37,684 nucleotides of DNA from Candidatus Gastranaerophilales bacterium (GTDB taxonomy: Bacteria; Cyanobacteriota; Vampirovibrionia; Gastranaerophilales; Gastranaerophilaceae). Below are positions 1 to 37,684 of the stretch, piece by piece; within the stretch, counting starts at the first letter, position 1; every line of letters begins with the position of its first letter. Below the pieces are notes generated by a model. The model ran no database searches. It saw only the letters and a program-made list of their open reading frames with translations, and had not been told where the DNA came from. The DNA is taken from NCBI GenBank assembly GCA_944323725.1, contig CALUTP010000010.1, positions 1-37,684 of the forward strand, written 5' to 3'. The position numbers were made by a program, and so were the translations under genes.

Positions 1-1645
1 TTCGCATATTGGTAAGTTTTTTTGTCTTACAAATATTAACTACAATATCTTGAGGCTTGTTGCATTCTCCAATAATCATTCCACGGTAGACTTTTGTCTT
101 AGGTGTTACAAAGAATACCCCTCTATCTTCATATTGAGCTAAAGCATAAGGTATAGCTTCGCCCTGTTCATGGGCTATAATTGATCCGCTTCTTTGACGT
201 GGTATATCTCCAGCATACGGCCTATAATGAAGGAATGTGTGATACATAATCCCTTCACCTCTTGTCATTCTTATAAATTCACTTCTGAAACCTATCAAAC
301 CTCTTGCGGGGATATGGAATGTCATATTTGTTCTGCCTTTAGAATTTTGCATTTCCTTCATTTCAGCTTTTCTTCCAGAAAGTCTATCAATGCAGCTGCC
401 AACATATTCTTCAGGTACATCCACTATTAAATTCTCAAAAGGTTCACATTGTTTACCATCAATAGTTTTATAAATAACTTCTGGTTTTGAGACCTGAAAT
501 TCATACCCTTCACGTCGCATAGTCTCGATTAAGATTCCTAAATGAAGTTCACCCCTGCCTGATACTCTGAAAACATCTGTACTATCAGTGTCTTCGACTC
601 GTAAGCTTACATTTTTTTCAAGTTCATCATATAGACGTTTTCTAATTTGTCTTGATGTGACGAATTTGCCTTCCTGACCTGCAAATGGACTGTCGTTTAC
701 GGAAAAATTCATTTGTAAAGTAGGTTCATCAACCTTAATTAGAGGTAATGGCTGCGGGTTATCTAATGCACAAATGCTTTCACCAATTTGTACATCTGAA
801 AATCCAGCAATACCTACAATATCTCCAGCGGAAGCTTCTTGGATTTCAGTCCTGCCAAGATCATGAAATCCAAATAGTTTTGTAATTTTCCCTTTTTCTT
901 GAGTTCCATTTGCGTGGATTACGCAAACCTGTTCTTGAGATTTAACTTTTCCATTTTCAATGCGTCCAATTACAATTCTTCCTACATATTCATTATAATC
1001 AAGAGTTGTAGCTCTGAATTGGAAAGGTTTAGAAGCATCCCCCTTTGGCGGTTGAATATTTTCTAGGATACAGTCTAATAGAGGTATCATATCTTTTCTT
1101 TCATCATCTAAATCTTTTATAGCAAATCCATTCAAACTGCTTGCAAATATAAAAGGAAAATCAATTAAATCTTCTCTATCAGTAAGTTCTGTAAATAAAT
1201 CAAAAACCTTATCTAATGCTGTTAGAGGCTCTCCTGCTGGTTTATCAATTTTGTTAATTACAACGATAATTTTTAGCCCTAACTCTAAAGCTTTTGATAA
1301 GACAAATCTAGTTTGAGGCATTGGTCCTTCAGCAGCGTCTACGATTAAAAGTGCACCATCTACCATACCGAGTACACGTTCAACTTCTCCACCAAAATCA
1401 GCGTGTCCTGGTGTATCCACGACATTAATTTTTGTATTTTTATAATTTATTGAAATGTTTTTTGATAAAATTGTAATTCCACGTTCTCTTTCCAAGTCGT
1501 TGCTGTCAAGCACTCGTTCCTGTACTTGTTGGTTTTCTCGAAAAGCTCCTGCTTGTTTTAAAAGACAATCTACAAGAGTTGTTTTCCCGTGATCAACGTG
1601 AGCAATAATTGCTATATTTCTTATATTTTCGTTAGTGTTTGTCAT
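1..1645 (-). CDS. typA: Translational GTPase TypA/BipA (C-terminus cut by window edge)
   Basis: Ribosome-associated GTPase of the EF-G/LepA class, linked in other bacteria to 50S assembly and stress or cold growth. The reading frame starts [20 protein letters not shown]: the P-loop (AHVDHGKTT) comes first, then the switch II motif [14 protein letters not shown], then NKIDKP (G4). The last readable residues are KKLTNMR, which match the TypA C-terminal domain. About 548 codons are present and the family is usually near 605-615 residues, so roughly 60 residues lie outside the window. The ATG at 1645 is the only start that keeps the complete G1 motif. It is not in an obvious operon: the next minus-strand gene upstream starts beyond 3100. 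Assignment is firm from the motifs. Confidence 0.96.
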
Positions 1646-1746
1646 ATATCCCAGTCTTTCTTTTTATCTTGTATTAAAGGGTAAATTTCCATATATATTT
1701 TAGTTTGCTAATAATAATTTTTCAAGAGATTTCTTGTTGTAACAAA

Positions 1747-3147
1747 TCAAAATTTAGTTTTTAAAGGTTTGTATGCAATATATGCACATATCATACATAG
1801 TAATCCGAATAAAATGCCGAAACACATTGTGGTTCTATAAGAAATTAAAAAGGCTGTATCATAAATTTTGCCGTTTTCTATAAATGTAGTTTTAAAACTT
1901 TCAAATAATGTAATAGTGACAGCTACTCCTAGTATATTCCCCATGTTTCTTGATAGTGCTAGAATACCAGAAGCAATTCCAAGTTCTTCATGCTTAACGC
2001 TAGTCATGATTGCATTGTTAGAAGGAGATTGGAACAATCCATTGCCTATCCCCATTATGCCTGATGCAAAAACTATTTGCCACATTGGGACATTTTTATC
2101 ATAAATAGTAAATAAAAATAGCGCTATTATGTAAACTATAGGCCCTGCAATTGTTAGCCATCTGCTGCCGTATTTTCCGGCTAGTCTGCCTGCGATTGGT
2201 GCGATAAATGAAAGTGTAACTGAATATGGAAGTATCAATAACCCTGTAATAAGTGCATTATATTTTAGGATTTCTTGTAAGAAAAACGGTAGCAAAATGC
2301 TGTTTGTGAACATTGCCATATATGAAAGCATTACTGCTAAATTTCCAAAGGTAAAAGATTTTATTTTAAACATTGCGAAATCTATAAGTGGATAGTTAAT
2401 TTTGTGATCTCTAAAATAAAAAAGTGCTCCAAAAATTAATGTAGTTATTCCAAGTATAATTATTTTTATTGATGTCCATCCCCAGGTATGACCTTCTGAT
2501 ATTGCGAGCAAAAGTGCAAATAGACTGATTGTGAAATAAATAAATCCAGCATAATCAAATTTAAAAGGTCTTTTATGTTGATCAATGTGAGAAGGTAGCA
2601 TTTTATATGCGTAGTATGCTCCTATTAAGGCAACAGGAATGCAGGGAATAAATATAGCATGCCAGCCAAAAGAGTTAATTAAGATTCCGCCAAGTGCAGG
2701 CCCGCTCATTCCCCCGACAGCTACAAGACAACCATTTAGCCCTAGAGCTTTTCCTCTTCTTTCGTTTTTAAATATTGTAGCAATTATAGCCTGAGCGTTA
2801 GAAAGCATTATTGAGGCTCCTAATGCTTCTATACAGCGGTAACATATAAGCTGAATAAAATTACCCGCGGTTATATTTAATCCAGCTCCAGCTGCAAATA
2901 TTAAAAATCCTGTTGCGTAAAGTTTATTTTTAGGGAAAATATCGCCTAGTTTACCAAAGAAAGGTAAAAATACTGTAAGTACAAGCATATAAGCAATTAC
3001 CGCCCACTGAATTTGAGACATTGTAACGTGCAAATCTTGTGACATAGGGTAAAGGGCAAGATTTACAGTTGATGAATCCAGCATGGCTATAAAATTACCT
3101 ATGGCTGTTATTACAAACATTGTCCATTTTATTTGTTTATAGCTCAT
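1747..3147 (-). CDS. MFS transporter, DHA2 (EmrB/QacA-like) drug:H+ antiporter family
   Basis: Integral membrane exporter of 466 residues, the usual length for the 14-helix DHA2 group. Helix 1 contains the DHA2 signature AMLDSSTVNLAL (about residues 20-31). Motif A is seen as GKLGDIFPKNK (about 65-75) and the antiporter motif C as GGMSGPALGGI (about 144-154). Many further hydrophobic stretches follow. The substrate cannot be read from sequence; drugs, dyes, bile-like compounds or metabolites are all known for the family. There is no Shine-Dalgarno sequence: an extended -10 box ends 6 nt before the ATG, so the message may be leaderless. It lies downstream of the PanE-like gene on the same strand with a 42-nt gap but seems to have its own promoter. 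Confidence 0.9.
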   Translation of the reverse strand: MSYKQIKWTMFVITAIGNFIAMLDSSTVNLALYPMSQDLHVTMSQIQWAVIAYMLVLTVFLPFFGKLGDIFPKNKLYATGFLIFAAGAGLNITAGNFIQLICYRCIEALGASIMLSNAQAIIATIFKNERRGKALGLNGCLVAVGGMSGPALGGILINSFGWHAIFIPCIPVALIGAYYAYKMLPSHIDQHKRPFKFDYAGFIYFTISLFALLLAISEGHTWGWTSIKIIILGITTLIFGALFYFRDHKINYPLIDFAMFKIKSFTFGNLAVMLSYMAMFTNSILLPFFLQEILKYNALITGLLILPYSVTLSFIAPIAGRLAGKYGSRWLTIAGPIVYIIALFLFTIYDKNVPMWQIVFASGIMGIGNGLFQSPSNNAIMTSVKHEELGIASGILALSRNMGNILGVAVTITLFESFKTTFIENGKIYDTAFLISYRTTMCFGILFGLLCMICAYIAYKPLKTKF

Positions 3148-3153
3148 AAAAAA

Positions 3154-3162
3154 ATCTTAGCA
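3154..3162 (-). promoter_or_regulatory. Extended -10 promoter for the MFS gene, probable leaderless start
   Basis: On the minus strand the sequence reads TGCTAAGAT, an extended -10 (TGn-TAnnnT), followed by only six bases before the ATG at 3147. A start site about 6-7 nt past the -10 would coincide with the initiation codon. No Shine-Dalgarno sequence fits in between. Confidence 0.5.
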
Positions 3163-3189
3163 TAAATCTAAATTTTAGTCTTGAAAGAT

Positions 3190-4134
3190 TTATACTGATA
3201 ATTTTATTTTTGTTTTTTGAAAATCTTGATTTTCATGGATTATATCAATAAACTCTTTAATCATGCAATTATATGGCGTTGGAATATTATGTTTTTTACC
3301 GAACTGAATCATTGTACCAGCAAACATATCAACTTCAGTATGTCTTCCAGCTTCAACATCTTGTAACATTGAGGTCTTACCTTCTGGTATCATATGAGAT
3401 AGATTTTCAAGAGTTTCCTCAATCATAGTTTCAGTATTGTTTATTCCTTCTGCTTTTGCAATAGCTTGTACTTCTTTCATTATATTAACAGCCATTTGCA
3501 TAAAGTGTTTATTCTCAAGCATTTCCCCAAATGTCATCCTCAGTATTGCGGTTGTTTGGTTTGCGCATACATTAAGCATATATTTTAGCCACAAAGAATG
3601 TCTAATGTCTTCTGGAATTTTATAATTTATTTTTGCATTATCAAAGAATTTTTTTAGTCTTAACACATTCTTATTTAAATTTTTGTCAGAACCAAAAACG
3701 ATGGTATTTACATCATCATGTATTATTTTATTGCCTGTTCTTATTGTACTATGACCAATGAAATAAGAATAAAGTATCTTATCCCATCCATATGCTGCTG
3801 CAATAATTCCTTCACTAGTTACTCCATTAAGCAATGAAAGTATTATCGTATCATCTTTTATAAAGTTTTTAATATTTTTCACTGCATCGTCGAGTCCAGA
3901 ATATTTTGTTGCAATGATTACTAAATCAGCTTTGAAATCTTTGGTAATTGGTAATACGTAGTTAAAGTCTAATTTTCTATCGTTAAATATAATCGGATTT
4001 GCCTTATATTTTAAAAGTCTTTGTTCATCTACAAGTACTCTAAAATTTTCAGGTGAATGTTGTTGGATTTTGTCTGCATAAATTGTTCCGACTGCACCTA
4101 GCCCGCACAATAGTATATTTTTAATTTCTTTCAT
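3190..4134 (-). CDS. 2-dehydropantoate 2-reductase family protein (ApbA/PanE-like)
   Basis: NADPH-dependent reductase of the ketopantoate reductase family, 314 residues, normal for the family (about 290-320). The N-terminal Rossmann fold begins with ILLCGLGAVGTIYADKI, the GxGxxG dinucleotide motif at about residues 10-15. The C-terminal helical domain contains LWLKYMLNVCANQTTAI, matching the family's conserved K...N segment that binds substrate. Whether it makes pantoate for coenzyme A is not shown: no other pan gene is nearby, and paralogues of this family reduce other 2-oxo acids. The -10-like box TGTTAAAAT ends 7 nt before the ATG, with no Shine-Dalgarno sequence. Confidence 0.85.
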   Translation of the reverse strand: MKEIKNILLCGLGAVGTIYADKIQQHSPENFRVLVDEQRLLKYKANPIIFNDRKLDFNYVLPITKDFKADLVIIATKYSGLDDAVKNIKNFIKDDTIILSLLNGVTSEGIIAAAYGWDKILYSYFIGHSTIRTGNKIIHDDVNTIVFGSDKNLNKNVLRLKKFFDNAKINYKIPEDIRHSLWLKYMLNVCANQTTAILRMTFGEMLENKHFMQMAVNIMKEVQAIAKAEGINNTETMIEETLENLSHMIPEGKTSMLQDVEAGRHTEVDMFAGTMIQFGKKHNIPTPYNCMIKEFIDIIHENQDFQKTKIKLSV

Positions 4135-4141
4135 GATTGTA

Positions 4142-4150
4142 ATTTTAACA
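4142..4150 (-). promoter_or_regulatory. Extended -10 promoter for the PanE-like gene
   Basis: Minus strand TGTTAAAAT (TGn plus TAAAAT) followed by seven bases and then the ATG at 4134. This gives a leader of about zero to one nucleotide. No ribosome binding site is visible. Confidence 0.4.
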
Positions 4151-4299
4151 CTTATTCTTTTATCTTTTTATTTTCTGAATAAAATCTTAATTTTTATTTT
4201 TCTTAATATTCTTTAAAAAACTGTAAATTTAATTATACAACATTACTTTATATAAATATATAGGTAGTGTAGTTATATTTAAGGTGTAGTGGAAATTAA

Positions 4300-5085
4300 A
4301 TGGGACTAGATGTTACCAGGCTGTATGGTGCAGGCAGTACATATTTAAATCCGGGGTATAATTACCCAAAGAATAGTAGTGTAAAATTTGGAGAACTTTC
4401 TGCGGATACGTTTGAAAGTACATCCCCAAAACGTTATACTTCTGAATTTACATTAAATAAAGCTATTGAATCGAATCCAAAAATAAAAGCTATTTTAGCA
4501 GAAATTAATGCCCCAGTAAAACTTAATATGAAAGAGCTTAATGAGCTTTTAATAGGACATGCTGCTGATGTGCAAAATGTTGCATATGGAATTATTGAAA
4601 ATTTACCTTTTTCTTTAAAAAATAAAGTTAATGCTAAAGCTATTAACGATGCGGCATATTTACATGATTTAGGAAAAGTGCTTATTCCTCAGGAGGTTTT
4701 AAACAAAAATGGAAAACTTAATGAGCAGGAAACTAAAATTATGCACAGACATTCTGAATTAAGTTATGAACTCTTAAAAAATACTAATATTGATAAAACT
4801 ACTTTAAATCTTATAAGAAATCATCATCAAAATGCAAAGCGAAGCGGGTATCCATTTGTAGATAATTCTTTCAATGCAGATTTGAATTTACAAATTCTTT
4901 CAATGGCAGATAAGTATTCAGCATTAAGGGAAAAACGTGTATATAAAGAACCTATGAGTAAGAAGCAGGCACTTACAATTATTTATAAAGATGTGAAAGA
5001 TGGGAAACTTCATCCATTTGTCTTTAAGGCACTTGTAGATTATGCAAATATAACAGAAGTTACTGACAGTGAATTATATGTTTAA
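4300..5085 (+). CDS. HD-GYP-like metal-dependent phosphohydrolase domain protein
   Basis: A 261-residue soluble protein whose residues about 80-255 form an HD-type domain. H87, the H122-D123 pair (LHDLGKVLIP), H149/H151, H175-H176 and D204 are candidate metal ligands. The signature HHQNAKRSGYP (175-185) is a variant of the canonical HHExxDGxGYP of cyclic-di-GMP phosphodiesterases: GYP is kept, the Glu and DG are lost. No receiver or membrane sensor domain is attached. The first 80 residues are Asn/Tyr/Ser/Thr-rich and contain VKFGEL (28-33), resembling the leading segments of other proteins in this window. Activity on cyclic dinucleotides is plausible but unproven. Start: ATG at 4300 behind a weak purine stretch. 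Confidence 0.8.
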   Translation: MGLDVTRLYGAGSTYLNPGYNYPKNSSVKFGELSADTFESTSPKRYTSEFTLNKAIESNPKIKAILAEINAPVKLNMKELNELLIGHAADVQNVAYGIIENLPFSLKNKVNAKAINDAAYLHDLGKVLIPQEVLNKNGKLNEQETKIMHRHSELSYELLKNTNIDKTTLNLIRNHHQNAKRSGYPFVDNSFNADLNLQILSMADKYSALREKRVYKEPMSKKQALTIIYKDVKDGKLHPFVFKALVDYANITEVTDSELYV

Positions 5086-5107
5086 ATTTATTTGAAATGT
5101 GCTTGTG

Positions 5108-5329
5108 TTAGGTCTTGTCAGGAACATATTCTATTAAATCTGATATTTTACACTCAAAGTATTTACATAGTTTATTTAATGTGTGAATGTTTATGTTGAT
5201 GTTTTTGTTATTTCTAAAAGTTGAAAGTGTTGATTTGTCGATGCATGTTTTTCTGAAGATGTCATCTGCGGTTGTTCTGTGGTGTCAAATTAAATTATCA
5301 AGATGTACGAGTCTATTATTGATTGACAA
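5108..5329 (-). pseudogene. Decayed XRE/Cro-type HTH regulator with in-frame TGA
   Basis: This fills the otherwise empty 309-nt gap between the HD-GYP-like and symporter genes. The minus strand ends in a helix-turn-helix tail: TTADDIFRKTCIDKSTLSTF, then TLNKLCKYFECKISDLIEYV and PDKT before a TAA at 5108-5110. That is the typical layout of small XRE regulators (about 70 residues). In the same frame upstream, LSINNRLVHLDNLI supplies the expected first helix, but a TGA at 5285-5287 separates the two parts, and the only start candidate is a TTG at 5329. Other genes in the window end in TGA, so the codon is not reassigned. The simplest reading is a recent nonsense mutation or a dead gene. Confidence 0.6.
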
Positions 5330-5356
5330 TTGGGAATTTAAGGATGATTACCCTAG

Positions 5357-5385
5357 TTGGTAAACTGATATGTTTATGATAGAAT
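5357..5385 (+). promoter_or_regulatory. Sigma-70-type promoter for the AGCS symporter gene
   Basis: TTGGTA (5357-5362), 17-nt spacer, TAGAAT (5380-5385), then nine bases to the ATG at 5395. The predicted leader is only about 2-3 nt and no Shine-Dalgarno sequence is present. Confidence 0.5.
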
Positions 5386-5394
5386 TAGATTGCA

Positions 5395-6918
5395 ATGAAT
5401 TTAGATAGTGCGATAGATAGTTTTTTATCACCGATAGCCGATAAGATTTCAGGGATTATATTCAGCCACGTGACAATTCATGGGGTCAGGGTTGAATTTC
5501 TTATTGCTCTATTAATGATTGCAGCATTTTATTTTACTTTCCGTACCAAGTTTATCGGAGTGTGGGGATTTAGGCATGCGTTAAATCTTATTACAAAAAA
5601 TTATGAGCATAAAGACATTATTATAAAAAAGAAAAAAGGTGAAGTCTCATCTTTTCAAGCATTGACAGCTACAATTTCAGCGTCGGCAGGTATTGGAAAT
5701 GTTGCAGGTTCAGCCGCTGCAGTTTCAGTAGGCGGACCGGGTGTAATTTTTTGGATGATTATTGCAGGTTTTTTCTCTATGGCGTTAAAATTTGCAGAGG
5801 TTTTGTTAGGGTTAAAATTCCGTCAGATTAATAAAGACGGTACTGTTGCAGGCGGTCCTATGTATTATATTCAATCAGGGCTAAAAAATCATAAAATACT
5901 CGGTAAATTTTCTCCGTATCTTGCAAAAATTTATGCAGTATGTTGTATTTTTGCAATGATAGGCGGATGGAATTTATTCCAGATAAATGCTATGACTACT
6001 CAAATTACTGAGGTTACAGGCGGCGATAAAAGTTTTTTTGCAAATCAAAGTTGGCTTTTAGGATTGATAGTGGCAGTGATTACTTATTTCACTATTATTG
6101 GTGGTATTAAGGCTATAGGTAAGTTTACGTCAAAAGTAACTCCTGCTATGTGTACATTGTATGTCGCTTCAGCTTTTGTTGTTTGTATTATGAATATTCA
6201 TCATTTACCGCATACAATTCATACGATTATAACTGAGGCATTTAAGCCAAGAGCAATGGAAGGTGGAATGTTTGCTTGTATGTTATGGGGATTTAGGCGT
6301 GCAATGTTTGCAAATGAAGCTGGTTTAGGCACTGCTCCTATTGCGTTTTCGGCGGTTAAAACTAATAAGCCAGTTGCGCAAGCTTTCATTGCCATGCTTC
6401 AGCCATTTGTAGATACGGTAATTGTTGGATCAGCTACGGCTTTTGTGATTGTTGTGAGTGGTGTCTATTTGCAAAATACAGGGCTTGCAGGGATTGAGCT
6501 TACTTCAAAAGCTTTTGGAACTGTTTGTCCGTTTTTCCCTATATTATTAACTTTTATGGCAAGCTGTTTTGTTTTGTCGACTATGCTATGCGGTTCATAT
6601 TATGGAATTAAGGGATGGACGTTTTTATTTGGCGATACAAAATTGACAACTAGGACTTTTCAGGTTATATATTGTATATTCATTGTAATTGGTTCAGCAA
6701 TGAACTTTAAAAGTATAATAAATCTTTCGGATGCCTTTACTTTGTTTTTAGCTGTTCCAAACTTGATAGCAGTTTTCATACTTTCGGATGTTGTTATGAA
6801 AGAATTGAAGCGTTATTGTAGAAAATATAATGTAGGCTTATTTAAAAATAAAAGCGAAAAAGAGGAGATAGAAGAATATGAAGAAAAATTGTCTGGAGAT
6901 AGTAAGACAAAAATGTGA
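5395..6918 (+). CDS. Sodium:alanine/glycine symporter (AGCS family)
   Basis: Inner-membrane amino-acid carrier of 507 residues that couples alanine or glycine uptake to Na+ (or H+) in characterised relatives. Family hallmarks are GGPMYYIQSGL (about residues 154-164), the region around SASAGIGNVAGSAAAVSVGG (about 96-115), and FANEAGLGTAPIAFSAVKTN (about 303-322). Hydrophobic segments run nearly to residue 480. The C-terminus is charged and cytoplasmic; its last 14 codons overlap the start of the uracil-DNA glycosylase gene, so the two are almost certainly co-transcribed. Start ATG at 5395 fits the N-terminal amphipathic segment seen in the family and lies 9 nt after a -10 box. Substrate choice among small amino acids is not resolved. 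Confidence 0.93.
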   Translation: MNLDSAIDSFLSPIADKISGIIFSHVTIHGVRVEFLIALLMIAAFYFTFRTKFIGVWGFRHALNLITKNYEHKDIIIKKKKGEVSSFQALTATISASAGIGNVAGSAAAVSVGGPGVIFWMIIAGFFSMALKFAEVLLGLKFRQINKDGTVAGGPMYYIQSGLKNHKILGKFSPYLAKIYAVCCIFAMIGGWNLFQINAMTTQITEVTGGDKSFFANQSWLLGLIVAVITYFTIIGGIKAIGKFTSKVTPAMCTLYVASAFVVCIMNIHHLPHTIHTIITEAFKPRAMEGGMFACMLWGFRRAMFANEAGLGTAPIAFSAVKTNKPVAQAFIAMLQPFVDTVIVGSATAFVIVVSGVYLQNTGLAGIELTSKAFGTVCPFFPILLTFMASCFVLSTMLCGSYYGIKGWTFLFGDTKLTTRTFQVIYCIFIVIGSAMNFKSIINLSDAFTLFLAVPNLIAVFILSDVVMKELKRYCRKYNVGLFKNKSEKEEIEEYEEKLSGDSKTKM

Positions 6919-7510
6919 AAGCTGTAATGGCTGTGCCCTTGCAAAATCACGTAATAATGTGGTTTTCTCTGATGGAAATCCGTCAACTGCAAAAATCGTT
7001 TTAATCGGAGAAGCTCCGGGCGAGATGGAAGATGAATGCGGAAGACCATTTGTCGGCAGAGCAGGGCAATTGTTGAATGAATTTTTAGCTGATGCTGGTA
7101 TTTCAAGAGATGAAGATTTGTATATTATAAATACGGTTAAATGCAGACCTCCTGAAAATAGAGTACCTACTGATGAAGAAAAATCAGCATGTCATAAATT
7201 CCTTGTTGCTCAAATTGATATTATAAAGCCTCAGGCAATTATTCTATGTGGTGCTACTGCTTTGAAATCATTTGTTGAATTGGATAAAAAACAAACTATT
7301 TCAAAGGTCAGAGGTAAATGGATGAATATTATGGTAGATGGTGTTGAATATAAAGCTATGACAATTTTCCATCCATCTTATCTTTTAAGGAATCACTCTA
7401 TGGAAGAGGGTTCTCCAAGAAGACTTATGCAACAAGATTTATCAGAAATTAAAAATACTATTTTCCCTGATAAAATTATTGATGAAAATCGTGAACTTGT
7501 TATGTTATAA
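6878..7510 (+). CDS. Uracil-DNA glycosylase, family 4 (Fe-S type)
   Basis: DNA repair enzyme that removes uracil from DNA, 210 residues. Family 4 features are all visible: the four Fe-S cluster cysteines C16, C19, C89 and C105; motif A GEAPGEMEDECGRPFVG (44-60); NTVKCRPP (86-92); and the C-terminal HPSYLLR motif. The ATG at 6878 has an upstream AGGAGA and overlaps the symporter's 3' end by 41 nt in another frame, suggesting translational coupling. An intrinsic terminator follows 15 nt after the stop. In some bacteria similar proteins replace the family 1 enzyme Ung; whether that is true here cannot be told from one window. Confidence 0.94.
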   Translation: MKKNCLEIVRQKCESCNGCALAKSRNNVVFSDGNPSTAKIVLIGEAPGEMEDECGRPFVGRAGQLLNEFLADAGISRDEDLYIINTVKCRPPENRVPTDEEKSACHKFLVAQIDIIKPQAIILCGATALKSFVELDKKQTISKVRGKWMNIMVDGVEYKAMTIFHPSYLLRNHSMEEGSPRRLMQQDLSEIKNTIFPDKIIDENRELVML

Positions 7511-7524
7511 GGTATATATTTATT

Positions 7525-7560
7525 AAAAAATAGACTTCCTTTTAGGAAGTCTATTTTTTT
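7525..7560. terminator. Bidirectional intrinsic terminator
   Basis: Perfect 16-bp stem (7525-7540 with 7544-7559), a three-base loop, and T runs on both sides. It lies between the convergent uracil-DNA glycosylase gene and the orphan gene at 7551-8906. The stop codon of the latter (7551-7553) sits inside the stem. Confidence 0.9.
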
Positions 7561-8906
7561 GTTGTATTACTTTCTGCGTTGAGAATTCCAGGTTCTAGAT
7601 CCGAACCAGTAACGAGTTTTCTGAAAGCAAATTGAGCTTTTGGCAGGCAGTACGCTAGTAAGAAACTACTTAGGCCTACATTTGCTAAAATATTTATCGA
7701 TTTGACAAACTTTGCACGTTTTGCAAATTTATCAACCATTTTGGTACCAGAAGGTGTTCCAAGTGCTTTTTTAGCAAAGGCTTCTATGTCATTGCGAAAT
7801 TCTGCTAGTTTTTTCATATTAATGTAAGCTCTTGGGTCTCTTACCTCTTCATTTAGCATTGTTATTTTTTCAAATTTATTTGCATACTTTACAAAAAGAC
7901 TTTTTGGATTGTTATCAATATAATCAAGCATTTCTTTTGGATTTGCTGATTTTGGAAGTTCTAATTTCCCTTCTTTTATCTGTTTAAGAAATTCTTTATC
8001 CTCAAGTATAAGCGGATCAAGCTTTACATCAAGATTAAATGCTTTTAGGGAGGCTTTATTAAGTATTTTTTCAATTTGTTTTGGTGCAACATAATTAAGA
8101 TACATCATTCCTGCCATTTTGAAACTTATATCAATGGCCTCATTTCTATTACCATCAGCTCCTTTTCTTGCTGTTAAAATCCTACCTAAAGCATATCCGC
8201 CATCTATAGTTTCCATTTTTTCAAGTGTTGAAAAGTTTGCTATATTTGAAATGAAATTGTTTCCAAAACTTATTTTATTTTGTTTTTTTAATGACATTCT
8301 TGCAAATGTGTCGTTATTTAGACCTTCAAAATTGGTATATTGATTTTGATTTTGTTTTTCTTTTTGAGCTTTAAGTTTTGCAATTTTATTAGCGGATGAT
8401 GCAAAAATCATTTTTGGAAGTATAAATCCAATAAATGCTATAGGAATTGCTGTAGCAGCTATAAATTTAGCAGCAAGCATTTTTTCATAAACATTTTTGT
8501 TTCCAGCAACTTTTTTTAAATCATTAAGAGCATTTTCTATAGCTTGTTTTGATTTTGAATTTTTATTTGCTATTTTAGTGAATCGTTTGATATTTTCATT
8601 TATTCCCTGAATACCTTTTTCTTCTTTAAATAGTTTTAGGTTTACTTTAGGATTAAACCCTTGTTTTTTTATTAATATATTTACAATTTTGTCTATTAAT
8701 GGTATACCACCAAGCCATACTGCAGAAGTGGCGTATTCATCTAAGAATCTTTCTCTTGTTGCAAGTTTATCTATTTCTGGATCATCTTTATTTTGCTTGT
8801 GAGTTAAATAAATTTTTGACGGAACTTCTATCCCGCAATCTCTGACCAGTAGGGGGTATATGCTGTTATTATTGCCAATAGCTGATATTATTTTAGTTAG
8901 TATCAT
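7551..8906 (-). CDS. Unrecognised protein with two or more membrane segments
   Basis: A 451-residue protein I cannot assign to a known family. It has a hydrophobic stretch around residues 163-188 (ATAIPIAFIGFILPKMIFA) and another near 415-433 (ANVGLSSFLLAYCLPKA), with lysine-rich soluble regions between. A Gln/Lys/Asn-rich linker at about 180-215 leads into NKISFGNNF, which resembles the F-G motif in other orphan proteins of this window. The start ATG at 8906 has a good GGAG 8 nt upstream. A 227-nt leader with strong secondary structure separates it from the kinase-like gene on the same strand. Probably lineage-restricted; a role at the membrane is inference only. Confidence 0.75.
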   Translation of the reverse strand: MILTKIISAIGNNNSIYPLLVRDCGIEVPSKIYLTHKQNKDDPEIDKLATRERFLDEYATSAVWLGGIPLIDKIVNILIKKQGFNPKVNLKLFKEEKGIQGINENIKRFTKIANKNSKSKQAIENALNDLKKVAGNKNVYEKMLAAKFIAATAIPIAFIGFILPKMIFASSANKIAKLKAQKEKQNQNQYTNFEGLNNDTFARMSLKKQNKISFGNNFISNIANFSTLEKMETIDGGYALGRILTARKGADGNRNEAIDISFKMAGMMYLNYVAPKQIEKILNKASLKAFNLDVKLDPLILEDKEFLKQIKEGKLELPKSANPKEMLDYIDNNPKSLFVKYANKFEKITMLNEEVRDPRAYINMKKLAEFRNDIEAFAKKALGTPSGTKMVDKFAKRAKFVKSINILANVGLSSFLLAYCLPKAQFAFRKLVTGSDLEPGILNAESNTTKK

Positions 8907-8951
8907 AAATTATCTCCAATTCTTTTGTCTATACAATCTTTTACGCGGGGT

Positions 8952-9054
8952 TCCTGAAAAGACTGTTAAAAAGAATTGAACTAATTAAAATTGCGCACCA
9001 TCAACTCTACAGCCTTTTCAGGATGCTATGATGGTTATGATGCAATTTTAAATT
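8952..9054 (-). promoter_or_regulatory. Candidate pseudoknotted leader RNA upstream of the orphan membrane gene
   Basis: Two interlocking inverted repeats lie in the intergenic RNA. Stem one pairs 8952-8966 with 9009-9023 (14 of 15 bases). Stem two pairs 8997-9002 with 9030-9035 (six of six) and 8983-8994 with 9042-9054 (12 bp plus one bulge). Because one arm of stem one lies inside the loop of stem two, they form a pseudoknot or two alternative folds. No U-run follows, so it is not a plain terminator. It could be a riboswitch-like leader, a protein-binding site or a small RNA. Confidence 0.4.
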
Positions 9055-9133
9055 TTCTAAAATTTCCATAAGTTTTTCCTGCTACCAGATTAGCAGATAC
9101 ATATTTGTTTTGCAAGTTAGTTTTTACAATTTT

Positions 9134-10159
9134 TTATAATAATTCAGGATAAAGATTTATAAATTCTTGATATGCGGGTTGTGCAAACTCAAGGTTAGAG
9201 TGTCTGTCAAAATCTTTATAAATAATGGCAGCGTTGCCATTAGTGCGTTGCAGGTCATGTTTTTCAGATGCTGTGAATACTTTTTGAATTATTTTTTGTG
9301 AGGATGTTAGAAGGGTTTCTTTTTCTTTTATATTCAGTTTATCGTAAACAAGTTTATGTGTAAGTGGATCTAGCATAAGGTTAATCATGCTGTCTGTGCC
9401 GTTAAAAGGTTCAATAGAACCATTATCACTGTGATGATACCATAAATCTATTATGCTGATATTCTTTTTATCATTATCAACAATTAAGTTGTTAGGGTTC
9501 ATTATATCTATTTCACAATCAGTATACTTATTTAATTTATGAATATTTTCAGCGAGAATATCAAAACTATTTTGTGGAAATTCTGAAAGTTCATTAATTT
9601 TACGAGCAATAAGTTTTGCATTGTTATATGTTAATGAATCTGTTCCCTGCTCAATTCCTTTTATTTTTTCTGCCCAATCTGGTAATGAGTGGCTTTTTCC
9701 TAAATTTTTTTTGGTTATATAAAATCCCTTATTATTAGTGGCAACATATTGACCGAAGTTCGGTGCTAATTCGTTTTGTGGCTCTGAAATGATAGGTGTT
9801 CTTATAAAATCTCTAGGTGTAAAATGTTTTCTTTCTATTCGTATAAGATAATCTTCAACCATTGGAATTTCATAGACATCTGCATTGAATCCTCGTCCTA
9901 TAAAGTTTTTAGGATTAGATATTGTAGAAAGAATAACATTTTTTAATGACTTGTTTTTATATGCTTTATGTAATGATATTAGAAAATCATTGTAATTTAG
10001 TCTTTTACCAAAATTTATATTATTAAATGTTGCATTGTATCCCAATAAATATTTTTGATTAGTGTTATTATCAATACTTTTGTAAGAATATGTTTTATTT
10101 TGGCTGGAAATTTTAGGGGTATAAGTTTTATATTGTGTTGAAATAGGCTGAATTATCAT
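9134..10159 (-). CDS. Divergent protein-kinase-fold protein
   Basis: A 341-residue protein with a recognisable but degenerate kinase-like core. FIGRGFNADVYEI (86-98) looks like the glycine-rich loop. EIDIMNPNNLIVD (216-228) fits the catalytic loop, with D218 as the catalytic Asp and N223 as the metal-binding Asn. IIDLW (236-240) is in the place of DFG, with D238. The expected beta-3 lysine position reads YLIRIER, so Arg107 may replace it. The first 55 residues are Asn/Tyr/Thr/Ser-rich and end in NINFGKR (47-53). Phosphotransfer to small molecules, proteins, or loss of catalysis are all open. It precedes the orphan membrane gene on the same strand. Confidence 0.6.
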   Translation of the reverse strand: MIIQPISTQYKTYTPKISSQNKTYSYKSIDNNTNQKYLLGYNATFNNINFGKRLNYNDFLISLHKAYKNKSLKNVILSTISNPKNFIGRGFNADVYEIPMVEDYLIRIERKHFTPRDFIRTPIISEPQNELAPNFGQYVATNNKGFYITKKNLGKSHSLPDWAEKIKGIEQGTDSLTYNNAKLIARKINELSEFPQNSFDILAENIHKLNKYTDCEIDIMNPNNLIVDNDKKNISIIDLWYHHSDNGSIEPFNGTDSMINLMLDPLTHKLVYDKLNIKEKETLLTSSQKIIQKVFTASEKHDLQRTNGNAAIIYKDFDRHSNLEFAQPAYQEFINLYPELL

Positions 10160-10223
10160 ATTATTTACTAAATCCTAGAAATATATTTTTTGCTATTTAT
10201 AAATCATTATTGGCATATTTTTG

Positions 10224-10232
10224 TGTTATTAT
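10224..10232 (+). promoter_or_regulatory. Extended -10 promoter for the flippase-like gene
   Basis: TGTTATTAT (TGn plus TATTAT at 10227-10232) followed by exactly six bases before the ATG at 10239. No Shine-Dalgarno sequence; a weak TCATTA lies 17 nt upstream of the -10. Confidence 0.45.
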
Positions 10233-10238
10233 TGTATC

Positions 10239-11237
10239 ATGAGTAAGAAAAAGATTGTAGCTTTATTAATAACTATTATATTATTAGGTGCTATTTTTTA
10301 TAAAATAGACTGGGCAGAGTTGATTAGAACTTTTAAAGATTTTGATTTTAAAAATATATGGCAGATTGTTATTTTTTATGTATTAACTCTCTATATTAGA
10401 GGCATAAGATGGAAAGCTTTATTATTAAATGATAAAAAATATTCATCATTAAATTTGGGTGAAATATTTACTGTAGGTAGTATGTTAAATATATTTTTGC
10501 CAGCTCGAGCTGGAGATGTATATAGAGCTTATTATCTGGGTTCTGTAAAAGAAGAAAGGAAAATGAAAGTATTTGGTTCTATTATTCTTGAAAGAACTCT
10601 TGATGGTATTAGTGTATTTTTAATGCTTTTGGCCGCAATTTTGTTATACTGCAGACAACAGTGGATTCTTCATATTGCTTATGGAATAGGGGCTTTATTT
10701 ATTGGAAGCCTTATTATTTTTTACCTTGTGTTTAAGTTTGACAAAATAGAGGAAATTTGTAATTGGTTAAATAATTTAGCTAATAAATTACCTGAAAAAT
10801 TTGCAAATGCTTCTAAAAATTTAATATCTAAACTATGTTCTTATTCAAAATCATTTATGGAAGGATTTACTGTTTTGGATTATCCTCTATATTGGGGAAT
10901 AGCTTGTGTAACTAGTGTTTTTGTTTGGGGAATTGAAGCTTATGTAGCTTACTTGATAGTTGATAGTTTCAGCTTAGGCTTGGGTTTTTCAGCTGGGTTA
11001 TTTGTGCTTAGTTTAATTTCATTTTCCACAATGATTCCTTCCACATCTGTATTTTTAGGCCCTTATCAGGTGGCTTATCTTATGGCTCTTGGAATTTTTG
11101 GGATTGAAAAATCAACAGCGCTTGCTGTATCTACTGTACATCAGGGAATTTTAATCATAATATTAACAATTCTTGGTGGATACTATCTTTTGAAATTTAA
11201 TATCTCAATGAAAGATATTAATAAAAATGCACAGTAA
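10239..11237 (+). CDS. Flippase-like / lysylphosphatidylglycerol synthase TM-region family protein
   Basis: A 332-residue polytopic membrane protein of the YbhN/AglD2-like group (flippase-like domain, about 300-340 residues). Signatures are IRGIRWKALLLND near residue 55, NIFLPARAGDVYRAYYLG (about 85-102), ILERTLDGISVFLMLL (about 115-130), and a late segment FLGPYQVAYLMAL with conserved Pro and Tyr. Relatives are implicated in moving or capping membrane lipids or glycolipids; the substrate here is unknown. The ATG at 10239 is preferred over an upstream in-frame TTG (10221) because the first residues MSKKKIVALLITII then form a normal lysine-plus-helix N-terminus and the -10 box fits. Confidence 0.85.
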   Translation: MSKKKIVALLITIILLGAIFYKIDWAELIRTFKDFDFKNIWQIVIFYVLTLYIRGIRWKALLLNDKKYSSLNLGEIFTVGSMLNIFLPARAGDVYRAYYLGSVKEERKMKVFGSIILERTLDGISVFLMLLAAILLYCRQQWILHIAYGIGALFIGSLIIFYLVFKFDKIEEICNWLNNLANKLPEKFANASKNLISKLCSYSKSFMEGFTVLDYPLYWGIACVTSVFVWGIEAYVAYLIVDSFSLGLGFSAGLFVLSLISFSTMIPSTSVFLGPYQVAYLMALGIFGIEKSTALAVSTVHQGILIIILTILGGYYLLKFNISMKDINKNAQ

Positions 11238-11262
11238 TTCAATAAAATTAATTTATGAAATA

Positions 11263-11499
11263 TTATTTTTCGTGAATATCAATTTTGTATCCTAGTATTT
11301 CGCAGATAAGTATCATTTCATAAAACTTTAATGAACCTTTTTCTATTTTTGCTCTTACATTGAATCTTGAATAATCTTTACCACTTAAATCACTCATTCT
11401 ACGTGCAAGTTCCGCAATTGTTATTTTATTACGGAATAGAAGTAGTCTTACTAGTTCATTAATATCTGTTTTTGTATCTATATCAATAATTATAGCCAT
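11263..11499 (-). CDS. Small HTH protein, partner of the divergent pseudopilin gene
   Basis: A 78-residue protein with a predicted helix-turn-helix: ITIAELARRMSDLSGKDYSR around residues 26-45, then a basic and hydrophobic tail KGSLKFYEMILICEILGYKI. It is a clear paralogue of the 76-residue protein at 18621-18851 ([KR]GSL[KR][FY]Y[DE] followed by LI.E[IV]L.YKI). The layout resembles small DUF6471-like/XRE-like DNA-binding proteins, but I cannot confirm the family. It is divergent from a pseudopilin gene with a 125-nt shared control region, as is its paralogue, so local control of that gene is a reasonable inference. A perfect TATAAT ends 6 nt before its ATG. Confidence 0.8.
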   Translation of the reverse strand: MAIIIDIDTKTDINELVRLLLFRNKITIAELARRMSDLSGKDYSRFNVRAKIEKGSLKFYEMILICEILGYKIDIHEK

Positions 11500-11505
11500 T
11501 CTTTA

Positions 11506-11511
11506 ATTATA
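11506..11511 (-). promoter_or_regulatory. -10 box of the HTH gene, probable leaderless start
   Basis: Perfect TATAAT on the minus strand with exactly six bases to the ATG at 11499. A weak TATCAA lies 17 nt upstream of it. Confidence 0.5.
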
Positions 11512-11545
11512 AGCTATTTGTTAACGTCTTGATATAAACAGGAAA

Positions 11546-11574
11546 ATATGTTAATATGTTAATATATAATTAAC
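11546..11574. promoter_or_regulatory. Candidate operator: tandem and inverted repeats
   Basis: A tandem 8-bp direct repeat ATATGTTA (11546-11561) runs into an inverted repeat, GTTAAT-5 nt-ATTAAC (11558-11574). It is central in the region between the HTH and pseudopilin starts, a natural place for an operator serving both promoters. The binding protein is unknown; the neighbouring HTH protein is the first candidate. Confidence 0.4.
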
Positions 11575-11624
11575 AAAATATTATTTATTTTAACTAATAG
11601 TTACAATATATTAAGGAGGCGTTG

Positions 11625-12394
11625 ATGAAAATTAAAGCATTTACATTAGCAGAAGTTCTAATAACTCTTGGAATTATTGGTATAGTTGCAGCAATGACAT
11701 TGCCGACTATTATAAATGATCATAAAGCTAAGGAGTTGCAAACCCGCTTTAAAAAGGCTTATTCAATATTATCGAATGTGCATCAACGTATGATAAATGA
11801 TTATGGTGGTGTATATAGTATTTTTATTAAAAAGGATTTAGATATTGATAGTAATTCACCTTTAATTTCCAAAAAGTATGAACAAATAGAAGCTTTTTCA
11901 AAATATTTTAACGGTGCAAAAGTTTGCGAATATTCAAATTCGTATCTTTCTTGTTTTGGAAAAACTAAGCTTGCAATATATAAAACATATACTGGTAATA
12001 AAAATGCTCATTTAGATCGTGATGTTATATCTGATAGGGCTATTAATACTAGCGATGGAATGAGTTTTTTTTTGGTAGTGTAAGTTATCGTAATGCAAGG
12101 GTATATATTGATACTAACGGAACAGCAACAGGCCCTAACCGTTTAGGTTTTGATTTATTTGCATTTGATATAGATAAAAATGATAAAATAGTTTTTCCTA
12201 AAAATATAGGAGACGGTAGTGCTGGAGCTTATGAAGATGATGAGGAATTAGGCGGAATTATAGGTGCAGTAAATGTATGTTCTCTTTCTGAACAAGCAAG
12301 CAGATATAATGGATTTGGCTGTAGTGAATTTGCTCTGTTGGATAAAAATCCCGATAATCAAAATTTATCATATTGGAAGAATTTACCCAAATAA
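11625..12394 (+). CDS. Type IV-like pseudopilin, reading frame broken at a nine-T run
   Basis: Secreted or pilus-assembled pseudopilin. The N-terminus KIKAFTLAEVLITLGIIGIV is a class III prepilin signal, with cleavage expected after Ala before FTLAE. AGGAGG lies 5 nt before the ATG at 11625. The frame stops at 12083 just after a run of nine T (12065-12073). In the -1 frame the protein continues as SVSYRNARVYIDTNGTATGP, then a LGFDLFAFDIDKNDK segment, cysteine-containing C-terminus and TAA at 12392-12394. This D-x-NG...G-D-F-F tail also ends the second pseudopilin here, so the two halves are one gene of about 256 residues. One extra T restores it. Phase variation, slippage, mutation or a sequencing error could explain the break. 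Confidence 0.75.
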
Positions 12395-12422
12395 AAAGCG
12401 GGTTATTAACCCCGCTTTTTAT
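12393..12422. terminator. Bidirectional intrinsic terminator
   Basis: Perfect 10-bp stem AAAAAGCGGG/CCCGCTTTTT (12393-12402 with 12411-12420), 8-nt loop, between the convergent pseudopilin gene and proS. Its position right after the downstream TAA (12392-12394) supports the view that the pseudopilin gene really extends to there. Confidence 0.88.
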
Positions 12423-14155
12423 TATTTTATATTTTTAACTATTTCAATTAAGTGTCCAATGGCGGTCTCAGGTGTAACTTTTTCAATTTCGCCGGTTTCA
12501 CGTGTTTTGTATTCAACAAGTCCTTCATTAATTGTTTTACCTACAGTTACTCTGTATGGGAACCCTATTAAGTCTGCATCTTTGAATTTTACTCCTGCAC
12601 GTTCATCTCTATCATCTAGTACGACTTCAACCCCTGCTTTTTTAAGTTCTTCATACATTTTTTCAGCAACTTCCATTTGAAGTTTGTCTTGGATGTTGAC
12701 AGGGACAATTACTACATGATATGGAGCAATTGAAATTGGCCATTTAATGCCATTATCATCATAATGAGCTTCAACTGCAGCAGCTGCAGTTCTGGAAATT
12801 CCTATTCCATAGCATCCCATTATATATGGATGAGATTTGCCATTTTTGTCTAAATATACTGCATTCATTGGTTTAGAGTATTTAGTTCCCAGTTTAAATA
12901 TGTTACCAACTTCAATACCTTTAGTTACTTTTAATGGTCTACCGCATTCAGTACAATAATCTCCAGCTTCAACTAATCTTATATCAGCATATCTTAGTTC
13001 TTTTATTCCTAAATCATTTAGGTTTGCACCAACTAAGTGTTTATCTGTCTGGTTTATGCCAACAACAAAGTTTTTCATTTCTTTGATAGTTTCATCTGCT
13101 ATTATTTGGATATTATCCATTCCTTTAGGTCCTATGAAACCAGGAACTGCCTCAAAATTATGTTCAGTCATTAATTCTGCAATTTCACCAGCGGAAGCAA
13201 TTCTTATATCAATACCGCCTATAGCATTCATTAATTTGGTCTCTTCTACAGTTTTATCAGCTCTGATTAATGCTATAACGGGTTTTTTATCAACGATATA
13301 TACAAGGGATTTTAATATTAAAGATGATGGAATATTTAAAAATTTGCTTAATTCTTCTATAGAATGAGTATTAGGGGTATCAACTATTTTAGTTTCTTTA
13401 AAATAGTTTTTCCCGTCTATAACTGCTTCAGGAAGTTTTGATACTGCATGATTAGAATTAGCAGAATAATTACATTCGCAATAAAAAACATCATTTTCGC
13501 CGGCATCAGTATCTGTGATTACCATAAATTCATGAGATACACTGCCGCCAATTGCTCCAGAATCTGATTGAACCATTTTTGTATCAAGCCCGCAGCGGTC
13601 AAAAATTCTTTTATAAGCACGAGCCATATTTTGATATTCTTTATCAAGACCTTCTTCTGAGGTATCAAAACTATAAGCATCTTTCATTATGAACTCACGT
13701 CCACGAAGAAGTCCGTATCTTGGTCTTACCTCATCGCGGAATTTAGATTGAATTTGATATAAATTTACAGGCATTTGTTTATATGATTTTAGCCCATCTC
13801 GAGCAATTGCAGTAATTATTTCTTCGTGAGTGGGGCCAAGACACATTACTCTGTCGTGTCGGTCTTTTAATCTCATAAGTTCCTTACCATAAGCATCCCA
13901 TCTGCCAGATTCTTCCCATAATTCTTTTGGCTGAACAAATGGCATTAATAATTCCTGAGCTCCAGCAGCATCCATTTCTTCTCTTACTATATTTTCTATC
14001 TTTTTCAAAACTCTCCACATTAGGGGTAAGTAATTGTAGACTCCTGAGGTTAATTTTCTAATATAGCCTGCTCTTGCAAGCATTTTGTGAGAAATGACTT
14101 CAGCATCAGCTGGAAATTCTCTCAGGGTTTGAACAAATAATTTTGACATTCTCAT
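12422..14155 (-). CDS. proS: Proline--tRNA ligase (bacterial type with editing insertion)
   Basis: Class II aminoacyl-tRNA synthetase charging tRNA-Pro, 577 residues, normal for the bacterial form. Motif 1 region YNYLPLMWRVLKKIENIVREE is followed by motif 2 in FRDEVRPRYGLLRGREFIMKD (about 136-156). An inserted editing (INS/YbaK-like) domain spans about 225-380, including KSLVYIVDKKPVIALIRAD. Motif 3 is GCYGIGISRTAAAAVE, then the anticodon-binding domain (YHVVIVPVN ... DDRDERAGVKFKDADLIG). An extended -10 (TGGTAAAAT) and AGGA lie upstream, inside and beside a 12-bp inverted repeat that follows the TPR gene's stop, so proS may be transcribed both alone and with the TPR gene. Confidence 0.97.
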   Translation of the reverse strand: MRMSKLFVQTLREFPADAEVISHKMLARAGYIRKLTSGVYNYLPLMWRVLKKIENIVREEMDAAGAQELLMPFVQPKELWEESGRWDAYGKELMRLKDRHDRVMCLGPTHEEIITAIARDGLKSYKQMPVNLYQIQSKFRDEVRPRYGLLRGREFIMKDAYSFDTSEEGLDKEYQNMARAYKRIFDRCGLDTKMVQSDSGAIGGSVSHEFMVITDTDAGENDVFYCECNYSANSNHAVSKLPEAVIDGKNYFKETKIVDTPNTHSIEELSKFLNIPSSLILKSLVYIVDKKPVIALIRADKTVEETKLMNAIGGIDIRIASAGEIAELMTEHNFEAVPGFIGPKGMDNIQIIADETIKEMKNFVVGINQTDKHLVGANLNDLGIKELRYADIRLVEAGDYCTECGRPLKVTKGIEVGNIFKLGTKYSKPMNAVYLDKNGKSHPYIMGCYGIGISRTAAAAVEAHYDDNGIKWPISIAPYHVVIVPVNIQDKLQMEVAEKMYEELKKAGVEVVLDDRDERAGVKFKDADLIGFPYRVTVGKTINEGLVEYKTRETGEIEKVTPETAIGHLIEIVKNIK

Positions 14156-14171
14156 AATCTTTAATTCCTCA

Positions 14172-14213
14172 TTTATTTTTCAGTGATTTTATTTTACCAT
14201 GCTGAAAAATAAA
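14172..14213. repeat. 12-bp inverted repeat between the TPR gene and proS
   Basis: Perfect arms TTTATTTTTCAG (14172-14183) and CTGAAAAATAAA (14202-14213), 18-nt loop. On the minus strand it starts just after the TPR gene's stop and ends directly before the proS ribosome binding site. The loop carries an extended -10 box. It could be a weak terminator or a fold affecting proS translation. Confidence 0.5.
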
Positions 14214-14214
14214 T

Positions 14215-15144
14215 TTATACAGCATTCAATTCATCAAGTTCTTTTTGTACTATATTGATTGGAACTGAAAGTGTTTCCTGATGCTCTATTGAAAGTTTTA
14301 ATCCTTTTTCAAATGCTTCCAGATTACCTAATCTCTTATCAATTTGAGCTTCTATGTAGTATAAATCTCCAGATATTATCCCCGCAGAAATAGCTCTTTC
14401 AATTATGCTGGATGCATCATTATAAAGTTCTTGTTTAGCAAGGATTTTGGCGTAATTTATATAAGCTTCCTGATCTTTTGGATTGAGTTGGACAGTCTTT
14501 TCTAGTTTTTTTACAGCTTCTTCTAAATTTCCATTTTCGAAATCAATTACAGCAAGATTATAATACGCCCAGCTATAGTCTGGAGAAAGTTCTATAACTT
14601 TTTTAAACTGTTCTGCTGCATTTGATGAATCCCCCATTTCTTTTAAAATATTACCGATATAAAAATGTGCATATATATCTTCATCATTTATGTCGATGGT
14701 ATTTTGAAAATTTATCATTGCTTCTAGCAGCTGTCCTTTTTTAAGATAGCATATGCCAAGGCTGAAGTATGAATTGGAATCATTGGAATCTTGTTCTAGA
14801 ACTTTTTTAAAGCAATCAATTCCTCCATCATAATCTTTTAATTCTGTGAGTACAAGACCTAAATTATAATATGCGTCCATTTGTTCTGGAGACAGTTCAA
14901 TTGACTTAATATATGAATCTCTTGCTTTTTCAAAATTTTTCAACTTTTCATATACAATTCCAAGATTGTAAAATATTCCACTGTCATTATTAAATAATTT
15001 TGACAAATACAAAAAGTGCTGCAATGCTTCTTCTACAAACCCGCTATCTAATAGTAAAACTGCAAGCTGTCGTCTAGCCTGATAATTTTCGCTATCTTCA
15101 TGTAGAATTTGCTGTAGTTCCTGTATTTTTTCAATTTTTGACAT
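14215..15144 (-). CDS. Tetratricopeptide repeat protein
   Basis: A 309-residue soluble protein made almost entirely of TPR units, roughly residues 18-270 (repeated patterns such as AYYNLGLVLTELKDYDGGID, AHFYIGNILKEMG and AYYNLAVIDFENGNLEEAVK). No signal peptide or membrane segment, so probably cytoplasmic. TPR arrays mediate protein-protein contacts; the partner is unknown. It lies just upstream of proS on the same strand. A TGC-TATTAT extended -10 ends exactly 6 nt before the ATG with no Shine-Dalgarno sequence, pointing to a leaderless message. Confidence 0.88.
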   Translation of the reverse strand: MSKIEKIQELQQILHEDSENYQARRQLAVLLLDSGFVEEALQHFLYLSKLFNNDSGIFYNLGIVYEKLKNFEKARDSYIKSIELSPEQMDAYYNLGLVLTELKDYDGGIDCFKKVLEQDSNDSNSYFSLGICYLKKGQLLEAMINFQNTIDINDEDIYAHFYIGNILKEMGDSSNAAEQFKKVIELSPDYSWAYYNLAVIDFENGNLEEAVKKLEKTVQLNPKDQEAYINYAKILAKQELYNDASSIIERAISAGIISGDLYYIEAQIDKRLGNLEAFEKGLKLSIEHQETLSVPINIVQKELDELNAV

Positions 15145-15150
15145 ATCTTG

Positions 15151-15159
15151 ATAATAGCA
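15151..15159 (-). promoter_or_regulatory. Extended -10 promoter for the TPR gene
   Basis: Minus-strand TGCTATTAT followed by six bases and the ATG at 15144; no ribosome binding site. Confidence 0.5.
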
Positions 15160-15253
15160 CTTTTTTAATATTTAGCAAATTATTAATCTGATTACTTGCA
15201 ATTTTTAAAAAAATTGCTAGAATAGATTTATTCTACTAAGGAGGATTTTTATT

Positions 15254-15928
15254 ATGAAATTAAAATTATTTTCAATAATATTAGCATTATTTATGACTTT
15301 GCAAATAGTTATTGCAGCACCATTTAATGCAAATGCAAAAACAAAAAGAATTCCTGCAGGAACAAAATTTCAATTGCAGTTATTAAATCCGCTATCAACT
15401 GTCAAAAGTAAGGGTGATGATTTTTCAGCAATTTTAGTGACAGATCAGACTGCTGATTCTGATGTAATTTTACCATCAGGTTCCCTTGTCAGGGGTAATA
15501 TAAAAAATATTATTCCATCTAAAAGAATGTCAAAGGGTGCAATTTTATATTTAGATTTTGACCATATAGTTACACCTAACGGTAGACAGCTCCCATTAAC
15601 TTTATCAATAGTTGGTCGTACTGATATGACATATGATGGAGGTATTACTACAACTAGAGGTTATGGTGATGCCGTAAAGAAAAACTGGGATAGAACTGTA
15701 GAAATTACACAAAACTCTATTGAATGGGGTAATGATATAGTTAATGATGGACCTGCAAAATATGTAACGATGCCATTGGCTGCTATTGGCGGCGGCATTG
15801 GCGGTGGTGCTTATTTTGTTTATGAAGCGATTGCTGATATGATTCGAAAAGGTGAAGATGTAAATATAAATTCAGGTGAAATAATTAATGTTATACTAGT
15901 AGATCCTATTGATGTACCAGTTCTATAG
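15254..15928 (+). CDS. Secreted protein with a beta-rich pore/lipoprotein-like domain, function unknown
   Basis: A 224-residue protein with a clear signal peptide (MKLKLFSIILALFMTLQIVI, likely cleaved near ANA-KTKR around residue 28). The mature part starts IPAGTKFQLQLLNPLSTVKS, then ILPSGSLVRGNI and LYLDFDHIVTPNGRQLPL, a repeated 'initial Pro-Ala-Gly-Thr ... Gly-x-Val-x-Gly' pattern seen in envelope beta-domain proteins. A Gly-rich stretch AAIGGGIGGGAYFVYEAI (about 175-192) may touch the membrane. AAGGAGG lies 9 nt before the ATG and a terminator follows. It stands alone between minus-strand genes. An envelope role is inferred only from export and composition. Confidence 0.75.
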   Translation: MKLKLFSIILALFMTLQIVIAAPFNANAKTKRIPAGTKFQLQLLNPLSTVKSKGDDFSAILVTDQTADSDVILPSGSLVRGNIKNIIPSKRMSKGAILYLDFDHIVTPNGRQLPLTLSIVGRTDMTYDGGITTTRGYGDAVKKNWDRTVEITQNSIEWGNDIVNDGPAKYVTMPLAAIGGGIGGGAYFVYEAIADMIRKGEDVNINSGEIINVILVDPIDVPVL

Positions 15929-15949
15929 TTAATATTAATGTATAAAGAT

Positions 15950-15987
15950 AAAAAGCGTATTTTTTCTATAAAATACGCTTTTTTTAT
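15950..15987. terminator. Bidirectional intrinsic terminator
   Basis: Perfect 14-bp stem (15950-15963 with 15970-15983), 6-nt loop, T run after it. Between the secreted-protein gene and convergent argS. Confidence 0.9.
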
Positions 15988-16001
15988 GTTATTTAAAAAG
16001 A

Positions 16002-17714
16002 TTACATTCTTTCAGGTGCTGTTACAGCAAGAAGGTCGAGTGCGTTGTTTAGGACTTTCTTCACTGCTATAACTAGGGCAAGTCTTGCTTTCATCATGTT
16101 CTTGTCATCTGATATAACACGATTTGCATTATAGAAAGAATGAAATTCTGAGGCTAATTCTTGTACATATCTGCATATTGTATAAACTTGTCTAGTTTCT
16201 GCTGATGTTTTTATCATAGATTTATATTCTTCCAATTTTAGGATTAGTTTTTTTGCTGTATCAATTGTTGGAAGAATGATTTCAGAATTGTAATTATTAA
16301 TAATTTCGTCCAGTTCGGTTTTTTGCATTGGTGCTGGAGTTTTTTCTCCGGTTTCAGTATTGAGTTTTTCTTCTGTTGCATTTCTCAATATAGAACAAGC
16401 TCTTGCATGTGCGTATTGTACGTAGAATACAGGGTTTTCGTCACTGTTTGTTTTTGCAAGTTCAATATCAAAATCAAGAGTTGTATCAATGTTTCTCATT
16501 GACATCCAAAATCTTGTTGCATCAACACCTACTTCATCAATTAAGTCTTCTAGTGTAACCATATTTTTACGTTTACCCATACGAACTTCGTTTCCGTTGA
16601 TTACAAGATTAACTAATTGACCTAGCAAGACTTCAAGTTTATTTGGATCATATCCCAATGCTTCTATTGAGGCTTTTACTCTTGCAACATATCCGTGGTG
16701 ATCCGCACCCCAGATATTTATTAATCTGTCATATCCTCTTTCCAATTTATCTATATGGTATGCGATATCAGCGGTCAAATATGTATTAGAGCCGTCAGCT
16801 TTCTTAATCACTCTATCTTGATCATCTCCGTATTCAGATGATTTAAACCAATCAGCTCCGTCTTTTTGGTAGATTTTTCCACTGTCTTTTAATTTTTGAA
16901 CGCATTTTTCAACTTTTCCTGATTGATGTAAAGATAATTCAGAGTAGAAGTTATCGAAATGGACTCTGAAATTATCCAGAAGCGCTTTTTGCAAGTCTTC
17001 CATTTCCTTTTTCGCAAAATCACTTAGTTCTTTTACATCCTCTGGTAACCCTTTATGAGTTTGAAGATATTTTTTAGCGACTGGAATTAAGTAATCACCA
17101 GGGTAGTAATTTTTCCTTTCAATCTCATCAGTTGGGAAATCTATATCTTCACCAAGTTCTTGTCTAATTCTTATTGCAAGAGAGTTGCCGAGTTTATTAA
17201 TTTGTGAGCCTGCATCATTGATGTAAAATTCTTGATAGACTTCGTGTCCGTAAAATTTTAAAAGATTTGCTAATACAGATCCCATAGCAGCCCATCTGCC
17301 GTGACCGATGTGGAAAGGACCAGTCGGGTTGGCTGAAATGTATTCAAGTAAAATCTTTTCTGTTTTTACATTCTCAGGTTTACCGTAGTTTTTGTCTTTT
17401 TCAAAAATTTCTTTTACTGAATTTATAAGGATTTTTTTACCTGTTTTAAAATTTATAAATCCTGCAACTACAGTATATTCATTATCGTCTTTATCAATAT
17501 ATTCAATAATAGTATTTGCTATCATTGGAGGAGCCATTTTGGCATATCTTGCTAACGAGGACACATTTATTGCAAAATCTCCAAAATCTGCATTTTTAGG
17601 ACGTTCAGTAGAAAGAGTCCCTCTTTTATATTCTTTCATTTCTCCAAGCTTATTATCTTTGATAGCTTTTTCAATGGCTGTTTCAATTTCGTTCAAAAAA
17701 TAATCTTTAATCAT
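16002..17714 (-). CDS. argS: Arginine--tRNA ligase
   Basis: Class I aminoacyl-tRNA synthetase charging tRNA-Arg. Features in order: the ArgRS N-terminal domain, the HIGH box in SANPTGPFHIGHGRWAAMG (about 130-148), INDAGSQ, the catalytic-domain segment ADHHGYVARVKA, the KMSKS-equivalent VRMGKRKN (ArgRS often lacks the canonical lysine), and a C-terminal DALR anticodon-binding domain ending in ALDLLAVTAPERM. An in-frame ATG exists at 17726, but the GGAG right after it sits 6 nt before the ATG at 17714, so I choose the latter (570 residues). TATAAT on the minus strand near 17745 probably drives it. Two tRNA-Arg genes lie 5 kb away. Confidence 0.96.
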   Translation of the reverse strand: MIKDYFLNEIETAIEKAIKDNKLGEMKEYKRGTLSTERPKNADFGDFAINVSSLARYAKMAPPMIANTIIEYIDKDDNEYTVVAGFINFKTGKKILINSVKEIFEKDKNYGKPENVKTEKILLEYISANPTGPFHIGHGRWAAMGSVLANLLKFYGHEVYQEFYINDAGSQINKLGNSLAIRIRQELGEDIDFPTDEIERKNYYPGDYLIPVAKKYLQTHKGLPEDVKELSDFAKKEMEDLQKALLDNFRVHFDNFYSELSLHQSGKVEKCVQKLKDSGKIYQKDGADWFKSSEYGDDQDRVIKKADGSNTYLTADIAYHIDKLERGYDRLINIWGADHHGYVARVKASIEALGYDPNKLEVLLGQLVNLVINGNEVRMGKRKNMVTLEDLIDEVGVDATRFWMSMRNIDTTLDFDIELAKTNSDENPVFYVQYAHARACSILRNATEEKLNTETGEKTPAPMQKTELDEIINNYNSEIILPTIDTAKKLILKLEEYKSMIKTSAETRQVYTICRYVQELASEFHSFYNANRVISDDKNMMKARLALVIAVKKVLNNALDLLAVTAPERM

Positions 17715-17774
17715 CTTTTTCTCCATACTTATAATCTAATTTGATTATAGTACAAATAAAAATTATTTAGAATT

Positions 17775-18485
17775 TTATAGGGTATTTATCAGGAATTTCC
17801 CAACCATTTTTTCTATTGCAAGACCACATGATGTGCCTGCTCCATTATGTTTACAATCTCCTCTTGCACTGTCCTGACCAAGTATGCCTTCTAATGTTGC
17901 ACAATAAGCCCCCCAATATCCCCCAATTCCTCCAAGATATAATCCATAATGTTCTCCTTTAGGACATAGTGGGGTGAGTACCCATCCTCCAGTATAGTAT
18001 GTATAGTTAAATAATGTGAACACAAATACGTCTTTGCCCATGATATTTTTCCTTCTATCTCCATTAAGGTCAATTATTATTGTTACATATTTATTACTAT
18101 TAGATGGATTTGTTAGTAAAAGTAAATTTTTATCTGAATATGAATAAGATGCTTTTGTCACTGGAGTTGTTTTTGTCCCATTTAGAGTGTAATATGAAAA
18201 AGTCAAGTATTTTAAAGTTTTATAGTTTTTTGCTAAATATGGCATTATGTATTTCTCAGCAAATATACTTGATTCCAGTGTGTAATCCCAGTCTTTAAAA
18301 CTTCCATTGTATACTTCTGACATTTTTATTGCTTGTTGTAGTTCTGCATAAGTCTTTCTTAATTGGTTTATCGTAACGGTTTCGTTATACTTTGAAAGAA
18401 TGGTTGGTAAAGTCATTGCTGAAATAATTCCTACTACACCCAAAGTAATAAGTACTTCTGCTAGTGTAAATCCTACTTTTTTAAT
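17775..18485 (-). CDS. Type IV-like pseudopilin, apparent AUU start
   Basis: A 236-residue pseudopilin. Its prepilin signal is KKVGFTLAEVLITLGVVGII, with cleavage expected after Gly before FTLAE. The tail contains VTIIIDLNGDRRKN, then GKDVFVFTLF and a cysteine-rich C-terminus, as in the first pseudopilin. No ATG, GTG or TTG lies between an upstream in-frame stop (18498-18500) and the signal sequence; the first usable later codon (TTG 18443) would delete the essential signal. The ATT at 18483-18485 comes 4 nt after AGGAGG (18490-18495), so it is the likely start; start-codon loss is the alternative. It is divergent from a small HTH gene, matching the 11.3-12.4 kb module. Confidence 0.8.
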   Translation of the reverse strand: MKKVGFTLAEVLITLGVVGIISAMTLPTILSKYNETVTINQLRKTYAELQQAIKMSEVYNGSFKDWDYTLESSIFAEKYIMPYLAKNYKTLKYLTFSYYTLNGTKTTPVTKASYSYSDKNLLLLTNPSNSNKYVTIIIDLNGDRRKNIMGKDVFVFTLFNYTYYTGGWVLTPLCPKGEHYGLYLGGIGGYWGAYCATLEGILGQDSARGDCKHNGAGTSCGLAIEKMVGKFLINTL

Positions 18486-18512
18486 ATTACCTCCTGGTTA
18501 ATAAATAATCCC

Positions 18513-18526
18513 ATATACATGTATAT
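18513..18526. promoter_or_regulatory. 14-bp palindrome at the pseudopilin transcription start, candidate operator
   Basis: Perfect palindrome ATATACATGTATAT overlapping the edge of the -10 box (18525-18530) of the pseudopilin promoter. A repressor bound here would block initiation. The divergent HTH protein is the obvious but untested candidate. Confidence 0.45.
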
Positions 18527-18552
18527 TATATACGTATTTATATAAAATACAA
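18525..18552 (-). promoter_or_regulatory. Promoter of the second pseudopilin gene
   Basis: Minus strand TTGTAT (18552-18547), 16-nt spacer, TATAAT (18530-18525), giving a leader of about 33 nt with AGGAGG. Confidence 0.5.
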
Positions 18553-18558
18553 TATAAA

Positions 18559-18589
18559 TCGTTTACATTAGCTTATTTTCGTTTACATT
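18559..18589. repeat. Two direct 11-bp repeats, 20-bp period
   Basis: TCGTTTACATT occurs at 18559-18569 and 18579-18589. The period of 20 bp is about two helical turns, so both copies face the same side of the DNA. The second copy covers the -35 box of the HTH gene, which suggests an activator or autorepressor site. Confidence 0.5.
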
Positions 18590-18611
18590 TCTTTATCTTA
18601 TATATTAGAAT
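18582..18611 (+). promoter_or_regulatory. Promoter of the second HTH gene
   Basis: TTTACA (18582-18587), 18-nt spacer, TAGAAT (18606-18611), then nine bases to the ATG at 18621. The leader would be 2-3 nt and has no Shine-Dalgarno sequence. Confidence 0.45.
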
Positions 18612-18620
18612 TTATCTGTT

Positions 18621-18851
18621 ATGTCTCAAGGGTTAGATAAAGATTTTTTCAAAGATATCAGGTGCGAAATCCGCTCTTATATGGTTGCAAGAGGACAAAC
18701 CTATCAATCTGTTGCTAAAAAATTAAATGAACGATTTGGGTTAAACTTTACAGCACAAAGTCTGAATAATAAATTAGCACGTGGTTCTTTGCGTTATTAT
18801 GACGCTAAACTTATTGCAGAAGTTTTGGATTATAAAATTAAATGGGAGTGA
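18621..18851 (+). CDS. Small HTH protein, paralogue of the one at 11263-11499
   Basis: A 76-residue basic protein with a helix-turn-helix region (QTYQSVAKKLNERFG, then LNFTAQSLNNKLARGSLRYY) and the tail DAKLIAEVLDYKIKWE. The ARGSLRYYDAKLIAEVLDYKI segment aligns with EKGSLKFYEMILICEILGYKI of the other copy. It is divergent from a pseudopilin gene and followed after 33 nt by mgtE on the same strand, though mgtE has its own -10 box. DNA binding is a structural inference; family membership (DUF6471-like) is a guess from layout. Confidence 0.8.
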   Translation: MSQGLDKDFFKDIRCEIRSYMVARGQTYQSVAKKLNERFGLNFTAQSLNNKLARGSLRYYDAKLIAEVLDYKIKWE

Positions 18852-18872
18852 TACCATAATTTCTGTTTGTAA

Positions 18873-18878
18873 TATAAT
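18873..18878 (+). promoter_or_regulatory. -10 box of mgtE, probable leaderless start
   Basis: Perfect TATAAT with exactly six bases before the mgtE ATG at 18885. No convincing -35 and no Shine-Dalgarno sequence. Confidence 0.45.
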
Positions 18879-18884
18879 AATCCT

Positions 18885-20252
18885 ATGATTAATATTGAGA
18901 ACATAATCGAACGTCTACGTGAAATAATGGATGATGAAACTATTGAGCAGCTAAAAGAAGAACTCAATGGGTATCACGTTGCGGATTTAGCTGATATATT
19001 TCAGGAGTTAAAACCTGAAGAAAGACTTCAGTGTTTTAAGTTGCTCGATATTGATAAAGCGGCAGATTTAATGGAATATTTGCCTGCTCAGACTCAGGTC
19101 GAATTATTAAGTGATATTGACGAAGAATTAGCGTCTAAAATTTTAACGAGATTACCTCATGATGCTGCTGCTGATGTTCTTGGAGATATGGAAGAAGACG
19201 AAAGTGAAACTTACCTTGATAAGCTGCCACATAAATTTTCTGAAGAAGTAAGAGAATTACTTACTTATAATGAAGATACAGCAGGTGGTATTATGAATCC
19301 TGTTGTTCTTACTGTTAATTCTGAGATGAGTGTGCAGGATGTGTTGAATCATATTAGAATTAAAGCTGAACAGGATAATATGGAACTTTACTATGTCTAT
19401 GTAACTGATAAGCAAAATCACTTGCTTGGTGTTGTTTCATTAAGAAAGCTTTTAACTTCTCCTATTAATCAAAAAGTAGAAGATATTATGATTTCTGATA
19501 TTGTAAAGCTTCATGTTGATGATTATAGTGATTATATTATTGATGAATTTATGAAATATCAGTATAATGCTCTTCCTGTTGTTGATTTGTATAATCGTTT
19601 AAAAGGAATGATTACGTGGGATGATGTTCATGACTTGTTTGAAGAAGAAACTACTGAAGAAATTTACCAGTCATCAGGTATTTCTACTGAAGTTGTAGAT
19701 GAAGATGAAATTTTATCAGGAAATGTACTAAATGCGATTAGAGCAAGGACTCCTTGGCTTTTTATAACTTTGTTAGGAGAATTTGTAGCAGTTAATGTTG
19801 CTAATCATTTTGACCATACTTTGTCTGCTTTGCCTATTATTGCTATATTTATGCCACTCCTTGCAGGACTTGGAGGAAATATAGGTACTCAAAGTATTAC
19901 GCTAATGGTAAGAGGGCTGTCAACAGGTCAAGTTACTTTAAGTTCTGCTTTGCATCATATTTTGCGTGAGGCTTTTATAGGTATGTTTATTGGTGGATTT
20001 TTTGGGATTCTTGTTACACTTGCGACTTGGGGATGGCAGCATAACGCTGAATTAGGAATTATTGTTGGGGTAGCTATGACAATTAATATGACTATGGCAA
20101 CAATTATTGGAACTTTTACTCCGTTTGCCTTGAAATCTTTGAATGTTGATCCAGCGGTAGCTTCTGGTCCTGTTATTGCTACAACTATTGATGTTGTTGG
20201 GTTAGCTGTTTATTTTACTTTAGTTTCAATATTCCTTGTACATGTAATATAA
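18885..20252 (+). CDS. mgtE: Magnesium transporter MgtE
   Basis: Mg2+-gated, Mg2+-selective channel of 455 residues, standard length. Order of domains: an N-terminal superhelical domain (about 20-125, repeats such as HVADLADIFQELKPEERLQC and LPHDAAADVLGDMEEDE); a CBS pair (about 130-255, starting TAGGIMNPVVLTV); a plug helix; then five membrane helices from about 285. The pore region is GNIGTQSITLMVRGLSTGQV (about 330-349), and the final helix region has DVVGLAVYF. Acidic residues in the N and CBS domains that sense cytosolic Mg2+ are plentiful. No Mg2+ riboswitch is possible upstream, since the -10 box lies 6 nt from the ATG. Confidence 0.97.
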   Translation: MINIENIIERLREIMDDETIEQLKEELNGYHVADLADIFQELKPEERLQCFKLLDIDKAADLMEYLPAQTQVELLSDIDEELASKILTRLPHDAAADVLGDMEEDESETYLDKLPHKFSEEVRELLTYNEDTAGGIMNPVVLTVNSEMSVQDVLNHIRIKAEQDNMELYYVYVTDKQNHLLGVVSLRKLLTSPINQKVEDIMISDIVKLHVDDYSDYIIDEFMKYQYNALPVVDLYNRLKGMITWDDVHDLFEEETTEEIYQSSGISTEVVDEDEILSGNVLNAIRARTPWLFITLLGEFVAVNVANHFDHTLSALPIIAIFMPLLAGLGGNIGTQSITLMVRGLSTGQVTLSSALHHILREAFIGMFIGGFFGILVTLATWGWQHNAELGIIVGVAMTINMTMATIIGTFTPFALKSLNVDPAVASGPVIATTIDVVGLAVYFTLVSIFLVHVI

Positions 20253-20275
20253 TTTTTAATAAAATCAATAGTTTA

Positions 20276-20303
20276 TTGTATATTATTCACCCAAATTTAT
20301 AAT
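20276..20303 (+). promoter_or_regulatory. Promoter for the LCP gene
   Basis: TTGTAT (20276-20281), 16-nt spacer, TATAAT (20298-20303). The resulting leader is about 40 nt. Confidence 0.4.
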
Positions 20304-20349
20304 AAAATATGTTTGTATTAAATGAAGTTTTAAATAGGTATTGATAGTT

Positions 20350-21708
20350 ATGACAAATGAAACAAATAGAAGAATGAGATCAAAAACTGAACAAAATCAA
20401 GAAAATGCAAGACAGAATGAGTATTTACTCCAATTAAAACAGCATCAGGAGAATCAAGCAAAGTTTATTCGAAGAGTTTTTATATTTTTAGCATTTTTAG
20501 TGTGTGTATTCGTTGCTGTATTTATCCTTGCTGGGAATCAAAAATTTGTTAATGAAACTTTTGGTGAAAATTCAATGGTAGCTAAAATGTTTGCGAAGAT
20601 TTCTAAGGATAATGAGTATAAAGATAAAGCAGAGTTTGTTATGCCATTTGGTCCTAGAAGACAAAATATTTTATTGCTTGGTGTCGATGCAAGTAATAAT
20701 GATACTGATTTATGGACTGGAACTAGGACTGATACAATAATTCTTGTAAATATTGATCCTAGGTCAAAGTCTGTAAATGCTATTTCAATACCTCGTGATA
20801 GTAAAGTCTATCTTCCAGATAATAACGGTATTCAAAAAATTAATGCAGCACATGCTATTGGTGGTGTGGGGATGACAATTAAAACTGTGGAAGATACTTT
20901 GGGAGTAAAAATTGATAAATATATAATGGTTCATGATAATGCAGTAAAAGCTATTGTGGATGCGTTAGGTGGAGTTGATGTATATGTAGAAAAGCCTATG
21001 CACTATCACGATTATTCTGGGAAATTGCATATTGACCTTGCAAAAGGTGAACACAGGCTTACTCCGGAACAGGCTGTGGGATATTTGAGATTTAGGCATG
21101 ATGCTTTGGGTGATATTGGAAGGACTCAGCGTCAACAGTGGTTTTTGAGAGGATTATTAAACGAATTACAAAAACCAGAAACTATTGCAAAGATTCCTGA
21201 AATAATCTCTGTGGTTCAAAAATATGTAAAGACAAATATGTCTTTGTATGAATTAACTCAATATGCAGCTATGACAAAACATATTGATATGGATAAAATT
21301 GAGATTGCAATGCTTCCAGGTGCGCCTAATAAAAAAGGTTATATAAGCTATTGGATCTTAGATCCTGAAAAGACTCAAGATGTTGTCAATCGTTTGATTT
21401 ATAGAGAGAAAATTCATCCAGAGGAAGGAGTTCAGCTAAATGCAGGTATTATGTACACTAATGGTAATACAGAAAAAGTAGAGGCTTTAAAAGCTGAATT
21501 TGAGGCTGCCGGAATTAAGGTTGCTTGTTCTGGACATCTTGCCAAAACTCATACTCAATTTATCGCTCATTCAAAAAATATTACTAATGAGTATTATAAC
21601 TGGTTGAAGAAAAAAGTTCCTTCAATTTCAGGTTATCAGTTTGTGTATGAGCCGGTAAATTATTATTGTGGTGAAGCTGATTTTACGGTTGTTATTGCTG
21701 GAAAGTAA
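20350..21708 (+). CDS. LytR-CpsA-Psr (LCP) family cell-wall glycopolymer ligase
   Basis: Membrane-anchored enzyme class that transfers lipid-linked glycopolymers onto peptidoglycan; 452 residues. A charged Gln/Asn-rich cytoplasmic N-terminus (about 1-38) is followed by one membrane helix (FIFLAFLVCVFVAVFILAG). The LCP domain has the family motifs RTDTIILVNIDPRSKSVNAI with SIPRDSKVYLP, KINAAHAIGG, GGVDVYV, and YLRFRHDALGDIGRTQRQQ; the Arg and Asp residues bind the pyrophosphate and metal. The last about 100 residues resemble a LytR C-terminal domain. The ATG at 20350 is preferred to the in-frame TTG at 20341. It may share a transcript with lemA, 64 nt downstream, although that gene has its own promoter. 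Confidence 0.93.
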   Translation: MTNETNRRMRSKTEQNQENARQNEYLLQLKQHQENQAKFIRRVFIFLAFLVCVFVAVFILAGNQKFVNETFGENSMVAKMFAKISKDNEYKDKAEFVMPFGPRRQNILLLGVDASNNDTDLWTGTRTDTIILVNIDPRSKSVNAISIPRDSKVYLPDNNGIQKINAAHAIGGVGMTIKTVEDTLGVKIDKYIMVHDNAVKAIVDALGGVDVYVEKPMHYHDYSGKLHIDLAKGEHRLTPEQAVGYLRFRHDALGDIGRTQRQQWFLRGLLNELQKPETIAKIPEIISVVQKYVKTNMSLYELTQYAAMTKHIDMDKIEIAMLPGAPNKKGYISYWILDPEKTQDVVNRLIYREKIHPEEGVQLNAGIMYTNGNTEKVEALKAEFEAAGIKVACSGHLAKTHTQFIAHSKNITNEYYNWLKKKVPSISGYQFVYEPVNYYCGEADFTVVIAGK

Positions 21709-21716
21709 TTTTTTTG

Positions 21717-21745
21717 TAGACAATTTTATAACAATATGCTAATAT
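21717..21745 (+). promoter_or_regulatory. Promoter for lemA
   Basis: TAGACA (21717-21722), 17-nt spacer, TAATAT (21740-21745), followed by AAGGAAAGG before the ATG at 21773. Confidence 0.4.
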
Positions 21746-21772
21746 CTTTAAATAAAAAGGAAAGGTTATGTT

Positions 21773-22363
21773 ATGGAAAAAATGTATTTTGACACTAATA
21801 TGATTATTATTGTAGCACTTGTTGTTATTCTAGTATTGCTTTATTCATTGTATTATTCATTAATCCAAAAGAAAAATAAGGTTAAAGAGGCTTTTTCAAG
21901 TATTGATGTTCAATTGAAAAAAAGATATGACTTAATTCCTAATGTTCTATTTATAGCAAATAAATTTATGGAACATGAGCGAGGTCTTTTAGAGGAAATT
22001 ACAAAATTAAGAGCGCAAGCGGCAAAACTGCCAGCAGATATGGGGAATGCTGAGCAAAAAATTAAGCTCGATGGTGCTATTGCAGGTAAAATGGGACAGT
22101 TGATGGTTGCTGTTGAAAATTATCCTCAGCTTAAATCTGATCAAACAATGATTCAAGCAATGCAGACTTATAATGAGCAGGAAGAACATATTGCAGCAGC
22201 AAGAAGATTTTATAACTCTGCAGTATTAGAATTAAATAATGCTGTAGAAATTTTTCCGAGTTCATTGGTCGCAGCAATGCTTAGTATAAAACAGATGCCG
22301 TTTTTCGAAGCAAATGAGCAAGAACGTCAGTCTGTTGATGCAAGTAAATATTTTAATAAATAA
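21773..22363 (+). CDS. lemA: LemA family protein
   Basis: A 196-residue protein, typical length, with an N-terminal membrane helix (IIIVALVVILVLLYSLYYSL, about 11-30) and a coiled helical domain. The hallmark is NKVKEAFSSIDVQLKKRYDLIPN with LIPN at the usual place, followed by FMEHERGLLEEITKLRAQA. Two proline-rich ends of LemA are absent, but the C-terminal FEANEQERQSVDASKYF fits. The molecular role of LemA is unsettled; it often travels with M48 proteases or TPM-domain proteins, and an M48 protease gene lies 9 kb away. A terminator follows. Confidence 0.93.
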   Translation: MEKMYFDTNMIIIVALVVILVLLYSLYYSLIQKKNKVKEAFSSIDVQLKKRYDLIPNVLFIANKFMEHERGLLEEITKLRAQAAKLPADMGNAEQKIKLDGAIAGKMGQLMVAVENYPQLKSDQTMIQAMQTYNEQEEHIAAARRFYNSAVLELNNAVEIFPSSLVAAMLSIKQMPFFEANEQERQSVDASKYFNK

Positions 22364-22392
22364 TAATTAAAAATTTTATTTATAACAAAAAT

Positions 22393-22421
22393 AAAAAGAC
22401 GGTGTAAATACCGTCTTTTTG
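22393..22421 (+). terminator. Intrinsic terminator after lemA
   Basis: Perfect 11-bp stem (22393-22403 with 22410-22420), 6-nt loop GTAAAT, T run. Confidence 0.9.
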
Positions 22422-22441
22422 TTGTATAATTCAATATGTAA

Positions 22442-22515
22442 GTGTCTGTAGCTCAGATGAATAGAGCGTCGCTCTCCGAAGGCGAAGGTCGCGGGTTTGA
22501 CTCCCGCCAGGCACA
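22442..22515 (+). tRNA. tRNA-Arg (anticodon CCG)
   Basis: 74-nt cloverleaf. Acceptor GTGTCTG/CAGGCAC with one G-U pair, D stem GCTC/GAGC, anticodon stem TCGCT/GGCGA around loop CTCCGAA, T arm GCGGG-TTTGACT-CCCGC, discriminator A. The CCA end is not encoded. It reads CGG, which is rare in the proteins of this AT-rich window. Confidence 0.93.
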
Positions 22516-22589
22516 GTGTTATAATAAAATCGGTTGACAGCCGGTTTCTCGTAAATCCTTAGGGAAAATGTTCTCTAAGTTTACAAGAT

Positions 22590-22663
22590 GGCTTCGTAGC
22601 TCAGTAGGATAGAGCAGCGGTTTCCTAAACCGAAGATCGCGCGTTCGAATCGCGCCGGGGCCA
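22590..22663 (+). tRNA. tRNA-Arg (anticodon CCT)
   Basis: 74-nt cloverleaf. Acceptor GGCTTCG/CGGGGCC, D stem GCTC/GAGC, anticodon stem GCGGT/ACCGA (outermost pair G-A mismatched) around loop TTCCTAA, T arm GCGCG-TTCGAAT-CGCGC, discriminator A, CCA not fully encoded. It reads AGG. It follows the CCG tRNA after 74 nt; the spacer holds TTGACA (22533-22538) and an 8-bp hairpin with arms CTTAGGGA and TCTCTAAG, possible promoter and processing signals. Confidence 0.92.
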
Positions 22664-22757
22664 TTTTTATTTTTTAATCTATTATTTCTGCATTAATTTA
22701 TTAAAATATTTGTGGTATTATTCAAAAATAGTGTAGATATTTTTAAGGAGAATATTT

Positions 22758-24404
22758 ATGAAAATAGTTATTATTGGAGGCGGTGCATGTGGAGCAAGTG
22801 CTGCAGCTAGGCTTAGACGTTTGGATGACAGTGCTGAAATCTTAATTCTAGAGCAAACTGATGAAATATCTATTGCTAATTGCGGGTTACCATATTATTG
22901 TTCTAATGTTATTAACAGTGAAGATAAAATGCATGTCTCTAGTGTTCAAAAATTTAAAAATCTTCTTAATGTTAATGTTAGACTAGGTGCTAAAGTTACT
23001 AATATTGATAAGCTAAATAAAATAGTTACTATAAATAACGAGGAATGTATTCCATATGATAAATTAGTATTAGCTCCTGGTGCTATGCCATTTAGACCAT
23101 CAATTAGCGGTATTGATAATCCTAAAATATATACTGTAAGAACACTAAATGATGCAAATATTATTAAAGCTCACATAAAAATGTCTGGCGTTAAAAATGC
23201 TGTTGTTATTGGGGGCGGGTTTATTGGAGTTGAAATGGCTGAAAATTTCGCTGAAATTTCTGGCATTAATACTACTCTTATAGAATTAGCATCTCATATT
23301 TTGCCTCCAGTGGATTATGAAACTGCTGCATATGCTCATAATGAAATTAGAAAGCATGGAGTAGAACTTATTTTGTCTGATGGTGTAAGGGAGTTTGGAG
23401 AAGATGAAATTATACTTAATTCAGGTCGTAGAATTCCATATGATATTGCAGTATTAGCAATAGGAGTTAAACCGGAAATAGAACTTGCAAAATTGTCTGG
23501 TTTAGAAATAGGTATTTCTGGCGGAGTAAAAGTAAATGAATATATGCAGACTTCTGATGAAAATATTTATGCTGGAGGAGATAGTGTTGAAGTAGTTGAT
23601 TTTATAACAGGTTTACCGACATTGATACCACTTGCTGGTCCTGCGAATAGACAGGGGAGAATTATTGCAGATAATATAGCTGGTATCAGTTCTACCTACA
23701 AAAAAACTTTAGGGTCTGCTGTTGTTAAAATATTTGATCTTACTATTGCTAGTGTTGGTTGTAGTGAAGAAAAACTTATAAAAAATAGTATACCTTATTT
23801 GAAAACTTTTACTCAGGGATTTTCTCATGCTAGTTATTATCCTGGAGCTACGCGAACTATGTATAAAATGTTATTTAATAAAGAGGGATATATCTTAGGA
23901 TTACAGGCTGTGGGATATGAGGGAGTTGAAAAAAGAGTTGATGTTATGGCTACTGCAATTAGAAGCGGATTAAAAGTCTGGGATTTAATTGACTTAGAAT
24001 TATGTTATGCCCCTCCTTATTCTTCAGCAAAAGATCCAATCAATATTTTAGGTATGCATGCTGATAATATATTAAAAGGGTTTATGAAACCTGCGTATAT
24101 TGAAGATATTAAAAATTCACTCATTATTGATGTTAGGTCTAAGGCTGAGTTTGATAACGAAACTATTTCTGGTGCGATTAATATTTTTACACCGGATTTG
24201 CGTAGTCGATGTAATGAATTACCTCGAGATAGAAAAATAGTTCTATTTTGTAATACAGGTTTTCAAAGTTATGTTGCATCAAGAATACTTATGCAAAGAG
24301 GTTTTGAAAATGTATATAGCTTAACTGCAGGAATTTCTTTGTATAATGAACTTTTAAAAGATAATTTCTGCAGAGAGCATGAAAAAATATTATCAATTCA
24401 ATAA
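22758..24404 (+). CDS. CoA-disulfide/persulfide reductase with C-terminal rhodanese domain
   Basis: Flavoprotein of 548 residues in the CoADR-RHD architecture. The FAD motif is IIGGGACGASAAARLRR (5-21). The family-defining cysteine is C42 in IANCGLPYYC; a single Cys that forms a mixed disulfide with CoA is what separates this group from ordinary NADH oxidases. A second Rossmann motif VVIGGGFIGVEMAENFAE (149-166) binds NAD(P)H, and YAGGD (271-275) is the late FAD motif. The rhodanese domain (about 453-545) has its active Cys498 in LFCNTGF. Relatives reduce CoA disulfide, CoA persulfide, polysulfide or sulfur with NAD(P)H. AAGGAG sits 8 nt upstream of the ATG. It is convergent with the GH13 gene, 4 nt away. 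Confidence 0.93.
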   Translation: MKIVIIGGGACGASAAARLRRLDDSAEILILEQTDEISIANCGLPYYCSNVINSEDKMHVSSVQKFKNLLNVNVRLGAKVTNIDKLNKIVTINNEECIPYDKLVLAPGAMPFRPSISGIDNPKIYTVRTLNDANIIKAHIKMSGVKNAVVIGGGFIGVEMAENFAEISGINTTLIELASHILPPVDYETAAYAHNEIRKHGVELILSDGVREFGEDEIILNSGRRIPYDIAVLAIGVKPEIELAKLSGLEIGISGGVKVNEYMQTSDENIYAGGDSVEVVDFITGLPTLIPLAGPANRQGRIIADNIAGISSTYKKTLGSAVVKIFDLTIASVGCSEEKLIKNSIPYLKTFTQGFSHASYYPGATRTMYKMLFNKEGYILGLQAVGYEGVEKRVDVMATAIRSGLKVWDLIDLELCYAPPYSSAKDPINILGMHADNILKGFMKPAYIEDIKNSLIIDVRSKAEFDNETISGAINIFTPDLRSRCNELPRDRKIVLFCNTGFQSYVASRILMQRGFENVYSLTAGISLYNELLKDNFCREHEKILSIQ

Positions 24405-24408
24405 TAAG

Positions 24409-26478
24409 CTATTGTGTAGAAGAATTATTTTCTATTTTTAACCATAAAGTATCATAAGGTTTTAATCTTAATGATACTTTTTTGTTAGTTATTGAAATAT
24501 GAACTTTGATTTTTTTACTGGTTAATAAATCTTCTAACATAACTTCCTTATCAGCTTTCCAAATGGTTGTAGCTGGTAAATCTATTTCAGAATATATCCT
24601 GTTATTTGAAAGGTTGTTTATTATTAGAATTTTTTCATTGCCTAGAGTCCTTGTATAGGAAAAGACCTCTTTATTTTTCGTTTTTAATGGCGAAAATTCA
24701 CCTCTGCTTAGGGGTTGATTTTCTTTTCTTAGTTTTATCAACTTTTGTACTTTTTTGAATATTCTATTATCTTTAGAGGCTGTATATAGAGCCCTTTTAC
24801 TTACAGCGCCTCTATTAATGTCTCTGCTGTCAAAATATGATAGCATTTTGGCTTTATTTTTTGAACTGTTTTTTTGTTTTAATTCTCTTAGTCTGGCAAA
24901 TTTTCTTGCATTGTAGAAGTTATTTTGAATCCCGATTTCATCTCCATAGTATATTATAGGAATTCCTGGCATTGACATGAGAATTGAAAAAGCCATACCG
25001 ATTCTATCTGGATTATTGTCTAAAAAGTTTGCCATTCGTCCACTTACTCCAAACCCTTTTCTAAATTCAGCGCCTTTAGGCTCTAAGTTTTCATATATTA
25101 TTTCACGAATTTTTTTATTACACATCTCAAGTGTCAATTCGTCATGTACTCTCAAAAATATTGCCCAAGATGCACTATTTGGGATATCAGGAGTTTGTTT
25201 ATGAGCTTGCCAAAAATATTTATTATCTTCAGTTATTAAAGATGCCCATATTGCAGGCATATAAGGAAAATGGTATGCAATTTGAACTTCATTAGTTCTT
25301 GTTATTTCTTTTTCTTCTCCAAGAATTTCTTCTTTGTATGTTCTTTCTTTACCAAAATATGGCAAAATTTTATTTGGCATTTGGCATGCCTCAGCTTGAA
25401 TTACAGAACGAGGTGCAGTTGCTTGTAAAAAATCACTAAGTATTGTAATGATGCTATGAGTCTTGGGTTGATTTTCAGCATTTGTACCTTTATCTTTAAT
25501 CAAATAAGGTATTGCATCCATTCTGAAGATATCTATACCTATATTAGCCCAATAAGCAATTGTTTCAAGGTTATAATACAAAACTTCTGGATTTTCCCAA
25601 TTTATATCTAGTTGGAAAGGATAGAATGTGTGATAAAGGTAATAATCTTTATTATTTATAGTAACTTTTCTGTAATGAGAATCTGTTTGTTCAGGAAAAA
25701 TTAATCTTCTTTTTGAAATTTCACCAGTTGGTTCTTTGTATTCTATTACAGTCCCTAATTTTTCATCTTGGTATTTTGTAAATTCTGGCAATTCTTCCCT
25801 AGTAATAAAGTAATCAAGTTTTTGAGTATCTCCTTTCAGGGCTTTTTGGAACCAATCATGCTGATCTGAAAAATGATTTAGAACCAAATCAGCTTTTATT
25901 TTAAAACCTTTATTTCTTGCAGCTGTTATAAATTCTTGGAATTCTTTCATTCCCCCTAAGTCATTTCTTACATTTCTTGGATCTTTAACATCAAAACCTG
26001 CATCAGCCATTGGAGAATCTGCAAATGGGAGTATGTATAAGGTTGTTACTCCAAGTGATTTAAGGTAATCTAACATTGCAATAGTGTCTTTAAAGGTATT
26101 AGCTTTTCCTGTGGTATATACTCCGAATTGATCAGCATAAAACATGTAAATTATTTCATCTTTATACCAGTCAGTATTGCGGTTTAAATCTTCTTTTTTT
26201 AAACTCTCTGGACGTTGTTGTTTTGTTTTTAGAGCTATTTGAAATATGTGAGAATAAATTTCTTCAACTTTTTCTTCGCCATAGACTTTTTTTATTTCTT
26301 CTTTTAATTCTTTTTCTAGGATTGGAGGAATGATTTCTTCAGTAAGTATTGGTTTTACTATATTTTTTTGTTCAATTTCAGTGTTTGTTTTTGTTATATT
26401 GGCTGAAAATGTTTGTAAACAGCTTGTATTAAGTAGCAAAATTACTGCAAGTAAAAAAGTTATATACTTATTTCCCAT
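24409..26478 (-). CDS. Exported GH13 alpha-glucan enzyme, trehalose-synthase-like
   Basis: A 689-residue glycoside hydrolase family 13 protein with an N-terminal signal (residues 1-20; a Cys at 20 suggests a lipoprotein, but the lipobox NTSC is poor). A helical linker of about 75 residues precedes the barrel. GH13 motifs are DLVLNH (197-202), IFRMDA with nucleophile D321, IQAEA with acid/base E363, and FLRVHDELTLEM with H445-D446. The wording of the last motif and GRMANFLDNNPDRIGMAF match trehalose synthase/maltosyl-transferring members more than plain amylases. The C-terminus is a beta domain. Substrate could be maltose, maltodextrin or starch pieces; exported location favours scavenging. 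Divergent from the pectate-lyase-like gene. Confidence 0.9.
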   Translation of the reverse strand: MGNKYITFLLAVILLLNTSCLQTFSANITKTNTEIEQKNIVKPILTEEIIPPILEKELKEEIKKVYGEEKVEEIYSHIFQIALKTKQQRPESLKKEDLNRNTDWYKDEIIYMFYADQFGVYTTGKANTFKDTIAMLDYLKSLGVTTLYILPFADSPMADAGFDVKDPRNVRNDLGGMKEFQEFITAARNKGFKIKADLVLNHFSDQHDWFQKALKGDTQKLDYFITREELPEFTKYQDEKLGTVIEYKEPTGEISKRRLIFPEQTDSHYRKVTINNKDYYLYHTFYPFQLDINWENPEVLYYNLETIAYWANIGIDIFRMDAIPYLIKDKGTNAENQPKTHSIITILSDFLQATAPRSVIQAEACQMPNKILPYFGKERTYKEEILGEEKEITRTNEVQIAYHFPYMPAIWASLITEDNKYFWQAHKQTPDIPNSASWAIFLRVHDELTLEMCNKKIREIIYENLEPKGAEFRKGFGVSGRMANFLDNNPDRIGMAFSILMSMPGIPIIYYGDEIGIQNNFYNARKFARLRELKQKNSSKNKAKMLSYFDSRDINRGAVSKRALYTASKDNRIFKKVQKLIKLRKENQPLSRGEFSPLKTKNKEVFSYTRTLGNEKILIINNLSNNRIYSEIDLPATTIWKADKEVMLEDLLTSKKIKVHISITNKKVSLRLKPYDTLWLKIENNSSTQ

Positions 26479-26607
26479 ATCTATATCCTTGTAACATACC
26501 CTAATTTTATTATAATATAAACAAAAACTAAAAATAGTTCTTTATAATGTTGCCCAATCGGCTAAAATAGTTTATAATATTAGAAATTAGCTGTAAGTGA
26601 GGCATTT

Positions 26608-28095
26608 ATTAAGATAAATATTTCAAAGAAAAATTTAGTTATATTAACTGCATTTTGGCTTCTATTGTTGCTTTTGGTTTTATATACAATAGGCATGGTT
26701 ACTTATTTGCCTAAAACCAGATTTGCATTCCCAGGTGCAGAGGGCTTTGGTGGATATATTAGCGGGGGAAGAGGTGGTGAAGTATATCATGTCACGACAC
26801 TTCAAGATAATAATAAACCTGGTTCTTTAAGATATGCTGTTAACCAAAAAGGAGTAAGGACTATTGTTTTTGATATTTCTGGAGTTATTAGTCTTAAATC
26901 TCCATTGGTTATTAAAAATGGTGATTTAACTCTAGCAGGTCAATCTGCTCCTGGAATAGGTATATGTATTAAAAATTATCCAGTTGTTATTAATGCTGAT
27001 AATATTATTATAAGATATTTAAGATTTAGGCTTGGTGATGTCTCAAATAATTATGCTCTTTCTGTTGAAAACAGAAGAGGAATTATGATTGACCATTGTT
27101 CTATAAGTTGGGCGACTCGGCATAATGTAAATCTTGCTGGTAATGTTTTAATGACCATGCAATGGTGTATTATAAGTGAAGCCCTAAGTGCAACAAAGTT
27201 TGGTGATAATGGTAAAGGTGCAAGACTTGGAGGTTTATCTGCATCTTTTCACCATAATTTATTTGTAAGTAATGCTAAAAATAATCCTTATTTTGTTGAG
27301 AATAAATTAAAGAGTAAATCTGCATTTCAAATAGTTGATTTTAGAAATAATGTCATTGTGAATTGGAGGGATGGTTCTTCTGAAGGATATATTAGAGGGG
27401 CTTTTAATATTGTTAATAATTACTACAAATTTGGGCCTGCTACCAGTCTGCAAACTAGAGGTCAAATTATTCGACTATTTCCAGAAGATTATCAATTACT
27501 CCCTCCACCTAAAAGACCTTTTATTTTTGTAGATGGTAATTATGTTTATAATAATCCTCTAAATACTAATGATAATTGGATGGCTGTATATCCTAGTAAA
27601 TCTTATATTACAGAACATAAAAATCCCGTTTTGTCGTGGCGTTCGTTCTTCCATGCTCCTGTAACCCTTCATACAGCGGAAAGAGCATATATAAATGTGT
27701 TAAAATATGCTGGGGCATCAAAACAAAGGGATGATGTTGATAAAAGATTAGTAAGTAGTGTCATTACTGATTCATATGCATACAGTAATGGTATGCTCAC
27801 TTCACCTTCACAAGGTGGTGGATACAAATATGGCGTATATAAAGGATTAAAAGATACAGATGGGGATGGAATCCCTGATTATTGGGAAAAAGCAAAAGGC
27901 TTGGACCCTAAAAAACGTATTGATGGACAATTAAGAAGTAAAATAGATAATGAATATACCAATCTAGAAATGTATTTAAATAGCCTTGTAGCTGATATTA
28001 CTAGAAAGCAGAATTCATCAGCAAGACCTTCTAAGGATTTGTTCTGGTTATCAATGCTTAAGTTTGTAAATTATGTAAAAAGAGAGGAGCAATAG
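26608..28095 (+). CDS. Secreted pectate-lyase-like (PL1-type) beta-helix protein, apparent AUU start
   Basis: A 495-residue exported protein. After a membrane helix (FWLLLLLLVLYTIGMV) the mature part opens FAFPGAEGFGGYISGGRGGE, the hallmark start of Bacteroidota-style pectate lyase family 1 proteins. It continues with FDISGVISL, IIIRYLRFRLGD and IMIDHCSISWATRHNVNLAG, beta-helix rungs including the conserved DHCSISW. A DTDGDGIPDYWE calcium-type motif (near 415) precedes a short C-terminus. No ATG, GTG or TTG precedes the helix; the TTG at 26665 would cut into it. ATT at 26608-26610 lies 5 nt after GAGG (26599-26602) and gives a lysine-rich N-terminus. Pectin or another uronic-acid polymer is the likely substrate, not proven. 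Confidence 0.82.
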   Translation: MKINISKKNLVILTAFWLLLLLLVLYTIGMVTYLPKTRFAFPGAEGFGGYISGGRGGEVYHVTTLQDNNKPGSLRYAVNQKGVRTIVFDISGVISLKSPLVIKNGDLTLAGQSAPGIGICIKNYPVVINADNIIIRYLRFRLGDVSNNYALSVENRRGIMIDHCSISWATRHNVNLAGNVLMTMQWCIISEALSATKFGDNGKGARLGGLSASFHHNLFVSNAKNNPYFVENKLKSKSAFQIVDFRNNVIVNWRDGSSEGYIRGAFNIVNNYYKFGPATSLQTRGQIIRLFPEDYQLLPPPKRPFIFVDGNYVYNNPLNTNDNWMAVYPSKSYITEHKNPVLSWRSFFHAPVTLHTAERAYINVLKYAGASKQRDDVDKRLVSSVITDSYAYSNGMLTSPSQGGGYKYGVYKGLKDTDGDGIPDYWEKAKGLDPKKRIDGQLRSKIDNEYTNLEMYLNSLVADITRKQNSSARPSKDLFWLSMLKFVNYVKREEQ

Positions 28096-28110
28096 TAGTT
28101 TAGCTATTTG

Positions 28111-28809
28111 CTAAATTGTAGGGAATTGAGGTTTTCTTCCACAAGATTTGTCTTCATCGCAAAAACCCAATCTTTCACATTTTGGTACAAGATATGGTTT
28201 TAGCCATGGTTCCTCTTTTATTAATTCGTCACACATCATTTTTACTAATGTTCGGATTTCGTATTGAGCTCTTGTGCAAAGTCGAAGATTTGCTAAATGA
28301 ATCATTTCTCTTAAATTTAAGCTAGCTACCAAAGAGCTTGCAGCCGCATTAGGAAGCACAAACCGAGCATCTTCTGCAGGAATTCCTGCATCCACAAATT
28401 CTTGGTACTGTTCTGATATTTTTCCCATGAAGTTTATAAATTTTTCTTTTAGTTCTGGATTTTTTTCAATTGTAGGAGGAATAATATAGTCAAATTGCCC
28501 TTTTTCCTTGACATATCTTTGGGATTTTTGGGAGAATGACATATGTCTGTGCCTTACTAATTGATGAGTGCAGGCTCTTGATACATTTGCAATTGCAAAA
28601 CTTACTTGTATGTGTTCAATAGTTGAATAATGGCCAGAAGATATTACTCTTTCAATTAGTTTTAGCATTTTATCCTTGTCATCAGTACTGCTATAAATGT
28701 TAATAGGATAATCTGCGCTATAACATGTTCTGCATGCAGTATATACAGTTTTTAACATATTTTCAGGTTTTGAGATTAAATTGACTACAGGTTTGTTATT
28801 ATTATCCAT
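28111..28809 (-). CDS. thyX: Flavin-dependent thymidylate synthase
   Basis: Makes dTMP from dUMP using FAD and methylene-tetrahydrofolate; 232 residues. The ThyX motif is RHRHMSFSQKSQRY (86-99), matching RHRxxSxxxxSxRY. SSGHYSTIEHIQVSFAI (58-74) and NLREMIHLANLRLCTRAQ (about 175-192) are the other conserved blocks. GAGGGGAATAGT gives a good ribosome binding site before the ATG at 28809. It is downstream of rpmE on the same strand but separated by a terminator hairpin. Use of ThyX rather than ThyA fits an anaerobe. Identification is secure. Confidence 0.97.
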   Translation of the reverse strand: MDNNNKPVVNLISKPENMLKTVYTACRTCYSADYPINIYSSTDDKDKMLKLIERVISSGHYSTIEHIQVSFAIANVSRACTHQLVRHRHMSFSQKSQRYVKEKGQFDYIIPPTIEKNPELKEKFINFMGKISEQYQEFVDAGIPAEDARFVLPNAAASSLVASLNLREMIHLANLRLCTRAQYEIRTLVKMMCDELIKEEPWLKPYLVPKCERLGFCDEDKSCGRKPQFPTI

Positions 28810-28844
28810 ACTATTCCCCTCATATAAAATTTTTTGCTGTAAAA

Positions 28845-28877
28845 ATTATACCACTCTTTTTATTAGAGTGGTATAAT
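28845..28877 (-). terminator. Intrinsic terminator after rpmE
   Basis: Perfect 13-bp stem (28845-28857 with 28865-28877) and 7-nt loop. On the minus strand it ends in TTTTTAC. It also contains TATAAT on both strands, so a thyX promoter may be built into it. Confidence 0.75.
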
Positions 28878-28902
28878 TGTAAACATTTTCGTAAAGATAT
28901 AA

Positions 28903-29103
28903 TTATTTGTTACCGTAACGTTTATTAAATCTTTCAACTCTACCTTCAGAGTCAAGGATTTTTTGTTGTCCTGTATAGAATGGATGACATTTGTTGCAAA
29001 TTTCAACAGTAATATTATCTACTACAGAACCTGTTTCAATTTCGTTACCGCAAACACATTTGATAACTGTTTTCTTATAATCTGGATGAATTCCTTCTTT
29101 CAT
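28903..29103 (-). CDS. rpmE: 50S ribosomal protein L31 (zinc-binding type)
   Basis: 66-residue ribosomal protein starting [20 protein letters not shown], the standard L31 opening. The zinc ligands are C16/C18 and C36/C39 ([12 protein letters not shown]), so this is the zinc-containing C+ form. The C-terminus [13 protein letters not shown] is typical. A strong AAGAGGT lies just upstream of the ATG. In other bacteria the zinc-free paralogue is induced under zinc limitation; none is seen here. Confidence 0.97.
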
Positions 29104-29266
29104 TTTTACCTCTTTCCTTTTCTCAAGATTCCAAACTTGATGTTAATTTTCCATTTCGACTATCTATATAATACAACAGAAAAAATAAAGTGCAATAGAA
29201 TATTGCGAAACGCAAACAAATTATGTTTTTCAAATTACTAGTTTTTGCGTGAAATATTTATAAAAG

Positions 29267-29298
29267 AATACCTGTCCCAAGGAGTAGAGACAGGTATT
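29267..29298. repeat. 10-bp hairpin of unknown role
   Basis: Perfect arms AATACCTGTC (29267-29276) and GACAGGTATT (29289-29298), 12-nt loop, between divergent rpmE and the TPR gene. There is no good T run on the plus strand; the minus side is only moderately T-rich. Confidence 0.45.
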
Positions 29299-29367
29299 AA
29301 CCAGTAAAAGAGACATCAATAATATTATGGATTATGTTTTTTGAAAGTCAAATTTTTTGTTTTGGTT

Positions 29368-29397
29368 TTGTCAGATTTTATATATTTATTGTATAAT
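29368..29397 (+). promoter_or_regulatory. Promoter of the periplasmic TPR gene, probable leaderless start
   Basis: TTGTCA (29368-29373), 18-nt spacer, TATAAT (29392-29397), then exactly six bases to the ATG at 29404; no Shine-Dalgarno sequence. Confidence 0.6.
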
Positions 29398-29403
29398 CCT
29401 GTT

Positions 29404-29985
29404 ATGAAGAAGTTTGTGTATCTATTATTTACAGTATTTATATTTTATAATTTATCATATGCAGAAGAAACAAATTCTTTGGTTAATGATCAAGCTCAGC
29501 TATATTATGCAGAAAATCGTATAGAAGAAGCTTTTGGTCTATTACTTACAATACCGCAGGAAACCAGAACTCCTATGAATTGGCTTTTGCTTGGAAATAT
29601 TTTGCAAGATAAAAATCGTCTTGATGATGCTGAATTTATGTATAATCAGGCTTTGCTAGCTGATAGTAAATTTTATAAAGCTGCTTATAATCTTGGAAAT
29701 CTTTATCTTGAACAGGAAAAACCTAATATGGCAATAGCTCAGTATAAAATTGTAATGAAACTATATCCAGAGTTTCCTTATTCTTATTATAATACTGGGT
29801 GTGCTTATTTAAAGCTGGGCAAATATAAAGACGCAAAAAAATATTTTTTGAGAGCTTTAGCTATAAATAATAATGTTGCAGATTTTCATTATAATTTATC
29901 TTATGTATATAAAATGTTAAATAATCAAAAGCAGGCTCAGATATATTTGGATTATTATAATAAAATTATTCAAGAAAAAATTTAA
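29404..29985 (+). CDS. Exported TPR protein
   Basis: 193 residues, starting MKKFVYLLFTVFIFYNLSYA, a signal peptide with cleavage likely after SYA. The mature part is three to four TPR units (for example KAAYNLGNLYLEQEKPNMAI, YSYYNTGCAYLKLGKYKDAK and VADFHYNLSYVYKMLNNQKQ). It therefore acts outside the cytoplasm as a binding scaffold; the partner is unknown. An upstream in-frame TTG (29341) is rejected because it would bury the signal peptide. The HAD phosphatase gene follows after 11 nt and is likely co-transcribed. Confidence 0.85.
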   Translation: MKKFVYLLFTVFIFYNLSYAEETNSLVNDQAQLYYAENRIEEAFGLLLTIPQETRTPMNWLLLGNILQDKNRLDDAEFMYNQALLADSKFYKAAYNLGNLYLEQEKPNMAIAQYKIVMKLYPEFPYSYYNTGCAYLKLGKYKDAKKYFLRALAINNNVADFHYNLSYVYKMLNNQKQAQIYLDYYNKIIQEKI

Positions 29986-29996
29986 AAGAGGTCATC

Positions 29997-30686
29997 ATGT
30001 TCTATAAAGGTATAATATTTGATTTTAACGGAACTCTGTTTTGGGATTCTGAAAAGCATCTAGAGGCTTGGCGTGAATTTTCTAAAAGAGTGCGACCTTA
30101 CCCATTTACAGATGATGAAATGAGAGATTATATGTTTGGTAGAACAAATGAAGATATTATTGCATATTTAATTGGTAAAAAGCCCTCTAAAGAAATGGTC
30201 GAATCTTTAGGTCAGGAAAAAGAGGCAGTATATAGACAAATGTGTAGAGATGATGCTGAAAATACACATTTAGCTCCTTATGCTACTGATTTTTTAGACT
30301 GGCTAAAAGCAAATAATATTCCAAGAACAATAGCAACAATGTCAGAAAAATCCAATGTGGATTTTTATATAAAAGAATTTGACTTATCGAAATGGTTTGA
30401 TATAGACAAGATTGTATATTCTGATGGAACAATGAAAGGGAAACCTGAACCTGATATATATCAAATTGCAGCTAAAAAGTTAGGACTCAAGCCTGAAGAA
30501 TGTGTTGTAGTAGAAGATGCTATTTCTGGTATAGAATCAGCTAGAGCAGCTAATATTGGTAAAATAGTGGCAATTGCTTCTATGGAGAGCCCAGAATTAT
30601 ATAAAAATATTTCAGCAGTAAATCTTATTATTCATGATTTTAGAGATTTTGATTCCATAATGGAAAATATCACATCTGTTGTGTAA
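29997..30686 (+). CDS. HAD-superfamily phosphatase, beta-phosphoglucomutase-like
   Basis: 229-residue HAD subfamily I hydrolase with an alpha-helical cap (about residues 15-80). Motif I is IIFDFNGTLF (6-15), where the usual second Asp (DxDGT) is Asn; motif II is the Thr/Ser in IATMSEKS; motif III is the KGKPEPDIY lysine region; motif IV is VVVEDAISGIESARAAN. The general acid/base Asp replaced by Asn is seen in some phosphatases but would weaken a mutase reaction, so a phosphatase or a specialised enzyme is more likely than a true sugar mutase. GAGG lies 6 nt upstream of the ATG. Confidence 0.85.
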   Translation: MFYKGIIFDFNGTLFWDSEKHLEAWREFSKRVRPYPFTDDEMRDYMFGRTNEDIIAYLIGKKPSKEMVESLGQEKEAVYRQMCRDDAENTHLAPYATDFLDWLKANNIPRTIATMSEKSNVDFYIKEFDLSKWFDIDKIVYSDGTMKGKPEPDIYQIAAKKLGLKPEECVVVEDAISGIESARAANIGKIVAIASMESPELYKNISAVNLIIHDFRDFDSIMENITSVV

Positions 30687-30754
30687 ATCATTCTTTTATA
30701 TGTTTTATATGATATGTAAAATTTATATATTTTTATTTGAAGGAGATTTTACAT

Positions 30755-31084
30755 ATGATAATGACAAACATTGAAACTATACCTGGAATGAAAATCGTTG
30801 GTCAATATGGACTTGTTTCAGGTAGTACAGTAAGAGCAAAAAATGCTATTTTAGATTTTGGTGCAGGATTAAAAAATGTCGTTGGTGGAGAATTAAAAAG
30901 TTATACTGAATTGCTCATTCAAGCACGACAGGAGGCTATTTCTCGGATGCAGCAACAGGCTCAGACTCTTGGTGCTAATGCTATTGTGAATGTTAGGTTT
31001 GCTACTTCTGCAATTACTGCAGGTGCGGCTGAAGTGTATGCTTATGGTACGGCTGTAAAAGCTCAAACTATTACAGGAGCTTAG
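30755..31084 (+). CDS. UPF0145 (YbjQ-like) family protein
   Basis: 109-residue protein of the YbjQ/UPF0145 family, which forms small pentamer-like barrels; the function is not established. The family pattern is KIVGQYGLVSGSTVRAKN, a FGAGLKNVVGGELKSYTELL block, and ARQEAISRMQQQAQTLGANA followed by IVNVRF. The ATG at 30755 has AGGAG 9 nt upstream; an in-frame TTG at 30737 lies before that site and is rejected. First gene of a three-gene operon with a second UPF0145 protein and an M48 protease. Confidence 0.88.
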   Translation: MIMTNIETIPGMKIVGQYGLVSGSTVRAKNAILDFGAGLKNVVGGELKSYTELLIQARQEAISRMQQQAQTLGANAIVNVRFATSAITAGAAEVYAYGTAVKAQTITGA

Positions 31085-31087
31085 TTT

Positions 31088-31534
31088 ATGGATTTATTAT
31101 TATTTTTTCTTTTGTTAGTTTTAACTTTTTGCAGTGGTTCTATTATTGAAAAAAATCATTTTAAAAAAATTATTAAAAGAGAAAAAGCTTTACTTCGTTC
31201 TCCGATGGTAAATTTTGGGGTTAAAAAATGGTCATCAAAACGTAAGGTAATTGATACAAAACTGGTATATGGGGAAGCTGTAATAAGTGCAGATTATTTT
31301 AAGTGTTTTGTAGCAGGTCTTAAAAATCTTTTTGGCGGAAGAATGACTTCATTTGAATCTGTAATGGATAGAGCAAGAAGAGAAGCTATTTTAAGAATGC
31401 GCGAAAGTGCTATTGGCTCTCATCTTATTTTAAATGTAAAAGTTGAATCTATTATGATAAATGACCCTAAAAATCCGCAAAGTGTACCTCAATGTGCTGT
31501 AATGGCTTATGGAACTGCTGTGACTTATGAGTAA
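31088..31534 (+). CDS. Membrane-anchored UPF0145 paralogue
   Basis: 148 residues with a single N-terminal membrane helix (LLLFFLLLVLTFCSGSIIE, about 3-21), then a UPF0145 domain: VYGEAVISADYFKCFVAGLK, NLFGGRMTSFESVMDRARRE and MRESAIGSHLILNVKVE. It is a homologue of the soluble neighbour, 3 nt upstream, and may place the same assembly at the membrane. It overlaps the M48 protease gene by 8 nt. The function is unknown. Confidence 0.82.
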   Translation: MDLLLFFLLLVLTFCSGSIIEKNHFKKIIKREKALLRSPMVNFGVKKWSSKRKVIDTKLVYGEAVISADYFKCFVAGLKNLFGGRMTSFESVMDRARREAILRMRESAIGSHLILNVKVESIMINDPKNPQSVPQCAVMAYGTAVTYE

Positions 31535-32345
31535 AAATAATCAAGATAGCTTGGAAGCAAGATATATTGCAATGATTGAAAATAATGTGAATGTTTCAAA
31601 ATCTAGTGATTTAAAAGAATTTTTTATCCTTGTCGCTGGTATTATTGGGTTTTGCATAATTTTGTTTTTCTCTGCAGACATTCTTTCAGGGGTTTTTATT
31701 AATAATATGTCTGATAAAACTCAGGCTAAAATTGAAAACCTTATGAGTCTTTCTGTTATTCCAATGGATTTAAATTCTATGGCCGATAAAAAATATGCAG
31801 AACAACTTGATTTTCTTAATAAACAGAAATTAATAATAAAGAAATCAAATCCTAAATTGCAGGGAAAATCGAGATTTGATATTTTTGTATATCCATCAGA
31901 TGAACTAAACGCATTTGTAATTCCAAATGGTACGATATATTTTACTCGAGGTATGCTTAATACGATCAAGAATAAACAAGCATTAACTTTTGTGCTAGCG
32001 CATGAAATGGGGCATTATGCGAATCGTGATCACTTAAAAGGATATAGCAGGCAGATTATAGCTGGAGTTGTTCTATCTATATTAACTTCTGGACAAAGTG
32101 ATTCACTTACTTCTTTTGTTCAGAATTTAGGCATGTTTAATAGTTTATCGTATTCAAGAAATCAAGAAAGAAATGCTGACTTATTTGCAAATTCTGTAGT
32201 GCTTAAGTTATATGGTAATAATGAATCAGCAATCAAATTTATGCAGTTGATTGATAATAAGCAGAACATTCCTCAGTTTATACACTATTTTTCAACGCAT
32301 CCAGCCCCGTCTGAGAGAATAGATTTATTAAAACATAATAAATAA
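31527..32345 (+). CDS. M48-family membrane metalloprotease
   Basis: 272 residues: an N-terminal membrane helix (FFILVAGIIGFCIILFFSAD, about 32-51), then a peptidase M48 domain. The zinc site is LAHEMGHYANRD (HExxH, His159-Glu160-His163) with the third ligand Glu214 in QERNAD. VYPSDELNAFVIPNGTIYFT is the family's conserved substrate-side strand. Closest in layout to BepA/HtpX-like or Oma1-like proteases, which cut damaged membrane or envelope proteins. The ATG overlaps the upstream UPF0145 gene by 8 nt (translational coupling). A terminator follows immediately. Confidence 0.92.
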   Translation: MSKNNQDSLEARYIAMIENNVNVSKSSDLKEFFILVAGIIGFCIILFFSADILSGVFINNMSDKTQAKIENLMSLSVIPMDLNSMADKKYAEQLDFLNKQKLIIKKSNPKLQGKSRFDIFVYPSDELNAFVIPNGTIYFTRGMLNTIKNKQALTFVLAHEMGHYANRDHLKGYSRQIIAGVVLSILTSGQSDSLTSFVQNLGMFNSLSYSRNQERNADLFANSVVLKLYGNNESAIKFMQLIDNKQNIPQFIHYFSTHPAPSERIDLLKHNK

Positions 32346-32375
32346 AAAGAGGCTTTTTAATAGCCTCTTTTTATT
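32344..32375. terminator. Bidirectional intrinsic terminator
   Basis: Perfect 11-bp stem AAAAAGAGGCT/AGCCTCTTTTT (32344-32354 with 32362-32372), 7-nt loop, overlapping the protease stop codon, between it and convergent yqhD. Confidence 0.9.
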
Positions 32376-32394
32376 TTATTCTTTTATTTATTAT

Positions 32395-33552
32395 TTAACA
32401 ATTTTTAAGGATTTCAAATGCAGTTTCAGCTGTGATATTTCCTTTTTCCCCTAATGCGGTATTTCTTTTATTAAATCTATCTTTAATTTTTTCTGCAGCA
32501 TCCATTGAATCAATTTCATAATCTGATAGTTTTGTTTTCATTCCGATAGAATTGAAAAATTCTTCGATGTTATCGATAGCTTTATCTGCAGCTTTTAAAT
32601 CTACAGTTTCATTTACTCCAAAAACTTCTCTTGCAAGTTTGGCGAGTTTTTTAGATTTTGAAACTTTTTGATTTTTTAATAATCGTGGAAGTACTATAGC
32701 AAGACTTTGTCCATGATCAATTCCATAAAATGCGGTTAACTCGTGACCAATCATATGAGTTGCCCAGTCTTGAACAGCACCCAGACTAATCCAGTAATTC
32801 AGCCCGCATGTTGCACACCAGAAAATATTTGCGCGAGCCTCATAATCATTAGGTTCGGCTAAAACTTTAGGTGCTTCATTTATAAGTGTTCTTAAAATTC
32901 CAAGAGCCCAATCATCTTGTAGTGGTGTATTTACATCATAAGTGCAATATTGTTCCATAACATGGACAAATGTATCTACAATCCCATTTATGGTTTGTTT
33001 TTGTGGAAGACTGAATGTTACTTGAGGATCAATTATTGAAAATCTAGGAAATACTAAGTCTGAATGAAATGGAAGCTTTTCATTCGTAGCAAGTCTTGAT
33101 ATAACTGCACCATTGTTCATTTCAGAACCGGTTGCAGGAAGAGTAATGACATCTGCAATAGGAAGTGCATCTTTTACAGGCTCTTCTCTTACTAAAATTG
33201 CATCATAAGCATTATCGCCTTCATATTTCGCAGCAGCTGCTATAAATTTTGTCCCGTCAAGAGTTGAGCCACCTCCAACTGCTAGTAGAAAATCTATATT
33301 TTCTTGTTTAATCATTTCTACAGCTTTCATGCAGGTTTCATATTTGGGATTAGGTTCAATTCCTCCAAATTCAAATAATTGATATCCTTCAAGAGCTTTT
33401 TTTACTTGATCGTATACTCCATTTTTTTTAATAGATCCTCCACCATATATCATAAGGATTCTATGGGATTTGTCTATTAATTTTGGTAATTCAGAAATTG
33501 TGTTTTTACCAAATAAAACCTTTGTGGGACAGAAAAATTCAAAATTATTCAT
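32395..33552 (-). CDS. yqhD: NAD(P)-dependent iron-containing alcohol dehydrogenase / aldehyde reductase, YqhD type
   Basis: 385-residue group III alcohol dehydrogenase. Near-identical stretches to E. coli YqhD are visible: ILFG-type opening VLFGKNTI, YGGGSIKKNGVYDQV, LEFGGIEPNPKYET-like FEFGGIEPNPKYET, LLAVGGGSTLDGTKFIAAAA, TLPATGSE and DWATHMIGHELTAFYGIDHG. The metal ligands are the Asp and His in IVDTFVHVMEQY and the two His in GHELTA...DHGQS. Relatives reduce short aldehydes such as butanal, methylglyoxal or acrolein with NADPH. The ATG at 33552 is chosen over an in-frame ATG at 33567 because GGAGG lies 8 nt upstream of it. Confidence 0.94.
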   Translation of the reverse strand: MNNFEFFCPTKVLFGKNTISELPKLIDKSHRILMIYGGGSIKKNGVYDQVKKALEGYQLFEFGGIEPNPKYETCMKAVEMIKQENIDFLLAVGGGSTLDGTKFIAAAAKYEGDNAYDAILVREEPVKDALPIADVITLPATGSEMNNGAVISRLATNEKLPFHSDLVFPRFSIIDPQVTFSLPQKQTINGIVDTFVHVMEQYCTYDVNTPLQDDWALGILRTLINEAPKVLAEPNDYEARANIFWCATCGLNYWISLGAVQDWATHMIGHELTAFYGIDHGQSLAIVLPRLLKNQKVSKSKKLAKLAREVFGVNETVDLKAADKAIDNIEEFFNSIGMKTKLSDYEIDSMDAAEKIKDRFNKRNTALGEKGNITAETAFEILKNC

Positions 33553-33617
33553 AACAATACCCTCCATTTTTTCATATTATATCAGAAAAAATAAATTGTT
33601 TTCATAAAAATATTTGT

Positions 33618-33646
33618 TTGAAAGAAAACTTTTACTGATATATAAT
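33618..33646 (+). promoter_or_regulatory. Promoter of the exonuclease gene, probable leaderless start
   Basis: TTGAAA (33618-33623), 17-nt spacer, TATAAT (33641-33646), then exactly six bases to the ATG at 33653; no Shine-Dalgarno sequence. Confidence 0.6.
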
Positions 33647-33652
33647 AAAAAC

Positions 33653-34207
33653 ATGACCGGTATTATTAATAGCAATGCTGAAATTTTTCAAGAATTTCCA
33701 GCTGATTATACTATTTTGGATATTGAAACAACAGGGCTTTCATCTTCAAAGTGCGAAATTATCGAATTGGCTGCGGTCAAAGTAAGAAATGATTGTATTG
33801 TTGATAAATTTTCTTCATTAATTAAACCGAATTATCCGATTAATTCATTTATAACAGGGCTTACTGGAATTACAAATGAAATGGTCATGAATGCTCCTTC
33901 TATTGATTTAGTTTTAGATAAATTTATGAAATTTATTCAAAATGATTGTATTCTAGGACATAATGTCAGTTTTGATATAAGATTTATTTCAGCAAATTTG
34001 AGAAAATATTTATCAAAAGATTTAAATAACAATAAGATTGATACAATGTATCTTGCAAGGCGTTTTTGTTCTCTGCCTTCTCATAAGCTTGAATATGTAG
34101 CTAAACACTTTAATATTTCCATAGAAGGTCATCATAGAGCTATGAATGACTGTATGATGACTTTTGAAATTTATAAAAATATTAAGAACTTAAATTTAAA
34201 TTTATAG
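33653..34207 (+). CDS. DEDDh 3'-5' exonuclease (DnaQ/PolC-epsilon-like)
   Basis: 184 residues, a stand-alone exonuclease domain. ExoI: YTILDIETTGLSSS with catalytic D and E; ExoII: CILGHNVSFDIRFI with D; ExoIII: HHRAMNDCMMTFEIY with H and D. All four metal/catalytic positions are intact. It could proofread with a DNA polymerase or trim RNA or DNA ends; no polymerase gene is nearby. An in-frame TTG at 33614 is rejected because the -35 and -10 boxes lie downstream of it. Confidence 0.9.
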   Translation: MTGIINSNAEIFQEFPADYTILDIETTGLSSSKCEIIELAAVKVRNDCIVDKFSSLIKPNYPINSFITGLTGITNEMVMNAPSIDLVLDKFMKFIQNDCILGHNVSFDIRFISANLRKYLSKDLNNNKIDTMYLARRFCSLPSHKLEYVAKHFNISIEGHHRAMNDCMMTFEIYKNIKNLNLNL

Positions 34208-34279
34208 AATATTTTGTTTACTTTTAAAATTCGTATTTTTCTAGTAAAATTAATTTGAGAATTTTGGAGAGGATTTGTT

Positions 34280-34906
34280 ATGGAATTTGTAAACTTGGTA
34301 ATATCACATTTAGTTGCATTTATTGAATATATTATTACAATTATGGGACCTTGGGGTATAAGTTTGTTGATGGCAATAGAATCATGTAATATTCCACTTC
34401 CAAGCGAGGCTATTTTACCATTTGCTGGTTATATAGTGAGCAAAGGTGAAATGAATTTTCATGTTGCAGCTTGGGCAGGTGCTTTTGGATGTGTATTAGG
34501 TTCAATTCCATCATATTATCTTGGATATTTTGGAGGAAGAAAGTTTATTGAAAAATATGGTAAATATTTTTTAATTTCTCATAATGATTTGGAAGAAGCA
34601 GATAAATGGGTTGATAAATATGGGGATTGGGCATTTTTCTTATGCAGGATGCTTCCTGTTGTGAGAACATTCATATCTTTGCCTGCTGGTATTTTAAAAG
34701 CTAGAAAAAGAGTCTTTTTTACCTTGACATTTTTAGGTTCGCTTGTATGGAGTTATTTGCTTGTATATGTAGGTGTAAAAATGGGGCAGAATATGGAAGC
34801 CTTTAAACATATATGGCATAAATTTGATATAGCAATTGTATTAATATTTGGTGTTCTTGGTGCTTTGTATGTGTATAAACATGTTAAACATTTGAAAGAC
34901 TCTTAA
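34280..34906 (+). CDS. DedA family (VTT-domain) membrane protein
   Basis: 208-residue polytopic inner-membrane protein. Family signatures are ESCNIPLPSEAILPFAGYIV (about 30-49), GCVLGSIPSYYLGYFGGRKF (about 70-89), and FFLCRMLPVVRTFISLPAGI (about 113-132) with the conserved Arg and Pro. DedA proteins scramble or flip phospholipids or undecaprenyl phosphate carriers in other bacteria and affect envelope integrity and drug tolerance. GGAGAGG is upstream of the ATG. It is convergent with the epimerase gene, with no spacer. Confidence 0.93.
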   Translation: MEFVNLVISHLVAFIEYIITIMGPWGISLLMAIESCNIPLPSEAILPFAGYIVSKGEMNFHVAAWAGAFGCVLGSIPSYYLGYFGGRKFIEKYGKYFLISHNDLEEADKWVDKYGDWAFFLCRMLPVVRTFISLPAGILKARKRVFFTLTFLGSLVWSYLLVYVGVKMGQNMEAFKHIWHKFDIAIVLIFGVLGALYVYKHVKHLKDS

Positions 34907-35944
34907 TTAAGATAGTAATTTAATTAACTTTATTATTCCCATAGATGCTACTGATTTGTGAGCTGAAACATTTTTTCGGCTTTCGATATTTTTTCGATTT
35001 TTATGATAATATTCATAAGCTTTTAATAGCATTTCTTCATTTTTAAGCGTTGGTATGAAGCCTAATTCTTTTTTAATTTTAGTATTATCAAATATAAAAT
35101 TAGCTGAAATCATCTTATATTGATAAGGCCCAAGCGGAGAAATCCCAAGAAAATAGCAAATTTTCATTCCAAAAGTCATAAAGTTTTTTGGCATATGTAT
35201 AAGTTTTGATTTAGAATTTGCGTGATTAATTACATATTTATATACATCATTAAAGGATTTAACATCTTCAGAACCTATATTAAAAATAGCAGTTTTATTA
35301 TAGTTAAGTGCTTTAATACAAGCTTGAGCTAAATCTTTTCCATATATAAATTGATACTTATTTTCCCCATTTCCAACCATCCATATTTTTCTACCTTCGT
35401 CAATAAATTCAAATAAAATTCCTAATAGTCCTAGTCTGCCTTCATCCATGATTGTAGGGCATCTAAAAATGACACTGTTAATCTTCTCCTTATATGAAAG
35501 CAGGATGTTTTCTCCTTCTAGTTTCGATTTTCCATAGATTTCTATAGGTTTAGGTTTTTCTTCTTCTTTAACTAAATAATTAAAACTTTCACCCCAAAGA
35601 CAATTAGTTGAAGTAAAAATAATTTTATTTACATTGTATTTCTTGGCAAATTCTGCAATGTTTTTTGTACCATCAACATTTGATGTCCATAGATTATTGA
35701 GTTCTTTTTTTACATGCGCGAGTAATGCAGCACAGTGAAATATTGCATCAAAATTGTTAGTAGAAAAAACTTCTTCAAGAAGGATAGAATCTCTTATGTC
35801 TCCTTGAATTGCAATAAATCTTTCATGTCTGTAATCGTCAGGCTCTAAATCAATAGAAATGCAAGTGTGACCAAGTTTGATAAGTTCCTCTTTTAATATT
35901 GAGCCAAAAAAACCAGCTCCACCAGTGATTAAATATTTACCCAC
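34907..35944 (-). CDS. NAD-dependent epimerase/dehydratase (extended SDR)
   Basis: 345-residue extended short-chain dehydrogenase. The NAD motif is GGAGFFGS (8-15), and the acid residue after strand 2 is in CISIDLEPDD. The catalytic Y-x3-K is in IEIYGKSKLEGEN (about 134-146), with the preceding Ser/Thr in FTSTNCLWG. The C-terminal sugar-nucleotide-binding part is divergent. The start is GTG at 35944. Substrate not determined; nucleotide-sugar epimerase or dehydratase roles are typical. No glycan gene cluster surrounds it. Confidence 0.9.
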   Translation of the reverse strand: MGKYLITGGAGFFGSILKEELIKLGHTCISIDLEPDDYRHERFIAIQGDIRDSILLEEVFSTNNFDAIFHCAALLAHVKKELNNLWTSNVDGTKNIAEFAKKYNVNKIIFTSTNCLWGESFNYLVKEEEKPKPIEIYGKSKLEGENILLSYKEKINSVIFRCPTIMDEGRLGLLGILFEFIDEGRKIWMVGNGENKYQFIYGKDLAQACIKALNYNKTAIFNIGSEDVKSFNDVYKYVINHANSKSKLIHMPKNFMTFGMKICYFLGISPLGPYQYKMISANFIFDNTKIKKELGFIPTLKNEEMLLKAYEYYHKNRKNIESRKNVSAHKSVASMGIIKLIKLLS

Positions 35945-36147
35945 TATTTTCCATTCCCATCTAGTATTACTTATTATAAAATAGCCTGAATGTTTTTACT
36001 TAATTTAAATATAATATAGTTTATTTTGAATTTCAAAAATATAAAATTTATTAATATAAAGTTCTTAAATAGATTTTACCATCAAATAGCTACTACCTAT
36101 AGTTTCTAAATTTATTTCATAATAATAGAATAGAACTTATTCAATTA

Positions 36148-37122
36148 TTAACCTATTTTATTAAAATTTTGCTCAATTAACTTTTTACTGTTCCTGTAAA
36201 AAATACGGCTGATGAGTTTATTTGCCTCATCTCCAAAATTTTCTTTTATAGCTTGTTTTATGTTTTTAATATTATTTTCGTAAGCATCCTTTTGTTTTAA
36301 AGCTTTTTCTCCAAAAACTCCTAATGGTGCATCGGTTCCGAATAGCAATCTCTCGGTTTTATCACCTTTTGAACTGTGTAAAAGCTTATCCACAACTTCT
36401 ACAATATGAGGTTTTGCAGGATTATCCCAATCAACCCAAGCTAAATCCGCATATAATTTAGCATCACCTTGCTCTATTGAATTAATAAGTGTTTCGATGC
36501 CAGCTTCATGAGCTTTACAGCCCCCTAATCCCATATGCCCAAGAATAACCGGAACGGTAGGGAATTGTCTTGCGGTTTCATAAATATATTCAGGGTCAGA
36601 TACACCGGTTCTTATAAACTTATTATTTGAATCAGTTATTACTTCACTATGGAATAAGCAAGGTTTATTATATTTTTTTGCGAGTTTCATATATGGGATG
36701 TACTTTGTATCATTTGCTGGTAAATCCAGACAAGCAGGATGGAACTTTAATCCTTTTATTAAATCTGGATATTTATTTAATAATAATTCGATATTTTCAG
36801 CTGAGCCATGTCCAGGTTGGCAAACAACAAATGGAATGAGTTTATTATTGTTTAAACACTTTTTAATTAACTTAAGATTACCGCTTAATTCATCTTTATA
36901 TGGAGTCTTATTTTTATTATTTATGATGCAATCAAGATTAGATATTATTACTCTGTCAATAGAATCTTTCCCATTATTAAATTTTCTGTTAAAAAAATCA
37001 AGCACGTCATTAGTAGAAAATAAATCATTTGTCCATTTCCCACAATGAACATGTGAATCAATAATTTTTCCGTTGAAATTTGGCGTTTTATAAGAATTCA
37101 TATTAATTTTATTTACTTCCAT
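36148..37122 (-). CDS. Amidohydrolase-2-type metal-dependent hydrolase
   Basis: 324-residue TIM-barrel amidohydrolase. Metal motif IIDSHVHCG (about 21-29), a mid-barrel KGLKFHPAC (about 125-133), LFHSEV (about 156-161), VILGHMGLGG with the expected His (about 193-202), and LLFGTDAPLG with the catalytic Asp (about 259-268). All metal-site positions appear intact. Decarboxylase or lactonase/hydrolase activities are known in the family; the substrate is open. The N-terminus MEVNKINMNSYKTPNFNGK is Asn-rich and ends in a F-N-G motif like other proteins here. AAAGGT lies 7 nt upstream of the ATG. Confidence 0.88.
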   Translation of the reverse strand: MEVNKINMNSYKTPNFNGKIIDSHVHCGKWTNDLFSTNDVLDFFNRKFNNGKDSIDRVIISNLDCIINNKNKTPYKDELSGNLKLIKKCLNNNKLIPFVVCQPGHGSAENIELLLNKYPDLIKGLKFHPACLDLPANDTKYIPYMKLAKKYNKPCLFHSEVITDSNNKFIRTGVSDPEYIYETARQFPTVPVILGHMGLGGCKAHEAGIETLINSIEQGDAKLYADLAWVDWDNPAKPHIVEVVDKLLHSSKGDKTERLLFGTDAPLGVFGEKALKQKDAYENNIKNIKQAIKENFGDEANKLISRIFYRNSKKLIEQNFNKIG

Positions 37123-37459
37123 ATTAATTACCTTTTGATTTGCTTGTAAAACTTATGCTTTCAGTATTTTAGTAAAAAGTTTTTTAAGTAATATTAATAG
37201 CTTGTGAGAAATGTTTATTATTATTTTATAGTATTTTACTACCTTACAATAATAAAAATACCCATAAATAGTTATATCAATTTGTACCTTTGAAAAAAAA
37301 TTTTTGTTAAAATGTAAAGTTTTATTTCATTATTAGATGCAATATTTAACTGCATTCCAATAATAGTAAAAACTAAAAAATATTTATAATGCTAATTCTA
37401 ATAAATTGTTAATCAATGTTTAATCACTCGGTTATTATTTTTGTTCTATAATAACCGTA
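37123..37459. other. 337-nt AT-rich gap without a convincing gene
   Basis: I see no coding potential above the smallest ORFs in either strand. It contains an imperfect inverted repeat around 37335-37362 and, at its right end, the perfect repeat described at 37429-37457. The minus-strand promoter of the amidohydrolase gene must lie in its left part but no clear boxes stand out. Confidence 0.6.
37429..37457. promoter_or_regulatory. Perfect 10-bp inverted repeat over a -10 box
   Basis: CGGTTATTAT (37429-37438), 9-nt loop, ATAATAACCG (37448-37457). TATAAT (37447-37452) lies in the right arm, 7 nt before an ATG at 37460. Good geometry for a repressor operator. Confidence 0.5.
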
Positions 37460-37573
37460 ATGAAAAAGATTTTAGCAATTGCGTTAATACTGACAACTGT
37501 GTCAATCATACCTGTATCTATTTATAGTTATAAAATAATGTATTATATAAGAAAAGTCTTGAATGGTTACTAA
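37460..37573 (+). CDS. Possible 37-residue membrane or signal-peptide ORF
   Basis: MKKILAIALILTTVSIIPVS, a typical signal peptide or single membrane helix, followed by IYSYKIMYYIRKVLNGY and TAA. In a second frame, 37563-37649 continues for 28 residues (MVTNNEVITTSSVNVKLVAS and on) and ends TAA. The two may be one small exported protein split by a frameshift, or two overlapping small ORFs. A -10 box and a perfect inverted repeat lie directly upstream, which makes expression plausible. No known family. Confidence 0.4.
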   Translation: MKKILAIALILTTVSIIPVSIYSYKIMYYIRKVLNGY

Positions 37574-37670
37574 TAATGAAGTTATTACAACAAGTTCGGT
37601 TAATGTAAAACTTGTTGCATCTACTAATAATATTCCAACAAAAAGTTAATAGTTATAAGGAAGGATAATC

Positions 37671-37684
37671 TTGCAGAACAAAAA
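37671..37684 (+). CDS. Possible start of the next gene (TTG start, cut by window end)
   Basis: TTG at 37671-37673 follows AAGGAAGG by 7 nt, a good ribosome binding site. Only LQNK would be encoded before the window ends, so the product cannot be told. Confidence 0.25.

Follow-up and report, generated by a model that had tools for sequence, protein, structure and literature searches.

In enteric bacteria, the his operon attenuator (HisL; RF00514) combines a short ORF containing a run of His codons with mutually exclusive stems, the last of which is a terminator. The position of a ribosome on a leader ORF can also free or hide the ribosome site of the next gene, as in the ermC translational attenuator, which answers an antibiotic-stalled ribosome. 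His-codon attenuation is also found outside Proteobacteria: two published reports describe leader peptides with His codons upstream of hisS/hisZ in bacilli and, in some Firmicutes, upstream of his operons (PMC2965389, PMC9413887). In histidine-auxotrophic Firmicutes, according to the second of these, a His T-box or HisR controls the histidine transporters hisXYZ and yuiF (PMC9413887). Among the open-access papers searched, we found none on the element described here, and none that pairs Gastranaerophilales with a leader peptide.

The window, i.e. the whole stretch of 37,684 nucleotides that was analysed, has its closest relatives mostly among Candidatus Gastranaerophilales, gut relatives of Cyanobacteria. 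Its gene mem7551 is a single gene, convergent with a UDG-family gene (6878-7510). We propose that positions 8913-9069 of the minus strand are very probably a histidine-codon leader-peptide attenuator for mem7551, with ribosome stalling and the direction of control read from sequence comparison and folding models. The features concerned are the following, in the direction of transcription.

9087..9115, minus strand: promoter-like element (putative function), TTGCAA - 17 nt - TAATCT, ending 17 nt ahead of the leader ORF.
9007..9069, minus strand: leader ORF of 20 codons, MEILENLKLHHNHHSILKRL, with the His-codon run CAT CAT AAC CAT CAT and the stop codon TAG.
9042..9051, minus strand: region 1, 5' arm of stem 1:2 (arm C of the preliminary description), a perfect complement of 8985-8994.
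9001..9023, minus strand: region 2, 5' arm of stem 2:3 (putative antiterminator or anti-sequestor), beginning a few nt past the last His codon.
8985..8994, minus strand: region 2c, 3' arm of stem 1:2.
8952..8980, minus strand: region 3, which provides the 3' arms for stem 2:3 and the 5' arms for stem 3:4 (TTCAATTCTTTT, 8980-8969; ACAGTCTTTT, 8966-8957).
8933..8942, minus strand: upper part of region 4, AAAAGATTGT, pairing with 8957-8966; without a U-run here.
8913..8926, minus strand: lower part of region 4, AAAAGAATTGGAGA, pairing with 8969-8980; holds the mem7551 ribosome site GGAG (8917-8914).
7551..8906, minus strand: mem7551, the putatively regulated gene; 451 aa, helical, probably membrane, no family assigned.

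The inverted repeats and the 20-codon ORF of the preliminary description are present as described. The arms 8952-8966/9009-9023 (15 nt) are 93% complementary, and those at 8985-8994/9042-9051 (10 nt) are perfectly so. A third perfect set of 10 nt, 8917-8926/8969-8978, which that description did not contain, ties the region to the mem7551 ribosome site: in the lower part of stem 3:4, TTCAATTCTTTT (8980-8969) pairs with AAAAGAATTGGA (8926-8915), which contains this site. The RNA of 8930-9080 (minus strand) folds at -34.2 kcal/mol, compared with -23.96 +/- 3.48 for shuffled sequences (z -2.94; 1 of 200 shuffles as good), a statistic that by itself is modest evidence. The absence of a terminator U-run, also claimed initially, was confirmed, with no terminator-like site found in 8880-9180.

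Conservation of the stretch across genomes is much stronger evidence than the fold of a single sequence. Among 39 genomes searched, the leader stretch was matched in DNA at E <= 1e-16 in all 13 genomes of the same genus, counting its own, and in one genome from a different genus at 1e-13. A mem7551 orthologue directly follows the match in each of 13 fetched neighbourhoods; the initial proposal of a structured leader of the membrane-protein gene is borne out. Hexamers resembling TTGcA/TTGaA and TAatAT are aligned across the genus at the promoter-like element, and a consensus promoter scan did not report them at 9087..9115. Further upstream, 9134-10159 (minus strand) codes for a 341-aa protein without a Pfam match, and this gene was detected in just 2 of 13 fetched genus or sister neighbourhoods, suggesting that it was gained recently or is often lost.

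The most constant part of the element is the run of His codons. In the window and the 13 leaders aligned with it (14/14), the ORF ends in LK[RG]L and has at least three His codons; in one of them, L020, exactly one codon is missing, as an in-frame gap. A small ORF with at least three His codons precedes the mem7551 orthologue in all 80 named loci, 77 of them scored by a script that also required HH and three read by eye, which agrees with the early suggestion that the ORF may encode a leader peptide. Such ORFs were also present in 30/30 (scored by eye) and 35/35 loci (65/65), partly overlapping the 80, and in 7/7 further loci (L236-L239 and L241-L243), these locus sets again overlapping in part. 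Of the 1127 residues encoded by 54 non-redundant leaders, 242 are histidine, compared with 174 of 9391 (1.85%) in 25 proteins of the window. The peptides are otherwise variable (MENQILKLHHHHHHSDLRRAVNW, MFTPSVKRHHHNHHHCH and MENLIQKKLHHQHR, the latter two given up to the stop, MNTLFTQAERHHHHN and others), and the position of the stop codon differs among relatives. Constant His codons in a variable peptide would be expected of codon-run sensing and not of an arrest peptide.

In many members of the genus, there is no clear ribosome site before the leader ORF. The ORFs of L009, L019, L012 and other genus leaders, likewise without one, begin ~9-10 nt past a -10-like hexamer, which suggests that several of them may start nearly leaderless. 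A separate arrangement was seen at L099 (G057:C93:1440-1990), where two tandem His-rich small ORFs lie ahead of a mem7551 homologue of 32% identity, the first of them (MNTLFTQAERHHHHN) being followed by a terminator-like hairpin.

We examined the stems for compensatory changes in orthologous regions, and the outcome favours structure. The alignment (A3) has 41 rows, the window and 40 of the 54 non-redundant leaders. Eight leaders were omitted for divergent structure (L136, L148, L172, L173, L185, L190, L199 and L200) and six for long gaps (L135, L137, L138, L143, L155 and L165), so that the double-change counts for stems 2:3 and 3:4 lean to one structural class. With that bias, the 22 pairs of stem 2:3 have 91.1% of cells paired and 83 double-change cells, as against 36.9 when shuffled and 11-20 with slid partners. 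For stem 3:4, 89.6% are paired and double changes number 62, where shuffling gives 21.4 and sliding 2-28. Two of five measures were unremarkable for stem 2:3: the number of pairs changed on both sides, which 84 of 500 shuffles reached, and that of additional pair types, which 287 of 500 reached. For stem 3:4, this holds for one of five, pair types (71 of 500).

Alignment-free tests on all 54 non-redundant leaders asked how each arm pairs with its own partner. The own partner was better than the median partner from other species in 52/54 leaders for stem 2:3, in 45/54 for stem 3:4 (L199 having no usable region 4) and in 47/54 for stem 1:2. It was in the best 5% for only 13 leaders (2:3) and six (1:2), sequence being shared among related leaders. 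In the genus of the window, none of the 22 pairs of stem 2:3 shows a double change; as the stem is nearly invariant there, the evidence from covariation comes from the relatives. Taken over the family, the aligned sequences indicate that the arms form stems that compete with one another and carry compensatory changes.

The double changes in stem 3:4 lie almost wholly in its upper, terminator part (8 of 10 upper pairs in A3), and in the relatives the upper part of region 4 serves as the 3' arm in a terminator with a U-run. A U-run is present downstream of region 3 in 33/54 family leaders and absent in all five non-redundant members of the genus. The lower part, at the ribosome site, is mostly conserved and does not covary, with matched changes outside an invariant core. 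A complement of the ribosome site spans 12 bp in the window and 9-15 bp in the other members of the genus that were examined, and one of at least 6 bp is found in 53/54 leaders by a permissive criterion under which pairing close to the site counts as well. The case for ribosome-site pairing in the genus comes mostly from conservation.

Stems 1:2 and 2:3 are crossing pairs, as stated in the preliminary description, and their extended forms share nucleotides at about 9001-9004. The interpretation given there is supported in part. In place of the pseudoknot, the two stems are best read as competing alternatives of an attenuator, and it is possible that they form partly at once as a pseudoknot.

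To model the effect of translation, each leader was folded without the part that a ribosome would cover, with the ribosome placed on each His codon or at the stop. In leaders with a T-run, the predicted probability of the terminator hairpin was 0.47 with a stalled ribosome and 0.90 with a ribosome at the stop, the difference being in that direction in 40/41; without translation, it was 0.81. Shuffling the segment exposed by the stall raised the hairpin to 0.86 compared with 0.36 for the real segment, which gave the lower value in 40/41. In 6/6 members of the genus of the window, the ribosome site was more open with a stalled ribosome than with one at the stop (0.62 vs 0.28 for the window); in two of the six, the untranslated RNA was as open at this site as the stalled RNA. 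Over all leaders (54 rows, the window and 53 others, L180 having no recognised ribosome site), the difference in opening between the states is weak (0.39 vs 0.31), which would fit control by termination in most relatives. These models and the conserved pairing suggest translational control of mem7551 in the genus of the window.

The proposed mechanism is as follows. RNA polymerase would start just 5' of the leader ORF, and a ribosome would translate this ORF. When charged tRNA-His is scarce, the ribosome would stall on the CAT codons and cover region 1, leaving region 2 free; region 2 would then pair with region 3, stem 3:4 would be blocked and mem7551 would be expressed. When histidine is ample, the ribosome would reach the TAG codon and cover region 2, and stem 3:4 would form. 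In most relatives, stem 3:4 with its U-run would terminate transcription. In the genus of the window, the U-run has been lost, and the 3:4 stem, extended to 11-15 bp in most members examined, would mask the GGAG of mem7551, with control at translation or by Rho.

A covariance model (R1) was built from A3 and used to search 114 family genomes. It matches 54 of them, once per genome, and all 54 matches are located 5-96 nt upstream of a mem7551 orthologue, 52 of them within 20 nt. R1 misses orthologues with divergent leaders (e.g. in G021 and G055), which nevertheless have the His ORF. A sequence pattern from the window's own genome, CAYCAYNNNCAYCAY, occurs at 13 places and has no specificity alone, and the covariance model was used instead. 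Comparison across genomes shows an ORF with His codons, three competing stems, a single copy per genome and a constant position.

The distribution of the gene is opposed to that of histidine biosynthesis, which points to histidine as the signal. In family genomes, hisB was found in 29/114 and hisD in 33/117; neither was found in the genome of the window. Close mem7551 orthologues (matches at E <= 1e-38) are present in 2/33 genomes with hisD vs 64/84 without it (Fisher p 1e-12, uncorrected for kinship; p 9e-4 at genus level). In 80 further genomes, the figures are 1/12 and 58/68, bringing the total over 197 genomes to 3/45 and 122/152. In g6, g34, g51 and g54, the four genera in which both traits vary, two genomes have both genes compared with 6.6 expected (within-genus shuffling, p 0.0007). 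There are exceptions: G017, G023 and G210 have mem7551 and hisD, and 30 of the 152 genomes without hisD have neither; G221 and G224, which carry mem7551, are outside the hisD test. The hisD match of G210 (G210:C10:29542-30756), where the His-leader gene is present as well, scores 601 bits, compared with about 437-506 in relatives, and is possibly a foreign or contaminating gene. Capture of the leader from a his operon was considered and rejected, as no His-rich ORF of 60 aa or less was found in 18/18 stretches upstream of hisD in prototrophs; upstream of three hisB loci there was one chance-like His-rich ORF. An earlier report describes gut Melainabacteria without histidine and arginine synthesis (PMC3787301).

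Other readings of the element have to be weighed against these data. The nascent His-rich peptide might itself bind a ligand, a metal (Zn or Ni) or a small molecule, and stall the ribosome in place of uncharged tRNA-His. His-rich peptides do bind metals, and LK[RG]L at the C-terminus is constant in the genus and in G013. However, the rest of the peptide varies in the family, the LKRL codons are conserved because they sit in an arm of stem 2:3, and the inverse distribution of the gene and hisD points to histidine; we consider such a peptide sensor improbable. We give still less credence to a pseudoknotted riboswitch or a protein-binding leader in which the small ORF is incidental. The arms could in principle form jointly as a pseudoknot, and the fold is more stable than that of shuffled sequences, but His codons persist in every orthologue read while the arms diverge. 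What is constant in the family is the His-codon run, whereas the arms, the stop position and the C-terminus of the peptide vary, which argues against the ligand riboswitch initially suggested. Moreover, no constant unpaired core resembling an aptamer was seen in A3, and the folding by ribosome state describes a switch set by ribosome position.

The preliminary description also allowed for an independent small RNA encoded in the spacer, and promoter-like hexamers do lie directly upstream. A single R1 copy directly before the same gene in every matching genome, and the presence of the mem7551 ribosome site within the element, make this the least probable reading, with a very slight chance of being right. 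The histidine-codon attenuator, by comparison, is the reading to which the constant codons, the competing stems and the distribution of the gene all point.

An AlphaFold2 model of mem7551 based on 34 aligned orthologues, the window included, is all-helical (mean pLDDT 80), and hydrophobic stretches seen in its sequence suggest that the protein is probably in the membrane. It has no Pfam match, no NCBIfam match near the cut-off and no solved relative by sequence in a PDB search; Foldseek gave none at E <= 0.001, and the best Z with VIA, 6.6, is within the range of common helical arrangements. As there is no fold or family match, its function can be approached only through its regulation and distribution. 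It perhaps serves histidine-dependent cells, possibly in histidine acquisition, and would benefit cells that depend on outside histidine; acquisition is suggested because of the parallel with histidine-responsive transporter control in auxotrophic Firmicutes.

Paralogues of mem7551 are ~29% identical, and one is encoded in this genome (G000:C7:3304-4536). They are preceded by a leader ORF ending in NLxWGL in 35/36 loci, with a CGA Arg codon in 32 of these 35. The leaders observed include L122 (G000:C7:4430-4990), L100-L123 and L224-L235, e.g. MTKRIRRNSIIKANAPIVKLMNLIWGL, usually with a hairpin inside the ORF. In several, a stretch past the Arg codons is complementary to one just before the ribosome site, and the own partner is better than the cross-species median in 23/31. 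In L230-L234, another small ORF that contains Arg codons (e.g. MKFIQNRRSYKLGGFTR), followed by a terminator-like hairpin, precedes the NLxWGL leader, forming tandem leaders. Most genomes with these paralogues have no strong argG match; such a match was found in 10/117 genomes, some of which still have the paralogue. The paralogue leader is possibly an arginine-codon attenuator, and the paralogue may be opposed in distribution to arginine biosynthesis; we put both forward as leads only. As a tentative proposal, with the balance of probability against it, mem7551 might found a new membrane family that scavenges cationic amino acids in gut Gastranaerophilales, with the His branch, induced through His-codon attenuators when histidine runs short, replacing lost histidine synthesis and the paralogue branch perhaps doing the same for arginine.

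The mechanism proposed here is of a known kind, amino-acid attenuation; what is new is the gene under control, the group of hosts and the shift from a terminator to masking of a ribosome site. It would extend leader-peptide attenuation by an amino acid to non-photosynthetic relatives of Cyanobacteria, one lineage of which has apparently replaced transcription termination by masking of the ribosome site and retained the same arms. As the switch names an amino acid and the distribution of the gene opposes histidine biosynthesis, an orphan family of membrane proteins gains a testable function, and we suggest codon-run leaders as an annotation aid for genes without known function in uncultured lineages.

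Compared with the enteric his attenuator, the locus similarly has several close His codons in a short ORF, whose translation is predicted, and antiterminator and terminator stems that exclude each other. In the enteric leader, as in those of the relatives, the last stem is a terminator, whereas in the genus of the window it would mask a ribosome site and has no U-run. The gene that would be controlled here encodes an orphan membrane protein, in a genome in which neither hisB nor hisD was found, and is not one of the histidine biosynthesis genes. No Rfam family matched the window at its gathering score, and the RF00514 His_leader model scored 26.1 bits on the relative L035, exactly on the leader (E 1.7; cut-off 49); by score, the leader falls outside His_leader, but it is predicted to function in the same way. 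The His leader peptides of Firmicutes represent the same attenuation in another phylum and before other genes. The T-box and HisR systems share with the locus the proposed logic, an auxotroph that keeps histidine-responsive control on an acquisition gene; they differ in using a T-box or a repressor as sensor for known transporters, where this locus would use a leader peptide. As in a translational attenuator, a stem of the leader is predicted to mask the ribosome site of the gene under control. A parallel in this respect is ermC, in which the ribosome site of the following gene is likewise exposed or hidden according to where the ribosome is on the leader ORF, although the signal there is an antibiotic-stalled ribosome and here would be a codon run for one amino acid.
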